From Bdellovibrionia bacterium (lineage in GTDB: Bacteria; Bdellovibrionota; Bdellovibrionia; Bdellovibrionales; JAGQZY01): a stretch of 64,000 bases of DNA. The stretch spans positions 310,001 to 374,000 of the forward strand of contig JAUHWH010000001.1 of NCBI GenBank assembly GCA_030424715.1. The letters run 5' to 3'. This document shows, piece by piece, positions 1 through 64,000 of the stretch. The position numbers were made by a program, and so were the translations under genes. Position 1 is the first letter of the stretch; every line of letters begins with the position of its first letter. Under the pieces are notes generated by a model. That model made no database searches. It saw only the letters and a list, made by a program, of their open reading frames with translations, and had not been told where the DNA came from.

Positions 1-20
1 TGTTGCCAATGGGTCTTCAT
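1..20 (-). CDS. 5' end of a further gene of the biotin operon (partial)
   Basis: An ATG at position 20 (minus strand) directly follows the TAG stop of bioDA, giving TAGATG. It is preceded at good distance by AAGAGGAG, a strong ribosome binding site. Only six complete codons (MKTHWQ) lie inside the window, so the product cannot be identified. Its position as the fourth gene after bioB, bioF and bioDA makes a biotin-pathway gene such as bioC or a bioH equivalent a reasonable guess, but this is inference from context only. Confidence 0.55.
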
Positions 21-1964
21 CTAAAACTCCTCTTTTATGATTTGATGGATCACCTGATAGGTTTTTTGTAACTCCGTTTTTGTCATACAATAGGGTGGGA
101 CCGTATAGATAGTCCCGCCCAAAGGCCGCAAAAGCACTCCCTGCTCCAGCGCTTTCCGGTGAAAGCGAAAAGAAAAATCACCTTTAAAATAATGGGGGTC
201 ATCACTATTCACTTCAAAAGCTCCGATGGTTCCCAAGGTTCGCACATTGTAAACCTCACAGGCTTGCTCAAGATCGCCCAAACACTCTCGAGTCCATTGC
301 TCAATATTTTGAACGGCCCTCTCAGTCTGCGATGTTTCAATGAGATCTAAGCTCGCCAGAGCCACTCGACAGGCGATGGGGTTGGCGGTGTAAGAATGCC
401 CATGGAGAAAAGCTTGCCGCATGTCCGAGTTGTTGAAGACATCAAAAAGACGCTGCCCCACCAAGGTTACCGCCAGTGGCAAATAGCCCCCCGTAAGCCC
501 TTTGGACAAACACAAAAGATCCGGCTTCAAACGAGAGTGTTCAAAGGCAAACATTTTTCCCGTACGATAGAATCCTGTGAACACTTCATCGCAAATAATC
601 AAAGACCGGCTACGGTCAGCCAGGGTCGCTAAACGATCAAGGACTTCCGCTCCGTACATTCGCATGCCAGAAGCCCCTTGCACCATCGGTTCGAGAATGA
701 CCGCCGCGCACTGATCTCCGTGCTTTTCGAAATAAAGCTGCAATGCCTCATCGTCAAACGGATCCACTGTGTCCACCTCAAAAAGAAGAGGAGAAAATAT
801 CTCATTGAATCCTCTTCGCTCACCCACAGACATCGCGCCCAGAGTGTCACCGTGGTAGGAGCCTCGAAAAGCTAAAAACCGTGTCTTGTGCTTATCACCA
901 TTTTGTTGATGAAACTGATAGGCCAACTTCAACGCCACTTCAACAGAAGTGGATCCATTGTCCGAGTAAAAAGCCTTATCTAAATTAGCCCCTCGAGCGC
1001 GGGCCAGCTCCACCAGTCGCTTTGCCAGGAGAGTGCCAGGTTCATGGGAGAATCCCGCATAGATGACGTGCTCTAATTGATGAGCTTGGTCCTGCACTGC
1101 TCTTGACAACCCCGGGTGACAGTGACCAAAAAGATTAACCCACCAAGAAGAGATGGCATCTAAAACTTTGTGATTTCCTAGATAGAGATAAGAGTCTTTA
1201 CCTTTCGTAACGACGGGGTGATTTTTGACAATACCGTGTTGGGTGAATGGATGCCAAACGTACTCCTTATCGAAGGCCTCTAAGTCCTCCGCGGTTTGAT
1301 CACCATGTTTCCATTTTGGGCACAGCTGCTCTACTAAAGCCCGAGCGCCTTCACTTTTTGACAAGAACCCATCAAAAGAATCGGCGTTCACAGAATCAAA
1401 GGTTGGCAACTCAAGAACGACAGGGACTCCGGACTGCTCTTCGAGAAGCTCTTTAAGACCAGGGTCCGTCGCTCCGTTAAGAACGATTCCAAGACAGGGG
1501 ATGGATTTTTCATTTAGAGCTTCGATACTAAGAAGTGTGTGATTGATGGTGCCCAATCGGGTGGAGGCAACCAAGAGACAAGGGAGTTCCATCCCTTGAA
1601 TCAAATCGATGATTTTGTCTTGCTTATTAAGAGGAACCAGAAGACCACCGGCGCCCTCCACCACATGGATGGTCTCGTCACGCTCATCCCAATCCTTTAA
1701 AATTTCAGCGAGTCTCAGGTCTTTTTGTTCCAGCGCCGCCGCACGGTTGGGGGACATCGGTTGCCGCAGAGAATAGGTCGAGGGTTTGATACGCAATCGC
1801 TGCTCACAAACATCGGTCACATGATCGGTGTCCGTCGGGTACCCCGCCTGAACCGGTTTGAAGTAGGTCACCTCAGTTTGCTGACCCAAGGCGTGACACA
1901 AAAAAGCAGACACCACCGTTTTGCCAACATCGGTGTCAGTCCCTGCCACAAACACTCCCTTCAT
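21..1964 (-). CDS. Fused dethiobiotin synthetase / DAPA aminotransferase (BioD-BioA)
   Basis: A 647-residue bifunctional biotin enzyme. Residues 1 to about 225 are BioD-like: an N-terminal P-loop GTDTDVGKT (residues 8-16) and the VEGAGGLLVPL motif fit the ATP-dependent closure of DAPA to dethiobiotin. Residues from about 230 to the end are a class III PLP aminotransferase of the BioA type: YVWHPFTQH at its start, SSWWVNLFGH, and the PLP-lysine motif LSKGLTGGYLPL. BioA makes DAPA from KAPA, so the fusion joins two consecutive steps. The start overlaps the bioF stop by four bases (ATGA), so translation is probably coupled. BioD-BioA order is known from plant and fungal bifunctional enzymes. In bacteria separate genes are usual. 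Both halves keep their key motifs. Confidence 0.95.
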   Translation of the reverse strand: MKGVFVAGTDTDVGKTVVSAFLCHALGQQTEVTYFKPVQAGYPTDTDHVTDVCEQRLRIKPSTYSLRQPMSPNRAAALEQKDLRLAEILKDWDERDETIHVVEGAGGLLVPLNKQDKIIDLIQGMELPCLLVASTRLGTINHTLLSIEALNEKSIPCLGIVLNGATDPGLKELLEEQSGVPVVLELPTFDSVNADSFDGFLSKSEGARALVEQLCPKWKHGDQTAEDLEAFDKEYVWHPFTQHGIVKNHPVVTKGKDSYLYLGNHKVLDAISSWWVNLFGHCHPGLSRAVQDQAHQLEHVIYAGFSHEPGTLLAKRLVELARARGANLDKAFYSDNGSTSVEVALKLAYQFHQQNGDKHKTRFLAFRGSYHGDTLGAMSVGERRGFNEIFSPLLFEVDTVDPFDDEALQLYFEKHGDQCAAVILEPMVQGASGMRMYGAEVLDRLATLADRSRSLIICDEVFTGFYRTGKMFAFEHSRLKPDLLCLSKGLTGGYLPLAVTLVGQRLFDVFNNSDMRQAFLHGHSYTANPIACRVALASLDLIETSQTERAVQNIEQWTRECLGDLEQACEVYNVRTLGTIGAFEVNSDDPHYFKGDFSFRFHRKALEQGVLLRPLGGTIYTVPPYCMTKTELQKTYQVIHQIIKEEF

Positions 1965-3106
1965 GCCTCCTCCTGAATCAATAGTTTTAAGGCTGCAGCA
2001 AAGGAGTGGATCTCGGCATCCGTTCGACTCAGCGGAATAGTGATTCGCAATAAGGCTTCGTCCTTCGGCACCGACGGTGGTCGAATGGCGCGAACATCAA
2101 AGCCCAGTTCCGCCAAACGGTCCATCACTCTCACAGCTCGGGCGACGTCGCCACAGACCAACGAACTGACCGGGCCACCGACACCAGACAATCGAAACGA
2201 AGTGCCATCAACTGACTGGGCAAGAGCCTCTTGGAACTTTCCCGCCTTATTCATAAATTCTTGTCTCAACTCTTGAAACTGTGAAACCAGGTAAGCGATA
2301 GCCTCTTGAACGGCCACTTGCTGATAAAAGGCCGGAGCCGTCGAGTAGATAAACGGGCGCGAGTGATTGATCATATAATCGGTGAATTCCTGGGACGTGG
2401 CGATCCAAGCACCACTCACTCCCAGAGACTTACCCGCCGTGTGAACACTGGCAAACACGGGACTCTGTAGGTTGAGCTCACTCACCCGACCCGCTCCATG
2501 AAGTCCAAAGAGCCCCGTGGCATGGGCTTCATCCACGATAAGGTGGGCGCCATATTGCGAACATAAATCGGCCAACGTGACCAGCGGGGCAAAGTCGCCA
2601 CGCATGCTGTAAATGCTTTCCACCACCACAATATTGAGTTTTCCCGGACGGGCCTTGCGCTTGAGAAGCAGTTCAAGCTCAGACACATCATTATGGGCCC
2701 AGATATATTTTTCACAGCCTGACAATCGAATGCCATCAATGATTGAGGCATGAATGAGTTCGTCAGAAAAAATCACAGTATCTTCTTTTGCTAGACACGA
2801 AAACAAACCCAAGTTGGCTTGATAGCCCGAGCCAAAAAACAAAGCACTTTGTTGACCAGAGAACGCTGCCAACTTCTGCTCGCATTCAGCTAAAAAAGAG
2901 GAGTGTCCGCGCAACAAACGTGATCCGGTGGACCCCAAGGGCACTTCCTGCACAGCATTTAAAATTTTTTCTTGCAGATTTTTGTTTGCAGAAAACCCTA
3001 AATAATCATTGGAGCAAAAATCCAGGCCGAAAGGCTGTCGCAGACTGCGGTACAGACCCCTTTCTTGCAACTCTAGCTTCCGTTGACTAAACAGACTGGT
3101 CTCCAT
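1961..3106 (-). CDS. bioF: 8-amino-7-oxononanoate synthase (KAPA synthase)
   Basis: This 381-residue alpha-oxoamine synthase, of normal family length, condenses pimeloyl thioester with L-alanine to give KAPA, the first committed step of biotin ring assembly. Visible motifs are FCSNDYLGFS near the N-terminus, GSTGSRLLRGH, the aspartate motif VDEAHATGLFG, and the PLP-lysine region VHTAGKSLGVSGAW. It lies three bases after the bioB stop and overlaps bioDA by four bases, so it is an internal operon gene. The ATG start at 3106 is the natural one given the tight spacing. Confidence 0.96.
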   Translation of the reverse strand: METSLFSQRKLELQERGLYRSLRQPFGLDFCSNDYLGFSANKNLQEKILNAVQEVPLGSTGSRLLRGHSSFLAECEQKLAAFSGQQSALFFGSGYQANLGLFSCLAKEDTVIFSDELIHASIIDGIRLSGCEKYIWAHNDVSELELLLKRKARPGKLNIVVVESIYSMRGDFAPLVTLADLCSQYGAHLIVDEAHATGLFGLHGAGRVSELNLQSPVFASVHTAGKSLGVSGAWIATSQEFTDYMINHSRPFIYSTAPAFYQQVAVQEAIAYLVSQFQELRQEFMNKAGKFQEALAQSVDGTSFRLSGVGGPVSSLVCGDVARAVRVMDRLAELGFDVRAIRPPSVPKDEALLRITIPLSRTDAEIHSFAAALKLLIQEEA

Positions 3107-3109
3107 GAT

Positions 3110-4051
3110 CTATTGCCAATGGCTTTGAACTCCGAGGTCCGAAAAAAGCTTTTCATCAGAAGAAACCTCAGGGTTGTCTCTTGTCAGAAGCTTATCGCCC
3201 AAGAAGATGGAGTTCGCACCGGCAAAGTAGGCCAGGGTTTGGGTTTCTCGACTCATCTCAGTGCGGCCGGCAGACAATCGAATGCGAGACTTGGGCATAA
3301 GAATGCGAGCCGTGGCAATCATTCGAACCATGTCTAAGGGATCCACTGGCGATTGATTTTCTAAAGGGGTGCCCTCCACCGGGATCAATAAGTTGACCGG
3401 CACCGACTCAGGCTGCGGATCAAGGTTGGCGAGCTCCACCAACATGGAACAGCGATCGGCATCGGTCTCTCCCATGCCCAGGATTCCGCCACTGCAGACC
3501 GATATTCCCGCTTCACTCACATGTTTGATCGTTTTGAGTCGATCGTCAAATTGGCGTGTCTGAATAATTTTGTCATAATATTCTCGGCCCGTATCAAGAT
3601 TGTGATTGTAGGCATCCAATCCAGCTTCTTTCAATTTTTTCGCCTGCTGCTCAGTCAGCATTCCAAGGGTCACACAGGCTTCCATGTCTGCCTGTTTCAC
3701 ACGCTTGATCATCTCGATCACTTGGTCAAATTGTTTGCCGTCACGGATTTCTCTCCAGGCAGCGCCCATGCAAAATCTTTCGGCGCCCTCTTGTTTGGCT
3801 TGGTTGATGGCTTTCTCAACCTTTTCTAAGTCCATCAAAGCTTCGCTTTTTAAATCCGTTTTGTAATGGGCCGACTGCGGACAATAGCTGCAGTTTTCGG
3901 GACAGCCTCCCGTCTTTATTGAAAGCAATGTGCACTTTTGAATATGGTTGGTATTGTGATGGGCCCGATGCACCTGGTGAGCTTCATACAACAGGTCCAT
4001 AAAAGGTTTACGATAAAGCTCCAGAGTCTCAGATAAATTGTGTTTTTCCAT
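3110..4051 (-). CDS. bioB: Biotin synthase (radical SAM)
   Basis: Biotin synthase inserts sulfur into dethiobiotin, the last step of the pathway. The radical SAM cluster motif is visible as C-PEN-C-SY-C in GGCPENCSYCPQSAHY, followed by family motifs such as ERFCMGAAWR, YNHNLDTGREYY and AGRTEMSRETQ. The reading frame extends to a TTG at 4123, but the additional 24 residues are unlike the family. ATG at 4051 (MEKHNLSETLELY) gives the usual BioB N-terminus and about 313 residues. No strong ribosome binding site is seen before either start. It is the first gene of the operon and is divergent from a MarR-type gene. Confidence 0.95.
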   Translation of the reverse strand: MEKHNLSETLELYRKPFMDLLYEAHQVHRAHHNTNHIQKCTLLSIKTGGCPENCSYCPQSAHYKTDLKSEALMDLEKVEKAINQAKQEGAERFCMGAAWREIRDGKQFDQVIEMIKRVKQADMEACVTLGMLTEQQAKKLKEAGLDAYNHNLDTGREYYDKIIQTRQFDDRLKTIKHVSEAGISVCSGGILGMGETDADRCSMLVELANLDPQPESVPVNLLIPVEGTPLENQSPVDPLDMVRMIATARILMPKSRIRLSAGRTEMSRETQTLAYFAGANSIFLGDKLLTRDNPEVSSDEKLFSDLGVQSHWQ

Positions 4052-4140
4052 GCTAGGGTTCTGCCAAGAAGAGAGGTCAAAAACAAGAGAAATCTTAGTT
4101 ATTTCAGACACTTCGCCAGCCAATCATTGATTTTTTCAAT

Positions 4141-4157
4141 AATTGATTTAATCAATT
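4141..4157. promoter_or_regulatory. 17-bp palindrome between bioB and the MarR gene (candidate operator)
   Basis: AATTGATT-T-AATCAATT is a perfect inverted repeat with 8-base arms around one central base, 24 bp before the MarR start codon. A second, smaller palindrome TTGTACAA lies at 4170-4177 directly before that start. The surrounding 4120-4180 stretch is AT-rich and holds further TTGATT/AATCAA half-sites. The size and symmetry suit a dimeric winged-helix repressor acting on both divergent promoters. No protein binding can be shown from sequence. Confidence 0.5.
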
Positions 4158-4180
4158 AAATAGCCTATTTTGTACAACCT

Positions 4181-4558
4181 ATGAAATTTCAAGAGTTTAT
4201 GGCGAGAAGCCTCTTAATGCAGGTCCACAGGCAGTACCACCGGTACCTCACACCACTCAGCCATGAACTCCGCAAGAAGGGTCTTAATCTGAACGAGTCC
4301 CTTATTCTATTGTCGTTATTTTTTGAACCCCAAGACAAAATAAGCCCATCGGACCTGCAGAGTGTCCTCTCTCTGTCCGGCGATCAGATAAGCCAAGCCC
4401 TCGCCGCACTGGAAAAGGTTCATTTAATATCCCGCGAGATCGACAGCATTGATCGCCGAAAAAGACGACTGCACATCACAACCAAAGGACGCAAATTGGG
4501 GGCCTCCCTCATAAAGTCGTTTGATCACCACGAAAACCTTCTAGAAAACAATCAGTAG
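4181..4558 (+). CDS. MarR-family winged-helix regulator, candidate biotin operon regulator
   Basis: A 125-residue protein with the MarR layout: an N-terminal helical dimerisation region, a helix-turn-helix around SPSDLQSVLSLSGDQISQAL, and a wing SIDRRKRRLHITTKGRKLG with the DRR...L..T.KG signature typical of the family. It is divergent from bioB, and a 17-bp palindrome lies in the shared intergenic region. Known biotin regulators are BirA (bifunctional ligase), BioR (GntR family) and BioQ (TetR family). A MarR protein in this place is not one of these. Control of the bio operon is inference from position. It could equally sense another ligand or control only itself. Confidence 0.8.
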   Translation: MKFQEFMARSLLMQVHRQYHRYLTPLSHELRKKGLNLNESLILLSLFFEPQDKISPSDLQSVLSLSGDQISQALAALEKVHLISREIDSIDRRKRRLHITTKGRKLGASLIKSFDHHENLLENNQ

Positions 4559-4659
4559 AAAACATCAAGACAACCGCGGCACAAACAGCCTGACCACCAT
4601 CCCATGCCCTATCACTGATAGCTCCATCATATGCAATGACATAGGTTCATCCCTACGGC

Positions 4660-5772
4660 TTAGAAATAAGCGATATGAAGGCGATCTGATCCGATAGGCA
4701 GAGACTGCCAATTTTTCAGCTCTGGAACTTCTTGCAAAGAACCGTTCTTAAAGTAGTGAGTCCAACTCATTCCCTCTCCGATCAGTTTTGGCGACTGAAA
4801 GAGATAAAGCTTCTGAGCCAAACCATGGGTTAGAATTTGGCCATAAACAAAAGACCCACCCTCGATGTAGAGAGAACTGATTCCTTTTTGGTACAAGTTC
4901 TTTAAGGCGAGCTCCCACCCCCTGCTACTGGCCTCCCAGGGAATGACATGCACCAGATTTTTGGCCCACTTCTGCATATGCTCTTCGCGGGTCAAAACAA
5001 AAATATTTTTGGCATCATGCTTTTCGAATAAAGTTTTTGACTGAAAATCTTCACAAGCACGGCCCTTCGGATCAAGAATCACGATTTTATTTTGCTTTTG
5101 ATCAGCAAAGGAGGTGTCGCGAAAGTCCAAGCTCGGATCATCATATTGCAGAGTTCCGGCCCCAACCATAGTGGCATCATAATGACCTCGCAATTGTCGA
5201 GCATGGATACGGGATTCTTCTCCGGTGATCCACTGGCTCTCTCCTGATTGCAACGCCATTTTCCCATCGAAACTAGCCCCCACCTTTAGGGCCATAAAAG
5301 GACGTTGATGCTGGACATGAAAATGATGTTGCTCGACCAACTCTCGGCACTCGGCCTGATACTGTTCAAACGGCTCGACAGTTTTACCATGGAGCTTCAA
5401 CAACTCGAGACCCTGACCTGACACCTGAGGATTGACGTCGGCAATACCGTACACCACTTTTTTAATGGGAAGTTCCGCAAGCCTTTTCGCACAAGGAGGC
5501 GTGTTGCCCTGATGAGAGCAGGGCTCCAAGGTCACATAAAGGGTCGCCCCAACTAAAAGTCCTTCATCAGAAACCGCATTTAATGCATTGATTTCAGCAT
5601 GGGCCTCTCCGAAACGAAGATGGGCACCAGCCGCCAAAAAACATTCATTTTTATCGACGATCACACAACCCACCAAGGGGTTCGGAGCCACGAAGCCGCG
5701 CCCTTGCTTCGCCGTTTCGATGGCAAAACGCTTGGCTTGATCCGGCGTAATTTTCTCCCCAAGCTTGTACAT
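4660..5772 (-). CDS. ribD: Bifunctional riboflavin deaminase/reductase RibD
   Basis: This 370-residue protein carries out two riboflavin steps: deamination of the diaminopyrimidine intermediate, then reduction of its ribosyl side chain. The N-terminal deaminase half shows the zinc motif HAEINALNAV and EPCSHQGNTPPC. The C-terminal half (from about residue 155) is the reductase, with ALKVGASFDGKMAL, ESQWITGEESR and the glycine-rich YIEGGSFVYGQ. Length is normal. It starts four bases after the stop of the 4-hydroxyphenylpyruvate dioxygenase gene, so the two probably share a transcript, an unusual pairing. No other riboflavin gene and no recognisable FMN riboswitch is nearby. Confidence 0.95.
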   Translation of the reverse strand: MYKLGEKITPDQAKRFAIETAKQGRGFVAPNPLVGCVIVDKNECFLAAGAHLRFGEAHAEINALNAVSDEGLLVGATLYVTLEPCSHQGNTPPCAKRLAELPIKKVVYGIADVNPQVSGQGLELLKLHGKTVEPFEQYQAECRELVEQHHFHVQHQRPFMALKVGASFDGKMALQSGESQWITGEESRIHARQLRGHYDATMVGAGTLQYDDPSLDFRDTSFADQKQNKIVILDPKGRACEDFQSKTLFEKHDAKNIFVLTREEHMQKWAKNLVHVIPWEASSRGWELALKNLYQKGISSLYIEGGSFVYGQILTHGLAQKLYLFQSPKLIGEGMSWTHYFKNGSLQEVPELKNWQSLPIGSDRLHIAYF

Positions 5773-5775
5773 AAC

Positions 5776-6810
5776 TTAAATCACGCCACGTCGACGTTGA
5801 TCGCGCTCGATAGCCTCAAACAAGGCCTGAAAGTTGCCCTCGCCAAAGCCCCAGTGATTCTTCCGCTGGATAAACTCGTAAAAAATCGGTCCTATTACAT
5901 TCTGAGAAAAGATTTGCAACAGATAGCCCTCATCATCTCCATCGGCCAACAATCGCAGACCTTTCAGAGTGTTTAGGTCCTCTGTTATATTCGGGACGCG
6001 ATCTGGTAGCGCTTCGTAATAAGTATCGGGAACATCTAAAGTTGGAATGCCATTGTCTTTAACAGTTTTCACCGACGAACAAATGTCTTCTGTTAACAAG
6101 GCAATGTGCTGAATGCCGGAACCCTTGTATTCGTTGAGGTACTCTTGAATCTGAGATTTGTCCTCCGTCGGCTCATTGATTGGAATAGTGATTTTACCAC
6201 ACGGAGAGCGCATGGCTCGCGACAACAGGCCTGTGGTGGCCCCTTTAATATCGAAAAAACGAATTTCTTTAAAATTAAAGACATCTTCATAAAACTTAGC
6301 CCACAGGTCGAGTTCGCCCTTGGGAACATTATTTGTCATATGATCGATCAACAAAAATCCAAACCCCTTAGGACTCTTGTTCTCCGACGTGTAATCAAAT
6401 TCATCATCGTACGGACTACCTTTTTCACCATACTTATCCACAAAGTAGACCAATGAATCGCCAATGCCATAAATCGTCGGCCATGGGAGCGTTTTTTTAT
6501 TATCTTCTGTATAAGGTTTTGCGCCTCTTTCTACTGCCGCGGCAAAAGCTTGTTCCGCATCCTTGACTCGAAAGCCCGTCGAGCAAACCGAGGGTCCATG
6601 TTGCAAAGAGAACTCAGCCGCAAAACTGCCCGCCTCTTCGTTGAGCAGAAAGTTAATATCATTCTGCCGATAAAGGGTGACGTTTTTAGATTTATGCTTA
6701 GCAATTGGAGTCATACCAATCGTTTCGAAAAGCTTACGAAAATGACCCGCGTCGGGACCGGCATATTCCATGAACTCCATACCGTCGAGACCCACTGGAT
6801 TATTCGACAT
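5776..6810 (-). CDS. hpd: 4-hydroxyphenylpyruvate dioxygenase
   Basis: This non-haem iron enzyme converts 4-hydroxyphenylpyruvate to homogentisate in tyrosine catabolism. About 344 residues form two vicinal-oxygen-chelate halves. The iron ligands expected for the family are visible as His in GFLLIDHMTNNV, His in GSGIQHIALLTEDI and Glu in GPIFYEFIQRKNHWGFGEGN near the C-terminus. The frame opens at GTG 6813, but ATG at 6810 has the ribosome binding site AGGAGG five bases upstream and is preferred. No homogentisate dioxygenase or later pathway gene is in the window. The product may instead feed a quinone or pigment route. ribD follows after a 3-bp gap. Confidence 0.96.
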   Translation of the reverse strand: MSNNPVGLDGMEFMEYAGPDAGHFRKLFETIGMTPIAKHKSKNVTLYRQNDINFLLNEEAGSFAAEFSLQHGPSVCSTGFRVKDAEQAFAAAVERGAKPYTEDNKKTLPWPTIYGIGDSLVYFVDKYGEKGSPYDDEFDYTSENKSPKGFGFLLIDHMTNNVPKGELDLWAKFYEDVFNFKEIRFFDIKGATTGLLSRAMRSPCGKITIPINEPTEDKSQIQEYLNEYKGSGIQHIALLTEDICSSVKTVKDNGIPTLDVPDTYYEALPDRVPNITEDLNTLKGLRLLADGDDEGYLLQIFSQNVIGPIFYEFIQRKNHWGFGEGNFQALFEAIERDQRRRGVI

Positions 6811-6871
6811 CACAACCTCCTAAGATAAGACATAGAAGTTTTTCACATAAAAAAGACGCAAAGACAAGGTC

Positions 6872-8119
6872 TTAAAGAGTCGGCTGTGGAGAGGTAACAC
6901 CCTGAAATTCTTCGTAAAAACTAGAGACTCGTGGGTCGACACGAAAACTGCTGGGAGACCACTCTTCAAGATAGAGCCCCTCTAGCGAGCGCAGCCGACT
7001 GAGGGCCACGTAGGCCTGGCCAGGTTCCCATAGGCCCTTAAGATGCATCACTGCACGGTCGAATGTTTGCCCCTGGGATTTGTGTATGGTGGTGGCATAG
7101 GCTAGCTGAAGAGGAAAGTTCACAACCTCTGCCACAATGTGGCCATCGGCATCTACAACCGAGAAGGCCGCCTTCATAATTTTAATGGTCTTACCATTAA
7201 CAAGTTCGATAGTTAGTTTTTCTTTTGCGATGTTTCGAACCCAACCACAACTGCCATTCACCCAGCGATTGCGCGGATCGTTCTGCTGGAGCATGACATA
7301 GGCTCCCTCTTTGATCTCCAGAACTTCTGGCACCGGAGCTTGGCGCTTTAAAGTCTCAACCCCTCTGGCCTGCCCCGAATAAACCGATGGAATCTTGTGG
7401 ATGGGCTCAGAGAGCTTGCCTAACTTGTCGCTATTGAACTTCTGTACCATTTTTCGCCAGGGATAAAGATGGGTCACATCTCCCGGACGCTCGGGTAGCA
7501 TCCGGCTATCGAGTAACTGTTTGGTCTTACTGTTGTAACGACCTAGGCGAATGGCATTCAAAATGGAATAGAACTCGTGGTCGATAAACCGCACAGGAGT
7601 ATTTAGACAATGGGTAACAAACTCTGACCGTTGCCACACCGAATGACCAAACGCCCAGTCTCTGGGGCCACCAGACCGGTCCACCGGTGGAAGCTGGGCA
7701 AAATCGCCAACCGCGACGACACGAATACCACCCCAAGGCTCATCCGACTCGCGTGCCACCCGGGCAATCTCCTCAGCGGTGTCGAGCGCAAGGCCCGGCA
7801 ACATTGAAACCTCATCGATAATGATTTCGTGGGTCTCTCGCAGTCTTTTTAGAAGTTTGCCGTTTTTTGTGGCCTTCGCCACGGTTTTGGTTTTTCCGCC
7901 CTCGAGGATACCCAAGCCAAAGAAACTATGAAAGGTACGCCCACCAATTAAAACGGCCGCGGCTCCCGTGCTAGCGAGTAACGTAGCCTTAGGGGCATAA
8001 CGCAAAAGGTAGCGTTGAATAAGAAAACTTTTACCCGTTCCAGCCTCTCCTGTGATAAACACATTAGTAGAACTTTGAAGCAATTCGAGGGCTCGACTTT
8101 GGCAAGGCGTTAATTCCAT
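6872..8119 (-). CDS. PIF1-like superfamily 1B DNA helicase
   Basis: A 415-residue ATP-dependent helicase. The N-terminus holds the Walker A motif GEAGTGKSF, followed by the TGAAAVLIGGRTFHSFFGLG stretch typical of PIF1/RRM3 proteins, a Walker B IIDEVSM, and motif III GDFAQLPPV. Near the C-terminus ATTIHKSQGQTFDRA and YVALSRLRSLEGL are motifs V and VI. Bacterial PIF1 proteins unwind 5'-3' and resolve G-quadruplexes or forked DNA. The protein consists of little more than the helicase core, with no accessory domain. It is 58 bp upstream of hpd on the same strand with no obvious shared role. No good ribosome binding site is seen before the ATG. Confidence 0.88.
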   Translation of the reverse strand: MELTPCQSRALELLQSSTNVFITGEAGTGKSFLIQRYLLRYAPKATLLASTGAAAVLIGGRTFHSFFGLGILEGGKTKTVAKATKNGKLLKRLRETHEIIIDEVSMLPGLALDTAEEIARVARESDEPWGGIRVVAVGDFAQLPPVDRSGGPRDWAFGHSVWQRSEFVTHCLNTPVRFIDHEFYSILNAIRLGRYNSKTKQLLDSRMLPERPGDVTHLYPWRKMVQKFNSDKLGKLSEPIHKIPSVYSGQARGVETLKRQAPVPEVLEIKEGAYVMLQQNDPRNRWVNGSCGWVRNIAKEKLTIELVNGKTIKIMKAAFSVVDADGHIVAEVVNFPLQLAYATTIHKSQGQTFDRAVMHLKGLWEPGQAYVALSRLRSLEGLYLEEWSPSSFRVDPRVSSFYEEFQGVTSPQPTL

Positions 8120-8203
8120 GGGGAGAACCTAACACTTTTCTTTCCTTTTCCCTAACCCTTCACTAAAATGATAGATCGAGTTATCAAATTAAGGAGACCT
8201 TAA

Positions 8204-8578
8204 ATGGCTAATTACACCACTTTTTCCACAGCAGAGGCCAACCCTGAACTGGACATCGTTCAAGACGTCTCTCCCGACGAAGTTCACGCCAAATCACAGG
8301 ACCTTGTGTTAGTCGATGTTAGAAGCGCTGAGGAATATTCGGGAGAACTCGGGCATGCCCCAAAATCAAAACTCATCACTCTCGACGTTCTCATGGACCA
8401 CATCGACGAACTTCCAAAAGATAAAACTCTGGTTTTTATTTGTCGAAGTGGTCGACGATCTGCCAATGCGACGGCCATGGCCAAAGACAATGGCTTTGAG
8501 TCTGTCTTTAATATGAAAGGTGGCATGCTGTTGTGGAATGAAATGGGACTCAGCACTGAAGGAAAGACCTCTTCATGA
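8204..8578 (+). CDS. Rhodanese-like sulfurtransferase
   Basis: A single-domain, 124-residue rhodanese. The active-site loop is CRSGRRS, with catalytic Cys about residue 84, preceded by the typical LVDVRSAEEYSGELGHAPKS start and followed by GGMLLWNEMGL. Such proteins carry persulfide sulfur, but the acceptor is unknown here. A clear AAGGAGA ribosome binding site precedes the ATG. The stop overlaps the start of the downstream nucleotidase (ATGA), so the two are co-translated. There is no signal peptide, so it should be cytoplasmic. Confidence 0.9.
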   Translation: MANYTTFSTAEANPELDIVQDVSPDEVHAKSQDLVLVDVRSAEEYSGELGHAPKSKLITLDVLMDHIDELPKDKTLVFICRSGRRSANATAMAKDNGFESVFNMKGGMLLWNEMGLSTEGKTSS

Positions 8579-9975
8579 AGCGCAACGTTTTTATCAATCG
8601 CACTCTCAATTTAAGAAAAATTGCCTATATCGGTTTAGACATGGACCACACCCTGGTTCGATACAACAGTCGCGCTTTTGAAGCCTTGGCCTACGACCAA
8701 ATGTTGCACAAGTTGGTTAACGAAAAAAAATACCCTGCTGAAGTTCTAAAATTAAAGTTTGATTTTGATTCCGTGATTCGGGGCCTTGTCGTGGATTCCG
8801 GCAAAGGGAATTTGCTAAAAGTGAGTCGCCATGGCGCGATTCGAGCGTCCTTGCATGGAACGGAAAAAATCTCATTCCATCAGCAACAGCGCGATTATCA
8901 AGGGACCTATGTTGATCTGGGGTCACCCGATTTTTCAGCCATCGACACAGCCTTTTCTATGTCTGTGGCGGCTCTTTTTGGACAACTTGTGGGTCTCAAG
9001 GACGCAAGCCCGACCCAGTACCCAGACTACGCCCTTCTCCTTGAAGACATCGTGGGCGTTATGGACATGTCCCACCGCGATGACTCATTAAAAAGTATTG
9101 TTCGCAAAAATATGGGGGACTACCTCATTCAAGAACCAGAGGTGGCGAAGGGGCTTGAGCGTTACAAACAACATGGTAAGAAACTTTTTATTCTAACCAA
9201 CTCTGACTTTCACTATACCAAAGCTCTTTTGGATTACGCGATCGACCCTTTTCTTGAACAGCACCGGTCATGGATGGAGTTATTTGACTACACCATCACC
9301 AGCGCACGTAAACCTCGCTTCTTTTTTGACAAACAACATTTTTTAAAGGTCAACCCTGCCGATGGAACCATGACCAACTACGACGCCAAATTGGTTCCGG
9401 GAATCTACCAGGGGGGATGCGCCGATCTTTTAGAAAAAAGCCTCGACGTGGGCGGTGACGATATTTTGTATATTGGGGATCACATTTATGGTGACATCGT
9501 TCGTCTTAAAAAGGATTGCGCCTGGAGAACAGCCCTAGTGGTTGAAGAACTGGGTGACGAAATTGATAAAATGCAAAAAGTAAAACCTTCACAAGACAAA
9601 ATTCGAGAGCTTATGCAAAAGAAAAAACCTCTTGAAGAACAACTTGTGGATCTTGTGACCGAAGAAATTGAAACCGGTGAAAGTCATTCTGACACCATCT
9701 CTGAAATCCAAACAGCAATCAATCAGGTCGATAGTGCCATTGCCCCGTTGATCAAAGAAACCCAAGCAGCCTTTAATCACACCTGGGGCGAGGTCATGAG
9801 GGCCGGGAACGAAGAGAGTTACTTTGCCAATCAAGTGGATCGATTTGCTGATATCTATATGCCAAAACTCGCCGACCTGTTGGCGATTTCTCCTCGCACC
9901 TACTTTCGATCTTTCCGGCGCCCCTTGGCCCATGAACTGGCGCTGTCTTTAATGATTGAAGAACCTCAAGCTTAA
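8575..9975 (+). CDS. HAD-superfamily 5'-nucleotidase (HAD-IG, cN-II-like)
   Basis: A 466-residue protein with the HAD nucleophile motif GLDMDHTLVRYNS (catalytic Asp near residue 22), motif II LTNSDFHYT, and an acidic motif IV GDHIYGDIVRLKK. The order and length match the HAD-IG family related to eukaryotic cytosolic purine 5'-nucleotidase II. The C-terminal part (about 330-420) is strongly helical with many charged residues. The likely reaction is dephosphorylation of nucleoside 5'-monophosphates, and the substrate is not known. It overlaps the rhodanese gene by four bases and its TAA overlaps the convergent downstream stop codon by three bases. Confidence 0.9.
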   Translation: MKRNVFINRTLNLRKIAYIGLDMDHTLVRYNSRAFEALAYDQMLHKLVNEKKYPAEVLKLKFDFDSVIRGLVVDSGKGNLLKVSRHGAIRASLHGTEKISFHQQQRDYQGTYVDLGSPDFSAIDTAFSMSVAALFGQLVGLKDASPTQYPDYALLLEDIVGVMDMSHRDDSLKSIVRKNMGDYLIQEPEVAKGLERYKQHGKKLFILTNSDFHYTKALLDYAIDPFLEQHRSWMELFDYTITSARKPRFFFDKQHFLKVNPADGTMTNYDAKLVPGIYQGGCADLLEKSLDVGGDDILYIGDHIYGDIVRLKKDCAWRTALVVEELGDEIDKMQKVKPSQDKIRELMQKKKPLEEQLVDLVTEEIETGESHSDTISEIQTAINQVDSAIAPLIKETQAAFNHTWGEVMRAGNEESYFANQVDRFADIYMPKLADLLAISPRTYFRSFRRPLAHELALSLMIEEPQA

Positions 9976-10487
9976 TTGTCAGGGCTGTAGTAAAACAAAA
10001 CCGCTCGGTTGTCTTCATAACGGTACATGCTTATCCATGTTTGCTGGGTCTCGCGGTCTTTTTTCTCAAATGCCTTTTGCGCACGCAGAGCGATACAGTA
10101 GTCGCGCAGGTCTCTGCCACAAAAGGCTTTATAGCTTTTTCCATAGAGCGGTAAAACGGTCAGAAAAAAAACCGCTGATGATTCCGAAGTATCCAGTGGG
10201 CTCTGCTCGATCCTGATAGTTTTTGAAAGTTTGGCACTTTGGTTGGCAAAGGCAAGGTAGAACTCTTTTCCCCACGGGTCGTCGCTGAGAATGGCCAGAG
10301 GAGTGAACTGTTGAGCCAAGGGGAATAAGAATTTCGCTAACTTGTCGCCGGCGGCACTGGGATCACTGACCTCGGACCACTTAACCATTTTGCGCTCTTG
10401 CAGATGCACCCCTTGAATGATCACTGAAACCATCACTCCAGTGATAAAGAGGGCCGCAAGAACAATGAGGATGTTGACCTTTTTCAT
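9972..10487 (-). CDS. Small membrane-anchored or secreted protein, unknown function
   Basis: Not recognised. The frame is open from 10565, but ATG 10487 (MKKVNILIVLAALFITGV) gives a clear N-terminal hydrophobic segment, a membrane anchor or uncleaved signal, with about 171 residues. The rest is soluble, with two cysteines in AFCGRDLRDYCIAL that could form a disulfide outside the cytoplasm. It is convergent with the HAD nucleotidase, and the two stop codons share bases at 9972-9975. Only a weak ribosome binding site is seen. No partner is suggested by the neighbours. Confidence 0.7.
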   Translation of the reverse strand: MKKVNILIVLAALFITGVMVSVIIQGVHLQERKMVKWSEVSDPSAAGDKLAKFLFPLAQQFTPLAILSDDPWGKEFYLAFANQSAKLSKTIRIEQSPLDTSESSAVFFLTVLPLYGKSYKAFCGRDLRDYCIALRAQKAFEKKDRETQQTWISMYRYEDNRAVLFYYSPDN

Positions 10488-10600
10488 GGTCAATTCATTG
10501 CCGTAAACCCCATTAAATGCAACTGAGCTCCTTATTATACGCCGCGCATTGAAGCCCCGAGGCAAGGTTCTTACTTTGCCTTAGAACAGAGGACTTGATC

Positions 10601-11329
10601 ATGAGACAGGTACCCGACATTTCTACTTTCCTACTTATTGGTAGTGGGAAACTTGCCAAGCATTTGCAAAGTTATTTCGATGCTCAAGGTATTCCTTTTC
10701 TCTCTTGGAATCGCAGATCCCTCTCAATTCAAGATCTATCAGACAAGATTTCTGCCTGTGGAAAAGTTCTTCTTTGTATCAATGATGATGCCATCGAAGC
10801 TTTCTATTCCGAGTGGCGAAGACCAGACAAGATCTTTGTTCACTTTTCAGGAACCCTGGATGTTCCGGGTCTATTTGGTTTTCATCCTCTTATGAGCTTT
10901 GGCGATATTCCCTACGAGCATACTGTTTATAAAGACATCCACTTTGTGGGCACCCACCCCAGTGAGGACTTTCGTAAGGTTTTTCCAGAGCTGAACAATC
11001 CCTACTCAACCATTCGCTCAAGCGACAAGAGTCTCTATCATAGCCTGTGTGTATTGAGTGGGAACGGGACCACCCTTCTTTGGCAGCTTGTACAAAAAGA
11101 GTTCGAAAAAATAGGACTTCCAGAAGAGGCCCTTTTCCCATACTTGAAACAGATCACAAATAATATTTTGGAAAAGCAAGAAGGCCGATTCTCCGGCCCC
11201 TGGTACAGAAAAGATCTGAAAACCATTCAGCTCAACGAAACAGCTTTGTCGAACTCGCCTTTACAATCTCTTTACTTTGATTTTGAAAAACTCACTTCCC
11301 ACAGGGATCAATCCAATGAAAAGCATTAA
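10601..11329 (+). CDS. Rossmann-fold DUF2520-type protein, candidate ketopantoate reductase
   Basis: A protein of about 242 residues with an N-terminal dinucleotide-binding loop (LLIGSGKLAKHL) and the layout of the Rossmann-like plus DUF2520 family, including HFSGTLDVPG, FGFHPLMSF and a C-terminal helical bundle. It resembles NADP-dependent reductases of the PanE/F420-reductase type. ATG 10601 is preferred over TTG 10595 because AGAGGA lies seven bases upstream. It is the first gene of the pantothenate/CoA operon and overlaps panB by 14 bp. No panE or ilvC is present in the operon, so reduction of ketopantoate is a plausible but unproven role. A non-PanE ketopantoate reductase (PanG, Francisella) is known in a pan operon. 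Homology to it was not tested. Confidence 0.82.
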   Translation: MRQVPDISTFLLIGSGKLAKHLQSYFDAQGIPFLSWNRRSLSIQDLSDKISACGKVLLCINDDAIEAFYSEWRRPDKIFVHFSGTLDVPGLFGFHPLMSFGDIPYEHTVYKDIHFVGTHPSEDFRKVFPELNNPYSTIRSSDKSLYHSLCVLSGNGTTLLWQLVQKEFEKIGLPEEALFPYLKQITNNILEKQEGRFSGPWYRKDLKTIQLNETALSNSPLQSLYFDFEKLTSHRDQSNEKH

Positions 11330-12107
11330 CGAATTCAAAAAATTTAAAGATGCCAACACCAAACTAACTATGGTCACCTGCTACGACCACTGGTCGGCGA
11401 AAATTCTCAGCGACACCAAGATTGACTGTTTGCTTGTCGGAGACAGTGTCTCGATGGTCGTGCACGGCTTTGACAGTACAGTTCATGCCACCACCGCAAT
11501 GATGGCCACACACACCGCAGCGGTGGCGAGAGCCAACACTGGTAAATTAATTGTCACCGATTTACCTTTTTTACAGCATCGGTCGGGTCAAAGACAATTG
11601 ATGAAAACAGTGGACCAACTTATGAAAGCGGGAGCCCACGCCCTCAAGATCGAAGCCGCCCCGGGACAACATCAGGTGGTTCGCGAACTGACGGATTCTG
11701 GCATACCCATGATTGGCCACTTGGGACTCACGCCTCAATATGTCCATCAGTTTGGCGGCTACAAAGTCCAGGGTAAAACCAAAGAAACCCACAGCCTTAT
11801 CTTCGACCACGCTTTAAGGCTACAAGAGGCCGGCTGCCATGCTCTGGTACTAGAATGTGTGCCCAGTCCACTGGCTCTGGAAATCACCCAAGCCGTCTCG
11901 ATCCCAACAATTGGTATTGGAGCTGGGGCCAATGTGGATGGTCAGGTGCTAGTGCTGCACGACCTCCTTGGATTTAATAAAGAGTTTCACCCTCGCTTTG
12001 TTCGAAAGTTCGCCAATGGCAGCCAGTGGATGACTGATGCTCTCGAGCAATTCTCCAATTCGGTCATCGACTTAGACTTCCCGCGCAGCGAAGAGAGTTT
12101 TCTATGA
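11316..12107 (+). CDS. panB: 3-methyl-2-oxobutanoate hydroxymethyltransferase
   Basis: PanB makes ketopantoate from 2-oxoisovalerate and methylene-tetrahydrofolate. Family motifs are visible: MVTCYDHWSAKIL, LLVGDSVSMVVHG, AGAHALKIE, GIPMIGHLGLTPQ and TIGIGAGANVDGQVLV. The ATG at 11316 gives a 263-residue protein starting MKSINEF, which fits the family. The frame is open further upstream to 11277, but that would overlap the previous gene more deeply. The end overlaps panC by four bases (ATGA). Confidence 0.96.
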   Translation: MKSINEFKKFKDANTKLTMVTCYDHWSAKILSDTKIDCLLVGDSVSMVVHGFDSTVHATTAMMATHTAAVARANTGKLIVTDLPFLQHRSGQRQLMKTVDQLMKAGAHALKIEAAPGQHQVVRELTDSGIPMIGHLGLTPQYVHQFGGYKVQGKTKETHSLIFDHALRLQEAGCHALVLECVPSPLALEITQAVSIPTIGIGAGANVDGQVLVLHDLLGFNKEFHPRFVRKFANGSQWMTDALEQFSNSVIDLDFPRSEESFL

Positions 12108-12856
12108 AACAGTATCGTAGCGTCCCAGAACTGCAGGCCGCGAGACAAACCCTTTCTGGGAGTGTCGGCTTTGTTCCAACCATGGGAGGCCTCCACCAAG
12201 GGCACATTTCTTTGATCCAACAGGCTCAAGTAGCGAATGATTATTGTATCGTTAGTCTGTATCTTAACGAAACTCAGTTTGATGACGCCAGTGACTTAAA
12301 AAGTTATCCCGCCCACCTTGACGAAGACCTCAAGATTTTAGACGCCCTTGGCGTCGATCTGGTCTTCCTGCCTTCGTTTCAAGACATCTATCCCGACGAT
12401 TACACCTATAGAGTTTCTGAAACGACCTTCAGTCGCGAGCTCTGTGGCAAGAGTCGTCCGGGACACTTCGATGGCGTGTTGACTGTCGTCCTCAAGCTAT
12501 TGAATTTGACCCGCCCGACCAACGCCTATTTCGGCGAAAAAGATTTTCAACAACTGGAGCTTATTCAGGGAATGGTGGCTAGCTTCTTTTTACCCGTTAA
12601 AATTGTTCCCTGTCCGATCGTCCGTGATGAAGAAGGGCTCGCCCTCAGTTCTCGCAACAGAAAGCTCAACTCGTCAGATCTTTCAAAAGCCCATTTTTTT
12701 GCCAAGGCCTTAAAAGAAGCACAGGGCTTGGATAGCTTACGATCTGCACTCGGGTCTCAGAATATTACTGTGGATTATTTGGTAGAAAAAAATCAACGGC
12801 GTTTTGCTGCCGTTAAAATTGGAAACGTGAGGTTAATTGATAATGTCGCCATCTAA
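12104..12856 (+). CDS. panC: Pantothenate synthetase
   Basis: PanC joins pantoate and beta-alanine with ATP. The HIGH-like nucleotidyltransferase motif is visible in PTMGGLHQGH, followed by the substrate loop SLYLNETQF (usually VNPTQF, so Pro is replaced by Glu), GHFDGVLTVV, FGEKDFQQL and the KMSKS-like LALSSRN. At 250 residues it is about 30 shorter than many family members, with a reduced C-terminal domain. It overlaps panB and the start of coaBC, so it is an operon gene. Confidence 0.95.
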   Translation: MKQYRSVPELQAARQTLSGSVGFVPTMGGLHQGHISLIQQAQVANDYCIVSLYLNETQFDDASDLKSYPAHLDEDLKILDALGVDLVFLPSFQDIYPDDYTYRVSETTFSRELCGKSRPGHFDGVLTVVLKLLNLTRPTNAYFGEKDFQQLELIQGMVASFFLPVKIVPCPIVRDEEGLALSSRNRKLNSSDLSKAHFFAKALKEAQGLDSLRSALGSQNITVDYLVEKNQRRFAAVKIGNVRLIDNVAI

Positions 12857-14084
12857 AATTGTTGTTTGTGTCACCGGCTCTATTGCCGCCTACAAAAGTT
12901 GTGAACTGGTTTCGAAGTTGCGGCAAGGGGGGCATCAAGTCAAAGTCATCATGAGCTCGACGGCTTGTAAATTCGTCGGGCCCGCAAGCCTCCAGTCTCT
13001 GTCTGGTCATCCAGTGGCTATTGACGACTTTTCAGAAACCTCTATGATGTCTCACATTGCGCTGGGACGCTGGTGTGACTCCGCCATCGTCTATCCTGCC
13101 ACGGCCCAGACGATCAACAGTTTCGCCTGCGGCACCGGACATGAGCTGCACCACGCCTTCTTTTTGGCCTATGATTTTACGAAACCTTTTCTTATAGCTC
13201 CTGCCATGAACTCTCGCATGCTTAGTCACCCCGTCACTCAACAATCGTTGATTACTTTAAAAAATATGGGGTGCCAGATCCTGCAAACGGACCATGGAGC
13301 CCTCGCGTGTGGCGAAACGGGAGAGGGTCGCCTGCTCGCCCCGGAAAAGGCGATTATGGAAATAATAAATCAAAGCAGTCCTCGTAATGGTGAGGTGAAG
13401 CGAGTGCTTATCACCGCCGGCGGTACCCGTGAAACCATCGATGGTGTTCGAACCTTGACCAACATGAGCACAGGGAAAACCGGCGCCACCGTGGCCGATT
13501 ACCTACACCGCCAGGGACACCAAGTTTTACTTCTGACAAACGAGCATTCACAAAAACCCTCCACTGATGTCAAAGTCGATACCTATTCTAGCTTTCGAGA
13601 TATCTATAATACTTTGAAGGCCCTATCTCAGGGGCGAAAGTTTGACATGATATTGCACGCGGCCGCCATCAGTGACTACTCAATTGCCGGCATAGAGACT
13701 CCCGAAGGAGAGATAACCCCCGGTCTCAAAAAAATGAGCTCACAGTATGACAATATTTCTATACGGCTCAAAAGGAACGAGAAAATCCTGCCTCGCCTTA
13801 AAGACCTCTTTGGTAGCGACACCACTGTGGTGGGCTTCAAACTCACCTCCACGGAAAGCAAAGAAGAACAAGCCAAGGCCATTTTCAGCTTATTCACCGA
13901 AAAATCGGTGGACTACGTTGTCCACAACGATATGAATGACATTAAAAACGGTATGCGAAAATTTTTGATGACGTCAAGGCAAGGCTCGCAAGAGGAACTC
14001 CCCTCGCTCGAAAACCTCGCCGATTCAATTTCACGAAAACTGGCAACCCTGACAACTGGAGGCGAGCATGATCTTATGTCTTGA
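12843..14084 (+). CDS. coaBC: Bifunctional phosphopantothenoylcysteine decarboxylase / synthetase
   Basis: About 413 residues performing two CoA steps. The N-terminal CoaC half shows the flavin-binding [12 protein letters not shown], the catalytic-His region [10 protein letters not shown], the [11 protein letters not shown] signature and [13 protein letters not shown] with the conserved Cys. The C-terminal CoaB half begins near residue 185 with [16 protein letters not shown] and NMSTGKTG, then [11 protein letters not shown] and [10 protein letters not shown] with the conserved Lys. ATG 12843 is preferred over the in-frame TTG six bases earlier. The start lies inside panC (14 bp overlap) and the end overlaps coaX by 17 bp. 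Confidence 0.95.
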
Positions 14085-14847
14085 TGTTGGTAACACCCAA
14101 ATTCACGGTGGCGTTTTTAACGACGACAGTCTTCTTATGCAATTTCGAAAAACTTCCGGCTCCAAAAGCTCGTCTGACGAATACGGACTTTTTTTGCGCT
14201 CTGTTTTACGAGAAAACAATATCGACCCTAGCCAGATCCGCCATATTTCTATCTGCACTGTCGTCCCTGATGTTCTGCACTCTCTCAAAAATGCTTGTCG
14301 TAAGTACTTTAGCAACACTCCATTCGTTTTACAGGCTGGTGTTAAAACCGGCCTCAAGATCAAATATCGCAACCCTCTCGAAGTCGGGGCCGACCGCATC
14401 GCCAACGCTTTAGCGGCCACCCACTTACACCCCGAGAAAAATTTGATCGTGGTTGATTTTGGCACGGCCACCACCCTCTGTGTTGTGAATAGGCAAAAAG
14501 AATACCTCGGAGGGTCAATTCTTCCCGGCATTCGTATGTCAATGCAGGCCTTAGAGAATCAAACCGCTAAATTGCCCAGTGTCGAGATCAAAGAGCCTGA
14601 TTCTATGATCGGACGGTCAACGGTTGAGAGTATCCAGTCGGGGCTTTTTTACGGACAACTTAATATGGTTCGTGGTATGTTTGAGGGCATCCTTGCCGAG
14701 GAAAATTGGCAGGGTCGCGAAGACAAACCTCGGATCATTGGTACCGGAGGCTTTTCGAGTATGTTTGAAAACTCTCACCTCTTTGACGAAATTGTTCCAG
14801 ACCTTGCTCTTAAAGGTCTCTACCTCGCACTTAAAATGAATAAGTAG
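14068..14847 (+). CDS. coaX: Type III pantothenate kinase
   Basis: CoaX phosphorylates pantothenate, the first step from vitamin to CoA. It is a 259-residue ASKHA-fold kinase. The ATP-binding motif [12 protein letters not shown] is at the very start, with [14 protein letters not shown] and [13 protein letters not shown] for substrate binding and GTGGFSSMF near the end. It sits between coaBC and panD, overlapping coaBC by 17 bp. Type III kinases are insensitive to CoA feedback and usually require a monovalent cation, which is family knowledge and not visible here. Confidence 0.95.
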
Positions 14848-14857
14848 GAGCACCTCT

Positions 14858-15208
14858 ATGTTACGAACTATGATGAAATCTAAAATTCACCGCGCCACCG
14901 TCACCGATGCTGACCTGAGCTATGAAGGCTCCATCACCATTGATGAAAGTCTGATCGAAACGGCTGACCTAATGGTCAACGAGAAAGTCGAAATCTATAA
15001 CTGTAACAATGGGGCTCGATTCTCAACCTATGTCATTCCCGGTGGCAAGGGTGAAATTTGTCTCAACGGAGCTGCCGCGAGACATGTGCAAAAAGGGGAC
15101 ATCGTCATTATCGTTTCCTATGCTCAAATGACCGATGAAGAGGCTCAGAAATTCCAACAAAAAGTCATTCTTGTCGATGGAAAAAATCAGCCCTCGGGAC
15201 GGGGCTGA
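14858..15208 (+). CDS. panD: Aspartate 1-decarboxylase (pyruvoyl enzyme)
   Basis: PanD makes beta-alanine for PanC. The proenzyme is 116 residues. The self-cleavage site Gly24-Ser25 is exactly where expected in SYEGSITID, which yields the pyruvoyl group. Other motifs are [33 protein letters not shown] and [10 protein letters not shown] good ribosome binding site (AGGAG) precedes the ATG ten bases after the coaX stop. It is the last gene of the operon. Its final codons also contain a terminator hairpin reading in the opposite direction. Confidence 0.96.
15181..15208 (-). terminator. Rho-independent terminator for the minus-strand ATP-grasp operon, inside the end of panD
   Basis: On the minus strand TCAGCCC and GGGCTGA form a perfect 7-bp stem with an 8-base loop, followed directly by a run of six T. 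It lies 10 bp beyond the stop of the minus-strand ATP-grasp gene. The same bases encode the last residues and stop codon of panD on the plus strand, so coding and termination signals share sequence. Confidence 0.75.
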
Positions 15209-15217
15209 CCTGAGAAG

Positions 15218-16567
15218 CTAATAGGCTTCGATTCCCTCAACCCAATTGAAAAAATGAGTGAATGATGTTTTATCTTTTGAGCTCACTGCCTTCCACCTCT
15301 TTAAAAATGCATCAATCAACTCGAGAGTGGCCCCATAGGTTCTATTGTCGAGCGGCACGTGCTCGTGGTACCGCTTAGATTCTACTGCGAGCTTATTAAT
15401 CTCCCTGACCAAAACCGGGATGGCTTCTCCCTCAAAAAACTGTTCTTTGTAGAAGATCAGTTCATTCTTTAAATAGACTTTCATGTTGCCGAGGTCTTCT
15501 CGGAGCATCCTGCGATGGCGATGCCCCTGGAATTGCCACCCGTATTGGCTTTCAAAAAACCTCACATAAGCGCCAAGAATGGATGGCTCGCTGGTGAACC
15601 CAGACCAACTCCCTGGTCGCCCGAAGTTGGAGTTCAATTCAATAATTTTCATTTGGCCCTCTGAGTAGAATACATCGAAAGAAAACGCGCGATGACGGGA
15701 AAACTCTGCTGGCATTTCCCTAAGAAACCTGCTGATAAAATCGTCAACAGCTTTCATCTCTCGAGCTCGACCGTTTCCATACCAACGCGCAACGGTTGCA
15801 TCAGGAACAACATGTCTATCAAAGGTATGAACTCGGTACTCGTTCACTTTTTGAAAAGCCTGCTCTTTAGAAACGTCCAGGGCCGAAAGTCCCACTTTTT
15901 CTTGAATCAGATAACGCTCACCACTCGCCACTTTTGTTTCACCGGCCCAAGCGCTCGTCACCTCCGAAGGAACCGTCCCTTCATTTCGGTGATAAAGCGA
16001 CGATGAGTCATCCAGGAGGCGACGTACCAAAACATCGATTTTAGTGATCATACCTCCCGCAGCAGAGTTCGCCACCAAGAGAGGTTTAATCACAAACCCG
16101 TTGGGAAACTCTTTTTTAAAGACATGCCGTAACCTGGCTTCGTCCCGCAGAACTCGACCGGAACTATCCAGCAAACCCTGTTCTTGCAGAAAGGATTTTA
16201 GCCCCTCGCCCTTCATGTGATAGTCCGAGAAGCGAACACCCAGAGATTTTTTTAGGTATTCCGTGAAGATTAGTTTATCAGCAAGAAGAAGTTCAACCTC
16301 GCCATATCTCACCAGTCCCTCGCCGTAAAGGTAGTTAAAAAAGTCACGGCGGAATGCCGGAAGTCTTGGCCTTCGGTTGTGAAGAGTGACTGGAGCTCCT
16401 CCCTCCGCGATCAAAGCTGACAAACGCTGCACCTGTTCGTTTAAGAACAAGCGAGACGAGCTCGCCAACGGCTTTTCGAAAAAAACAGCAGAACAGAAAG
16501 ACCCAATCCCGTGGGCCGGCACGGTCGCACCCAACAACAATGCAACAATCAACAGACGGCTCCTCAC
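15218..16567 (-). CDS. Exported-looking ATP-grasp ligase-like protein
   Basis: About 449 residues from GTG 16567. That start overlaps the stop of the upstream gene (GTGA) and has GGAAGG upstream. An N-terminal signal-like segment RSRLLIVALLLGATVPAHG ends in AHG. From about residue 75 it resembles the C-terminal half of the neighbouring protein. The ATP-grasp elements seen in both are FP[DN]G[WF]VIK (ATP Lys about 161), a hinge QE (about 222-223), EYRV, and FSFDVF...MKIIELNSN with Mg-binding Asp, Glu and Asn (about 298, 310, 312). ATP-grasp enzymes form amide or thioester bonds through acylphosphates. The substrate is unknown. An exported ATP-dependent ligase is unusual. The signal could instead be a membrane anchor. 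Confidence 0.75.
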   Translation of the reverse strand: MRSRLLIVALLLGATVPAHGIGSFCSAVFFEKPLASSSRLFLNEQVQRLSALIAEGGAPVTLHNRRPRLPAFRRDFFNYLYGEGLVRYGEVELLLADKLIFTEYLKKSLGVRFSDYHMKGEGLKSFLQEQGLLDSSGRVLRDEARLRHVFKKEFPNGFVIKPLLVANSAAGGMITKIDVLVRRLLDDSSSLYHRNEGTVPSEVTSAWAGETKVASGERYLIQEKVGLSALDVSKEQAFQKVNEYRVHTFDRHVVPDATVARWYGNGRAREMKAVDDFISRFLREMPAEFSRHRAFSFDVFYSEGQMKIIELNSNFGRPGSWSGFTSEPSILGAYVRFFESQYGWQFQGHRHRRMLREDLGNMKVYLKNELIFYKEQFFEGEAIPVLVREINKLAVESKRYHEHVPLDNRTYGATLELIDAFLKRWKAVSSKDKTSFTHFFNWVEGIEAY

Positions 16568-18846
16568 GAAAACACCCTTCCACAACGCAGTCCCTGTGCC
16601 GGCGGCGTGACAGCCTTTTTCTCTCTCAGAGGGACTAGCTCCTTCAGAAAATAACGATATCTTTCGGGGACATTGAGCCGATGTTTCGAGGTGAATTTTT
16701 TCACAAACTCTATTTGTGAAGACTGAGATAGGCCCTCAGAGAGTTCGCCCCTCTTTAAAAGATCTGGCAGTCTTAGTAAAAATTTGTTCAGGGCTTTCAC
16801 TCCTCTTTTATCGTAAATCAAAAACCCTGAGTTGCTCATGGGATTCGACTCAATCATCCTCAAAGACCCGTCCTCTAAAACTGCGATGTCGAAGGCAAAA
16901 GGAGTCGCCCTGAGCTCTGCGGGCAACTTATCCAGAAGACGCTGCGTGAAACCCTCTACACGACGAATCTCATTTTCATCTCGCCACTCATCTGTCTCGG
17001 GAATTTCATATTGATAGCGTGGGACTGTTGACTCGCCACCGAGTATTCGACCGGCAATGGCCTCGACTCGGTATTCGGTGGCGATTTTTACTCGCTCTTG
17101 CACAATCGCATTGTGACTTTGTTTGAAATAACGCTTCAAACGCCAACCGTGAGAAGCCGGATGCTCCCTAGTGAGACGAGAAAGTATATCCGGGTTATTA
17201 CCAGAAGCTTTTCGCAAAGCTTCTTCTCGGACCCGTTGAAAGTCTTCAAAAAGTTCACCGTATTTTTCAAGTTCAACTTTCAAGTCATGTTTATCTGTGA
17301 TGATAAACTGCTCTTGCGTTGCACTCTCAAAAGCCCCCTTGATCACCCAGCCATCAGGAAACCGCTGGTTCAAAATCTTTTGCAATTGCTCAGGGGAAGT
17401 TGACGGTGTGAGAAGGTCCCTCAACAATAGGGTTTCTGGCATCGCGCGTGGGGCAAAGTCGTTCCAAAACAGAGCTTCAAAATATTTGTGTTCAAGAAAC
17501 TGACCAACAAACTGGTTGTAGAGTCCCGGATTGTAACGCCCCCTCAAAACTTGCTGTAGCTCCGGCAGGTTATGAAAGACAACGCTCTCTCCACCGAGTG
17601 ACAGCGGACGTTCTGGCAGATCATTGCCATTGACAAAGACAAGGCTTGATTGACGAACCCGGTATTTCTGAAGGTAGCTCATGTCGGTTTGATTGGCATA
17701 GGGGTTCGTAACACCGTCGGGGTACATTGTGCGAATCACCCACGGGCGTCCATCGGCCGCGACTTCAGCTCGATGCAGACGCTCACGGTCTCTCTTAAAA
17801 AGGCCATCTTTTTTTTCAACGCTTGCATCCGGCTGTTGTGCAAGGCTCTTATTGAAAAGACCTAACACTTTTTGGTATAGATCTAACAAGCGAAAATCGC
17901 TATTCGCCTCCCTTAACTCAATGATCGGAAGAGCCTTGACCCAGAAGGACTCCACAAGATACCGAGAAATCCAATCATTGGGGAACATAAACACCAGAAG
18001 CGAAGAAATTCGTACGTGATTCCATTTTGCGACCGGCAGGAGTGCATCCACACCTTCAGACTCGACAATATGTCGGACTTGTTTTTTTACATCCCCAATA
18101 TCCTGAATCCAAGCATCACTCTTTCCGTGAAGCTCCATGGTCTGTCGATACAAGAAGTCGTCAAAAAACTGTCGACGAGAGGGTTGATAATTCGCGTCCA
18201 AAATCCGCGTCATCATACCTCTAGAATAGGAACCCATGTAAGGTTTGCGATTTCTTGGAACTTTGAAGTACCGCTCTAATTCAAATCGATGGCGCGGCGA
18301 TAAATAGGTGCGAAGAAACCCGAGAAGAGCGTCTATATCGGCTTGTCCAGGATTGCCGCCGCCGATCTCAATATTGACATGAATCGCCACTGGCTGACCC
18401 GAGCCGACGCCTCGAGCCCCCTTGTCTTTTAAATACCTGAGTGCCTCGTTAAGCTTAACCACTTGCTCCATGTTTTCTAGGGGTTCGGTGATAATCTCTG
18501 TTACAAATTTTTCGGGATTAAACTCGCCTCGGGATGTCCCATTGTCATCCAACTCCACTCGAAAACTTCCCAAAGCCGTCTGTTTGTGTTTAAAAATTTC
18601 AACATCCCAAGGGGTCTCTTGTCCGGTTGCGAGATCCACCATGTAGCGCTTGTTTTTGACCTTAACGCTTCCACCGAGATACTCATGTAAATACTGCGAT
18701 ATCATTTGCTGACTAAGTCCGGTCAGCTCAATTTCGATGCCCACCCTTGGTTGGGAGTTTTCATGGAGCCAATAAAACTGGGCTTCAGCGAGCAGATCTT
18801 GGCTTTTTGCCAGTAAAGGAAACGCGCTGAAAAGACAAAAAACCAA
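16564..18846 (-). CDS. Amidoligase (GS-like COOH-NH2 ligase) fused to an ATP-grasp domain, exported-looking
   Basis: A 760-residue protein. After a hydrophobic N-terminus (VFCLFSAFPLLA) comes the acidic motif RVGIEIELTGL (residues 34-43), matching the glutamine-synthetase-like amidoligase family, with VTEIITEPLENM, a glycine-rich AIHVNIEIGGGNPG and IIELREANSD. Residues about 440-710 are an ATP-grasp module: FPDGWVIK (Lys about 503), IVQERVKI, TEYRVEA and FAFDIAV...LRMIESNP (Asp about 653, Glu about 666, Asn about 668). Such fusions were predicted to make peptide or cell-surface amide bonds (family knowledge). The first possible start is TTG 18846, with no good ribosome binding site. A non-standard upstream start would lengthen the signal peptide. 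It is translationally coupled to the next gene. Confidence 0.78.
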   Translation of the reverse strand: MVFCLFSAFPLLAKSQDLLAEAQFYWLHENSQPRVGIEIELTGLSQQMISQYLHEYLGGSVKVKNKRYMVDLATGQETPWDVEIFKHKQTALGSFRVELDDNGTSRGEFNPEKFVTEIITEPLENMEQVVKLNEALRYLKDKGARGVGSGQPVAIHVNIEIGGGNPGQADIDALLGFLRTYLSPRHRFELERYFKVPRNRKPYMGSYSRGMMTRILDANYQPSRRQFFDDFLYRQTMELHGKSDAWIQDIGDVKKQVRHIVESEGVDALLPVAKWNHVRISSLLVFMFPNDWISRYLVESFWVKALPIIELREANSDFRLLDLYQKVLGLFNKSLAQQPDASVEKKDGLFKRDRERLHRAEVAADGRPWVIRTMYPDGVTNPYANQTDMSYLQKYRVRQSSLVFVNGNDLPERPLSLGGESVVFHNLPELQQVLRGRYNPGLYNQFVGQFLEHKYFEALFWNDFAPRAMPETLLLRDLLTPSTSPEQLQKILNQRFPDGWVIKGAFESATQEQFIITDKHDLKVELEKYGELFEDFQRVREEALRKASGNNPDILSRLTREHPASHGWRLKRYFKQSHNAIVQERVKIATEYRVEAIAGRILGGESTVPRYQYEIPETDEWRDENEIRRVEGFTQRLLDKLPAELRATPFAFDIAVLEDGSLRMIESNPMSNSGFLIYDKRGVKALNKFLLRLPDLLKRGELSEGLSQSSQIEFVKKFTSKHRLNVPERYRYFLKELVPLREKKAVTPPAQGLRCGRVFS

Positions 18847-19022
18847 AGCAACGGAACAAGCAACCGCTTGGACTCTTAGGAGTGTACAACCTTGGGAAAC
18901 AATGAATGAGTATGGACTGTGGTCTTTGAAAATACGCCCCCCCGAACGAAAGATTCAATGGGGGTAACCTATCATGGGGTTTTTTGAAGGAACAAAGTCA
19001 AAGGGAAGAATGTAAAAAGGGA

Positions 19023-19036
19023 AGGTTTTAAAACCT
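19023..19036. repeat. 14-bp perfect palindrome in the intergenic region after mvaB
   Basis: AGGTTTTAAAACCT is a perfect palindrome lying between the end of the leucine catabolism operon and the start of the amidoligase gene, about 180 bp before the latter. The intergenic stretch 18847-19124 otherwise shows no gene, RNA or clear terminator. The palindrome could be an operator or chance in AT-rich sequence. Confidence 0.3.
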
Positions 19037-19124
19037 AAATTTTGCGAAGGCCCAGTAATTCTTACTCAGCTCTCACATCGAGTCCCCAGTCCGTTGGGCC
19101 CAATTTCGACGCGAGGCAAGAGGC

Positions 19125-20030
19125 TTAGCCTCCTGTTCGACTGAGTTTTGAGGGAAGCTGCCTTCCCACCTGTCGATTCATCCAAAGTGTCGTCTTGATT
19201 AACTTTTGGAGATCGATTCCCGTTTTCAGGCCCATCTCGTTGAGCATATAGACAACATCTTCAGTGGCCACGTTGCCGGCGGCACCAGGAGCATAGGGGC
19301 AGCCACCCAAACCACCAATGCTTGTATCGAATGTGGAGACGCCAAGATCTAAGCTGGCAAGAATGTTCGCTATTGCTGTTCCCCGCGTGTCATGAAAATG
19401 CATGGCGATTTTTTTAGAGTCCGTCAAACGCAGTGCTTTCTTTAGCAACGAACGCACCTGCTTGGGGCTTCCCACCCCGATGGTGTCTCCCAAAGAAATT
19501 TCGTAAACACCCAGTTCAAGATATTTTTCGATGAGCTTGAGGACTCTTGACTCTGCAACCCTCCCCTCGTAGGGACAGGCAAAAATTGTGGAAAGGTAGG
19601 CTCTCGTTTTCATCTTGTTGCGTTTTGCGGCCGAAATCACCTCGGAGAAATTCTTTAAACTCTGTTGAATAGAAACATTAATGTTTTTACGAGAAAAGGT
19701 TTCAGAGGCGGCTCCAAAAACGGCGATCTCTTTGACTCCTGCTTTTTTTGCATTTTCAAAACCTTTTATGTTTGGGACCAAAGCCGAGAACTTCAGCTTC
19801 GGATCTAAGGAGCCATTGGCTTGCGCAGCGTAGGCTTTGCTCACCAGCTTTGGAGTGTCACTCATCTGCGGCACCCACTTCGGTGAAACAAAAGCGCCAA
19901 TCTCTAACCTTCTGATGCCAGCCTCACTCAAGCGCTTCAGCAGCTGAAAACGTTGGCTGACAGACAAGTGGACTGCTTCGTTCTGTAGTCCGTCTCGCAA
20001 TCCCATTTCGACGATCGATACTTTTGCCAT
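19125..20030 (-). CDS. mvaB: Hydroxymethylglutaryl-CoA lyase
   Basis: This 301-residue TIM-barrel lyase cleaves HMG-CoA to acetyl-CoA and acetoacetate, the last step of leucine degradation. It shows the catalytic start VEMGLRDGLQNE, the metal-ligand region MHFHDTRGTAIAN, and the signature GGLGGCPYAPGAAGNVATED with the active-site Cys. It overlaps the biotin carrier gene upstream by one base. It is the last gene of a minus-strand operon that starts at 24262. Confidence 0.95.
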   Translation of the reverse strand: MAKVSIVEMGLRDGLQNEAVHLSVSQRFQLLKRLSEAGIRRLEIGAFVSPKWVPQMSDTPKLVSKAYAAQANGSLDPKLKFSALVPNIKGFENAKKAGVKEIAVFGAASETFSRKNINVSIQQSLKNFSEVISAAKRNKMKTRAYLSTIFACPYEGRVAESRVLKLIEKYLELGVYEISLGDTIGVGSPKQVRSLLKKALRLTDSKKIAMHFHDTRGTAIANILASLDLGVSTFDTSIGGLGGCPYAPGAAGNVATEDVVYMLNEMGLKTGIDLQKLIKTTLWMNRQVGRQLPSKLSRTGG

Positions 20031-20404
20031 TACAGTTCTTCCAACTCAACAAGGCGCTCAGCTAAACTGACCGTTTGGTTTTCAGACACCAATATCTTTT
20101 TGATAGACATTTCTTTAGAGGCCTTTAAGTTATATTCCATTTTCATGGCCTCCATAACGACCACGGTCTCACCCTCTTTCACCGAGTCGCCCTCTTGTTT
20201 TTGTAGCTTTATGATCTTGCCAGGCATCGGAGCAACAATCTGGGTAGGATCAAGCGCCGCTTGACCAGAGCCACTGGCTTTTTGGGCCGCCCTTGGGGTG
20301 TACTCATAAGTGTCCCCCTGCCAGTGAAACCACACTTTACCCTTGGCTTTTTGAGCCAGGACTTCGACATCGCGACCGTCAATACTGAGGATTAACTTTT
20401 TCAT
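20030..20404 (-). CDS. Biotin carboxyl carrier protein of the acyl-CoA carboxylase
   Basis: A 124-residue biotinyl-domain protein with the lysine site EAMKMEYNLKA and the usual preceding PMPGKIIKLQKQEGDSV. The frame is open from 20428, but ATG 20404 (MKKLILSIDG) overlaps the carboxylase stop by four bases and gives the natural start. In most methylcrotonyl- and propionyl-CoA carboxylases this domain is fused to the C-terminus of the biotin carboxylase subunit. Here it is a separate polypeptide coupled to it by overlap. An Ala/Gly/Gln linker precedes the biotinyl domain. Confidence 0.93.
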   Translation of the reverse strand: MKKLILSIDGRDVEVLAQKAKGKVWFHWQGDTYEYTPRAAQKASGSGQAALDPTQIVAPMPGKIIKLQKQEGDSVKEGETVVVMEAMKMEYNLKASKEMSIKKILVSENQTVSLAERLVELEEL

Positions 20405-21876
20405 GTGTTGCTCCAGCTTTGGGCCCAAGGTGATTTAAAGCTTTGCGACCCAGGAGCCACGTCAGCAATCTTATCGATGCACATCTCACCGATCGCTGAG
20501 ACTTGGTCAGAATTGTTAAATGGAATGGCGCCTTCGGCAAAATGTTGATTGATAAACTGGGTGTTAAAACTTCCATCGACGAATTCGGGATGACTTAAGA
20601 TTTGCTTCAAAAAGGGGATGTTTGATTTTACACCAAACAAAATGGTTTCATCTAAGGTTTTTAACATCTTAGATATGGCTCGACTTCGCGTTTCGTCCCA
20701 AACTATAATTTTTGCCATCATCGAGTCATAAAACGGCGTTACAGCATCACCCGCTTCGTAACCATAGTCAAAGCGTCGCCCTGGAGCATCTGGCCATGAT
20801 TGAAAGCCAATGGTTCCGGTCGATGGCATACCAACACTAAAAGGATCTTCGGCGTAAAGTCGACACTCAATGGCATGACCACGGGGAATCAATAGATCTT
20901 GCTCCCACACATTAAAGCGGTTCATTTGATTCAAAATTTGAGCCTTTACAAGGTCAACACCCAAAACCAGCTCGGTCACCGGGTGTTCCACTTGCAGACG
21001 AGTGTTCATCTCTAAAAAATAGAATTCATCATCTTGCACCAAGAACTCGACGGTTCCCGCCCCGACATACTTCACCGCCTTTGCCAGCTTCACAGCAGCG
21101 TCGGTCATTTTTGACCGCAGTTCATGGGAGATCGAGCCACTGACCGCTTCTTCAATGATTTTTTGATGGCGCCTCTGCACAGAGCATTCGCGATCAAACA
21201 AGTGCACCACGTTGCCACTAAGATCACCAAAGATTTGCACTTCGATGTGTTTGGCTCGATTCAAATACTTTTCTAAAAAAACTTGGTCGCTACCAAAGGC
21301 ACTGAGGCCCTCTCGCTTGGCCGCCGCTATCATTTCTATGGCACTGGTAGAATCAACGATGACTTTCATTCCTCGTCCACCGCCGCCAGCAGCCGCTTTT
21401 ACGATAACTGGGTAACCAATCTTCTCTGCTTCCTTTGCAAGAGCTTCGGGGCTCTGGTCGGCACCGTTGTAACCTGGAACAGAGGGCACATTGGCTTTAG
21501 CGATAATTTTTTTGGCCGCGATTTTATCACCCATGGTCCGAATGGCCTCTGGGCTGGGGCCAATGAAATCGATATTCGCATCCTGCAAGGCCTGGGCAAA
21601 ATCGGCATTCTCAGATAAAAACCCAAAACCAGGATGTACAGCATCGGCACCCGCCGCTAGAGCGCCATCAATGTTTCTCTCAATAGAAAGATAGCTCTCT
21701 CCAACGGGCGAATCACCAATACAAATCTGGGCATCACTCATTCGATAGGCTCGACTGTTGATGTCGGCTTTAGAATGCAAAAGAACAGACTCTAAGCCCA
21801 ACTCTTGACAGGCTCTGATGATCCGAACGGCAACTTCTCCACGATTGGCGATGGCAATTTTTTTAATGTCACCCAA
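20401..21876 (-). CDS. Biotin carboxylase subunit of methylcrotonyl-CoA carboxylase
   Basis: A 491-residue biotin carboxylase, an ATP-grasp enzyme that carboxylates biotin with bicarbonate. Motifs are KKIAIANRGEVAVRI, HPGFGFLSENADFA, the glycine-rich ATP loop KAAAGGGGRGMK, ECSVQRRHQKIIEEA and FLEMNTRLQVEHPVTE. It is shorter than the classical fused alpha subunits because the biotinyl domain is encoded separately downstream. Assignment to methylcrotonyl-CoA rather than acetyl- or propionyl-CoA carboxylase rests on neighbours (hydratase, HMG-CoA lyase). The start lies within the end of the hydratase gene (8 bp overlap). Confidence 0.93.
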   Translation of the reverse strand: MGDIKKIAIANRGEVAVRIIRACQELGLESVLLHSKADINSRAYRMSDAQICIGDSPVGESYLSIERNIDGALAAGADAVHPGFGFLSENADFAQALQDANIDFIGPSPEAIRTMGDKIAAKKIIAKANVPSVPGYNGADQSPEALAKEAEKIGYPVIVKAAAGGGGRGMKVIVDSTSAIEMIAAAKREGLSAFGSDQVFLEKYLNRAKHIEVQIFGDLSGNVVHLFDRECSVQRRHQKIIEEAVSGSISHELRSKMTDAAVKLAKAVKYVGAGTVEFLVQDDEFYFLEMNTRLQVEHPVTELVLGVDLVKAQILNQMNRFNVWEQDLLIPRGHAIECRLYAEDPFSVGMPSTGTIGFQSWPDAPGRRFDYGYEAGDAVTPFYDSMMAKIIVWDETRSRAISKMLKTLDETILFGVKSNIPFLKQILSHPEFVDGSFNTQFINQHFAEGAIPFNNSDQVSAIGEMCIDKIADVAPGSQSFKSPWAQSWSNT

Positions 21877-22651
21877 GGGGGGCCTCCAACCAAGATGGTT
21901 TTCTTTTTTCTAAAAAGGCTTTTAGCCCCTCTTGTCCCTCGTCGCTCACCCGAAGTTGGGCGATCAACTCAGTGGTCATTTTTTTTACATTCGTAGATGA
22001 CGACAAGTTTTTAATCATTTTTTTTGTGGCACGGACGGCCTGCGGGCTGTTCTTCGCTATTTTTGCAACCGTCTTAGCGCTCAACTCTTTCATCTCAGAG
22101 AGTCCTCCGAAATCATGGATCAGGCCCATGTCAAAAGCACGTTGTGCTTCAAAAACCTCAGCCGTCAAAAAGTAGCGGGCCATGTCTCTTGGTAAAATCT
22201 TTTCTTTCACAAATGCACTGATCACAGCGGGCGCTAGCCCCAAGCGGACTTCGCTAAAGCAAAATTGCGTGTTTTCCACAGCAAAAACCACATCGCTAGC
22301 CGCAATCAACCCGAGAGCCCCGCCCATGGCGTGTCCGTGAACGAGGGTCACCACGGGGACCGCGATATTGGAAAGCGCTTCGTACATTTCATAGAGTTTT
22401 AGTGAATCCGAGAGATTTTGCTCCTGGGTGTAGTTCACCATAGACTTCATCCAATTGAGATCTCCACCGGCACTAAAACTCTCGCCAGCACCTTGTAAAG
22501 AAACCACCCGCAAGTCTTTATGACCGGCGAGACTACCAAAGACCTGAGTCATTTCAGAAATCATCGTCTCATCAAAAGCGTTTCTCACCTCTGGCCGATT
22601 AAGCCTTATGTGACACTGATTGTTTTTATACTCAACTTCTACATGACTCAT
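21869..22651 (-). CDS. liuC: Enoyl-CoA hydratase, probable methylglutaconyl-CoA hydratase
   Basis: A 260-residue crotonase-family protein. Visible are the oxyanion-hole segments SFSAGGDLNWMKSM and HGHAMGGALGLIAASD and the catalytic Glu region CFSEVRLGLAPAVIS. The operon context, between the two carboxylase subunits and with HMG-CoA lyase downstream, points to hydration of methylglutaconyl-CoA to HMG-CoA in leucine and isovalerate breakdown. By sequence alone a general enoyl-CoA hydratase cannot be excluded. It lies three bases after the beta-subunit stop. Confidence 0.88.
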   Translation of the reverse strand: MSHVEVEYKNNQCHIRLNRPEVRNAFDETMISEMTQVFGSLAGHKDLRVVSLQGAGESFSAGGDLNWMKSMVNYTQEQNLSDSLKLYEMYEALSNIAVPVVTLVHGHAMGGALGLIAASDVVFAVENTQFCFSEVRLGLAPAVISAFVKEKILPRDMARYFLTAEVFEAQRAFDMGLIHDFGGLSEMKELSAKTVAKIAKNSPQAVRATKKMIKNLSSSTNVKKMTTELIAQLRVSDEGQEGLKAFLEKRKPSWLEAPLG

Positions 22652-22654
22652 CTT

Positions 22655-24262
22655 TTACATCCTAAAAACGCCCTGGCGAGGCGTGTCCCATTTTTTATTT
22701 AACGAGGCCTTCAACCCAAGGGCTAAAACCTGGCGAGTGTCTTTGGGATCGATGATTCCATCATCCCACAAGCGAGCCGAAGAGTAGTAAGCCGAACTTT
22801 CAACTGCGTACTTATCCAAAATAGGTTGTTTGAATGCCTTTTGGTCGGCCTCTGACATTTCACCGCCTTTGGCTTTCGTCTGATCCATTTTAACCGTGCA
22901 TAGGACATTAGCCGCTTGCTCGCCTCCCATCACTGAAATTTTTGCGTTTGGCCACATCCACAATTGTCTTGGCTGAAAGGCTCGTCCACACATTCCGTAG
23001 TTCCCGGCGCCGTAAGAGCCTCCGATGACCACAGTAAACTTGGGGACCGTGGCATTACTCACAGCCATGACCATTTTCGCTCCGTGTTTAGCTATGCCCT
23101 CATGCTCGTATCTCTTGCCAACCATAAAACCCGTAATGTTTTGCAAGAAAACCAAGGGGATGCGTCTGTGCTCACACAACTCTACAAAGTGCGCCGCCTT
23201 CTGAGCCGATTCACTGAACAATACACCATTGTTGGCGATAATTCCCACCGGGATTCCCCAGATGTGAGAAAACCCAGTCACCAAGGTGGTGCCGTAACCG
23301 CTCTTAAACTCATGCATCTCGCTGCCATCCACAATTCTTGCGATCACCTCACGTACGTCAAACTGAATGCGAGCATCTTCGGGAATAATTCCATAAAGGT
23401 CTTCGGGACTGTGCAATGGCTCTTCGGGATTTTTCAATTTTACAAACTCGTTGGCCTGGTGATTCAGGCAAGCCACCATGGATCTTGCGATTTCTAGGGC
23501 CTCGTCATCATTTTCTGCAAAATGATCGGTCACACCAGAGGTGTAGCTATGGACCGCCGCGCCTCCCAGCTCTTCGGAAGTCACATCTTCTCCCGTCGCT
23601 GCCTTAACAAGAGGGGGGCCGCCAAGAAAGATCGTCCCGTTGCCCTTGACGATGATATTTTCATCACTCATCGCGGGAACATAAGCCCCTCCCGCGGTGC
23701 AACTCCCCATGACGATGGAAAGTTGAGGTATCCCTTGGGCTGACATTCGGGCTTGGTTATAAAAAATGCGACCAAAATGATCGCGATCAGGAAACACTTC
23801 ATCTTGCATCGGCAGAAAAGCGCCACCACTATCTACGAGATAAAGGCAGGGCAAACCATTTTCCATGGCGATCTCTTGGGCTCGTAAATGCTTTTTAACA
23901 GTCATGGGAAAATAGGTTCCCCCTTTGACTGTGGCATCATTGGCAACAATCACACACTCCACACCCTTAATCAGACCCATTCCGGTAACCACTCCTGCGC
24001 CCGGAGCGGCCCCATCATACATATCCCACGCCGCAAGGCTGGAGAACTCTAAAAAGGAAGACTGAGGGTCGATCAACTTAGCAATGCGCTCGCGAGCCGA
24101 AAGCTTACCCCGAGAGCGGTGTCGCTCTAGGGACTTTTCTCCGCCGCCTAATTTGACTTGGTTAAGACGGCCCTTCAATTCCTCCAGCAAAGACATCATG
24201 AAAGACTGATTTTTCTTAAAGTTCTCTGAACTCTTCTCGAGTTGGGTATGAATCACGGTCAT
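22655..24262 (-). CDS. liuB: Methylcrotonyl-CoA carboxylase beta (carboxyltransferase) subunit
   Basis: About 535 residues of the biotin-dependent carboxyltransferase family. It transfers CO2 from carboxybiotin to methylcrotonyl-CoA. Family features are [46 protein letters not shown] and [21 protein letters not shown], followed by [16 protein letters not shown] in the C-terminal half. ATG 24262 is preferred over the upstream open frame to 24310, because GGAG lies just upstream and the extra residues are atypical. It is the first gene of the operon. No isovaleryl-CoA dehydrogenase (liuA) is beside it. Confidence 0.95.
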
Positions 24263-24454
24263 TGGTTCTCCAGTGCTATGAAACATAAACAAATTCCCTA
24301 CCTTAAACAACTTACGCTGCGGCCCAGGTTATTTTTCGGATGCGCGTTAATGATGTCATGCATCAATAGGGGGAAGGCGGCACTCCCTGGGATTTGCCTT
24401 TTACTCAGACTCAAAATCAGGGCACAATGGTATTCATCAAATAAGAGGTTCGAC

Positions 24455-24910
24455 ATGAAATATATCAGTTTATTGGTGGTGGTTCTGTTTATTGCTTTTA
24501 CTTTCTGGTTCTCCCGAAAAACCGAGCAACTGAGCCTGAGTCAAATGAACAAAATGAACAATCTGATCACTCAATATATGACCCAAGCGGTGCAAAATAA
24601 GCAGCCCAACGCCACTAATATTGAATTTTCAGCAATTAACCCCGAGGTTATTGAGAGTGGGCGAAAAATGAAAGCCCATTTTAAATTCTCTTACATGGAG
24701 CCTAATGCCCAAGGGGAAATGGAAAAGGTGTACCGTCGTGGGACCTTCCTCATCACTTCTGAAGACGGACAGCAGTGGAAAGCCCAAATCGAGCAAGCCG
24801 GAGACGTGAAAGTCGAGTTCATGCAGCCCTTTAATGTGACCGACGACACCCCGTCTGAAACTGATGATGCCGGCTCCGACCAAGCGGCCGAGTCCGACGA
24901 AAACTCCTAA
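24455..24910 (+). CDS. Membrane-anchored small protein, unknown function
   Basis: Not recognised. ATG 24455 with AAGAGG upstream gives 151 residues starting with a transmembrane segment (SLLVVVLFIAFTFWF), so the C-terminal part is probably periplasmic. The body (about 40-130) looks like a small beta-rich domain. The C-terminus is very acidic (SETDDAGSDQAAESDENS). The open frame extends upstream to 24242 but that part runs antisense through the liuB start and is not believed. It is followed after 7 bp by a methyltransferase gene, so they form a two-gene unit. Confidence 0.75.
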   Translation: MKYISLLVVVLFIAFTFWFSRKTEQLSLSQMNKMNNLITQYMTQAVQNKQPNATNIEFSAINPEVIESGRKMKAHFKFSYMEPNAQGEMEKVYRRGTFLITSEDGQQWKAQIEQAGDVKVEFMQPFNVTDDTPSETDDAGSDQAAESDENS

Positions 24911-24917
24911 AACCTCT

Positions 24918-25955
24918 ATGGCTAAATCAATCGCTATCGATGAAGAAGGCTACTTTCTTCTAGATAATGGCATTCGAGTCGGAGACGAGGTCGTTGGTCG
25001 CAGAATGCTTGAAGCCATTCGGATCGATGAGTACGGAGTGCTCACCATGGACTATGAAGGCCAAAAAATCGTCGTCGAGCCCTTCGACAAACCCTTTGTC
25101 GCTCAACAAGTTCATCTGGAAAACAATATTTTAAGTGTGCAAATGCCTTATCAACAGTTGTCTGAGGTGGCTCTGGATTCTTTGTCCGTCGACGAGTGGG
25201 ACCGCTTTCACGGTTTGACGAAAAGTGGGATCCCCTTTGTTATGTCCAGGCCCGCTCAGGCCGAGTTGTTTAACCTTGCCGAAGCTTTCACGGATGAGAC
25301 CCTCCTGGTGGCAGGCAAGACCATTGCCACCCACCCCTACTATGTGACCTCCGACGAATTTAATAAAAGTCCCTTCTGGTCCGGAAAATATCAAGAAAGT
25401 CCACTGCCGCCTTGGAACCTGGAAAAGCCCCACCCCGAACTGCAGAGCTTTTTAATGCAACTCAAACTGAACAAATGTCGAATTCTTGTCCCTGGCTGCG
25501 GCTATGGCCATGACGCTGCCCTATTGGCCGAGCAAGGGCACCTTGTGACGGCTATCGACATCAGTGAAGAGGCGATCGAAAGAGCAAATGAACTTTACGG
25601 CCATATCGCAACGCTGCAGTTTGTTGTGGGCGACGCCCTCAACCTCGATGAAACCTACGACAGTACTTTTGATATCGTTTTTGAACACACTTTTTATTGT
25701 GCGATCTCGCCCGATTCTCGTGATCAGCTGGTCAAACTTTGGAAACGTGTTCTCACGGATACCGGTCACTTGCTGGGTCTGTTTTTCGTCGTACCAAAGC
25801 GGAGCGGCCCTTATTTTGGAGGAAGCGAATGGGAGCTGCGAGAAAAACTACAAAGCCGCTTCAATTTTTTGTACTGGACGCGATTGATGCATTCACCGGG
25901 ATGGCGCCATGGTGCCGAGCTCATGATTTACGCCCAAAAAAAGCCTTCCGATTAA
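24918..25955 (+). CDS. SAM-dependent methyltransferase of the thiopurine methyltransferase type
   Basis: About 345 residues. The first 150 or so form a separate domain with repeated short beta-like segments (IRIDEYGVLTMDY and similar), and contain no known catalytic motif. From about residue 165 the protein resembles thiopurine S-methyltransferases: SPFWSGKYQESPLPPW, SAM motif I RILVPGCGYGHDAALL, acidic motif II TAIDISEEAI, and FDIVFEHTFYCAISPDSRDQL. Substrates of bacterial members include thiols, selenium and tellurium compounds, and halides. The substrate is unknown here. ATG 24918 is the natural start, 7 bp after the preceding gene. Confidence 0.85.
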   Translation: MAKSIAIDEEGYFLLDNGIRVGDEVVGRRMLEAIRIDEYGVLTMDYEGQKIVVEPFDKPFVAQQVHLENNILSVQMPYQQLSEVALDSLSVDEWDRFHGLTKSGIPFVMSRPAQAELFNLAEAFTDETLLVAGKTIATHPYYVTSDEFNKSPFWSGKYQESPLPPWNLEKPHPELQSFLMQLKLNKCRILVPGCGYGHDAALLAEQGHLVTAIDISEEAIERANELYGHIATLQFVVGDALNLDETYDSTFDIVFEHTFYCAISPDSRDQLVKLWKRVLTDTGHLLGLFFVVPKRSGPYFGGSEWELREKLQSRFNFLYWTRLMHSPGWRHGAELMIYAQKKPSD

Positions 25956-26028
25956 GTCCTGTTTTGAAAGAAAGATAATTTACGCAATTGGATTTGTTTT
26001 CCGGTCCTATTGTGTGTTTCTCTAGGCC

Positions 26029-27144
26029 ATGCCCAATCTTGCTGCAATTGAGATGAGAAATATATCTTTCTCCTACGGTGACGTGAAAATTCTAGAGAAT
26101 TTTGACCTCTCCATTGAATCGGGCAAAGTCTATTGCCTGGTTGGTAGCAGCGGCAGCGGAAAAACCACAGCCTTAAAAATTATCAATGGCTTGGTGCGCC
26201 CCCAAGAGGGTGAGCTGTTTCACGATGGAAAAGCTTTTGACTTCTCGAATGCAGCCACCTACCGACGCACCATGGGTTATTCTATTCAAGGCAGCGGTCT
26301 CTTTCCGCATATGAGTCTCGAGGAAAATCTCAGTATCATCGCCCGCAAAGAGGGTTGGAATTCAAAAAAAATTCGCGACCGCATTCTTGAGCTCTGCGAG
26401 CTGGTGAACTTGCCGTCGACCAACGCTTTTCTAGCCAAAAAACCTCGAGAAATCAGCGGTGGCCAACAACAGCGGGTCGGCATTGCAAGAGCTCTCTTTA
26501 TGAAGCCCAAAATCATGTTAATGGACGAGCCCTTTAGCGCTCTGGATCCGATCACGCGCAAAGAGCTTCAACAAGAATTCTTAAGCCTGCAGGCTAAACT
26601 GCAAGTCACTATTGTCTTAGTCACTCACGACCTCTCGGAGGCCTTTAAAATGGCCCACGAAATGGTTTTGCTCAACAAAGGCCGAGTCGAACAAAAAGGA
26701 GCTCCCAGTAAATTTTTGTTGTCCCCTAACTCCACTTTCGTTTCTGATTTTATTGAATCCCATTCTCCCGGAAATATTCTCAAAGAAGTTTATCTGTACT
26801 CCGTCATCAACACTGACTTCTATTCATCGACGAAACAAGCGGGCTGCATTTTAATCCAACACCTCGATGGAGGACCGGAACATACTTTTTCTACCATCGA
26901 CGAAGCCACCGCATTTTTACAGCAGCAGGGGCAACAGGCCCACTATTGGGTTGACGATGATTCTGTTTTTCTCGACCTACAGGATTTTGATGGCAACAGC
27001 TCGAGGAACTCTGTGCAGGCCACCCAGCACATTTTAGAGGGCATGAAGCTATTACTGCAGTCCAATCGAGACACGCTCCCCATAGTCAATCGTGACAACA
27101 AGCTCATTGGGGTTTTTAGCGAAGAGGCACTCAATGCGCTTTAA
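26029..27144 (+). CDS. ABC transporter ATPase, glycine betaine/osmoprotectant type (OpuBA-like)
   Basis: A 371-residue ATPase. It has Walker A GSSGSGKTTALK, the signature ISGGQQQRVGIARAL, Walker B IMLMDEPFSALDP and the switch His in VTHDLSEA. The C-terminal part (about 245-371) contains CBS-like sequence (for example THILEGMKLLLQS...TLPIVNRDNKLIGVF), as in osmoprotectant ATPases whose CBS pair senses ionic strength. It overlaps the next gene, a fused binding protein/permease, by 11 bp. Together they make a complete importer for betaine, choline or a related compound. Confidence 0.92.
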   Translation: MPNLAAIEMRNISFSYGDVKILENFDLSIESGKVYCLVGSSGSGKTTALKIINGLVRPQEGELFHDGKAFDFSNAATYRRTMGYSIQGSGLFPHMSLEENLSIIARKEGWNSKKIRDRILELCELVNLPSTNAFLAKKPREISGGQQQRVGIARALFMKPKIMLMDEPFSALDPITRKELQQEFLSLQAKLQVTIVLVTHDLSEAFKMAHEMVLLNKGRVEQKGAPSKFLLSPNSTFVSDFIESHSPGNILKEVYLYSVINTDFYSSTKQAGCILIQHLDGGPEHTFSTIDEATAFLQQQGQQAHYWVDDDSVFLDLQDFDGNSSRNSVQATQHILEGMKLLLQSNRDTLPIVNRDNKLIGVFSEEALNAL

Positions 27145-28609
27145 GGCCCTCGTGTTATTCTTCTTTTTTTGTATTGGCTCGGCAGCTCACGCCGCCCCCG
27201 TTAGCAAAACTCTCGTTATTGGCTCGAAGAGATTCACCGAAAATTACATCCTCGGCGAGATTTGCGCTCAGTTTTTGGAAAGCAAAGGCTACATTATTAA
27301 ACGCAAGTTTGGCATGGGCGGCACAATGGTCGCTTTCAATGCATTGAAGAGCGACGAAATCGATATTTACCCCGATTACACGGGCACCATTGCCGAAGCG
27401 GTCTTAAGAACCGGAGAGCGAGACTTCCATAAACTTAATGAAGAATTAAAAACGAGTGGTGTGGAAATGCTGTCTCCACTAGGCTTTGATAATTCCTACG
27501 TGGCTGTCATGAAGCGGTCAAAGGCTAAAGAATTGGGCATCGTCTCACTAGAAGACCTGAGCCACCACCCTAGCCTCAAAGGCGCTTTTAGTTTCGAGTT
27601 TCAAGAAAGAACAGATGGGTGGAAAGCACTACAACAAACCTATGGTCTCAAGAACACCGTACGCGGGATTGAAGTCCCCTTGACCTACGAGGCCCTTAAA
27701 AGTGATCATGTCGACTTTGTAGAAGCCTACTCGACCGAACCTCTTATTAAAAAATATGATTTTGTCATCTTAGAGGACAACAAAAAGTTTTTCCCAAAGT
27801 ACGATGCTGTCCTTTTAGTCGCCTCGGACGCCAGCGAATCTTTGAAAAACACTCTTAACGATCTGGCCGACACTCTATCCAATGACCAAATCATGGCCCT
27901 CAATGAGCAGGCTGTAAACAAAACCCCTATTCCCCAAATTGCTCAGCAGTTTTTGGCAAGTCAGCAATTGATCAAAAAAGAAAAACTCACTCGCTATGAA
28001 TCGACCATCCAATGGTGGAAGCTCTACGAAAGAACCAAAACTCACATCTTTCTCACTCTTTTTGCGGTCTTTTTAGCCAGTGTCGTCGCCATCCCTGTTT
28101 CGACCATCATTGCCCCTCGCAAAAAGCTGTCTCGTGTAATTTTAGGTGTCACAGGAATTCTACAGACTATTCCCTCTATTGCCCTACTTACCTTTATGAT
28201 ACCCTTTTTCGGTATCGGCTTCACTCCGGCGATTGTTGGACTCTTTGTTTATTCTCTCCTCCCGATATTAAGAAACACTCATGTCGCGATGACTAGCATT
28301 GATCCGCGTTTGATTTTAGCGGCACGGGGCATTGGTTTGTATCCTCGAGAAATCTTATTTTCAGTAAAACTGCCCCTCGCTTTTCCCACCATATTAGCGG
28401 GAGTACGGACGGCGACCATTTTGAACATCGGAACTGCGACTCTGGCTGCTTTTATTGGGGCCGGGGGTCTCGGTGAACCGATTGTTACCGGTCTCGCCCT
28501 GAGCGATAGCTCTCTTGTGCTTCAAGGGGCAATACCCGCTGCCCTCTTAGCGATTTTAATGGATGGTCTGTTCTCTTTACTCGACAAACTCTTTAGTCGA
28601 AATATCTGA
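27134..28609 (+). CDS. Fused substrate-binding protein and permease of the osmoprotectant ABC importer
   Basis: About 491 residues starting at ATG 27134 with a signal peptide (ALVLFFFFCIGSAAHAAP). Residues about 25-285 are an OpuAC-type binding protein (VIGSKRFTENYILGEI, DIYPDYTGTIAEAV, DFVEAYSTEPLIKKY). Residues about 305-490 are the permease with several hydrophobic segments and the EAA-type loop RLILAARGIGLYPREILFSVKLPLAFP. Binding protein first and permease second is less common than the reverse order in OpuA/OpuF fusions. The start is preceded by GAAGAGG inside the ATPase gene. Substrate identity (betaine, choline, ectoine) cannot be told from sequence. Confidence 0.92.
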   Translation: MRFKALVLFFFFCIGSAAHAAPVSKTLVIGSKRFTENYILGEICAQFLESKGYIIKRKFGMGGTMVAFNALKSDEIDIYPDYTGTIAEAVLRTGERDFHKLNEELKTSGVEMLSPLGFDNSYVAVMKRSKAKELGIVSLEDLSHHPSLKGAFSFEFQERTDGWKALQQTYGLKNTVRGIEVPLTYEALKSDHVDFVEAYSTEPLIKKYDFVILEDNKKFFPKYDAVLLVASDASESLKNTLNDLADTLSNDQIMALNEQAVNKTPIPQIAQQFLASQQLIKKEKLTRYESTIQWWKLYERTKTHIFLTLFAVFLASVVAIPVSTIIAPRKKLSRVILGVTGILQTIPSIALLTFMIPFFGIGFTPAIVGLFVYSLLPILRNTHVAMTSIDPRLILAARGIGLYPREILFSVKLPLAFPTILAGVRTATILNIGTATLAAFIGAGGLGEPIVTGLALSDSSLVLQGAIPAALLAILMDGLFSLLDKLFSRNI

Positions 28610-28661
28610 AAAAATAATACCGCACCCTAAGCACTGCGAACAGATTTTAGGGTACGGTATT
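28605..28661 (-). terminator. Rho-independent terminator of rnpB
   Basis: On the minus strand 15-base arms (28647-28661 and 28616-28630) pair with one mismatch, enclosing a 16-base loop, and are followed by ATTTTTTC. It lies immediately after the 3' end of the RNase P RNA. It also separates rnpB from the convergent osmoprotectant importer, whose stop codon is at 28607-28609. Confidence 0.85.
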
Positions 28662-28663
28662 AA

Positions 28664-28990
28664 GTGGAACAACGATAAGCCGGGTTCTGTCGAGGGCTAC
28701 CATTCATCTGAGTTTTTTGTTGCCAAAAAACTTAAGCGATCAACCCGGAAGCTTTGTGCGGCCACACTCAAGCGCTTCCCTATTTGATCTTGCTTCACGC
28801 AGAGTTTAGCTGTTTTCACTCCAGCAACTCCCCTTTGTTCTCCCGTTCCCGAACAAAGGATCAAAGCTCTGGACATTCTCTCTGTTCCACTGGTCCTCAC
28901 CTTACGGTGGAGGGGCATTACCCCTTGCGCGGCCTATGAAGCCCGGACTTTCCTCACCCCTAAAAGAGGTGCGATAGCCTGTTGTTCCAA
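28664..28990 (-). ncRNA. rnpB: RNase P RNA (bacterial type A-like)
   Basis: Catalytic RNA of tRNA 5' processing. Read on the minus strand, the universal 5' element GAGGAAAGTCCGGGCT is at about 28942-28957 and the conserved 3' element ACAGAACCCGGCTTAT at about 28676-28691. The ends close as helix P1: GGAACAAC (28988-28981) pairs perfectly with GTTGTTCC (28673-28666). The length of about 325 nt is normal. The exact 5' and 3' ends are estimated to within a few bases. A terminator follows. Confidence 0.93.
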
Positions 28991-29072
28991 GAAGACTTTT
29001 AGCAGACCACGAAACCGAACAACAGCTTAAAAGACGGATATTTTAAATGCTTGAAATCATGAGACTTTATCC

Positions 29073-29246
29073 ATGGCATTTTTTCAACAGGACCAGGGTA
29101 TGGGTGACCGTCACCGGACATCTATTGAGGGGCAGTGTCACACCAAGACACTCAAAATGAGAATGAGCGACAAAATCTCGACTGGAGCTAAAGTCCAGCC
29201 GAAAAATGCCGATAGGTTCTATAGAGTTAGAGGACGGCAGCAATGA
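29073..29246 (+). CDS. Possible small ORF, 57 residues
   Basis: Between rnpB and the RNase H gene an ATG at 29073 opens a 57-codon frame rich in Arg, Lys, Gln and Asp, ending RFYRVRGRQQ. Its TGA overlaps the ATG of a second small ORF (ATGA), an arrangement like the coupled genes elsewhere in the window. There is no strong ribosome binding site and no recognised domain. A palindrome GGTGAC-C-GTCACC (29103-29115) and a hairpin AGTGTC...GACACT lie inside it, so the stretch might instead be regulatory or encode an RNA. Confidence 0.25.
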   Translation: MAFFQQDQGMGDRHRTSIEGQCHTKTLKMRMSDKISTGAKVQPKNADRFYRVRGRQQ

Positions 29247-29326
29247 AACAGAAGAGACCCAAATTTGCCCTTAAAATCGTAGCCATCAGCGTAATCGGCC
29301 TGATTAGCTACTCTCTCCTCGTATAA
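29243..29326 (+). CDS. Possible very small membrane protein, 27 residues
   Basis: ATG 29243 opens a 27-codon ORF with a basic N-terminus (MKQKRPK) followed by one hydrophobic segment (IVAISVIGLISYSLLV) that could span the membrane. AGAGGA lies about eight bases upstream, which is a reasonable ribosome binding site. It overlaps the preceding small ORF by four bases. Single-span small proteins of this size are known from many bacteria, but nothing identifies this one. It is convergent with the RNase H gene. Confidence 0.35.
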   Translation: MKQKRPKFALKIVAISVIGLISYSLLV

Positions 29327-29338
29327 CAATCAGAGAAC

Positions 29339-29755
29339 TCAAATCGTGTAAGCATCAAGAGCTTGATTAGCAAGCGCATCGGCTTCGATGTTGTACTCGC
29401 GTCGAATGTGATGGTAGCCCACTTTGCTGAAGAGTGCTGTTAACTCTTTGGCCTTTGCAAACAACGGCTTGATTTGAGGAGCTTTCACTTTGTACTCCCC
29501 TAGCATTTGTTTTACCAAAAGCTGGCTGTCGCAATAAAAATCAATTTCAGAAACTTGCGAGTCACGGCAAAGCTCGAGCGCCCGGATCACTGCCATGTAC
29601 TCGGCATAATTATTGGTTTGATCGCCAAGTGTCTCTTTATGCTCGCCTACAACTTCATCGTTCATGTCGTAAAACACAATACCGATGGCCGCTGGCCCGG
29701 GATTCCCTCGGCTGGCTCCATCTGTATACACTTTTAACTGTGGCGCTAATTTCAT
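29339..29755 (-). CDS. RNase H-like protein (RNase HI family)
   Basis: A 138-residue protein with the RNase H active-site set: Asp in VYTDGASRGNPGPAAIG, Glu in TNNYAEYMAVIRAL, Asp in DFYCDSQLLVKQM, and the late Asp in NIEADALANQAL. It belongs to the compact RNase HI-like group without the basic protrusion of E. coli RnhA. It probably degrades RNA in RNA/DNA hybrids. A GGAGG sequence lies about 13 bases before the ATG, somewhat far. Confidence 0.88.
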   Translation of the reverse strand: MKLAPQLKVYTDGASRGNPGPAAIGIVFYDMNDEVVGEHKETLGDQTNNYAEYMAVIRALELCRDSQVSEIDFYCDSQLLVKQMLGEYKVKAPQIKPLFAKAKELTALFSKVGYHHIRREYNIEADALANQALDAYTI

Positions 29756-29892
29756 GTTGATAATTTATGTCCTCCGCTCGCTGGGGTCAACCAGAGAACA
29801 GTCCCTCCCGCTCACTCCAATCTCCCAACCGGTATAGTCGTTGACCGACGTCCACCTTTTAATGATCATAAGGACCCACAAAAGGGAGAGAC

Positions 29893-30711
29893 ATGGAAAA
29901 CTTAAATACCTACAGCGAAAAGGCTATCAAAATGGCCATCGAATTTGGCCCTAAGCTTGTTCTCGCTGTTTTAGTTCTGATTATTGGGCTCTCAGTGATT
30001 CGGAGTGTCTCTCATTTTTTAAAAACGGTTTTGACCGGTCGAAAGGTCGACCCCACCCTCACTCCCTTTCTCGTTAATATTGTGGGCTGGGGACTCAAAG
30101 CCCTGTTACTGATTTCGGTGGCTTCGATGGTTGGGGTTGAAACCACTTCTTTTGTTGCCCTCGTTGGTGCCGCTGGCTTAGCTATCGGATTGGCGTTGCA
30201 AGGAAGTCTGGCTAATTTTTCGGGTGGCGTTTTGATCCTGATATTTCGTCCCTTCACAACAGGCGACTATATCAAAGCTCAGGGGCATGAGGGGGTTGTT
30301 GAAACCATCGACGTGTTTGCAACGATTCTGACAACCCTGGACAACATTAAAGTTATTATTCCAAACGGTCCTCTTGCCGGCGGAGCTATCGACAACCTAA
30401 CAGCGAAAGACATTCGACGAGTCGACCTTTCCATCGGCATTGGCTATCAAGATGACATTCGCAAAGCGATCAAGGCTCTCTATGATATGTGTCACACAGA
30501 TTCTAGAGTGTTAAAAGATCCTCCCGTGTTTGTCGGTGTGACTGATTATGGAGACAGCTCGATCAATTTGACGATCCGCTCATGGGTGAAGACCCCCGAT
30601 TACTGGGCTGTGTTCTACGCCTTGAATGCACAAATCAAGTACACTCTTGATGAAAACAATATTACGATCCCCTTTCCACAGCGCGATGTTCATATTTTTA
30701 AAGAAAAATAG
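29893..30711 (+). CDS. Small-conductance mechanosensitive channel (MscS family)
   Basis: A 272-residue channel of about E. coli MscS size. It has an N-terminal transmembrane region, the Gly/Ala-rich pore helix GAAGLAIGLALQGSLANFSGG, then the MscS beta-domain (FTTGDYIKAQGHEGVVETID, TTLDNIKVIIPNG) and the cytoplasmic cage. It opens on hypo-osmotic shock to release solutes. AAGGGAGAG precedes the ATG. A terminator-like hairpin follows at 30800. The genes on both sides also act in osmoadaptation. Confidence 0.93.
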   Translation: MENLNTYSEKAIKMAIEFGPKLVLAVLVLIIGLSVIRSVSHFLKTVLTGRKVDPTLTPFLVNIVGWGLKALLLISVASMVGVETTSFVALVGAAGLAIGLALQGSLANFSGGVLILIFRPFTTGDYIKAQGHEGVVETIDVFATILTTLDNIKVIIPNGPLAGGAIDNLTAKDIRRVDLSIGIGYQDDIRKAIKALYDMCHTDSRVLKDPPVFVGVTDYGDSSINLTIRSWVKTPDYWAVFYALNAQIKYTLDENNITIPFPQRDVHIFKEK

Positions 30712-30799
30712 CATCTGGCCCAAACGGAAGCTGAATCCATGCTCAACGACGTTTTGGCTTCAATGAGGATTGGCATTTTGGCACCCATGGTGCAGTTTT

Positions 30800-30820
30800 T
30801 TCAGGTATCCTGAATTTTTT
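30800..30820 (+). terminator. Probable terminator after mscS
   Basis: TTCAGG-TAT-CCTGAA forms a short perfect stem (30800-30814) followed by six T, 90 bp after the mscS stop and upstream of the BCCT carrier gene. The stem is only six base pairs, so it may be weak. Confidence 0.5.
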
Positions 30821-30858
30821 GCAATTTTAGTTGAAAGCTCGATTTAAAGGACTACTCT

Positions 30859-32868
30859 TTGATCGCTCCATTAAATTGTAATTCACCGAAAGGAATATTC
30901 ATCTTGAAAAGCAAGTTCTCATCAAAAACGATGAATGCTCCCGTCTTCTTTCTGTCCTCATTTGTTATTTTTTTGGTCACTGGGATGGGAGCCATATGGC
31001 CCAACACCGTCGGCTCTTTTTTCGGTTCGGTCCAAGGCTGGCTCAATGAGAATGCCAGCTGGATATACATTTTGGTGGTTGGAAACATCTTGATATTTGC
31101 GATTTGGCTTCTGTTCAGCCGACTTGGTGATATTAAGCTGGGCCCCGATCACTCTGAGCCCGATTATACCAACCTGAGTTGGTTTGCCATGCTCTTCTCG
31201 GCAGGAATGGGCATCGGCTTATTGTTTTTTGGCGTCGCCGAACCCCTTTTACATTTTGCCTCGCCGCCTATTGGCGAGGGACAAACCATCCAAAGCGCCC
31301 GCGAAGCAATGAAAATCACATTTTTCCACTGGGGGCTACATGCTTGGGCGATATACGCGGTACTCGCAGTGATCTTAGCTTACGCAAGCTACCGCCGGAA
31401 CCTGCCACTGTTACCTCGGTCGGCTTTTTACCCCATTCTCGGTGAGAAGATATATGGCCCAATCGGGAACCTCATCGATACCTTCTGTGTGATTGGCACT
31501 CTGTTTGGAGTCGCCACGTCGCTGGGATATGGCGTGACCCAGGTGAATGCCGGTCTATTTTACCTTTTTGAAGTTCCCCAAACGCCCCTTATCCAAGTCG
31601 GTATCATTTCTTTTATCACGGGACTCGCCACAATTTCGGTGGTTCTTGGACTCGACGGAGGCATCAAGCGACTTTCCAACCTCAATATGATCCTGGCAGT
31701 CGGACTCCTCCTCACTGTTTTATTGTTGGGAGACACCACCGACCTTTTTAAAAGTTACGTTCAAAACACCGGGGCCTATCTCTCGGATATCATCTACAAA
31801 ACATTCAACCTCTATAGTTATGAAAAGCGAGACACTTGGATTGGCGGCTGGACACTGCTTTACTGGGGCTGGTGGGTCTCATGGGCGCCCTTCGTCGGAA
31901 TGTTTATTGCTCGCATTTCCCGCGGGCGAACGATCCGTCAATTTATGTGTGGCGTTCTTTTTGTCCCAACCGGCTTCACATTTTTATGGATGACTGTTTT
32001 TGGCAACACGGCCATCACCAGGGTTCTGTCCGGAGAGGGCGATCAACTCCTGACGGCCGTTAACGAGAATGTTCCAATCGCACTTTTTCAGTTCTTAGAA
32101 ATGTTCCCTGGCTCGAACTTTCTTTGTCTTCTCGGACTCGGCCTCGTCGTCACTTTTTTCGTCAGCTCGTCTGATTCTGGATCTCTCGTTATTGATACCC
32201 TGGCGTCCGGGGGCGCGAAAGAGCCTCCGGTTTGGCAGAGGGTCTACTGGGCACTGCTGGAGGGACTCGTCGCGGCTGTCTTGCTGCTGGCCGGCGGGGT
32301 TGAAGCCCTGCAGACCATGACCATTGTCTCTGCTTTTCCCATGCTATTTTTTATCATTATCGCTATTTTTTGCTTTATCAAATCTTTGCGCGAGGACTTT
32401 GCTTTATTTTCGGCTGTGAAGAACCCCACCCCGATCCAACCCGTCGTACTATCGGACCTTTCATGGAAGGACCGCCTGGATTCTGTGATCTCTCACCCCA
32501 GACGAGTCGAAGCGGTCCGGTTTTTGACTGAAGTTGTGGCTCCCGCCTTAGGTGATCTCGCCAATGAAATGGGAGATCGTCACTATGATGTAGAACTTGA
32601 GGTCAACAAAAAAGACAGTGTTCGCCTTGTTATTAAAAATAAGGGTGTTGAAAACTTCTACTACGGAGTCCGCCTGCGCACCTTTGTGACACCAGACTAT
32701 GTTCCTGAGCATGGTGAGAATTTTTACCGCGCCGAAGTTTTCCTCCTACAAGGTGGACAAGACTATGACATCTACGGGTATAGTAAAAATCAAGTGATTC
32801 TAGATGCAGTGAACCACTACAAAAAACACCTGCACTTTCTTCACCTGACCCACTCTGAAGAGGCCTAG
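30859..32868 (+). CDS. BCCT-family betaine/choline/carnitine transporter
   Basis: A sodium- or proton-coupled carrier of about 650-670 residues with twelve expected membrane segments. Family hallmarks are SAGMGIGLLFFGVAEPLLH, HWGLHAWAIYAVLAV and the tryptophan-rich WGWWVSWAPFVGMFIARISRGRT. GMGIG matches the sodium-binding glycine stretch of BetP. A long C-terminal cytoplasmic region follows the last membrane segment (about 520 onward), as in BetT-like proteins. TTG 30859 has AAAGGA seven bases upstream. Another TTG at 30904, with AAGGA upstream, is a credible alternative. It is flanked by two MscS genes. Confidence 0.93.
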   Translation: MIAPLNCNSPKGIFILKSKFSSKTMNAPVFFLSSFVIFLVTGMGAIWPNTVGSFFGSVQGWLNENASWIYILVVGNILIFAIWLLFSRLGDIKLGPDHSEPDYTNLSWFAMLFSAGMGIGLLFFGVAEPLLHFASPPIGEGQTIQSAREAMKITFFHWGLHAWAIYAVLAVILAYASYRRNLPLLPRSAFYPILGEKIYGPIGNLIDTFCVIGTLFGVATSLGYGVTQVNAGLFYLFEVPQTPLIQVGIISFITGLATISVVLGLDGGIKRLSNLNMILAVGLLLTVLLLGDTTDLFKSYVQNTGAYLSDIIYKTFNLYSYEKRDTWIGGWTLLYWGWWVSWAPFVGMFIARISRGRTIRQFMCGVLFVPTGFTFLWMTVFGNTAITRVLSGEGDQLLTAVNENVPIALFQFLEMFPGSNFLCLLGLGLVVTFFVSSSDSGSLVIDTLASGGAKEPPVWQRVYWALLEGLVAAVLLLAGGVEALQTMTIVSAFPMLFFIIIAIFCFIKSLREDFALFSAVKNPTPIQPVVLSDLSWKDRLDSVISHPRRVEAVRFLTEVVAPALGDLANEMGDRHYDVELEVNKKDSVRLVIKNKGVENFYYGVRLRTFVTPDYVPEHGENFYRAEVFLLQGGQDYDIYGYSKNQVILDAVNHYKKHLHFLHLTHSEEA

Positions 32869-32914
32869 TTGAGACACTAACAAGCTCAAAGCAGGGTCTT
32901 TTGAAAGGATTAAA

Positions 32915-33856
32915 GTGATCTCCATGGATTTATTTAACTTAGTCTTCAGCTTTCAGACCCTCTACCTTCTCGTTGTAGGCTTGGTTGCCACCACGCTCTT
33001 GTTGCGTGGGCTTTTCATTATCAACAGAGAGAAAAGACAGCGCGTGAAAAGTGCCGGTAAAATGGATTTTAGCGAAGCTGTTATTTCACCAGACGCGGCA
33101 CAGAGCACTCATGATCATCAGGATGATGACGCCGTGGTGATCGAACGCAGCAGAGCCCTCCAGAATATCGAGGACCGCTTTAGCTTTGTAAAACGTTTTT
33201 ACATTCCCCTGGTGCTCATTATCTCGGGAACCCTAGCACTTCTGCCCTTTCTACCAACACTGCCCGCAACCTATCTGTCTTTGGTGACCGGTGTGATCGC
33301 GGGGATCGTCGGCCTGGCCGCTCGTCCTGTTATTGAAAATGCCATCGGTGGAGTGGTTTTGACCTTTTCCCAACCCCTGAGAATTAACGACACCGTCATT
33401 ATTGATGGTCAGTATGGAACCGTAGAAAAAATTAACCTTCTGCACACGGTTATCAAGGTGTGGAACTGGCGACGCTTAGTTATCCCAAATCACAAGCTCT
33501 TGCAAAAAGAGATCGAGAATCTCACCTTAGGTGAAGAAAATGAGTGGGCTTATGTGGCGTTCTATGTGGAACCCCAGACTGACATGGATCTAGTTAAGTC
33601 CATCGCTAAAAAATGTATGAATTCAAAGTACCGCGAAAAAAGGGAGGCCCCCTCTTTTTGGATCATGGAGCTGGAGAAAGACTCTATTCTCTGCTGGGTT
33701 GCTGGATGGGCGGCGAACCCGGCTCACTCTTGGGCCCTAAAGTCCCATGCGCGCAAAACTCTGATCGAGCAGCTACAAAAGAACAACATTCGCTTTCAAA
33801 TGGCCCACTCCAATATTCAACTTGATCAAAAGTCGGCCTCAAAAATCGAACTCTAA
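32915..33856 (+). CDS. Second MscS-family protein
   Basis: A 313-residue mechanosensitive-channel-like protein. Two or three membrane segments lie in the first 140 residues, separated by an acidic, histidine-containing loop (STHDHQDDDAV). Then come the pore-like VTGVIAGIVGLAARPVIENAIGG and the beta-domain NDTVIIDGQYGTVEKINLLHT...LVIPNHKLLQ. The Gly/Ala pore helix differs from the first MscS in this window, so gating or conductance may differ. GTG 32915 has AAGGA five bases upstream. ATG 32924 is an alternative. It lies 46 bp after the BCCT gene. Confidence 0.88.
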   Translation: MISMDLFNLVFSFQTLYLLVVGLVATTLLLRGLFIINREKRQRVKSAGKMDFSEAVISPDAAQSTHDHQDDDAVVIERSRALQNIEDRFSFVKRFYIPLVLIISGTLALLPFLPTLPATYLSLVTGVIAGIVGLAARPVIENAIGGVVLTFSQPLRINDTVIIDGQYGTVEKINLLHTVIKVWNWRRLVIPNHKLLQKEIENLTLGEENEWAYVAFYVEPQTDMDLVKSIAKKCMNSKYREKREAPSFWIMELEKDSILCWVAGWAANPAHSWALKSHARKTLIEQLQKNNIRFQMAHSNIQLDQKSASKIEL

Positions 33857-33915
33857 GTTATTCGACCTCTCTTAGGCTTAGGAAAGCCATGGGGACAAAT
33901 CGGGTCGCCGGGTCT

Positions 33916-34881
33916 CTAGTCAGAGTTTCTATAGCGGGAGTAATCGTTGTCAATGTCTCCCCCGACAATAGCGTAGAGCGCTCCCACCCCTAACGCTAAT
34001 AGAGACGTTGAGACATACGGAAACACTTTAGGAAAATCCGACAGACGATCAGAAACTCGAGCACTTTCTAAAAAACAAATCACGAGGTATAGGCACACAC
34101 CCCAAAGGAAGGCCGAAAGGCTAAAAAAAATACTTAGAGTCAATGCCGTCACGAAAAACAACGGGACTAAGGACTGCAGATAAAAAGCGCCTGTGTGCTT
34201 TATCACAGTAAATGTTCCTCGCCCCCAAACAAAGCGCTGCCATAAAAATCCCTGAAAGGCCCGTTGCTTATGATGGACAACTGCGTTTGGTAGAAAGTAA
34301 TTGATTTTTCCACGCTTGATAAATCTATAGCAGAGTTCGATATCTTCACCTGTAAAAATATTCTCATTCATACCAGAAACGGCAATATAGTCGCTCTTGC
34401 GAAATATCATATTGGAACTTGCAATTGTCCTTTTCCGAATGGGCCTGCTATTATCTTTGACGAGGTTTGGCTCAGAGTTTAGCAGTAAACTTTTTGAGGC
34501 CAGATACTGGGTATTTTGGGGTTCCGTTGTTTTACAGTGCTGCAAGTTCGGTCCCCCAACAAGGCCGGCCTCGGAATGTTGCTCAAGAAAATCAGTGGCG
34601 CTTTCGAGCCAGCCATCACCTGGGTAAGCGTCGCTGTCGAGAAAAGCAACATAGGTCGTGGCACACCAGTCGACCCCCTGATTGCGCTTTGCACTCAAAT
34701 TCGACGATTCTGATCGGAGAAACTGGACATTGTCCATTTCGGTCGGGGGGAGTTCGTCAATGACGATAATAATAGGAACGTTGTATCGTTTCTGAATTTC
34801 CCTGATCGCGATTTTAGTCAATTGATCCAAGCGCTTAGTCGGAATGACAACTGAACAATTGGGGGCTTTAGACAATGCCAC
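33916..34881 (-). CDS. Family 2 glycosyltransferase with C-terminal membrane segments
   Basis: A GT-A fold glycosyltransferase of about 321 residues. It starts SVVIPTKRLDQL, has the metal-binding FLDSDAYPGDGWLE and the acceptor-site GEDIELCYRF, and ends with two to three hydrophobic segments (LVPLFFVTALTLSIFFS, WGVCLYLVICFL), indicating an inner-membrane enzyme. The frame is open to ATG 34944, but that would overlap the radical SAM gene by 77 bp. GTG 34881 (or TTG 34875) with GGGGG upstream gives a short overlap and a normal N-terminus. Sugar and acceptor are unknown. It is the last gene of the left end of the glycan island. Confidence 0.85.
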   Translation of the reverse strand: MALSKAPNCSVVIPTKRLDQLTKIAIREIQKRYNVPIIIVIDELPPTEMDNVQFLRSESSNLSAKRNQGVDWCATTYVAFLDSDAYPGDGWLESATDFLEQHSEAGLVGGPNLQHCKTTEPQNTQYLASKSLLLNSEPNLVKDNSRPIRKRTIASSNMIFRKSDYIAVSGMNENIFTGEDIELCYRFIKRGKINYFLPNAVVHHKQRAFQGFLWQRFVWGRGTFTVIKHTGAFYLQSLVPLFFVTALTLSIFFSLSAFLWGVCLYLVICFLESARVSDRLSDFPKVFPYVSTSLLALGVGALYAIVGGDIDNDYSRYRNSD

Positions 34882-35929
34882 GAACCCCCAATTGAAGCAT
34901 ATGTTTCGGTGACGAGAGTATATTGTAGCTCCAAGCACATTCATAACTACAGTTGCACTTGGTGTCTTTGATCCATTTACGCAGCTCCGTGTTCTTACCC
35001 CAGAGTCGAGAGATGTTCATATCATGATCGTAGAGGTTCCCCATTTTCTTACCCAAAACCTCACAAGGAAACACATCTCCATTGGGATAAATGACCCCAA
35101 GTAGTCCCCCGGCAGTGCATGGAAGCTGAAACCTGGGCTGCAAATATGCCTTTTCAATGTAGCGATATAATTTTTTTTCTTTTTCATTCATCATTCGGCT
35201 CAAGTATCCAGAATCTTCATAAAACAAATCATGCTTGTGAATCAACGATACTAGCTCTTTATAAGCTCGCAAGGTTTCCGCAGCCCTCTCGGGTGCTACC
35301 TTGTAAACCCCTTCATCTCTGACAATCGTGGCGGTTAGTGAGCGTACATTTTCAATCGAGTGGAGGTGGTCAAAAATATCTTTTATCCGGGCGGCATTAT
35401 GGGGGCTAACCGTCAAAGTGATATTCCCTTGGACATTGCGACCAAGGGTTTGGATTTTTCTGTAGGTCATCATCGCCTTCTCGTACAGCATGGTACTTTT
35501 ACGGTACTGACTGTGTCGATCCCCAATATCATCAATTGAGATTGAGAACGTGAAAACCACTTTCGGATAGGCTGCCGATAATTCGGAGGCCAATTCCGCC
35601 ACTTTTTGAGGGAACCCACCGTTGGTTGAAAAAAACATCGAATCTATGGCCGTATTCTCTAAGTACAAATGGCAGATTTGCTTTAAATTGCGATTCAAGA
35701 ATGGCTCGCCACCAGTAAAATTCACATTCATCAACTGGCGGCCGATGGTTCGTGTCATCTTATCGATGTCTTGTAAATTCATCTGAGCTTTCTGGCTTTT
35801 CAAATCATCAAAATCGATAAAACAATGGGGGCAGCGGGCGTTGCATCGATTGGTCACAAAGTGAATAAGGCTCGTCGGCCTATTTTTCGAAACCGCGATA
35901 TTATATGACTTCTCCCAGAAATACTTCAT
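34868..35929 (-). CDS. Radical SAM enzyme with C-terminal SPASM-like cysteines
   Basis: About 353 residues from ATG 35929 (MKYFWEKSYNIA). The radical SAM cluster motif is C-NAR-C-PH-C at about residue 26-33, followed by the SAM-binding NFTGGEPFLNR. The C-terminal part has cysteines placed like a SPASM/Twitch domain (LPCTAGG, VFPCEVLG, CNCSYECAW), which would hold an auxiliary cluster. Such enzymes modify peptides, sugars or other small molecules. The lack of a precursor peptide and the glycosyltransferase neighbours favour a role in glycan or lipid modification (inference). It overlaps the GT2 gene. Confidence 0.87.
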   Translation of the reverse strand: MKYFWEKSYNIAVSKNRPTSLIHFVTNRCNARCPHCFIDFDDLKSQKAQMNLQDIDKMTRTIGRQLMNVNFTGGEPFLNRNLKQICHLYLENTAIDSMFFSTNGGFPQKVAELASELSAAYPKVVFTFSISIDDIGDRHSQYRKSTMLYEKAMMTYRKIQTLGRNVQGNITLTVSPHNAARIKDIFDHLHSIENVRSLTATIVRDEGVYKVAPERAAETLRAYKELVSLIHKHDLFYEDSGYLSRMMNEKEKKLYRYIEKAYLQPRFQLPCTAGGLLGVIYPNGDVFPCEVLGKKMGNLYDHDMNISRLWGKNTELRKWIKDTKCNCSYECAWSYNILSSPKHMLQLGVRGIV

Positions 35930-36118
35930 GGAGAAGATTTTAGGTCGCCAAGACCTATCGAACAACTGACAAAAAAATATCACACCGCCCTCCACCGGCT
36001 GGGCGCCGCGCGTCATGGTTTGCCCCTAGTCAATTTTCTGGCTTTTACTCTAATTTCTTCGCAAATATGAAGGCTTCAGTTACAACTGTCTCCTGGGCAC
36101 CAAACTTGTAGGATAATT

Positions 36119-37090
36119 TTGCATACAATTCTTGTCACCGGCGCAGCTGGATTCATTGGTCACAAGATCTGTGAATTTCTATTAGAACAAGATCATGAAG
36201 TTGTAGGTATCGACAACCTCAGCCCCTATTATGATTTAAAAATTAAGGCCTGTCGATTAAAGGACCTAGCGCCTCACAATCAGTTTCACTTTGAAAAAAT
36301 CGACGTTGAGGATGAAATACGGCTCTCGGAGCTGTTCAAGAAATATTCGTTTAAAAAGGTTTTCCACTTAGCAGCGCGAGGTGGAGTCCGCAATAGTATT
36401 GAACATCCAAAGGAATATGTTTCCACCAATGTCCAAGGGACAGTGAATATCCTGGAGCAATGCAAAAAACATGGGGTCCAAAACTTTGTCCTCGCCTCGA
36501 CGAGTTCTCTCTACACAGGATACGAACCACCCTTCCGTGAAGATCTTAACGTCAACATGCCAAGTTCCCCCTACGCCGCCACCAAGGGGGCCGCTGAGCT
36601 TATTAGCCACACCTATCATCACCTTTATTCCATCAATGTAGCCGTCTTAAGATACTTCACCGTTTATGGACCATTAAGCCGGCCAGATATGGCTCAACTG
36701 CGATTTTTACATCGTATAGCCAATGATCAACCAATCCACATCAACGGTGATGGTACGCAATCGAGGGATTTTACTTACGTCGACGACATTGCCAAAGGAA
36801 CAATTTTAGCCAGTGATTGCACAGGCTATAATAAGTTCAATATGGGCCGCGGAGCTGAACCCATTAAAATTAACACGATGATTGATTTGATTGAAAAGAA
36901 ACTCAACAAGAAGGCGCAAAGGCAATATCTAGAATTTAATCCCGCCGATATCTTCAAAACCTATGCCACCAATGACAAAGCCAATGCAATCCTAGGGTGG
37001 CAACCTGAAGTGTCTTTTGAGGTGGGCCTGCAAAGGTGTGTCGAAGACTACATTCACCGAAAAAAATTTATGGGTGGCCTCACGATTTAA
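36119..37090 (+). CDS. NAD-dependent nucleotide-sugar epimerase/dehydratase (UDP-glucuronate epimerase-like)
   Basis: A 323-residue extended short-chain dehydrogenase. The NAD loop is VTGAAGFIGHKIC, the catalytic triad region is STSSLY and SPYAATK (Tyr-x-x-x-Lys), and VFHLAARGGVRNSIEHP and RYFTVYGPLSRPDMA are close to the UDP-glucuronate 4-epimerase group (often AGVRYSIENP, RPDMA). It would supply an activated sugar, possibly a uronic acid. The TTG start at 36119 has AGGA five bases upstream. It is the only plus-strand gene of the island and is divergent from the radical SAM gene. Confidence 0.9.
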   Translation: MHTILVTGAAGFIGHKICEFLLEQDHEVVGIDNLSPYYDLKIKACRLKDLAPHNQFHFEKIDVEDEIRLSELFKKYSFKKVFHLAARGGVRNSIEHPKEYVSTNVQGTVNILEQCKKHGVQNFVLASTSSLYTGYEPPFREDLNVNMPSSPYAATKGAAELISHTYHHLYSINVAVLRYFTVYGPLSRPDMAQLRFLHRIANDQPIHINGDGTQSRDFTYVDDIAKGTILASDCTGYNKFNMGRGAEPIKINTMIDLIEKKLNKKAQRQYLEFNPADIFKTYATNDKANAILGWQPEVSFEVGLQRCVEDYIHRKKFMGGLTI

Positions 37091-37106
37091 ACAAGGCTCA
37101 AAAAGA

Positions 37107-38066
37107 CTAGCTGTAAAAAGGCATGGAAATACTTTTTCGAATTTTTATAAAACTTTTGAAGGCGCTAGGATTATAGGCGGTCAGAACCAAAAAAGCCATC
37201 AGCAGAGAGGAACGAAAAGTTGAATAGAGATGAATCCATCTCAACCCAACGGTAATTGATTCCGACTCATATTCAACGTAGTGCCAAAAAAAGCTCGGGT
37301 TGAACAACACATCACCAGGCTCTAGTACGACATCGTAGAAATCGAGAAACGACACGATACCGTCACTGCATAGGCTCGGATCAGAAAGCTCCAGTTGACT
37401 TTTCAAAAGGGGGCCACCATCAACGATCGGTTCAAGCAAAGGGTTGAGGTGGGTTGGTATGATTTTCCATCTTTTGTTGCCATAGAGCTGAATTGAAAAA
37501 TTATTCGACAACCCCGCGTGTAGCGGGGTGAAGTTTTTGGAGCCACCGAGAAAAAACTGGTAGGATGAAATAAAAGAGCCTATCGGAAGATACTTCTTTA
37601 GGCTATCGAATGGGACAGAATCACGAAGACTTTTATTCGATTGTAGAAGATTTGAGACGCGGGCATTTTTTATGGTCCCCGTTTTTATTTGACGGATAGT
37701 CGCTGCTAGGGACTGAGTATCCATATCACCATGACCGGTAATCACGGTTTCGTCGTCCGAAAAGTCACGGGCCAGGGAATCAAGACTCCAGCTCTGACAA
37801 TCCCAGTCTTTTGCAAAACCCTTAAGAACAAGCGGTCTGTTTTTCAAGAAATAGCTACAAAAAAAATGATAGGGTGAAATTGAATCGACACTATCAACCG
37901 AAAAGGCTCGCCCAGGACCCCTTCGTTTTACTTTGGTAACCAATCGCCTTTGATGCCAAGCCTTTATTGGAGAGACCAGAGGGCCGTAGATGGACGTCGG
38001 CAAAACATGCTCTAACACCCAAAGGAATCCGTGAAACATCCTATTGATCGCCGAAATCTTTCTCAC
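37107..38066 (-). CDS. JmjC/cupin-8-like Fe(II)/2-oxoglutarate protein with His-Ala-Gly instead of His-x-Asp
   Basis: A 319-residue protein with the FIH-type JmjC cupin layout: RPLVLKGFAKDW (about 77-88), the iron-site strand FTPLHAGLSNNF (179-190), the oxoglutarate-Lys region YGNKRWKIIP (Lys198), and the distal strand EPGDVLFNPSFFWHYVE with His262. The usual motif is His-x-Asp. Here the Asp position is Gly185. Loss of this carboxylate is the hallmark of Fe/2OG halogenases, though an FIH variant with two His only was reported to stay active, and the protein might also be inactive. It is the last gene of the asnB-GT2-asnB-methyltransferase-cupin run, 14 bp after the methyltransferase. Confidence 0.82.
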   Translation of the reverse strand: MRKISAINRMFHGFLWVLEHVLPTSIYGPLVSPIKAWHQRRLVTKVKRRGPGRAFSVDSVDSISPYHFFCSYFLKNRPLVLKGFAKDWDCQSWSLDSLARDFSDDETVITGHGDMDTQSLAATIRQIKTGTIKNARVSNLLQSNKSLRDSVPFDSLKKYLPIGSFISSYQFFLGGSKNFTPLHAGLSNNFSIQLYGNKRWKIIPTHLNPLLEPIVDGGPLLKSQLELSDPSLCSDGIVSFLDFYDVVLEPGDVLFNPSFFWHYVEYESESITVGLRWIHLYSTFRSSLLMAFLVLTAYNPSAFKSFIKIRKSISMPFYS

Positions 38067-38080
38067 AACCTATCCCCCAT

Positions 38081-38893
38081 TCATACTTTTTGAAACAAAT
38101 AATGATTTGTTCGCAATCCAATATTTGAATCGATGCGCTCAAGCCGAAAGCCTTGACCGATCATATAGTTGACCACCTCGTCAACACTTGCAAACTCGTA
38201 TGGGAAACCAAAGAGCCAGTCTTGAATCGCCACCGAGCCTGTCATACCCCTCTCATGAAAGTTCTTAAACTTATATCCACCTGTCATGGAATCCGTCGCT
38301 GAGACGAGTCGATAAAAAAATAAGGAAATTAACAAAGCTGCCTTCTTTATAAATTTCGGACTTAAATATATCATTTTTTTGACTCTATACCAAAACTTCG
38401 AAGACCCAAACCTTCGATCATCCCAGAATCCGAAGGCTGAGGCATTATTATACACTCCCAAATAGATACAGCCGCCGCTTTTCACCACAGAGATAATATT
38501 TTCAATAGCCTTCCACATATCGCCGGTGTGATGAACAACTCCCCAGCAATAGACATAGTCGAATGAGCCCAGACTTTTCACGAATTGTAGGTCCAAAATA
38601 GAGCCCTCTAAAATTTGCCAATGGGCTTCAAATCCTTCACGGCTTTTTATTTCACTACAAAAAGAGAGCATTTTGGAGTCGTTATCAAAGGAGGTAATTG
38701 CAGAGGCGTTTAGCCGATGCGCAGCAACTGAAAAAAGCCCTCCGCCACAGCCCGCGTCCAAAAAAGTTTTACCAGAAAGATCGTCACCTAACAGAAAAGG
38801 CTCCAGAGACTTTTTTGCCTCATCGATATGAAAACCCACGGACGGGTCATTGTAGAATTTTGAAAAAATGTCGCCAAATAATTTACTCATCAC
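38081..38893 (-). CDS. Class I SAM-dependent methyltransferase
   Basis: A 270-residue methyltransferase. SAM motif I is FLDAGCGGGLFSVAA (about 41-55), the acidic end of strand 2 is ITSFDNDSKML, and post-I motifs are FDYVYCWGVVHHTGDMW and SGGCIYLGVYN. It resembles UbiG-like and glycan/lipid methyltransferases. It overlaps the end of the upstream asparagine synthase gene by 11 bp and so belongs to the glycan operon. The acceptor is unknown, and a sugar hydroxyl or carboxylate is a guess from context. This stretch looks more AT-rich than the flanking housekeeping genes. Confidence 0.87.
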   Translation of the reverse strand: MMSKLFGDIFSKFYNDPSVGFHIDEAKKSLEPFLLGDDLSGKTFLDAGCGGGLFSVAAHRLNASAITSFDNDSKMLSFCSEIKSREGFEAHWQILEGSILDLQFVKSLGSFDYVYCWGVVHHTGDMWKAIENIISVVKSGGCIYLGVYNNASAFGFWDDRRFGSSKFWYRVKKMIYLSPKFIKKAALLISLFFYRLVSATDSMTGGYKFKNFHERGMTGSVAIQDWLFGFPYEFASVDEVVNYMIGQGFRLERIDSNIGLRTNHYLFQKV

Positions 38894-40682
38894 AACCTTT
38901 TACATGAATATTCAGCCATATTTTCAATACCAGTAAATTAAAATAAGCATACTGTTCATTGTAACTTTTCAACGACTTATCCGCTAGCTTTAAAAACTTA
39001 GCCTGACAGATGATAGAATAAAATATCTCGCAGGGTCTTTTCGCGAACGCCGACACCTCCTCGGTCTCGAGAAAGGGTTCCAAGTTAAATCCGAAACCCA
39101 CTTTCCGCTGTTTGTATAAAAACTTCGAGCCAAGCCTTTTTTTTAAATACTCCCGGAGGGGAAGCTTCCCTTCGCCGCAAGAGGCCTTCTCGGTGTCCCG
39201 GAGTGAGAAGGCAAACTGTTGCATATTTTCACTTACGAAAGGAACTCTTGCTTCGATTGAAAACATCATGCTCAGTCGATCAATTTTTTTTAATAGATTG
39301 CTTTGAAGATAGACTTTAAAATCTAACTTACTAAGCTTTAAGAGAAAGCTGTCCTTCGAAGAAAAGATATCATCAGAGTTGAGCTGTTCGAAGTGACTTT
39401 CTCGATTATAGCTTTCAGAGAGATAAGAGCGAGTCATTGGACTTCTAAAGAGCAAATGTTTCAAAAAAAAGGGGCGCTCAATGTTGGTCAGCAACCTTTG
39501 TAATCTCATACCAAGGGGGTACCGCGAAATGGCTGGCAAATACATCAAAGCCTTAGACAGTAGCATCAATGGCCACTTTAAAACCGGAAAGCACTTCCAT
39601 CGAGTCAACTGAGAGGCAAAATAAGTGGAATACCCAAGAAATAGCTCATCGGCTCCATCGCCACCCAATACGACCTTCGAGCCTCTTAATGATCTATAAA
39701 GCTGGTAATTAGACAAAATCGCCGGGTCACTAATCAGATCGTCCAGATGATAAACGATGTGAAACAAGTCTTTTAATGTCGGGTCTTCGCTCGGGGTCAT
39801 TTGCACATCGAGATCAAGAAGTTCGGCAACCTTCTGCACCTTAGCCTTCTCTGAGTATATCTCGTCAGTCATGTCTAGAAAGTGATAGTTGAGGTCGAGG
39901 TTTCGGGTCGCAACAGCCAAGCAGGTTGAGTCTAGACCACCACTTAGCAGGAGGGAAACCGGCACATCGCTGACCATATGACTTTCGGCAGACTTCTGGA
40001 GAACAGAATCGAAATTATTGGCTTTCCCTTGTTCTACCACCGAATATGAATTGCATTTGAAATCCTTGGCCGAAAGATCAGAGTAAGAGCCGGCGTTTAA
40101 CTCCTTAACCTCTTCAAAGGGCGTCGCCGGCGACACGATATAGCCCAACGATAAATAGTCATTAATAGACCTCCGATCGACCGTTGGATTTTGCAACAGT
40201 GGTAAAATCGCCTTTATTTCAGAGGCAAAATAAATAAGTTCCCCTTGGCGACCTATGAATAGTGGCTTTATACCAAAGCGATCACGAGCTAGAAAAAGTT
40301 GCTTTGTTTTATTATTCCAGTATGCAAATGCAAACATTCCTTCTAGCTCTTTCAAAAAATCCATACCGTGAAGGCTCAATCCCTTTAATAAGACTCTGCT
40401 ATCCCCGATCTCGGGAATGCCCATTTTAGACGCGAGTGTCTTGTAGTTGAAAATTTCCCCATTGTAGACAAGACAGTTCCCACTGCTGTCCACAAGGGGC
40501 TGATGAGAGGCCCTTGAAGTGTCTATAATTGATAACCTGGTGTGGCCAAGCTGCAAGTTCTTATTTACAATCTCGAACTTCTGGGTGTCTGGCCCTCTAT
40601 GAATCAGCTTACTGACCATCTCTTTTATAGGCTGACCACTCACTGGTTGGGTGGGACAATAAACTCCAGCAATACCACACAT
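38883..40682 (-). CDS. Asparagine-synthase-type amidotransferase (first copy)
   Basis: A 599-residue AsnB-family enzyme. N-terminal glutaminase: catalytic Cys2 in MCGIAGVYC, RGPDTQ, GHTRLSIID and VYNGEIFN. C-terminal ATP-pyrophosphatase: VSLLLSGGLDSTCLA, VVLGGDGADELFLGY and IEARVPFVSEN. Both halves keep their key residues, so amide transfer from glutamine to an activated carboxylate is likely. In glycan clusters such enzymes often amidate uronic acids rather than make free asparagine. Its ATG overlaps the GT2 stop (TGATG). It is about 45 residues shorter than the second copy and clearly divergent from it. Confidence 0.92.
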   Translation of the reverse strand: MCGIAGVYCPTQPVSGQPIKEMVSKLIHRGPDTQKFEIVNKNLQLGHTRLSIIDTSRASHQPLVDSSGNCLVYNGEIFNYKTLASKMGIPEIGDSRVLLKGLSLHGMDFLKELEGMFAFAYWNNKTKQLFLARDRFGIKPLFIGRQGELIYFASEIKAILPLLQNPTVDRRSINDYLSLGYIVSPATPFEEVKELNAGSYSDLSAKDFKCNSYSVVEQGKANNFDSVLQKSAESHMVSDVPVSLLLSGGLDSTCLAVATRNLDLNYHFLDMTDEIYSEKAKVQKVAELLDLDVQMTPSEDPTLKDLFHIVYHLDDLISDPAILSNYQLYRSLRGSKVVLGGDGADELFLGYSTYFASQLTRWKCFPVLKWPLMLLSKALMYLPAISRYPLGMRLQRLLTNIERPFFLKHLLFRSPMTRSYLSESYNRESHFEQLNSDDIFSSKDSFLLKLSKLDFKVYLQSNLLKKIDRLSMMFSIEARVPFVSENMQQFAFSLRDTEKASCGEGKLPLREYLKKRLGSKFLYKQRKVGFGFNLEPFLETEEVSAFAKRPCEIFYSIICQAKFLKLADKSLKSYNEQYAYFNLLVLKIWLNIHVKGCDE

Positions 40683-41410
40683 CAGCGTATAGAAACCTGA
40701 TGGTTCTCGAGGCTTGATATAAAGCCCTTCAGTTTGAAGAGCTCAAAAAGAATTGAAAATACTTTTAAAGCACTGTATTTGGAGCTTCCCGAAAACCGTT
40801 TCCGATGCCCCACTCTCACTTCAAGGCCCCTTAATCCAAAGCTGTGCAAAAAAATACAGGTATACCTATGGAGATTATCAAATAGTGGGATCAAAACTAA
40901 ATCTTCTTTGCGAGCCACCTTTAACGATGAGCCAATGTCTCTGAATGGGGTTTGGAACAAAAAGCGAATCAGTGAGTTGCCAATCACAGAGGGAATATGC
41001 TTCGTTAAAATCGCATCTCTCCGCCCACCTCTGTAGCTACATACGAAATCAACGCCTTTCGCAATCTTTAGATTGTAGAGTTTGACAATGTCCGAACTGT
41101 GGAATTGTAAATCGCCATCAAGACACGCGATAGTGGCGTACTTCGCTCGTCGAAACCCATAAAAGAGTGAAGCTCCCTGGCCCCGATTTTCTGAATTCGC
41201 TATCAATGTTAACGATTGGTCAATGTGCCTAGCCTCTTCGATTTTCCGCAAGGTCTTATCCGTTGACGAATCATCAACGAAGAGAATCTCATATCTATCA
41301 AATCTTTTCGACAAGCAATCTGATAGCTCTTTTACGAGTGGTAAAATATTACTTTCTTCATTAAACACCGGGATAACAACGGTGATGCTGTGGTTTTTCA
41401 TATTTTCCAT
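40682..41410 (-). CDS. Family 2 glycosyltransferase, polyprenyl-phosphate sugar transferase type
   Basis: About 242 residues from ATG 41410, which has AGGAG eight bases upstream inside the end of the previous gene. Motifs follow the dolichyl-phosphate mannose synthase/ArnC group: TVVIPVFNEESNILPL, FVDDSSTDKTL, NRGQGASLFYGF and ACLDGDLQFHSSDI. There is no C-terminal membrane segment, so it is probably a peripheral enzyme loading a sugar onto a polyprenyl phosphate. It sits between the two asparagine synthase genes in one operon. Confidence 0.9.
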   Translation of the reverse strand: MENMKNHSITVVIPVFNEESNILPLVKELSDCLSKRFDRYEILFVDDSSTDKTLRKIEEARHIDQSLTLIANSENRGQGASLFYGFRRAKYATIACLDGDLQFHSSDIVKLYNLKIAKGVDFVCSYRGGRRDAILTKHIPSVIGNSLIRFLFQTPFRDIGSSLKVARKEDLVLIPLFDNLHRYTCIFLHSFGLRGLEVRVGHRKRFSGSSKYSALKVFSILFELFKLKGFISSLENHQVSIR

Positions 41411-41414
41411 TCTA

Positions 41415-43337
41415 TCAACTCCTAACCAGATGCTTGCGATAGTTATCGGTTTCGATAAACATTTCATGCCAAGCTAAAAAATTAATAACACACCACAATC
41501 CACGCCCGTAGTCTCTTTTTTTTGAAAAATGCAAACTCATCATCTCTCGAAGAGACGGCCAGTCCAAGTAGTCAAATCTTCTGACATTCTCTTCCGTCAA
41601 ATACCTGGTAACCAGGGGCCGAAGTCCCTCAAAGAACCAAAGGGAGTGAGGCATCTCAAGGCCATAATTGGGTCGGTTGAGTATTTTTTGAGGGAGAATA
41701 TGCTGTAGAGCCTTTTTTTGGATGTAACGCCCCTGGAATCCCTTCAACTTGTAGCTTGGCGGTAAAGTTTGGGTGTAATCGATCAATTCACGGTCTAGAT
41801 ACGGGAACCTACCCTCTATGGAGTGTGCAATCATCATTCTGTCATTTTTAAGGAGTAGGTCGTCTGTCAGAAAGTGTTCGAAATCGAGCATGGAAACCCG
41901 GTTCAGCTCGTCCGTATGCTGGTACTGATCGTAAAGGCCTATCACAACATCATCAGTCGAACGGAAAGCCCTATTTTTAAAAAGTTTTTGCTTCTCACTG
42001 TTTGTAAAAGGATGGCGCCAATAGATGTGGGCCGCGGCTGGATGCAGCTCAGCACCTTCGGTGAAGCGCTTAGCCATAAAATCGAAAGATATTTTTGAGT
42101 AATCCGACGGGAGAAGGTGGGCGACCCCAGACAGCAACTGACGCATAAACCGAGGGCAGTAATTCACATAAAGATTTCTCGCTTTCCACGCTTGATAGAT
42201 ACTATAGGCATTGAAGACTTCGTCCCCTCCTTCTCCATTGACTAGTACCTTCACCTCTTTTTTCGCATGACTAGCCAAAATAAAAAATGGAATGCTAGCG
42301 CCGTCACCCAAGGGTTCATCAAGGTGAGCAAGGTGTTGGTCAAAGTTATTAAGCACTTCTTGCGGAGTGATCAGGTATTCATGATGGATCGTGCCACATT
42401 CTCTTGATACCAGCTGTTGAAAAGTCGACTCGTCGAAACTTTCTTCACCCATCCTAATACTGAATGTGTGTAATCCTTTTGAAAGTCCTAGTTCGTTTGC
42501 AAGACTCACGATCCCGGATGTGTCGACTCCACCAGAGAGTGTTACCCCTGTAGGAACATCTGCACGCAGGTTCCTCTCCACCGAACTTGAGAGAAGATCA
42601 TGCACATTCTTTTTTGCCTCATCAAAGGGGATGTCTCGATTGACATTGTAATGCATTCTATAAAAATACTGTTTCGTGTTTTTCTTGGTTTCTATGTCAA
42701 AGGTTAGCAGTTGTCCGTTGCGAACTTCGAAGATATTCTCAAAGGCCGTGTCCTCTCCGGGAACGTAGGCTAAAGTCAAAAAATCAAAAATCGCCTGCTG
42801 ATTGACCTTTTTTTCGAAGCCCGGAATTTCAAGAAGACCTTTGATCTCAGAACAAAAATAAACCGCATCTCCCATTTGATAATAAAACAGCGGAATGATG
42901 CCAAAAAAATCACGCGCCAAAAATACCTTATTCTTAGTCTCATCATAAATGCATAAAGCAAACATACCAGTTAACTCATTTAAGGCAGCGATACCTTTTT
43001 CTAGATACAAATAGAGCAATACCTCTGTGTCAGAGTTGGTCTTAAAATGGTATTTTTCTGTCAGTCTATATTTTTGTTTGAGCTCAAGATAGTTTGTGAC
43101 CTCACCATTGTAACAAAGAACCACTTTTCCATCCGGCGATACAAAAGGCAAATTTGCTTGTGGACGAGGATCCATTATAGACAATCGGGCATTCCCTAGG
43201 ACAACGGTGTTGCTCGTGAAAAAGCCTTGATGATCCGGCCCCCGATGATGAATGATGTCGAGCATAGCCTCTACGATCGGTCGATCGTTAAAGCCAATCT
43301 TGCGTTGAAGATTAATTATGCCAGCAACACCACACAA
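41415..43337 (-). CDS. Asparagine-synthase-type amidotransferase (second copy)
   Basis: A 640-residue AsnB-family enzyme with catalytic Cys2 (MCGVAGIIN), HHRGPDHQGFF, LCYNGEVTNYLEL in the glutaminase half and the synthetase loop VTLSGGVDTSGIV, LVNGEGGDEVF and IEGRFPYLDREL. The PP-loop reads SGGVDT rather than the commoner SGGxDS. It is the first gene of the minus-strand glycan operon, starting about 270 bp from tRNA-Met on the same strand. Two different AsnB enzymes in one operon suggest two amidation steps or substrates. Confidence 0.92.
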   Translation of the reverse strand: MCGVAGIINLQRKIGFNDRPIVEAMLDIIHHRGPDHQGFFTSNTVVLGNARLSIMDPRPQANLPFVSPDGKVVLCYNGEVTNYLELKQKYRLTEKYHFKTNSDTEVLLYLYLEKGIAALNELTGMFALCIYDETKNKVFLARDFFGIIPLFYYQMGDAVYFCSEIKGLLEIPGFEKKVNQQAIFDFLTLAYVPGEDTAFENIFEVRNGQLLTFDIETKKNTKQYFYRMHYNVNRDIPFDEAKKNVHDLLSSSVERNLRADVPTGVTLSGGVDTSGIVSLANELGLSKGLHTFSIRMGEESFDESTFQQLVSRECGTIHHEYLITPQEVLNNFDQHLAHLDEPLGDGASIPFFILASHAKKEVKVLVNGEGGDEVFNAYSIYQAWKARNLYVNYCPRFMRQLLSGVAHLLPSDYSKISFDFMAKRFTEGAELHPAAAHIYWRHPFTNSEKQKLFKNRAFRSTDDVVIGLYDQYQHTDELNRVSMLDFEHFLTDDLLLKNDRMMIAHSIEGRFPYLDRELIDYTQTLPPSYKLKGFQGRYIQKKALQHILPQKILNRPNYGLEMPHSLWFFEGLRPLVTRYLTEENVRRFDYLDWPSLREMMSLHFSKKRDYGRGLWCVINFLAWHEMFIETDNYRKHLVRS

Positions 43338-43442
43338 ACGTCAGCTCCTTGTCATCCGAAAGGTCGTTCAGCGAAAATTATATGGGCTCGAAAACAAATA
43401 TCCAAGCCAGTAATAGGCAAATTTCTAACAAACAGTGAGCGC

Positions 43443-43624
43443 CCTTCAGCCCCTACCATTTCTTTGCACCCCATCGCAAAAACGAGTTCCGCAGCCCAAC
43501 TTGTGGAAATAGGTCCATCGCTTCGCTCTGGACGACACTACGAAGATATTTAGCGAAGTCACCAAAGCGAGGACCTGTCTGAGATTTTTGGGATGGGGTG
43601 AAAAGAAATGGTAGGGGCTGAAGG
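43443..43624. repeat. Inverted duplication of the tRNA-Met 3' end and its flank
   Basis: A 40-bp sequence beginning CCTTCAGCCCCTACCATTTC occurs at 43443-43482 on the plus strand and again, inverted, at 43585-43624, with two or three mismatches. The second copy comprises the last 16 bases of tRNA-Met(CAU) including CCA, plus 24 bases of downstream flank. The 102 bp between them contain a further inner inverted pair (GGTCC-ATCGCTT near 43511 with AAGCGAGGACC near 43567), so the whole segment could fold into one long hairpin. It lies upstream of the glycan operon, on whose strand the tRNA is also transcribed. Confidence 0.8.
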
Positions 43625-43685
43625 ACTCGAACCTTCGATCCTCCGGTTATGAGCCGGATGCTTTAACCAACTAAGCTAAGCCCCC
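43609..43685 (-). tRNA. tRNA with CAU anticodon (tRNA-Met, or tRNA-Ile2)
   Basis: A cloverleaf can be drawn: acceptor GGGGGCT/AGCCCCT (one G-U at the end), D stem GCTT/AAGC, anticodon stem CCGG/CCGG around loop CTCATAA giving anticodon CAT, T stem GAAGG/CCTTC with loop TTCGAGT, discriminator A and encoded CCA. The initiator features (no 1-72 pair, three GC pairs in the anticodon stem) are not clearly present. Elongator Met versus lysidine-modified Ile2 cannot be settled by eye. It is transcribed toward the glycan operon. Confidence 0.92.
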
Positions 43686-43771
43686 TCAGGAGATCTTTAC
43701 AAGCTCGACCGAGCACCTTAATACAAATATCCAAGGCACCCCTGTCAGAGCCTCTTATTTATGACCCTAAA

Positions 43772-43799
43772 CAAAAAAAAAGGCAACGATCGTTGCCTT
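43772..43799 (-). terminator. Rho-independent terminator of the rpsU-dnaG-rpoD operon
   Basis: A perfect 20-bp palindrome AAGGCAACGATCGTTGCCTT (43780-43799) is followed on the minus strand by a run of eight or more T. It lies 37 bp after the rpoD stop and before tRNA-Met. It is a strong intrinsic terminator by structure. Confidence 0.9.
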
Positions 43800-43835
43800 G
43801 TGTTTAGAACTATTTAAAGCCTTAAAGTTTAAGGC

Positions 43836-45626
43836 TTAGTCGATGAATGTTTTGAGCTTGCCGGATCGTGAAGGATGCCGCAGCTTACGAAGAGCCTTGG
43901 CTTCAATTTGACGAATGCGCTCGCGAGTTACGTTAAAGTCTTGCCCCACCTCTTCAAGGGTGTGGTCGCTCTCTTCACCGATACCAAAACGCATACGAAG
44001 AACCTTCTCTTCACGAGGGGTCAGTGTTGAGAGAACCTTACGGGTCTGCTCAGCCAAGTTGAGGTTGACGATGGCTTCACCGGGATTGATGACTTTTTTG
44101 TCTTCAATAAAGTCACCCAGGTGAGAGTCTTCTTCTTCACCCACAGGAGTCTCAAGAGAGATCGGCTCTTTGGCGATCTTCAAGACCTTGCGGACCTTGT
44201 CCACTGGCATATCCATTTTTACTGCAATTTCTTCTGGCTGTGGCTCACGCCCCAACTCTTGCACCAAATAACGAGAGGTTCGCACCAGCTTGTTGATGGT
44301 CTCGATCATATGAACCGGAATACGAATCGTTCGAGCCTGATCGGCAATCGCTCGAGTGATCGCCTGACGGATCCACCAAGTGGCATAAGTAGAAAACTTA
44401 TAGCCTCGACGATACTCAAACTTATCAACGGCTTTCATCAAACCAATGTTGCCTTCTTGGATAAGGTCAAGAAACTGCAAGCCACGGTTGGTGTATTTTT
44501 TAGCGATCGAAACAACCAAACGAAGGTTGGCCTCAACCAGCTCAGACTTAGCAAGATCAGCTTCGCGCTCCCCTTTCCAAATCTCAGTGTGAGTGTCTCG
44601 AATCCACTCGTAGTGCATTTGCGCATCTTTGTTCAAGCTATCAAGGCGTCTCTGGCCATCGATGGTCTGAAGGTAGAGGGCTCTGAATTTGTTAAATGAC
44701 AGACCCGTGTCTTGGGTCATTTGAGCCATTTCTTTTTCGCTTTCTTCAACACGCTTGTAGCGAGTTGCAAGAGCTTCAACGTCTGTCGAGAACGTTTTGG
44801 TCACGCCAGTTCTGATGCGGCGACGAAGCATGGTCATACGGTTCACGAGGTTTTTAAACTTGATCACAATACGATTGATCGTTTTACGATTAAAGTTGAT
44901 TCGCTCGAAGGTGACCATCAGTTTTTCAAGCTCTTTATCCACAAGAGCTAAGATGCTCTGACGTGTGTCTTTATTAAGATCAGTACGCGACAGCTGCTTG
45001 AAATGCTTAGTGACGCGCTTTTCGTAATCTTTCACTTCACCAATGAGTTCATGAATTTTATCGATATACTCTTGCTCTTCGTACTGAGTCTCTTCGTCCT
45101 CAAGGCCGCGAAAAATCGCTTTCACCTTAAGCTTGCCCTCGTCCACCCGATCACCCAACTGGATGATTTCACGAGTACCAATCGGAGACGTGAGAATCGC
45201 TCTTACGATTTGACGCTCTCCCGTTTCGATTCGTTGGGCAATTTGAACCTCGCCCTCTCTCGTGAGTAGCGAAACACTTCCCATTTTACGAAGATACAAA
45301 CGAACGGGGTCATTAGACTTAACATCGGCTTCTGAAGCTTCATCATCCGAGCTATCGCCCTCTTGATTTTCAAGAAAAGCCGCAGCATCACCACCGTCTT
45401 CAATCTGGTGGTCCGCAATGATAATACCATGGGCCTCTATGGACTGGATGATAATGTCGATTGCCTCTGGAGCGACGATAACCTTGGGGAGAGCCTCATC
45501 GATCTCTTCGACCGTTAAGTCCTCTCCACTCTTTTTAGCAATTTGAATGAGCCTTTCAGCCTCTTCAACTGCCATTTTTTGTTGTTTTGCAACGGACAAC
45601 GGTTTGTCAGTTTTCCCTTTTGCCAT
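43836..45626 (-). CDS. rpoD: Primary RNA polymerase sigma factor (sigma 70)
   Basis: About 596 residues. Sigma region 1.1-like N-terminus, region 1.2 [21 protein letters not shown], region 2 with [41 protein letters not shown] and [13 protein letters not shown] for core binding and -10 recognition, region 3, and region 4.2 helix-turn-helix [22 protein letters not shown]. The long non-conserved region between 1.2 and 2 is present. ATG 45626 is preferred over the TTG one codon earlier, with AGGAG nine bases upstream. It is the last gene of the macromolecular-synthesis operon, 4 bp after dnaG. Confidence 0.98.
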
Positions 45627-45630
45627 CAAA

Positions 45631-47448
45631 TTATTCTCCTAAGGGGATATTTTTTAATTCTTTAAGTGCTTTACGTTCTTCTTGTATATTCACAAACTGT
45701 TCCATGTTGGACGGGGATGGGTCATTTTTCATCTGTGTGACCAAAACCGATGCCTGACGTCGTAAATAACGGTCCTTAACGCGAATAAAGCACTCCTTAA
45801 GTAAGTATTCATCCTGATCCGAGCCACTTTCACCTGACGAAATATTGATCAGATTGACAATTTTTTCAGGGTTTTGAACCCGTGAAACAACCAAGTGGGC
45901 CAGCTTATCAAAGTTCTCTGGCTCTTGTCCATATTGCGCCACCACCTGTGAAAAGATGTTTTTCAGGTCTTTATGGTCAAGCACCTCTAAACCTTGTTGG
46001 TTAACAAAAAAATCAAGATATTTCAATGACTTAAGCGAAAGTCCCAACAGAACCAACTCATCTTCGTTCACTCCCCCCAGAGAGAGAGCTTCGTCCGCTT
46101 CATCAAAAGAGGGCGCTTTTGGCTTTAAAACCGGGGTTTTGGGCTTCTCGCCCCCCATCACCCAAGCGTAAACCTTGCGAGGCTCTTCGTTGAGGCGCCG
46201 AGCTAGCTCCTCAGTGTACATCTGCAACAGGCGCGCATCACCCAGCATTTTTAGTAGGGGGGCCGCTTGGTCGATGATTTGAATTTTACCCTTGGGGTCT
46301 CCACGGTAACCATCGAACCACCCCTTCATTAAACTGAGAAACAAATCTTGTGATTGTTGCGCATCTTCGAGAAAGCTCTCTTTGCCATTTTCAGAAATGT
46401 AATCATCAGGATCTTTGCCCTCAGGCAAAACAAAAATCTGGGGCAACAGGTCATGTTTAAAAAAGTTGGGGAGACTGCGGGCGCTTGCGGTTTGCCCGGC
46501 TTGGTCACCATCAAAAAGCAAGACAACATTTTTAGTCCAGCGTTTTAAAACTCGCACATGGTTTTCAGTTAAAGCCGTACCCAATGTGGCCACAACATTC
46601 TTTACGCCGCGACCATAGAGAGCTAACAGATCCATATAACCCTCAACAACAAAAACACGATCGGCGCTACGAATGTGTTTCGCCGATTTGTCGAGACCAT
46701 AAAAACTATGACCTTTTTTAAAAATATCCGACTCGACACTGTTGATGTATTTGGGCTGACCCTGATCAATAATCCGCCCACCAAAGCCAATGACTTCTGA
46801 ATCAATAGCAAAAATCGGAAACATCAGGCGGTCTCGAAACAAATCAAAATGCCCGCCTTTTTTATTGGCTCGAATCAACCCTAACTTTTGAGAAACGTTT
46901 GTCGGAACCCCTTTTTTCGCTAGGTAATTGGTCAGATCGTCCCATGGCTCCGGAGCATAACCAATACGAAACTCATCAATGATTTCATCAGTTAAATTGC
47001 GACGCTTGAGATACTCTTGCAGCTTGTGATCTTTCGGCAAAGACTTTAGCTTTTGGTGGTAGAAGACTGCTGCAAACTTATTCGCCCGATACATTTGTTT
47101 TTTAAGATCTTGCGAGACCCGCCGAGAGGGGCCTTTGCTGGGCTCCGTCTCACGGGGCAATTCAATGTGAGCGCGGTTCGCTAAATATTCTATCGCCTCG
47201 ACAAAGGAAAATCCGCTATAGGTTTTCAAAAAAGTGAGGATGTTGCCTCCCTTTTTACAACCAAAACAATGATAGAGCTGCTTGCCCTCTGAAACTGAGA
47301 AGCTCGGTGATTTCTCATTGTGGTCAGGGAAAGGGCAAAGTCCGGTGTGTTGATCGCCCCGCCCTTTTAATTCTGTGTATTGAGAAATAATCTCGACGAT
47401 ATTATTCGCATCAATGACTTTTTGGATGAAGTTTTCGTCGAATCTCAA
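45631..47448 (-). CDS. dnaG: DNA primase
   Basis: A 605-residue primase. The N-terminal zinc-binding domain is [15 protein letters not shown]...[11 protein letters not shown]. The TOPRIM catalytic core follows with [13 protein letters not shown] and [12 protein letters not shown], and [19 protein letters not shown] precedes it. The C-terminal 150 residues would contact DnaB helicase. The TTG start at 47448 has AAAGG seven bases upstream. It sits between yqeY and rpoD in the classic operon. Confidence 0.97.
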
Positions 47449-47458
47449 AGCGGTGCCT

Positions 47459-47905
47459 TTACGAAAGCTTGGCTTTGACGATTTGACTCACTAGCTTGTT
47501 ATCGGCGGAGCCTTGGGTTTTACCGTTAACGGCACCCATAACCTTACCCATGTCTTTCATGGAGGTGGCACCCATTTCGGTGATGACAGCGGCTACGATC
47601 TCGGTGATTTGGGCCTCGGTCATTGGTTCTGGTAAATACTTTTCAAGCACCTGCAACTCCTTTTGTTCTTGTAGAACAAGGTCATCCCGACCCGCCTTTT
47701 GGAACTGCTCAATAGAGTCTTTGCGCTGTTTGGATAACTTCTTTAAGACACTGATCACATCTTCATCGGTTAAATCATTGGGGCGAGCTTCGATCTCTTT
47801 GTTTTTGATAGCCGAAGTCACCATACGAAGCGCCGAGACCGTTTCCGTGTCCCGGGCCTTCATAGATGTTTTAATATCAGTGTTAATTTGTTCTTTTAAG
47901 GACAT
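47459..47905 (-). CDS. yqeY: GatB/YqeY domain protein
   Basis: A 148-residue helical protein resembling the tRNA-binding tail of GatB: SLKEQINTDIKTSMKARDT at the start, ALRMVTSAIKNKEIEARP, and EMGATSMKDMGKVMGAV near the end. Its exact role is unsettled, and it is thought to contact tRNA. Its place between rpsU and dnaG matches the macromolecular-synthesis operon of many bacteria. It starts 2 bp after the rpsU stop. Confidence 0.93.
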   Translation of the reverse strand: MSLKEQINTDIKTSMKARDTETVSALRMVTSAIKNKEIEARPNDLTDEDVISVLKKLSKQRKDSIEQFQKAGRDDLVLQEQKELQVLEKYLPEPMTEAQITEIVAAVITEMGATSMKDMGKVMGAVNGKTQGSADNKLVSQIVKAKLS

Positions 47906-47907
47906 GC

Positions 47908-48114
47908 TTAATCAAATCCTTTACGTGCTTTCTTTACAAGACGCTTACGTGCAGCAATCGACTTCTTTTTAAGACGAATACTGGGCTTTTCGTAGTGCTC
48001 TCTTTTTTTAACTTCAGAGAGAACGCCCGATTTTTCACAAGACTTCTTAAAACGACGAAACGCTTGCTCAAAACCCTCACTATCGCGGACCTTTACAAAT
48101 GACAAAACAATCAC
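47908..48114 (-). CDS. rpsU: 30S ribosomal protein S21
   Basis: S21 is a small basic protein of the 30S platform. The family core [18 protein letters not shown] and [21 protein letters not shown] is plain. The frame is open far upstream (to 48255), but normal S21 size (about 65-70 residues) points to GTG 48114, or TTG 48105, which has AAGGTG six bases upstream. The C-terminus is rich in Lys and Arg. It is the first gene of the rpsU-yqeY-dnaG-rpoD operon and is divergent from tadA. Confidence 0.95.
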
Positions 48115-48200
48115 CTTCCCTTCATACTGTGTCGTAGGATATAGCAGCTTTGACCACCCAGCACAACACAAACAGGGTTTGAGAACCAAGGAGAAGGCCT

Positions 48201-48707
48201 GTGGATCAAGAAACCATCGACCAGTCGTTTTTGTCCCAGTGCCTGGACTTAGCAAAAAGGGCGGGCCAGCGACAAGAGGTGCCCGTGGGAGCTCTCGTTG
48301 TCGACAACCTCACTGGTCAGATCGTCTCAAAATCATTTAATTTGCGCGAAACCCTCAACACCCCCCTTGCTCACGCCGAGGTCATGGCCATTCACAAAGC
48401 CTGTAAAAAACTGGGGCGCTGGCGCCTCTCCGGGCACACCTTGTACTCCAGCCTGGAGCCCTGCGTCATGTGCTCAGGGGTGATCATCCAGAGTCGGCTG
48501 GACCGGGTCGTCTATTCCGCCACAGACACCAAGGGCGGCGGCCAGAGCCTATTTCAGCTGTTGGATAACCCAAAGCAGAACCATCAGGTGGAATGGACAA
48601 AGGGTCCCTTTGAAGCGGATAACCAATCTCTTTTGAAAGCCTTTTTTAAAGCTCGAAGAGCCAAACCAGGTTCTGGTAACAAGCCTTACGGCGAGAGACA
48701 AAAGTAG
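48201..48707 (+). CDS. tadA: tRNA-specific adenosine deaminase
   Basis: A 168-residue cytidine-deaminase-fold enzyme that makes inosine at position 34 of tRNA-Arg(ACG). The zinc site is [10 protein letters not shown] with catalytic Glu, and PCVMCSGVI with two Cys. Near the C-terminus are further family features ([22 protein letters not shown]). The GTG start at 48201 has AAGGAGAAGG upstream. Two other deaminase-fold proteins can be confused with it, but length and the HAEVMAI...EPCVMC pairing fit TadA best. Confidence 0.93.
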
Positions 48708-48772
48708 TAGATTCACCCCAAGAAGACCAATGCACTGGCTCCACTGAGGCTCAATCGAATACACTTAAAGGT

Positions 48773-49534
48773 GTGATAAGAACTCTGCTATTCATCGCCA
48801 TTTTATCAAACGGACCGGGAGTGCTGGCCTTCTGGGAGACCACCCAATCTAACAAAACCACAGAAGTGGACATGGTGAGCCGCGACTTCAAAGACATTCG
48901 AGTCTCCGAGTTTGTACAGCTCGCCAGCTTTGAGCCAGAAGGCCTTCTCTCTGGGGTGCGCCTCCAGTGCACGCCGGGGGAGCAACGGCGGTCTTCATTT
49001 TTTGTCCCAGCCCGCAATACAAACATCATGTTCTGCGAGGATGACTGTGACCGTCGGCCAATACCCGGCGCTCGAGGCCCCAAAACCTCCCTTGAGTGCG
49101 CCAATTACATTGATACCTTTATCCGCGAATGTGTTGAAGCCATGGGCTGCATCGACAACGTGCAATTCTGTGGCGTCGGCGGCCACGCCAAACGCTACAA
49201 AAACACCGGTCGAAAAAACAAATCGCCCAGTCGACATAGCACGGGCGACGCCCTCGATCTCTTTGGCGTGAAATGCACGCGCCGAGGTCCAGGTGGCGTG
49301 GGTCGCCAAAACTTCAACCTGGAGCTGTCCAGCAAAGGCCGGGCTCGCAACACCAAGGAGTACGACGCCTTCTTAGCCTGCTGGCGCGATAAAATGGAAA
49401 AAAGTCGCCCACGGGCCCGTGGCCACAAGGGCGCTATCGCCTGCCAAGGGGCTGAAAAACCAAACAATGCTCTTCATAACGACCACATTCATCTCTCTTG
49501 CCCCACCCCGCGCAGAAGAACGGGAGGAACCTGA
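48773..49534 (+). CDS. Secreted extensin-like / M15-type peptidase domain protein
   Basis: A 253-residue protein with a signal peptide (TLLFIAILSNGPGVLA). The C-terminal half carries the zinc-peptidase pattern of D,D-carboxypeptidases and extensin-like proteins: SRHSTGDALDLFG, an exact SxHxxGxAxD match, and HNDHIHLSC, the HxH pair. Several cysteines (FCEDDC, ECANYI, GCIDNVQFCG) suggest disulfides in the periplasm or outside. It probably cuts or remodels peptidoglycan peptides. Its stop overlaps the next secreted-protein gene (TGATG). The GTG start lacks a clear ribosome binding site. Confidence 0.8.
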   Translation: MIRTLLFIAILSNGPGVLAFWETTQSNKTTEVDMVSRDFKDIRVSEFVQLASFEPEGLLSGVRLQCTPGEQRRSSFFVPARNTNIMFCEDDCDRRPIPGARGPKTSLECANYIDTFIRECVEAMGCIDNVQFCGVGGHAKRYKNTGRKNKSPSRHSTGDALDLFGVKCTRRGPGGVGRQNFNLELSSKGRARNTKEYDAFLACWRDKMEKSRPRARGHKGAIACQGAEKPNNALHNDHIHLSCPTPRRRTGGT

Positions 49535-49917
49535 TGCCACTTAATGTCCTACTCATCATTGGCCTTATGGCACCACTTTTTGCCAAAGACGCCGACCCCA
49601 ACGGATTTTTTAAAGACCGCACTTGGTCCATCTCCGCCGGTGGAAAAAACAAGATCGAGGCCCGCTCCCAGTACCTCGAAGAGCCCGTGCAACGCCCCAA
49701 TCGCATCGTTGCCCATTTGATATGCAAGGGCCAGGAGCCTGTTGAAGTCCTCAGCAAACGCTACTGTGGCATTAATTACCTGAAAGAAGTGGGCGGCAAA
49801 CTGGAAGTCTTGTTTCTCGACTACGATTCATCGTCGCCCGAAGGCTATTGCACCCGCAAGCGCATTCAGCGTTTTGAAATCCCCAATTGCCCTGGAGCCA
49901 AAAAAGGCTCCCGCTAA
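49534..49917 (+). CDS. Small secreted protein, unknown function
   Basis: Not recognised. ATG 49534, with GGGAGGA upstream and overlapping the previous stop by one base, gives 127 residues with a signal peptide (LNVLLIIGLMAPLFAKD). The mature part is basic and holds four cysteines in order (HLICKG, KRYCGINY, EGYCTRKR, IPNCPG), probably two disulfides. Tight coupling with the extensin-like peptidase gene suggests they act together outside the cytoplasm, perhaps as enzyme and partner. This is inference. Confidence 0.75.
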   Translation: MPLNVLLIIGLMAPLFAKDADPNGFFKDRTWSISAGGKNKIEARSQYLEEPVQRPNRIVAHLICKGQEPVEVLSKRYCGINYLKEVGGKLEVLFLDYDSSSPEGYCTRKRIQRFEIPNCPGAKKGSR

Positions 49918-50261
49918 TAACATCACTCAACCTTTACGCACCCTCAAGTGCTGTTCTGCAGATATCTTAAATCCATCAGCAATGTCTCTGAGTCTTCTAT
50001 CGATGGTGCTAATGGCTCGGTGACCAATTTGGTTCCAAGGTGAAACCGTAAATTGTCATTATTACAAGACGAGGTCTCTAAGAGGAAATAAGCGGCCCTC
50101 TCAGCTGGCACAGCAATTGCTTTATAGGAGGGTGTTGTACGTTAATTGAAGTTGTACGTTTGCTGATCCCTGAAGTCCTAGCTTCCGAACTTAAATTTAT
50201 CTCCCCCCCCAAAAATTTAATTTCATAAGGAACTAGGGCCTCAGCGGATTTTTTTTGCCGC
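49918..50261. other. Gene-poor intergenic stretch with a 10-bp direct repeat
   Basis: No convincing gene or RNA is seen in these 344 bp. A 10-base direct repeat GTTGTACGTT occurs at 50134-50143 and 50151-50160 (17-bp period, less than two helix turns) just after GGAGGG. An imperfect hairpin CCTCAGCGG...CCGCTCAGG lies at about 50250-50275 across the end of the next gene but has no T run. A 70-codon minus-strand frame through the region has no supporting features. Confidence 0.4.
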
Positions 50262-51143
50262 TCAGGCTTCGAGAGACCTCTCACCTTCATCTATTTTATC
50301 TGTCACCGGAAATAATTGAATATTCACCTGATAAACTCGATCACCAGGCCGCTGCTCTCTGTTCATAGAAATGTCTTTTTGCAGTTGTTTTCTCAGTTTG
50401 CGTAGTTCGAAGCGAACCATTTCGTATTCTTTTTCGGTCATCGCCATCGTGAATCCACCCACTTCTCGATCTTGCGGAGTGTATTTATGGAGGCTTTCTA
50501 GGCCGAGGTAAATCAATTCGGATTGAATTTTTCTAACCAACTCGGCCGGCACGTTATCTAAACCAGAAAGACCGGTGCCCGTTTTTTTTGCCACCCCATT
50601 TTCATCGATCTCAATGTCTCCCGAGGACACCAGGCTGGCCAAGGCTTGCTGAATTTGAGCTTCATTCACTTGGCCTCGCAAAAGTTTGCGCAATTCACTG
50701 GGCTGAAAGTTCGCTCCGCGTTGTTCGACCATGGCATATAAAACCCAAACCAACCAACTGGAGACTTGATCCCAAGTTTTCTTGCTGATCAGGCCCGCCT
50801 GAATCGATCGTTTCGCACGATACTCGGAGAGCTCTTTGAGGTGACGTGTGCGTTGCAGAGGATCTTTCTCTTGGCAGTACTGCACCAGCAGGTCGAATTC
50901 TTTCGCTTGCGACCGACTGTGCTTCAGAGCGCGAGAAAACTTTCGAGTCATGTCGTGGGAAAGGTTACGTTTGCCTTCAATGATGAGTTTTAAATAGTTC
51001 GGGGACTTGATATCAGCCGCTGTCGAAAAATCAGAGTAAGAATAGGAGCGAAGACGCCCTTTCGTTTCAAACACTTTAAAATCATAAAATGCAGCCAGAT
51101 ATTTACGGTAGTCTACGTATTCAGAAAGCTCGGGATATTCCAT
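50262..51143 (-). CDS. TIGR02147-family protein (predicted DNA-binding regulator)
   Basis: A 293-residue protein matching the TIGR02147/DUF4423 pattern: YRKYLAAFYDFK near the N-terminus, SPNYLKLIIEGKRNLSHDM resembling a helix-turn-helix, LVQYCQEKDPLQRTRHLKEL, then WLVWVLYAMVE and a second winged-helix-like region (EAQIQQALASLVSSGDIEIDENG), ending with VYQVNIQLFPVTD. The family is known mainly as paralogous sets in Bdellovibrio and Fibrobacter, so it helps place the organism. Function is not established. GGGAGGGG lies just before the ATG. Confidence 0.88.
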   Translation of the reverse strand: MEYPELSEYVDYRKYLAAFYDFKVFETKGRLRSYSYSDFSTAADIKSPNYLKLIIEGKRNLSHDMTRKFSRALKHSRSQAKEFDLLVQYCQEKDPLQRTRHLKELSEYRAKRSIQAGLISKKTWDQVSSWLVWVLYAMVEQRGANFQPSELRKLLRGQVNEAQIQQALASLVSSGDIEIDENGVAKKTGTGLSGLDNVPAELVRKIQSELIYLGLESLHKYTPQDREVGGFTMAMTEKEYEMVRFELRKLRKQLQKDISMNREQRPGDRVYQVNIQLFPVTDKIDEGERSLEA

Positions 51144-51271
51144 TGCCCCTCCCTATAATAACTATAGGCTTTCAAAGACTGGTTAAAATTTCAACCTTTC
51201 CAGCATGTGGCAGAGCGTAAATCTCTGAAAATTTTAACTTTATTGAAAACTGATCATTTTTTAGGCCACCC

Positions 51272-52096
51272 TCAAGAGCCAGGAAAAAGCTCTGACTTTT
51301 TGTTCAGAAAATCACAGCTGTGCTGGTGATCTCTGAGCCATTCTTTGGCGCGGTGCCGATGATCGGTGTATTGCTCAACCAAATGCCAAAAATGGGATGA
51401 GTGGTTTTTATGGCGAATGTGAGCGAGTTCATGGATGAGAACATAGTCAACCACTTGAATCGGAGCCACGATAAGCTTAAAATTTAGGCTGATTTTATTG
51501 TTGGCCGAGCAGCTACCCCAAATACTCTTTTGTCCGCGAAACTGCACCCCAGTTGGAAACAGCTGCATTTTTTGACTGAAGTACTTCAGACGGTCAGACA
51601 TCACTTTTTCGGCCACCTGCCGGTAGGATTTCTTAAACGATTGGTAATATTTGCGTCTCTCATTGGGTGAGAAGTCGGCTTCGGCAACCGGCGAGCGAAA
51701 ATGGATCTCTTGGTCATGAAACGACAAATTCAGAGGCGCCCCCGCAATAATACGAAGACGATATTCGGTCCCCAAAAAAGGAAAGACCTCCCCCGAGGCA
51801 AACCTCTTGGGTGGGTATTTGTCGCGCAACTTGGCGGATTCGGCCAGAGAAGTGTCCACCCAATCACGATGGGAGGCCAAGAATTTTATAATCTGCCGCT
51901 GACTCAATGTTCGGTTGGCAGAAACCCGGATCGCCCCACTGGGATGAATAGTCACCCCCAAACGACGCTGAAAAGCCTTTCTTCGAACCTCAACGCGATG
52001 GCCCTCAAATATTAGAATCTCTTTGTCCACGGAACCAATGTACCCTTGCTCCCATTTTTTGAAAAGCGGATTACCGCGCCCACCACCACCTCGCAA
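51272..52096 (-). CDS. YgjP/SprT-like metallopeptidase (M48-related, DUF45)
   Basis: A protein of 250-274 residues. The zinc motif is DYVLIHELAHIRHKNHSSHFW (HExxH plus a later His), preceded by the family signature SIWGSCSANNKISLNFKL. The first half is a beta-rich domain (VEVRRKAFQRRLGVTIHPSGAIRV). This matches the YgjP group of small, cytoplasmic zinc peptidases of poorly known substrate. The start is uncertain: the frame opens at 52096, while GTG 52030 (VDKEILIFEGHRV) gives an N-terminus closer to the family. Neither has a clear ribosome binding site. Confidence 0.87.
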   Translation of the reverse strand: MRGGGGRGNPLFKKWEQGYIGSVDKEILIFEGHRVEVRRKAFQRRLGVTIHPSGAIRVSANRTLSQRQIIKFLASHRDWVDTSLAESAKLRDKYPPKRFASGEVFPFLGTEYRLRIIAGAPLNLSFHDQEIHFRSPVAEADFSPNERRKYYQSFKKSYRQVAEKVMSDRLKYFSQKMQLFPTGVQFRGQKSIWGSCSANNKISLNFKLIVAPIQVVDYVLIHELAHIRHKNHSSHFWHLVEQYTDHRHRAKEWLRDHQHSCDFLNKKSELFPGS

Positions 52097-52220
52097 CAGT
52101 CAAAGTGCAAAGAAACAGGCACCCTATCAGCAATTCCCACACCTTTAGAGACCCCGTTTTCCAAGGGAATTGAGACCCCTGGCCCCATCCGCCATCTGAG
52201 ACTAGGGGCACCATCCAGCT

Positions 52221-52249
52221 TTGCCTTGCCCTGCCCGACTCCCTACGTT
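52221..52249 (+). promoter_or_regulatory. Candidate sigma-70 promoter of the SRP RNA gene
   Basis: TTGCCT (52221-52226) and TACGTT (52244-52249) are spaced by 17 bp. Transcription would begin at about 52256, just before the SRP RNA. The -10 box is a weak match, so this is a positional suggestion. The rest of 52097-52220 holds nothing recognisable. Confidence 0.4.
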
Positions 52250-52256
52250 AGATTGG

Positions 52257-52380
52257 CCACGGCTGAGTCCCGTACAATAGCGATCTTGTGAATCCCGCCA
52301 GGTCCGGAAGGAAGCAACGGTAGCATGTATCCTATGTGCTACGGGTTGCTCGGCCGCTTAATCTCTGGGTTGGGGACTCA
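52257..52380 (+). ncRNA. ffs: Signal recognition particle RNA (4.5S-like)
   Basis: The conserved SRP domain is unmistakable: GCCAGGTCCGGAAGGAAGCA at 52298-52317 with the GGAA tetraloop and the flanking symmetric loop that binds Ffh. Outer pairing can be drawn between TGAGTCCC (52264-52271) and GGGACTCA (52373-52380), which would close a hairpin of about 117 nt. The last paired base is the A of the dnaX start codon, so the 3' end may instead lie slightly earlier. An SRP RNA gene just upstream of dnaX is also seen in other bacteria. Confidence 0.92.
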
Positions 52381-54125
52381 TGGCCTATCAAGTGATCGCT
52401 AGAAAATTTAGACCACAGTCTTTTGCTGATTTCGTCGGTCAAGAGCATGTCACCAAAACCTTGATGAATGCCATGGCTTCGGATCGCTTTCCCCATGCTG
52501 TTTTACTCACCGGCCCGCGCGGAACAGGTAAAACAACAACCGCTCGAATCATTGCGAAAACTTTACTCTGCAAAAACCGACAAGAACAAAACCCCTGCGG
52601 AAGTTGCCAATCTTGTGTCGATATCACCGAAGGCAGCCACCTTGATGTCATTGAAATTGATGGAGCCAGTAACAACGGCGTCGACAGCATCAGAGAGCTT
52701 CGAGAAACCGTGGGTTATATGCCCAGCTCTGGCTCTCATAAGGTTTACATTATTGATGAAGTTCATATGCTTTCGACAAGTGCCTTCAATGCCCTACTGA
52801 AGACCCTAGAAGAGCCACCCGAGCATATTGTTTTTATTTTTGCCACAACAGAGGTGCAAAAAATACCGGCGACTATCCTGTCGCGCTGTCAGCGTTTTGA
52901 TTTTCGGAATCACACTCTTGGTGATATCAAACAGCATCTGCAAACCATCTGTGAAAAAGAAAGCATTGAGTTTGAAGACAGCGCCCTTCTGATGATTGCC
53001 AAACAAGCCAATGGCTCGATCCGTGACTCTCTGACTTTGCTCGACCAAATGATTTCATTTAGTCAGGGCAAGCTCAGTTTAGAATCCGTGATGGGCGTGT
53101 TGGGTCTGACCGACCGTAGTCTATTGCTTGCCTGCCTTAAAGCGATTTCTCAGCAAGATATCGACCTTATGTTTGCTACCATTTATAAGTTTAAAAACTC
53201 AGGCTACGACCCCATGATTTTTTGTGAAGAGTTTTTAGAGGTCATTCGCAACGGCTTGCTGGTAAAGCTGCAATGTCACAAAAAGAAAAGTCTCGATATC
53301 TCGGAACATGAAATAGAAGAATTGGTCAATATCACGCAAGATCTCTCTGAAGAACAAATCCACCTTTTGTTTGACGTGATGCTGTCGGGGACTCAGCGCT
53401 TGAACTATAGCACGGATGCAAAACTGGGTCTCGAAATGCTTCTCTTTAAGCTTTTACACCTTCCGCGTCTAACCCAGCAAAAAACCATAACCTCTGGCGC
53501 CACCGCGCCAAAGACGCCAGCAACCAAGGCTACAAGTCCGGCGTTAAGTCGTAAAGCTCAGCCGAATACGACTCCAACGCCAGCGAAAACTCCTGCTGAG
53601 AACAGCACAGCAAAAGCCGATTCAAGCGACGAAAAACCGAAAGTTGCGGACACCGAACAAAAGAAAGCCAGTGTCGCAGTTCCTATTCCCAATCCAGCGG
53701 TGGAAGTCGGTAAAACCTGGGAGGAATTTGTTCACGCCGTCAAACAAGCCAATGGCTTTCTCGGGGCGCTTCTCGAACACACCTCCATTTACAAGCAGGA
53801 TGACAAAACTTTACATCTCGGCCTCCCTGAGAAGATGGCCTTTCTGCATGACAAGTTGGTTGAACCAAAGAACATCGAGCGCACCGAAAGTTTTTTACTA
53901 AGCTTTTGGGCTGATGAACGTAAAGTGGTCGTCGAGGTGCTTGATAAAAACCATATCCACTCAGAGCTTTCTCCGAAGGCGATGGAAGATAAAGTCAAAA
54001 AACAAAAAGAGCGAACTGAAGCGGACTCCATTGGGTCACATCCTTTAGTTCAAGCGGCCGAACAGGTGTTTCAAGATAATATCAAAAAAGTGAGTGTGAG
54101 AAACACACCAACAAAAAGCATATAG
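52380..54125 (+). CDS. dnaX: DNA polymerase III subunits gamma and tau
   Basis: A 581-residue clamp-loader subunit. AAA+ core with Walker A TGPRGTGKTTTARI, the zinc knuckle CGSCQSC, Walker B VYIIDEVHML, sensor I FIFATTEVQKIPATILSRCQ and sensor II GSIRDSLTLLDQ. Domain III ends near residue 366. A Pro/Ala/Thr/Lys-rich linker (about 370-445) leads to a tau-specific C-terminal region. At the domain III/linker junction the gene has an A6 run and a hairpin, which might make a short gamma form. It is the first protein gene of the dnaX-ybaB-recR-mglA-nadA run, starting at the end of the SRP RNA. Confidence 0.97.
   Translation: MAYQVIARKFRPQSFADFVGQEHVTKTLMNAMASDRFPHAVLLTGPRGTGKTTTARIIAKTLLCKNRQEQNPCGSCQSCVDITEGSHLDVIEIDGASNNGVDSIRELRETVGYMPSSGSHKVYIIDEVHMLSTSAFNALLKTLEEPPEHIVFIFATTEVQKIPATILSRCQRFDFRNHTLGDIKQHLQTICEKESIEFEDSALLMIAKQANGSIRDSLTLLDQMISFSQGKLSLESVMGVLGLTDRSLLLACLKAISQQDIDLMFATIYKFKNSGYDPMIFCEEFLEVIRNGLLVKLQCHKKKSLDISEHEIEELVNITQDLSEEQIHLLFDVMLSGTQRLNYSTDAKLGLEMLLFKLLHLPRLTQQKTITSGATAPKTPATKATSPALSRKAQPNTTPTPAKTPAENSTAKADSSDEKPKVADTEQKKASVAVPIPNPAVEVGKTWEEFVHAVKQANGFLGALLEHTSIYKQDDKTLHLGLPEKMAFLHDKLVEPKNIERTESFLLSFWADERKVVVEVLDKNHIHSELSPKAMEDKVKKQKERTEADSIGSHPLVQAAEQVFQDNIKKVSVRNTPTKSI
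53479..53510 (+). other. Possible frameshift or slippage site in dnaX
   Basis: AAAAAA (53479-53484, codons CAA AAA ACC) is followed after 10 bases by a perfect stem TGGCGC-CACC-GCGCCA (53495-53510). A +1 shift would stop at once (CCA TAA), and a -1 shift after 24 codons (TAA at 53552). Either would give a product ending right after domain III, the size of the gamma form known from E. coli and Thermus. The run is not a classical A-AAA-AAG heptamer, so this is a suggestion only. Confidence 0.3.
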
Positions 54126-54136
54126 GAGAAGCTAGT

Positions 54137-54466
54137 ATGAAAGGCAAAGGACGCGGCAATAGCATGCAGGGGCTCATTCGACAGGCCAATCAAATGCAAG
54201 CCAAAATGAAAAAGCTCCAAGAAGAACTGAGCGAGAAAGAATACAAAAGCACTTCCGGCGGTGGAGCGATCGAGGTCACGATCAAGGGAGAAAACAAAAT
54301 CAGCGCCCTTGCCATCGATCCTGAGATTTTTAAAGAAGCCGATGCGGACATGCTGCAAGACATGCTAATAACCGCACTCAATGACGCCCTAGAAACCGCC
54401 AAAAAAGATCAAGACGCCGAAATGGCGAAGGTCACCGGGAATATGAATATTCCAGGCTTGTTCTAA
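54137..54466 (+). CDS. ybaB: YbaB/EbfC nucleoid-associated protein
   Basis: A 109-residue DNA-binding protein of the YbaB/EbfC family: LIRQANQMQAKMKKLQEEL helix at the start, GGGAIEVTIKGENKISALAIDPEI strand region, and LQDMLITALNDALETAKK helix. It forms a dimer with a tweezer-like shape in known structures. The order dnaX-ybaB-recR is conserved widely. TAGGAGAAG precedes the ATG. Confidence 0.95.
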   Translation: MKGKGRGNSMQGLIRQANQMQAKMKKLQEELSEKEYKSTSGGGAIEVTIKGENKISALAIDPEIFKEADADMLQDMLITALNDALETAKKDQDAEMAKVTGNMNIPGLF

Positions 54467-54486
54467 CCAGCATCGGAAGCTCCTGA

Positions 54487-55092
54487 ATGTTTAAAATTCC
54501 CACCTTGGATAAATTGGTTCACGAAATTGCAAGACTCCCGGGAGTTGGGCCAAAGTCAGCACAACGCCTCACCCACTTCTTGTTGAAGAACCCAAACTAC
54601 TCTGAAGAGCTAAGAGAAACTCTTAAGTTAGTCGAAGAGAGTATCGTTTTATGTAAGACTTGCTTCAATTACACGGACAACCCTGAGCGCATTTGTCGCA
54701 TCTGCCAAAGCCCCCACCGAAGCGCCGAATTAATGTGCGTTGTGGAGCAACCAGAAGACATCTTACAAATCGAGTCGTCAGGAGGCTACTCAGGTCTCTA
54801 CCATGTACTCCATGGTGCGATCTCCCCTCTCGAGGGCATGACACCTGAAAAATTAAAAATACGTGAGCTTATAAAACGCCTCGACAGTGCCGATGGAGTC
54901 ATCGAGGAAGTGATTCTAGCGGTAGACTCTGATCTCGAAGGAGACACCACCGTTCTTTATCTGAACCAAGAGCTCTCCGAACGCTCACTAAAAGTGACAC
55001 GCTTAGCGCAGGGTATTCCCATGGGCAGCGATATCGACTATATTGATGATCGAACTCTACACAGGGCCTTGTCCCACAGAACTGAGGTTTAA
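54487..55092 (+). CDS. recR: Recombination mediator protein RecR
   Basis: A 201-residue protein of recombinational repair that, with RecO, loads RecA on gapped DNA. It begins with a helix-hairpin-helix (LPGVGPKSAQRLTHFLL), has a four-cysteine zinc finger (CKTCFNYTDNPERICRIC), and a TOPRIM domain (MCVVEQPEDILQIE, YHVLHGAISPLEGM, AVDSDLEGDTTVLYL). The C-terminal motif RLAQGIPMGSDIDYID is typical. Its TAA overlaps the mglA start by one base. Confidence 0.97.
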   Translation: MFKIPTLDKLVHEIARLPGVGPKSAQRLTHFLLKNPNYSEELRETLKLVEESIVLCKTCFNYTDNPERICRICQSPHRSAELMCVVEQPEDILQIESSGGYSGLYHVLHGAISPLEGMTPEKLKIRELIKRLDSADGVIEEVILAVDSDLEGDTTVLYLNQELSERSLKVTRLAQGIPMGSDIDYIDDRTLHRALSHRTEV

Positions 55093-55691
55093 TGGCGCTC
55101 ATTAATCAAGAAGCCAAAGAGCTGCATTGTAAAATCGTCTATTACGGCCCGTCACTGGGCGGTAAAACCACGAATCTCAAGTGGGTTTATCAGACCACAG
55201 CGAGCTCGAATCCAAACACCAGCGACCTGATGGAGTTCGACGTCGGCACTCCCGAGCGCACCCGCTTTTTCGACTTTTTACCTCTCGACGTCGGTGAGAT
55301 CCGAGGCCTCAAGGTTCGGTTTCACCTGTACTCCGTACCAGGGCAGGTGATCTACGATGCCAGCCGAAGACTTATTCTCAAAAATTTGGATGGTATTGTT
55401 TTTGTTGCCGACTCCCAAATGGATCGCATGGACGAAAATATTAACTCCCTCAATAATATGGAGAAAAATCTCAAGCTCTCTGGCTACGATATTAAAAAGG
55501 TTCCCTTTGTTATCCAGTATAATAAAAGAGACCTTGATAATATCTCGTCGGTGGCAGAGTTAAGGTCAGCCCTCAACAAAAACAACTCCCCCGACTTTGA
55601 AGCCCAAGCGGAGCAAGGCTTGGGAGTCATGGAATCTCTAAAGACGCTATCGAAGTCGATCATCTCTGCCCTAAAAAGTGGGAACGTCTAA
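55092..55691 (+). CDS. mglA: MglA-type small Ras-like GTPase
   Basis: A 199-residue GTPase. P-loop YYGPSLGGKTTNLKWVY, a switch region with TSDLMEFDVGTPERTRFFDF, SVPGQVIYDASRRLIL in the DxxG-equivalent position, and NKRD for guanine specificity. This pattern is that of MglA, which sets cell polarity and motility in Myxococcus and affects predation in Bdellovibrio. MglB, the roadblock-type GTPase activator usually encoded beside mglA, is absent here. The start shares one base with the recR stop, and the stop is directly followed by the nadA ATG. Confidence 0.92.
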   Translation: MALINQEAKELHCKIVYYGPSLGGKTTNLKWVYQTTASSNPNTSDLMEFDVGTPERTRFFDFLPLDVGEIRGLKVRFHLYSVPGQVIYDASRRLILKNLDGIVFVADSQMDRMDENINSLNNMEKNLKLSGYDIKKVPFVIQYNKRDLDNISSVAELRSALNKNNSPDFEAQAEQGLGVMESLKTLSKSIISALKSGNV

Positions 55692-56666
55692 ATGGACAAA
55701 GCCTCTCTCATTGCGGAAATCAAAGAGCTTAAGGCAAAACATGACGTCTTAATTCTGGCCCACTATTATCAGGATGGGGACATACAAGAGCTGGCTGACT
55801 TCTGCGGCGACAGCTACTTTTTGGCCCAGAAGGGGCAAACCAGCGAGGCCAAGACCATTCTTTTAGCAGGGGTGGTTTTCATGGCGGAAAGTGTGAAAAT
55901 ACTGAGCCCCGATAAAAAAGTTTTGGTCCCCGACTTTAATGCCGGATGCAGCCTTGTTAGCGGTACACCCTACGACGACTTCGTCGCCTGGAGAAAACAA
56001 CACCCTGAGCATCTTGCAATGACCTATATCAACAGCAGCGCTGAAGTAAAAGCGGTCTCCGATGTCATTTGCACTTCCAGCAATGCGGAGAAAATTGTAC
56101 AAACCATCCCGACGGATCGCGGTATTCTTTTTGGTCCTGATCAAAACCTCGGACGCTTTTTAGAAAAGAAGACCGGTCGCAAAATGCTCCACTGGCCGGG
56201 ACAGTGTGAAGTTCATGTCTTATTCTCCGCAAAGCGACTCTTTGCAATGAAAGAAGAAAACCCTGGTGCTATCGTGCTGGCCCACCCCGAATGCGAAGAA
56301 GCGGTTCTCGTACACGCCGACTATGTTGGCTCCACTTCGGGCATCCTCAATGAAATTAGAACCAACAAGTCCACAGACAAATTCATTGTCGCCACCGAGA
56401 CTGGCATTTTTCATCAACTGCAAAAAGCCCGCCCCGAGGCCACTATTATCCAGGCTCCCTTCGAGGGTCATTGCCAGTGCAATGATTGTCCTTATATGAA
56501 GCTCAATAATCTCGAGAAAATTCACAGAACCCTCATGACTCTGGAAAACGAAGTGAGTGTGGATGATCAATTACTCACTAAAGCTCGAGTGCCTTTGCAA
56601 CGAATGATGGACATCTCGAACGACAAGCCGGTCTCTTGGCCCACGACATTTGAGACACCCCAATAA
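55692..56666 (+). CDS. nadA: Quinolinate synthase
   Basis: A 324-residue [4Fe-4S] enzyme that condenses iminoaspartate with dihydroxyacetone phosphate to quinolinate for NAD synthesis. Motifs are LAHYYQDGDIQELADFCGDSY, GVVFMAESVKILSPDK, the Cys of AGCSLV, HPECEEAVL and the cluster ligand region GHCQCNDCPYMKLN. The ATG directly follows the stop of mglA with no gap. No nadB or nadC is in the window. Confidence 0.96.
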   Translation: MDKASLIAEIKELKAKHDVLILAHYYQDGDIQELADFCGDSYFLAQKGQTSEAKTILLAGVVFMAESVKILSPDKKVLVPDFNAGCSLVSGTPYDDFVAWRKQHPEHLAMTYINSSAEVKAVSDVICTSSNAEKIVQTIPTDRGILFGPDQNLGRFLEKKTGRKMLHWPGQCEVHVLFSAKRLFAMKEENPGAIVLAHPECEEAVLVHADYVGSTSGILNEIRTNKSTDKFIVATETGIFHQLQKARPEATIIQAPFEGHCQCNDCPYMKLNNLEKIHRTLMTLENEVSVDDQLLTKARVPLQRMMDISNDKPVSWPTTFETPQ

Positions 56667-56693
56667 CACCCCCCATGTTGTCTTATAAAACCC

Positions 56694-57290
56694 GTGGTGA
56701 TAGTGCCTGTGTTTGATCCGATTGACCTCCCCCCCGCTGCAGATTCTCTTGCAAAGCTGTATTTCTCTACCAAACTTAATTCGACGGTTGCCAATCATCG
56801 TCCTTTGATACGCCAGAATCTTGCAAAGCTTTTGCAAGGACAATCCGAAACACCCCTTGCAACAACCGATTTGCTAAATTGTGATCGCCTGCCGGAAAGC
56901 GCCGTCGCGAGTATCAGTCTCTCCCATTGCCCCACGGCCTCTGCGATTGGACTCCATCTGGACCATCAACTCATTGGTGTGGACACTGAAGAGGTCTCTC
57001 GTTTGTCGACCGGAGTGATCTCAAGAGTCGCGTCGGCCCCAGAACAAGAGCGCTGCCCCGCCCCCCTTTTACTATTCTCAGCAAAAGAGGCCGCATGGAA
57101 AGCCATCAACTCAGTTTTAGACGTGCCGGCCATTTCTCAAATTGAGACGTCCCAATGGCAGGCGCAATCCTTGGATTGGTATCGATATTCCATACACTGC
57201 GACGGAAAAGCAGTACCTGGGGTGGGATTCATCAAGCTCTTTTCAGACACTTATCTTTCTTTTTTCATTTGTGACTCAACTTTTGGCTAA
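56694..57290 (+). CDS. 4'-phosphopantetheinyl transferase (Sfp/EntD-like)
   Basis: A protein of about 198 residues with the two PPTase motifs: IGVDTEEVSRL (metal-binding Asp/Glu) and FSAKEAAWKA, plus SISLSHCPTASAIGL upstream. It would transfer the phosphopantetheine arm of CoA to a carrier protein. Medium size without a long N-terminal half places it closer to EntD/Sfp than to AcpS. The start is uncertain (GTG 56694, followed by another GTG, no clear ribosome binding site). No polyketide or peptide synthase gene is seen nearby, so it may serve fatty acid ACP. Confidence 0.82.
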   Translation: MVIVPVFDPIDLPPAADSLAKLYFSTKLNSTVANHRPLIRQNLAKLLQGQSETPLATTDLLNCDRLPESAVASISLSHCPTASAIGLHLDHQLIGVDTEEVSRLSTGVISRVASAPEQERCPAPLLLFSAKEAAWKAINSVLDVPAISQIETSQWQAQSLDWYRYSIHCDGKAVPGVGFIKLFSDTYLSFFICDSTFG

Positions 57291-57364
57291 AAACACCGAC
57301 AAAGGTATTGTAAGGCCCAAAAAGGGTGAAATGCGCAGCGATGTATTTCAACGAGGAGAACAGT

Positions 57365-57748
57365 ATGCGATCAGAGAAACGATTTTTTGACAGAAAAGCC
57401 GTCGACCCACTATCTATTCAAGGGTTGATTTCCATCGGAGATCTCACTCCTATCGCCGACGGAGGCCTTCTTGTCGAAGCCTCCCCCAGTGGTTTTCGAA
57501 TCGAAGTGTCGAGAGAACAGTTGTGTGATCCCGTCTTACGTGAAAACCTGACTCTCGAGGACATTGAAGGTTTACAGGTTTCGATTTTTATCCCGGCCAT
57601 GGATCTCGATATTACCGGTCTTATCACAAGAACCAAGTACAACGGCAATTCCATGTTTGAACTTGGGATCGACTACACTTCGGATGCTCCTGAATATTGG
57701 AGAGAGTGCCTGTGCGATCTCTTGCCGTCTCCCGGAGAGCTCGACTAA
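57365..57748 (+). CDS. PilZ-domain protein (putative c-di-GMP receptor)
   Basis: About 127 residues starting at ATG 57365 with GAGGAG upstream. The N-terminal basic motif RSEKRFFDRKAV resembles the RxxxR element and ADGGLLVEASPSGFRIEV the following D/NxSxxG element, although the spacing is slightly different from the canonical motif. The rest is beta-barrel-like (LQVSIFIPAMDLDITGLI, MFELGIDY). PilZ proteins bind cyclic di-GMP and control motility or surface polymers. Binding cannot be claimed with certainty because the motif is not perfect. Confidence 0.65.
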   Translation: MRSEKRFFDRKAVDPLSIQGLISIGDLTPIADGGLLVEASPSGFRIEVSREQLCDPVLRENLTLEDIEGLQVSIFIPAMDLDITGLITRTKYNGNSMFELGIDYTSDAPEYWRECLCDLLPSPGELD

Positions 57749-57822
57749 ATGTTGCCTCATCCACACTGCATTGTTTAATTGAGACCTCCCCATGATCAAA
57801 AGATGGTGTATTATCGTTGGAT

Positions 57823-58791
57823 ATGTTTACCACTCATTTTGACTATCTTTATGTGGAGCCCTCGACTTTTTGCGCGGTTAAATGTCCGCGTTGCCCTCGC
57901 ACGTATTCTCCGAACTCCTTCAAGCTTTCTCATCTCAACCTACAAGAGTTCGAAAATTTTATTAGCTCACCTCTTTGGGAAAACATTAAAACGATCGAGT
58001 TCGGCGGCAACTACGGGGACCCGATCTTTCATCCAAGGCTTTCCGAATTGGTTAATATTTCTCGCGAACAACACCCCGAGGTCGAACAAATCATTCACAC
58101 CAGTGGCAACCAACGTCCAAACTGGTGGGAGCAGTTTTTGCCAAACATTAACAAACAAGACAAAGTCTTATTTTCTATTGATGGTTTGGAAGACACCAAT
58201 CACCTCTATCGTGTCGGCAGCAATTGGGCCTGGATTGAAAAGGCTGTACTCCTGGCCTCTCAAAAAGCGACGACTTTTTGGAAATTTATAGTTTTTCGAC
58301 ACAACCAACATCAGATTATTGATGCTATAAAGAAGGCCAAAGACCTCGGCGTGAGTCAATTTATTCTCACCAAAAGTGGCTTGTTTAATGGTGACTGGAA
58401 TGATGAACGCCAAATAGATCCAATGGCACCGGACTCTAAATGGATTGCCCGTGGCAATTCAATAAAGAAAGTCTTTCAGCCGAAGTGCCAAACATCTTCA
58501 CGCCACTACCTCTCAGCAGACGGACAATATTCCCCCTGTTGCTGGATTGAATTCTCGAGGAACTATTCTCAATCTATCTCTGAACGACAGAGCCTGTCTC
58601 ATATTATGTCATCTGTTGAGTTAGCAAATCTAAAAGCGGATTGGTTACAAAACCGACCTAAAACCTGCGAGAGCAAATGCCAGAGTCCCATTGACGGACG
58701 GTCCTCTCACCAGCAACTGTGGGTCGATCTATCGATGGGCGTCGAACAGCTAGTAAAATCGATCGAAAATTTTGCGGACGGTAACCAATAA
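57823..58791 (+). CDS. Radical SAM protein with C-terminal extra cysteines
   Basis: About 322 residues. The cluster motif is C-AVK-C-PR-C near residue 17-24, followed by TIEFGGNYGDPIFHP (the GGE-like SAM-contact strand reads GGN). C-terminal cysteines CQTSSRHYLSADGQYSPCCW and CESKCQSP look like a SPASM-type auxiliary cluster site. The substrate is unknown. The frame opens at TTG 57817, with ATG two codons later. No strong ribosome binding site is seen. It stands alone between the PilZ gene and a convergent outer-membrane-type gene. Confidence 0.82.
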   Translation: MFTTHFDYLYVEPSTFCAVKCPRCPRTYSPNSFKLSHLNLQEFENFISSPLWENIKTIEFGGNYGDPIFHPRLSELVNISREQHPEVEQIIHTSGNQRPNWWEQFLPNINKQDKVLFSIDGLEDTNHLYRVGSNWAWIEKAVLLASQKATTFWKFIVFRHNQHQIIDAIKKAKDLGVSQFILTKSGLFNGDWNDERQIDPMAPDSKWIARGNSIKKVFQPKCQTSSRHYLSADGQYSPCCWIEFSRNYSQSISERQSLSHIMSSVELANLKADWLQNRPKTCESKCQSPIDGRSSHQQLWVDLSMGVEQLVKSIENFADGNQ

Positions 58792-58818
58792 CAGATTTCT
58801 TAAAACGGAAGTGTCGGT

Positions 58819-59712
58819 TTATTGGAAAAAATACTGAATTTCGAACTCGGGGTGAATAGACGCTCTGCTGTCATATCCTACGAATACTTGCTTAAGGTTT
58901 TCTGGAAAACTGGGACTAAAAGTCGTACTCACCCCGAACCCAAACAGCCAACGATATTTCTGTAAGTTCAAACTTAGTCCGGTGTGAATGTAAGGGTATT
59001 GATAGTTTGCACCCCAGATGCCCAGTTCATAATTAAAAAAGCAAAAAGGATTCAAACGTAGTTCGTGAAGAGTGGTTAAGTTGAAAGTGAAACGATCGCC
59101 ATTGGCCGGGTCCATCCGAAACGAAAAGGGCAAGCGGTCGTCGAAGTAGTAGAAATAACTCAGGGTCGAATGGAAGCGGTAGTAGTCCTTGACCCTCTCA
59201 CTCAAGGTGGCTTTCACACTGAAAGCTTCCATAAGAAAGCCTGTGTACTGCGGCCTCCATTGCCGGCATTTCGAAAGATCTGAAGGGTTGGTGGGACAAT
59301 AAATGCCTTCGCTACGAATCTCCCGCCCCCCCATGGTTTTGAAATACGCAACATCCCAACTGAGTCGAGAAGTGCTTCCGAGGTCCCAACCATAGCGGGC
59401 CATAAGGTTAAACATATCAAACGCATCCCAAACAAAAGGACTTACACCAACCGACAGTTGATTGGACAACCCGAAGGCCGCGTAAAGAGTGCCCAGAGTC
59501 CATTGCCGACGTCTAAGAGTGCGACCGTTGGAGGTTAAATTGTGCCCAAGGGAATAGCTACCAAAACTGTCATTAGTGACTTTTTTTGAAAACGGCGCCG
59601 ATGCATTGGGGCGGCCGGCGGTCACCGAAGGGGCCGCAGCTGACATTCCAGGGTTCAGAAAGAGGATAACACCGATCACACAAAGCTTCAGGAGCTTTCT
59701 AGAAAATATCAT
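58819..59712 (-). CDS. Predicted outer-membrane beta-barrel protein
   Basis: About 297 residues from ATG 59712, with a signal peptide (KLLKLCVIGVILFLNPGMSAAAP). The mature sequence alternates aromatic and hydrophobic residues in short strands (WTLGTLYAAFGLSNQLSVGV, FHSTLSYFYYFDDRLPFSF, RWLFGFGVSTTF) and ends with IQYFFQ, close to the aromatic C-terminal signature of barrel proteins. Two cysteines (IYCPTNPSDLSKC) may form a loop disulfide. Not assigned to a named family. Confidence 0.75.
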   Translation of the reverse strand: MIFSRKLLKLCVIGVILFLNPGMSAAAPSVTAGRPNASAPFSKKVTNDSFGSYSLGHNLTSNGRTLRRRQWTLGTLYAAFGLSNQLSVGVSPFVWDAFDMFNLMARYGWDLGSTSRLSWDVAYFKTMGGREIRSEGIYCPTNPSDLSKCRQWRPQYTGFLMEAFSVKATLSERVKDYYRFHSTLSYFYYFDDRLPFSFRMDPANGDRFTFNLTTLHELRLNPFCFFNYELGIWGANYQYPYIHTGLSLNLQKYRWLFGFGVSTTFSPSFPENLKQVFVGYDSRASIHPEFEIQYFFQ

Positions 59713-59816
59713 GGCCTCGTCCAATTAGGCGCTGCACGCCAATATCATACGTGACCGAAGCTCACAGGTGGTTGAATGTGATCGTCTCAAAATAGAAACC
59801 ACCTCAGCTGCCTTTG

Positions 59817-60455
59817 TTAAAGTTCGACAAAGTCGATTCCTTGAATAGCACTCTCGCTAAGAATCGAAAATGAATAGTGTAGCGGAAAAAACCAAGAGAA
59901 TCCCTCAAGCGCCCCTTGCCACTCTTCTTGGGGGGGGTTACCTAAGGATTCCAAAGAAAAGACCAAGTCATAGTTCTTTGAGTCTTGCGACAGCATCACA
60001 ACTCTTGGCTGATGAATTCCTTGTTGTGACAGAAACTCTTTGAACAGGCCACGAACGTGAGGCGGAAGGTAAGACTCGCTGGGGGTGCCAGCCAACATTT
60101 CTTGCCCAGGAGAGAACTCAACTTCTTTACCGCCCCGAGGACCATCATCCTGCGCCGTGATAAATTCACCATTTGCCAGAAAGTTCCAAATCATTCCATA
60201 TGAAAATACATAATCGGGCGTCTCTTTATCGGGGTTGATTGCCAGCCCAACGCCCTTTTCTCCCAACCAATCTAAAACCTTATCAGCCGGCTCACCATCA
60301 TCCACCACTCGCACGGCAAGGTAGGGCATGCCGTCAGGACCCTCAATAGGACTGTCCTTGAGAAATTCAAATTGCACATCAGCAATCCGTTTGAAAAAAT
60401 TGAGTTCCCACGTCTCATCACGCTCATCCAATGGCACTTCCAACAAGTCTTTCAT
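59817..60455 (-). CDS. Conserved-looking cytoplasmic protein, unknown function
   Basis: Not recognised. A 212-residue acidic, soluble protein without signal peptide or membrane segments. Notable segments are DGMPYLAVRVVDDGEPADKV, GVGLAINPDKETPDYVFSYG and a proline-rich SESYLPPHVRGLF, which suggest an alpha/beta fold. It is divergent from the GT-C-like membrane protein gene, with GTAAC-GAGA-GTTAC (60476-60489) as a small inverted repeat between them. No partner is suggested. Confidence 0.7.
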   Translation of the reverse strand: MKDLLEVPLDERDETWELNFFKRIADVQFEFLKDSPIEGPDGMPYLAVRVVDDGEPADKVLDWLGEKGVGLAINPDKETPDYVFSYGMIWNFLANGEFITAQDDGPRGGKEVEFSPGQEMLAGTPSESYLPPHVRGLFKEFLSQQGIHQPRVVMLSQDSKNYDLVFSLESLGNPPQEEWQGALEGFSWFFPLHYSFSILSESAIQGIDFVEL

Positions 60456-60596
60456 AGCTACCTCTTTAATATCCCGTAACGAGAGTTACTGTGACAGGCA
60501 AGGCATTTAACAAAAAAATACCTTTTTTGAAGAAAAAATGTAAAATCTTAAGGGCAGTAAGAGAGCTGACGAGAATATCAAAGGTAGGAGCCTGAA

Positions 60597-62081
60597 TTGT
60601 CCCAACAACGCACTATGGTTTTAGCCAGGCTCGCCCTCTGTGGTGCCTTTCTCATTCTATTTGTATACATGGCAGTGAACAGCTTTGTGTCACACTCTGA
60701 ACTATGGGCTATAACGTCTGCCCGCCTGTTTGGTGATCTCACGGACAAGTCTCTGATTATCTATACGAAGTTTCTTTTTTATAGCGTTTTAAGCCTTCCT
60801 TACCAGTTCACTCTTAGTGATGGCACTCATATCCAAATGGCTCGCTTTCTATTTGGGCTCATAGCTTGGGTCTGTCTCATGTTGACCGGACGTCTGGCTT
60901 TTCTCCTGACGAAATCAAGAGGCCTGAGTCTGACGTTTCTAATGTTCTTGGTGAGTATTCAAGTTTACACCTGCAATATTTTTCGAGTGCGCGCTGATAT
61001 TCTTGGTCACTTCCTAATGCTCACAACTCTGCTATATATCGTCAAAAAATCGCAGTCCCCATCTAAAATAAAACTATTTGATACACGATTGTTCTTTTTA
61101 GTAGTCCTGGTTGCTGCGACAACAGCGAAATCAGTTTATCTAGTGATTGGACTCGCCTTTTTCTATTGGTTCAGCGCCGTCAAAAAACAACGCAGCCAAA
61201 AAGTGTACCTCCGGTTGTTGATTCACTTCGGCGCGCCTTTTTACTTAGTTATATCGATAGGGACACTTCTAACGCTCATCAACCCCGATTTTAGCAATAT
61301 TTTTGCGATAGCGCTCAACTATTACGTCAACAGCTTTGAGAGCGCTTGGCTCTTAAAGTCTTTTAACGCGGTCTTTCGAAGCCTGCAAATCAACTGGTTC
61401 AACTACGTCCTTATTCTTCTGGGCGTGGTGCAGATTCTTCGAAGCAAAAGACTTCGAAAGCAATACGCGGCTCAGTCTTGCCTACTGCTCGCCGCGTTCT
61501 CCCTTCTCACCATAATAATCCACCCCGAGAGGTGGGATTACTTTTTAGCCACTCAAGTGCCGCTACTTTCGCTCCCCGTACTTTTTCTTTTTCAAAATCT
61601 TTCATCGGTGAAAAAGAAAATTGTTTTATTATCAGTCACTTTTTGTATTCCCGCATATATGACTTTTTTTGAACCATGGTGGTTCTCCAACGAAGAACAA
61701 CTGAGAGTCATAAAACAATTGAGTGGAATCCTTCAGGCCCACCCCGGTGCGCAATATTTTGACTCCACTGGTGCTTTGCCAACCCAGCCATCACTCCTCT
61801 GGTACATGGGACCCAATGATCAAGGTAGCGTGAGGAACGCCATGAAAAATCTGCGAAAGACCCCCCCTGAATTTATTTTTAGAACACCTCACCTCTCGTA
61901 TGCCGATCCTGATATGGCTGTTTTTCTATTTAGGAATTATGATGAGGTTTCACACCACATCTGGGTGAGAAATGATTTTGTGAAATCGCTAGACAGAGAC
62001 AGGCTCCCCACCCACGGCCTCCCCATTCGAAGGACTTTTATTTACGACCATCACCCCAGAACACGATGGCCGCTGTGGTAG
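60597..62081 (+). CDS. Multi-spanning membrane protein, GT-C glycosyltransferase-like
   Basis: A 494-residue protein with about nine to ten hydrophobic segments in the first 350 residues and a soluble C-terminal domain. The layout, with a first periplasmic loop holding an acidic motif (SHSELWAITSARLF), resembles ArnT/GT39-type transferases that use polyprenyl-phosphate sugars. The acidic motif is not the classical DE pair, so catalysis is unproven. The TTG start at 60597 has TAGGAG six bases upstream. It could glycosylate a surface polymer or protein. No other glycan gene is directly adjacent. Confidence 0.65.
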   Translation: MSQQRTMVLARLALCGAFLILFVYMAVNSFVSHSELWAITSARLFGDLTDKSLIIYTKFLFYSVLSLPYQFTLSDGTHIQMARFLFGLIAWVCLMLTGRLAFLLTKSRGLSLTFLMFLVSIQVYTCNIFRVRADILGHFLMLTTLLYIVKKSQSPSKIKLFDTRLFFLVVLVAATTAKSVYLVIGLAFFYWFSAVKKQRSQKVYLRLLIHFGAPFYLVISIGTLLTLINPDFSNIFAIALNYYVNSFESAWLLKSFNAVFRSLQINWFNYVLILLGVVQILRSKRLRKQYAAQSCLLLAAFSLLTIIIHPERWDYFLATQVPLLSLPVLFLFQNLSSVKKKIVLLSVTFCIPAYMTFFEPWWFSNEEQLRVIKQLSGILQAHPGAQYFDSTGALPTQPSLLWYMGPNDQGSVRNAMKNLRKTPPEFIFRTPHLSYADPDMAVFLFRNYDEVSHHIWVRNDFVKSLDRDRLPTHGLPIRRTFIYDHHPRTRWPLW

Positions 62082-62185
62082 CCACGGATGGACGAACTGA
62101 ACACCACCCAGCCCCATGGGAACCCATCAGCCGGTTACAACAACAGACTCAAATACAAAAGCACCATCGCGGAGCCTACGGGTAG

Positions 62186-62208
62186 ATCCTTCGGCTAGGC
62201 CTCAGGAT
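62186..62208. repeat. Short interrupted palindrome (REP-like hairpin)
   Basis: ATCCT-tc-GGC-tag-GCC-tc-AGGAT forms a hairpin of two short stems about 105 bp after the GT-C-like gene. There is no T run, so it is not a clear terminator. Palindromes of this style occur as dispersed repeats in many genomes, but only one copy is seen in this window. Confidence 0.4.
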
Positions 62209-62248
62209 GGCAAAGAAGGATGAAGCCCCTGCAGGCCACCCACTCGCG

Positions 62249-62493
62249 GCCGACCAATATCGCCACTTTTCTTGAATATGGGAAGAACTTGTTCGAACAG
62301 GAGTGGTGAGAAAAAAAACAGGAGGCTGCCCACGCAGCCGACCAATATCGCCACTTTTCTTGAATATGGGAAGAACTTGTTCGAACAGGAGTGGTGAGAA
62401 GAAAAACAGGAGGCTGCCCACGCAGCCGACCAATATCGCCACTTTTCTTGAATATGGGAAGAACTTGTTCGAACAGGAGTGGTGAGAAGAAAA
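62249..62493. repeat. 88-bp tandem repeat array attached to the 3' end of tRNA-Val
   Basis: Three copies start at 62249, 62337 and 62425. The first two are 88 bp and differ by one base. The third is cut at 69 bp, where it meets the tRNA 3' end at 62495. Read with the tRNA (minus strand), each unit contains TGTTCGAACA (a perfect palindrome that shares GTTCGAAC with tRNA T arms), and between units GGCTGC-GTGG-GCAGCC followed by TCCTGTTTTTC, a terminator-like hairpin. The period is not a multiple of three, so the open frame across the array is not a real gene. Confidence 0.95.
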
Positions 62494-62494
62494 G

Positions 62495-62570
62495 TGGTAG
62501 GGCCTACCGGGTTCGAACCGATGACATCCACCTTGTAAGGGTGGCGCTCTACCAACTGAGCTAAGGCCCT
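62495..62570 (-). tRNA. tRNA-Val (anticodon UAC)
   Basis: A complete cloverleaf: acceptor AGGGCCT/AGGCCCT, D stem GCTC/GAGC, anticodon stem CCACC/GGTGG around CTTACAA giving anticodon TAC, T arm with GTTCGAA, discriminator A and encoded CCA. An isolated tRNA gene whose 3' side runs into the 88-bp tandem repeats after one base. Confidence 0.96.
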
Positions 62571-62675
62571 AAATCACAGAACGATCTTTATAGGTGAAAA
62601 CAGCCCCCTTGTCGAGCCTAATTCTCCTCCAAGAAAAAAAATCGTAACCAACTGTAATAATTAAGCTTACAGAGT

Positions 62676-63314
62676 TTACTGTTGCTGCCCCTGAGCGGAT
62701 CCGGTGTCCAGACCTAAGTAACAGCTCAGGCGCTCCCTTTGCTCATTCTCAACACACGCCAGTGGGTTCTCAAACAGTCGACGCCCCAACATATGATCGA
62801 ATTCTTGATTTTTGTACTCGATAACCGACACTCCCAATACATTGCCGATTAGAGTCTCTACCTCTACGATTCGCAGAAGATAAGACGAGCCTTCAAGACC
62901 GGAATTGTTCGGAAACATCGTGATATAACGCCCATGGGTATCTTGGGCCGGTAAACCAGAGCCTATGGCCACGCTGGAAAAGCTCGATTGAGGCCCACCG
63001 TCCCCGGATTTACCTGGAGAGAAAAAACCCTCACCCCAAGCAATCACATTGTAGGTTTCAGGCTCAAGCTCAGAAACTCGGATCCAATCGAAACCAGAAA
63101 TGGTGTCCTCAGAGATTTCCACATTCAACAACTTGGTGGTCTGCTGATGCTTCACCTCCCAAAGGCCCTTCGAGTTAGACGCACTAATGGAGTGCTGAAC
63201 AGATAGCGGCCAAGGAATTTCTCCTCCAAAAGTTGTTTGCGACTGAGCGAGGGCTCCACTCATAAAAACAAGGACCAAAAAGCTAAATACAAACTTATTT
63301 ACCAAACGATACAT
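62676..63314 (-). CDS. Secreted protein, unknown function
   Basis: Not recognised. 212 residues with a signal peptide (FVFSFLVLVFMSGALAQSQ). The mature part looks beta-rich and ends in a Gln-rich tail (GSAQGQQQ) with two late cysteines (LACVENEQRERLSCYLG). The ATG shares one base with the stop of the upstream regulator gene (TAATG), so both are probably one transcript and may belong to one response system. Confidence 0.75.
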   Translation of the reverse strand: MYRLVNKFVFSFLVLVFMSGALAQSQTTFGGEIPWPLSVQHSISASNSKGLWEVKHQQTTKLLNVEISEDTISGFDWIRVSELEPETYNVIAWGEGFFSPGKSGDGGPQSSFSSVAIGSGLPAQDTHGRYITMFPNNSGLEGSSYLLRIVEVETLIGNVLGVSVIEYKNQEFDHMLGRRLFENPLACVENEQRERLSCYLGLDTGSAQGQQQ

Positions 63315-64000
63315 TAGAGTGTCTCCTCGCGCACAGCTGACTCAATCCCACGGACCTGAATTTTAATATCTTTACTCAAATAATAACCATTCTTGGCCAA
63401 GAAAATATATTTTGGCTTGTTGTAGTCTGGCTCAATTACTTTTCTCAACCTCTTGATGGTCACATAAATTTTATTGTCGTGAACGGAGGGGTTGTAACTT
63501 TGCTTCCAGATAGTTTCAATCAATTCTTCTTTCGAGAACACACGTCCCGGGTGCGCCAAAAATAGCTTTAACATTTCCAAGAGAATAAATTGATTTTTGA
63601 AATCAATTTTACCTTTGGTTTTTTCGTAAATAGAGTGAGAGTGCACGTCATACACCATATCAAAAGGACTCTTGCTAGATTTTTGCACATCTTTTAAAAG
63701 CTGAGACAATAGGAAATGAAGGCGCCGCATGTTCTTACCGTCAATGGAGCGAACCCCCAACTCGAGGTAGGTTCGTGACTTTTCAAGATCACCACTCTCT
63801 TTGTAGGTCAGCCCAAGGCCGTAGAGAAGGGTAAAATGGGTATAAAGGTCTTTTTCATCCTTGATCATTTCGTAACAATTCCAGAGAGCCTCAATGGCCT
63901 GAGGATACTTTTCTAGCTTACGATAAATATGAGCGTTCACAATCAGAGCCGTCAGCTGTAACTTTGGCAACTGCAAAGCATCAAAAAAGATCTGTAGATT
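63314..64000 (-). CDS. TPR-repeat protein with C-terminal OmpR-type winged helix (partial, 5' end outside window)
   Basis: The frame stays open to the window edge, so the N-terminus is missing. At least 228 residues are visible. The first 120 or so show TPR-like helix pairs (KYPQAIEALWNCYEMI, LLYGLGLTYKESGDLEKSRTYLELG). The last 100 resemble the OmpR/PhoB DNA-binding domain: IDFKNQFILLEMLKLFLAHPGRVFSKEELIETIW and YVTIKRLRKVIEPDYNKPKYI...GYYL. This mix resembles SARP/BTAD-like or CadC-like transcription regulators. It is coupled to the secreted-protein gene downstream, a likely target or partner. Confidence 0.8.
   Translation of the reverse strand, partial: NLQIFFDALQLPKLQLTALIVNAHIYRKLEKYPQAIEALWNCYEMIKDEKDLYTHFTLLYGLGLTYKESGDLEKSRTYLELGVRSIDGKNMRRLHFLLSQLLKDVQKSSKSPFDMVYDVHSHSIYEKTKGKIDFKNQFILLEMLKLFLAHPGRVFSKEELIETIWKQSYNPSVHDNKIYVTIKRLRKVIEPDYNKPKYIFLAKNGYYLSKDIKIQVRGIESAVREETL

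Follow-up and report, generated by a model that had tools for sequence, protein, structure and literature searches.

A predicted Sec-exported amidoligase/ATP-grasp ligase system in Bdellovibrionota

Amidoligases and ATP-grasp enzymes activate a carboxylate as an acyl-phosphate, which is then transferred to an amine. Free ATP is scarce outside the cytoplasm and, to our knowledge, ATP-dependent ligases are assumed to work inside it. The Amidoligase_2 family (PF12224), as reportedly described by Iyer et al. in 2009, consists of COOH-NH2 ligases that have a class-I GATase as partner. Linked ligases of the R2K/CDC123 clade were proposed to act in series (PMC4431377), and the animal protein C7orf58/CPED1, a TTL-like ATP-grasp that has a signal peptide and is predicted to be secreted, was predicted to modify surface polymers (PMC2824669). 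In the open-access literature searched, we found no description of exported bacterial amidoligase/ATP-grasp proteins.

The window, i.e. the whole stretch of 64,000 nucleotides analysed here, contains two minus-strand open reading frames coupled by a GTGA overlap, and both the ORF list and the sequence place them where a preliminary description of this DNA had reported them (Table 1). A chance pair of ORFs, or a pair of decaying enzymes, was ruled out by the conservation in homologues and by the catalytic residues.

Table 1. Features of the two-gene locus (positions within the window)
Feature	Position	Strand	Details and basis
Gene 1	16564..18846	minus	760 aa; amidoligase + ATP-grasp fusion with hydrophobic N-terminus; ORF call, Pfam, full-length homologues, model
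Signal-like hydrophobic segment of gene 1, from TTG start, MVFCLFSAFPLLAKS	18802..18846	minus	open frame runs on upstream; QDLL aligns with homologues
Amidoligase_2 (PF12224) domain of gene 1, residues 34-236	18139..18747	minus	E=1e-18, 68.6 bits, cut-off 22
Pre-ATP-grasp + ATP-grasp region of gene 1, about residues 415-700	16747..17604	minus	K503, Q583, E591-x-R593, D653, E666-x-N668; R2K matches, invariant residues, fold match to PsnB, MdnC, Ddl
CGRVF, C-terminal motif of gene 1 (protein ends CGRVFS)	16570..16584	minus	sole cysteine outside signal segment
GTGA overlap, gene-2 GTG start / gene-1 TGA stop	16564..16567	minus	read from sequence
Gene 2	15218..16585	minus	ATP-grasp paralogue; 449 aa from coupled GTG (16567), 455 aa from ORF-tool TTG (16585), 18 bp further upstream
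CSAVF, N-terminal motif of gene 2, directly after predicted signal	16481..16495	minus	sole cysteine outside signal segment
ATP-grasp core of gene 2, about residues 98-330	15596..16294	minus	FVIKP, QEKV, EYRVH, FDVF, IELN; residue alignment, hhalign

Gene 1 had been read as an amidoligase N-terminus joined to an ATP-grasp C-terminus, and the Pfam profiles agree with this reading. Amidoligase_2 matches at residues 34-236, within the 30-330 range where the domain had been expected (71.1 bits in the genome-wide search), and R2K_2 and R2K_3 match residues 575-676 with 24.6 and 25.6 bits, just below their cut-offs of 26.2 and 26.3. The curated R2K cut-offs (PF18299/PF14243) missed by gene 1 are both passed by its homologue L064. 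The GxExE motif and further conserved polar residues are shared with canonical amidoligases: G36, E38, E40, E117, P122, N158, E160, and R312 are invariant in an alignment (A1) that includes them. The model of the protein (pLDDT 80) gave fold matches to the graspetide ligases PsnB and MdnC, and also to Ddl and ArgX. Sequence searches, profiles included, found no relative of solved structure.

Gene 2 was matched by none of the Pfam and NCBIfam profiles. A profile built from its family, with gene 1 left out, recovers the C-terminal half of gene 1 at E=1.2e-14, and the profile-profile comparison of gene 2 with the gene-1 ATP-grasp by hhalign gives 99% probability (E=6.5e-18). The AlphaFold model of gene 2 (mean pLDDT 73) matches D-Ala-D-Ala ligases, YwfE, LysX, and Cdc123 with E values of about 1e-5 to 1e-4 and low TM-scores. 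The motifs proposed earlier as shared by the two proteins are present and aligned. Gene 2 thus adds another ATP-grasp, one that shares its lineage with the ATP-grasp of gene 1.

To find relatives, we searched the 369 genomes of the phylum with the ATP-grasp half of gene 1 and then read the regions recovered. Fused homologues (L064, L067, L065, L066, L068, and L070), with 28-37% identity, occur in several families of Bdellovibrionota, a phylum known for predatory bacteria. A scan of about 85,000 prokaryote species for conserved motifs returned ten loci, all in assemblies that genome search places in Bdellovibrionota and that are labelled Bdellovibrionaceae, Bdellovibrionales, Bacteriovoracaceae, Bdellovibrio sp., or 'Deltaproteobacteria' groundwater genomes; since the scan demands two short peptide patterns, distant forms outside the phylum could have escaped it. 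Standalone exported-type amidoligases were found at L004, L028, L029, and L145. The distribution is patchy: the one same-genus genome has a standalone amidoligase only. A phage, plasmid, or defence origin was rejected, with no match in phage and plasmid records, none in PADLOC, and only weak matches to a PHROG of no assigned function.

At L064 (6924-10454; Bacteriovoracaceae, cf. L077), a single protein of 1176 aa combines a gene-2-like ATP-grasp (about residues 75-423), an amidoligase, and a gene-1-like ATP-grasp. The relative of Bdellovibrio at L145 has a tight operon encoding a gene-2-like ATP-grasp, an amidoligase, and a 748-aa GxExE protein, and L147 pairs a gene-2-like ATP-grasp with a protein of the 748-aa type. 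To judge by this fusion, this operon, and this pair, gene 1 and gene 2 are predicted to work together. At six loci (L065, L067, L068, L069, L071, and L073, where some fusions are truncated by contig ends), the fused protein has an exported-type neighbour of the GATase-like BPL_N family (PF09825); genome search found neither a BPL_N partner nor a 748-like gene in the source genome.

Members of the 748-aa family (L145 6250-8496, L147 10152-12515, and L151 10646-12690) share two motifs, GFESE and a C-terminal NCTTW, and the family has matches in 30 of the 369 genomes. It is signal-bearing and adjoins ATP-grasps in L145 and L147; in L151 it is split, lacks a signal, and lies in a glycan cluster. 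Elsewhere, L160 (5379-12650) holds four consecutive signal-bearing genes, encoding a BPL_N-like protein, an IucA/IucC-like protein (weak, E=7e-5), an Amidoligase_2 protein, and a 971-aa protein in which GxExE occurs twice, possibly another exported ligase set.

Both proteins had been described as starting with hydrophobic signal-like segments. This holds for gene 2, which from its GTG shows a predicted signal of textbook Sec type, MRSRLLIVALLLGATVPAHG, and such starts are kept in homologues. It holds in part for gene 1: its sole ATG/GTG/TTG start, TTG 18846, opens a short hydrophobic stretch with zero positive charge. Because the gene-1 frame stays open further upstream, as LLRVQAVACSVALVFCLFSAFPLLAKS|QD, its true start is uncertain and may lie upstream, perhaps with a non-standard start or a sequence error there. 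The QDLL that begins the mature part aligns with the QDFL or QDLV following the signals of homologues. We scored N-termini with a home-made export rule (charged n-region, hydrophobic core, AxA-like site), a crude one that is not SignalP and flags 227 of 635 sampled ORFs. The rule flags gene 2, most fused proteins, all 12 listed exported-type amidoligases, and six of the seven BPL_N partners; it passes over gene 1 read from the TTG, the four canonical amidoligases, and the four glycan-cluster ATP-grasps.

Our analysis added one feature that the preliminary description lacked, a terminal cysteine motif. Defined as C-x-x-[LIV]-[FLYMI] located either in the final 20 residues or immediately behind the signal, it occurs in 22 of 29 exported ligase-family proteins, often with the only mature cysteine, versus 10 of 392 other exported soluble ORFs taken from 1.25 Mb of the source genome and 0.4 Mb of one relative (G191). 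L160 is among the other loci at which it is seen. The Fisher value of 3e-23 overstates this contrast, because the family was already in view when we defined the motif and its members are not independent, being related. The background of about 2.6% rules out a general trait of exported proteins. All three proteins of the L145 operon carry the motif and make up three of the five carriers among 114 exported ORFs (chance 4e-5). It can lie at the N-terminal or the C-terminal end, in tails without any other alignable sequence, and is common to otherwise different members. Searches for more members, and for their partner, could make use of it. Three other carriers in the source genome (G000), all signal-bearing, lie on contig C15 (112970-113650 and 459082-460011) and contig C8 (178089-178964); one has a weak Pkinase match (E=0.0014, below cut-off), one is PRTase-like by eye without a Pfam match, and one is of no assigned kind.

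These features have to be weighed against the possibility that both proteins are ordinary cytoplasmic ligases, making for example a precursor for a cell-surface polymer, in which case the catalytic domains would face the cytoplasm and the hydrophobic stretch would be either an anchor or the product of a wrongly called start. The cytoplasm is where ATP is located, the uncertain start of gene 1 fits such a reading, and the gene-2 homologues L032, L146, L149, and L151 lack a signal and lie among glycosyltransferases and a transporter. Since close homologues in these glycan clusters (L032 and L151) are signal-less, a cytoplasmic role would be ancestral or at least possible. We nevertheless consider this explanation unlikely for the proteins of the window, as signal-like starts recur in independent lineages and do so jointly in amidoligases, ATP-grasps, BPL_N, and 748-like partners, the start of L064 is lipobox-like, and the terminal cysteine motif is confined to exported forms. 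Judged from charge and hydropathy of the N-termini, the topology favours export, and an inward-facing membrane anchor is a weak proposal because positively charged n-regions put the following domain outside (N-in/C-out).

Export could also have been accompanied by loss of ATP-dependent ligation, leaving binding proteins, pseudoenzymes, or enzymes working in the hydrolytic direction. Such a change would suit the shortage of ATP outside, and one side branch of gene-2-like proteins, f10 (L031, L033, L034, L036-L040, and L045), does have Arg in place of the ATP-site Lys and Val in place of the Asn of ExN. These proteins mostly have signal-like starts and Lys/Ala-rich linkers, and none of the nine carries the terminal cysteine motif. 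In the fused family, however, K503, Q583, E591, R593, D653, E666, and N668 are invariant in an alignment of seven proteins with 28-37% identity. The amidoligase positions checked are invariant too, apart from E38, which is K in L070, and position 156, occupied by H or Q. The ATP-site Lys, ExR, D, and ExN are likewise kept in gene 2, in L064, and in L032 from a glycan cluster. Judged by these retained catalytic residues, gene 2 and the fusions have the look of active ligases, and we regard their conversion into non-ligases as improbable; the residue changes make f10 a possible exception, whose members may not be active ligases. The retention of ATP-binding residues, on which the preliminary description had made its proposal depend, is thereby upheld for the fused family and gene 2 and fails for this single branch.

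The reading that we favour and hold to be likely is that gene 1 and gene 2 encode a Sec-exported ATP-dependent amide/peptide-ligase system. Their products would leave the cytoplasm by Sec and work as active ligases; we have fairly good confidence that they are both exported and active, and within it a site of action in or around another cell takes a share that leaves this site a tentative assignment. As export-type signals are present and ATP-using active sites are kept, the exported ligases probably act outside the producing cell. The glutamine-synthetase-like amidoligase and the ATP-grasp of gene 1 would each convert a carboxylate into an acyl-phosphate and pass it to an amine, and together with gene 2 they would attach residues one after another to a glycan, peptide, or protein: by analogy with linked ligases (PMC4431377), the fusion of two ligases accompanied by a second ATP-grasp suggests successive ligations. 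The terminal cysteine motif would tether or direct the ligases. Envelope ATP could supply them, or else the exported ligases would arrive where ATP is present, in prey or lysed cells. In B. bacteriovorus, a native Sec signal is enough to carry a reporter into the medium, and the bdelloplast is reached by Bd0468 (PMC12622784), so that proteins of this kind could reach prey. That the ligases are delivered to prey or another site containing ATP is thus a plausible hypothesis.

A broader and speculative extension, to which we give little weight, is that Bdellovibrionota export a set of nucleotide-using enzymes (amidoligases and ATP-grasps, here perhaps also kinase-like and phosphoribosyltransferase-like proteins) marked by a terminal CxxVF-like cysteine; the motif would serve as a sorting or docking tag, and the enzymes would draw on the ATP of another cell to modify targets inside it. 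A multi-gene ligase family with export signals and intact active sites across one phylum raises the questions of where its ATP comes from and what is tagged. If the ligases act in prey, they would be a chemical-tagging arm of bacterial predation, and if they act in the periplasm, they would revise what is thought possible there.

Compared with the systems described above, gene 1 has the same catalytic domain and conserved residues as the canonical Amidoligase_2 proteins. These are single-domain proteins without a signal, whereas in gene 1 the domain is joined to an ATP-grasp behind a putative export-type start, and the partner is an ATP-grasp or, elsewhere, BPL_N. The source genome provides an internal contrast, a canonical pair at L046 made of a signal-less amidoligase (9121-10188) followed by a class-I glutamine amidotransferase-like gene (10189-11022). 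The R2K/CDC123 clade (PF18299, PF14243; PMC4431377) gives the best sequence match of the gene-1 ATP-grasp, but R2K.3 has ExGD where the window proteins have ExN, and descriptions of R2K members have them in the cytoplasm, linked to T6SS, or delivered to a host, in contrast to the Sec-type export predicted here. C7orf58/CPED1 is an ATP-grasp ligase bearing a signal peptide, as is predicted for gene 1 and gene 2; unlike the window system, it belongs to the eukaryotic secretory pathway and is fused to a PC-esterase, with no amidoligase. The Pseudomonas rlo operon likewise links an ATP-grasp to exported envelope proteins, but there the ATP-grasp stays in the cytoplasm and the protease alone is exported (PMC12239564). 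The enzyme classes are already known, while the fused, multi-ligase arrangement with predicted export is new and so far found only in Bdellovibrionota.
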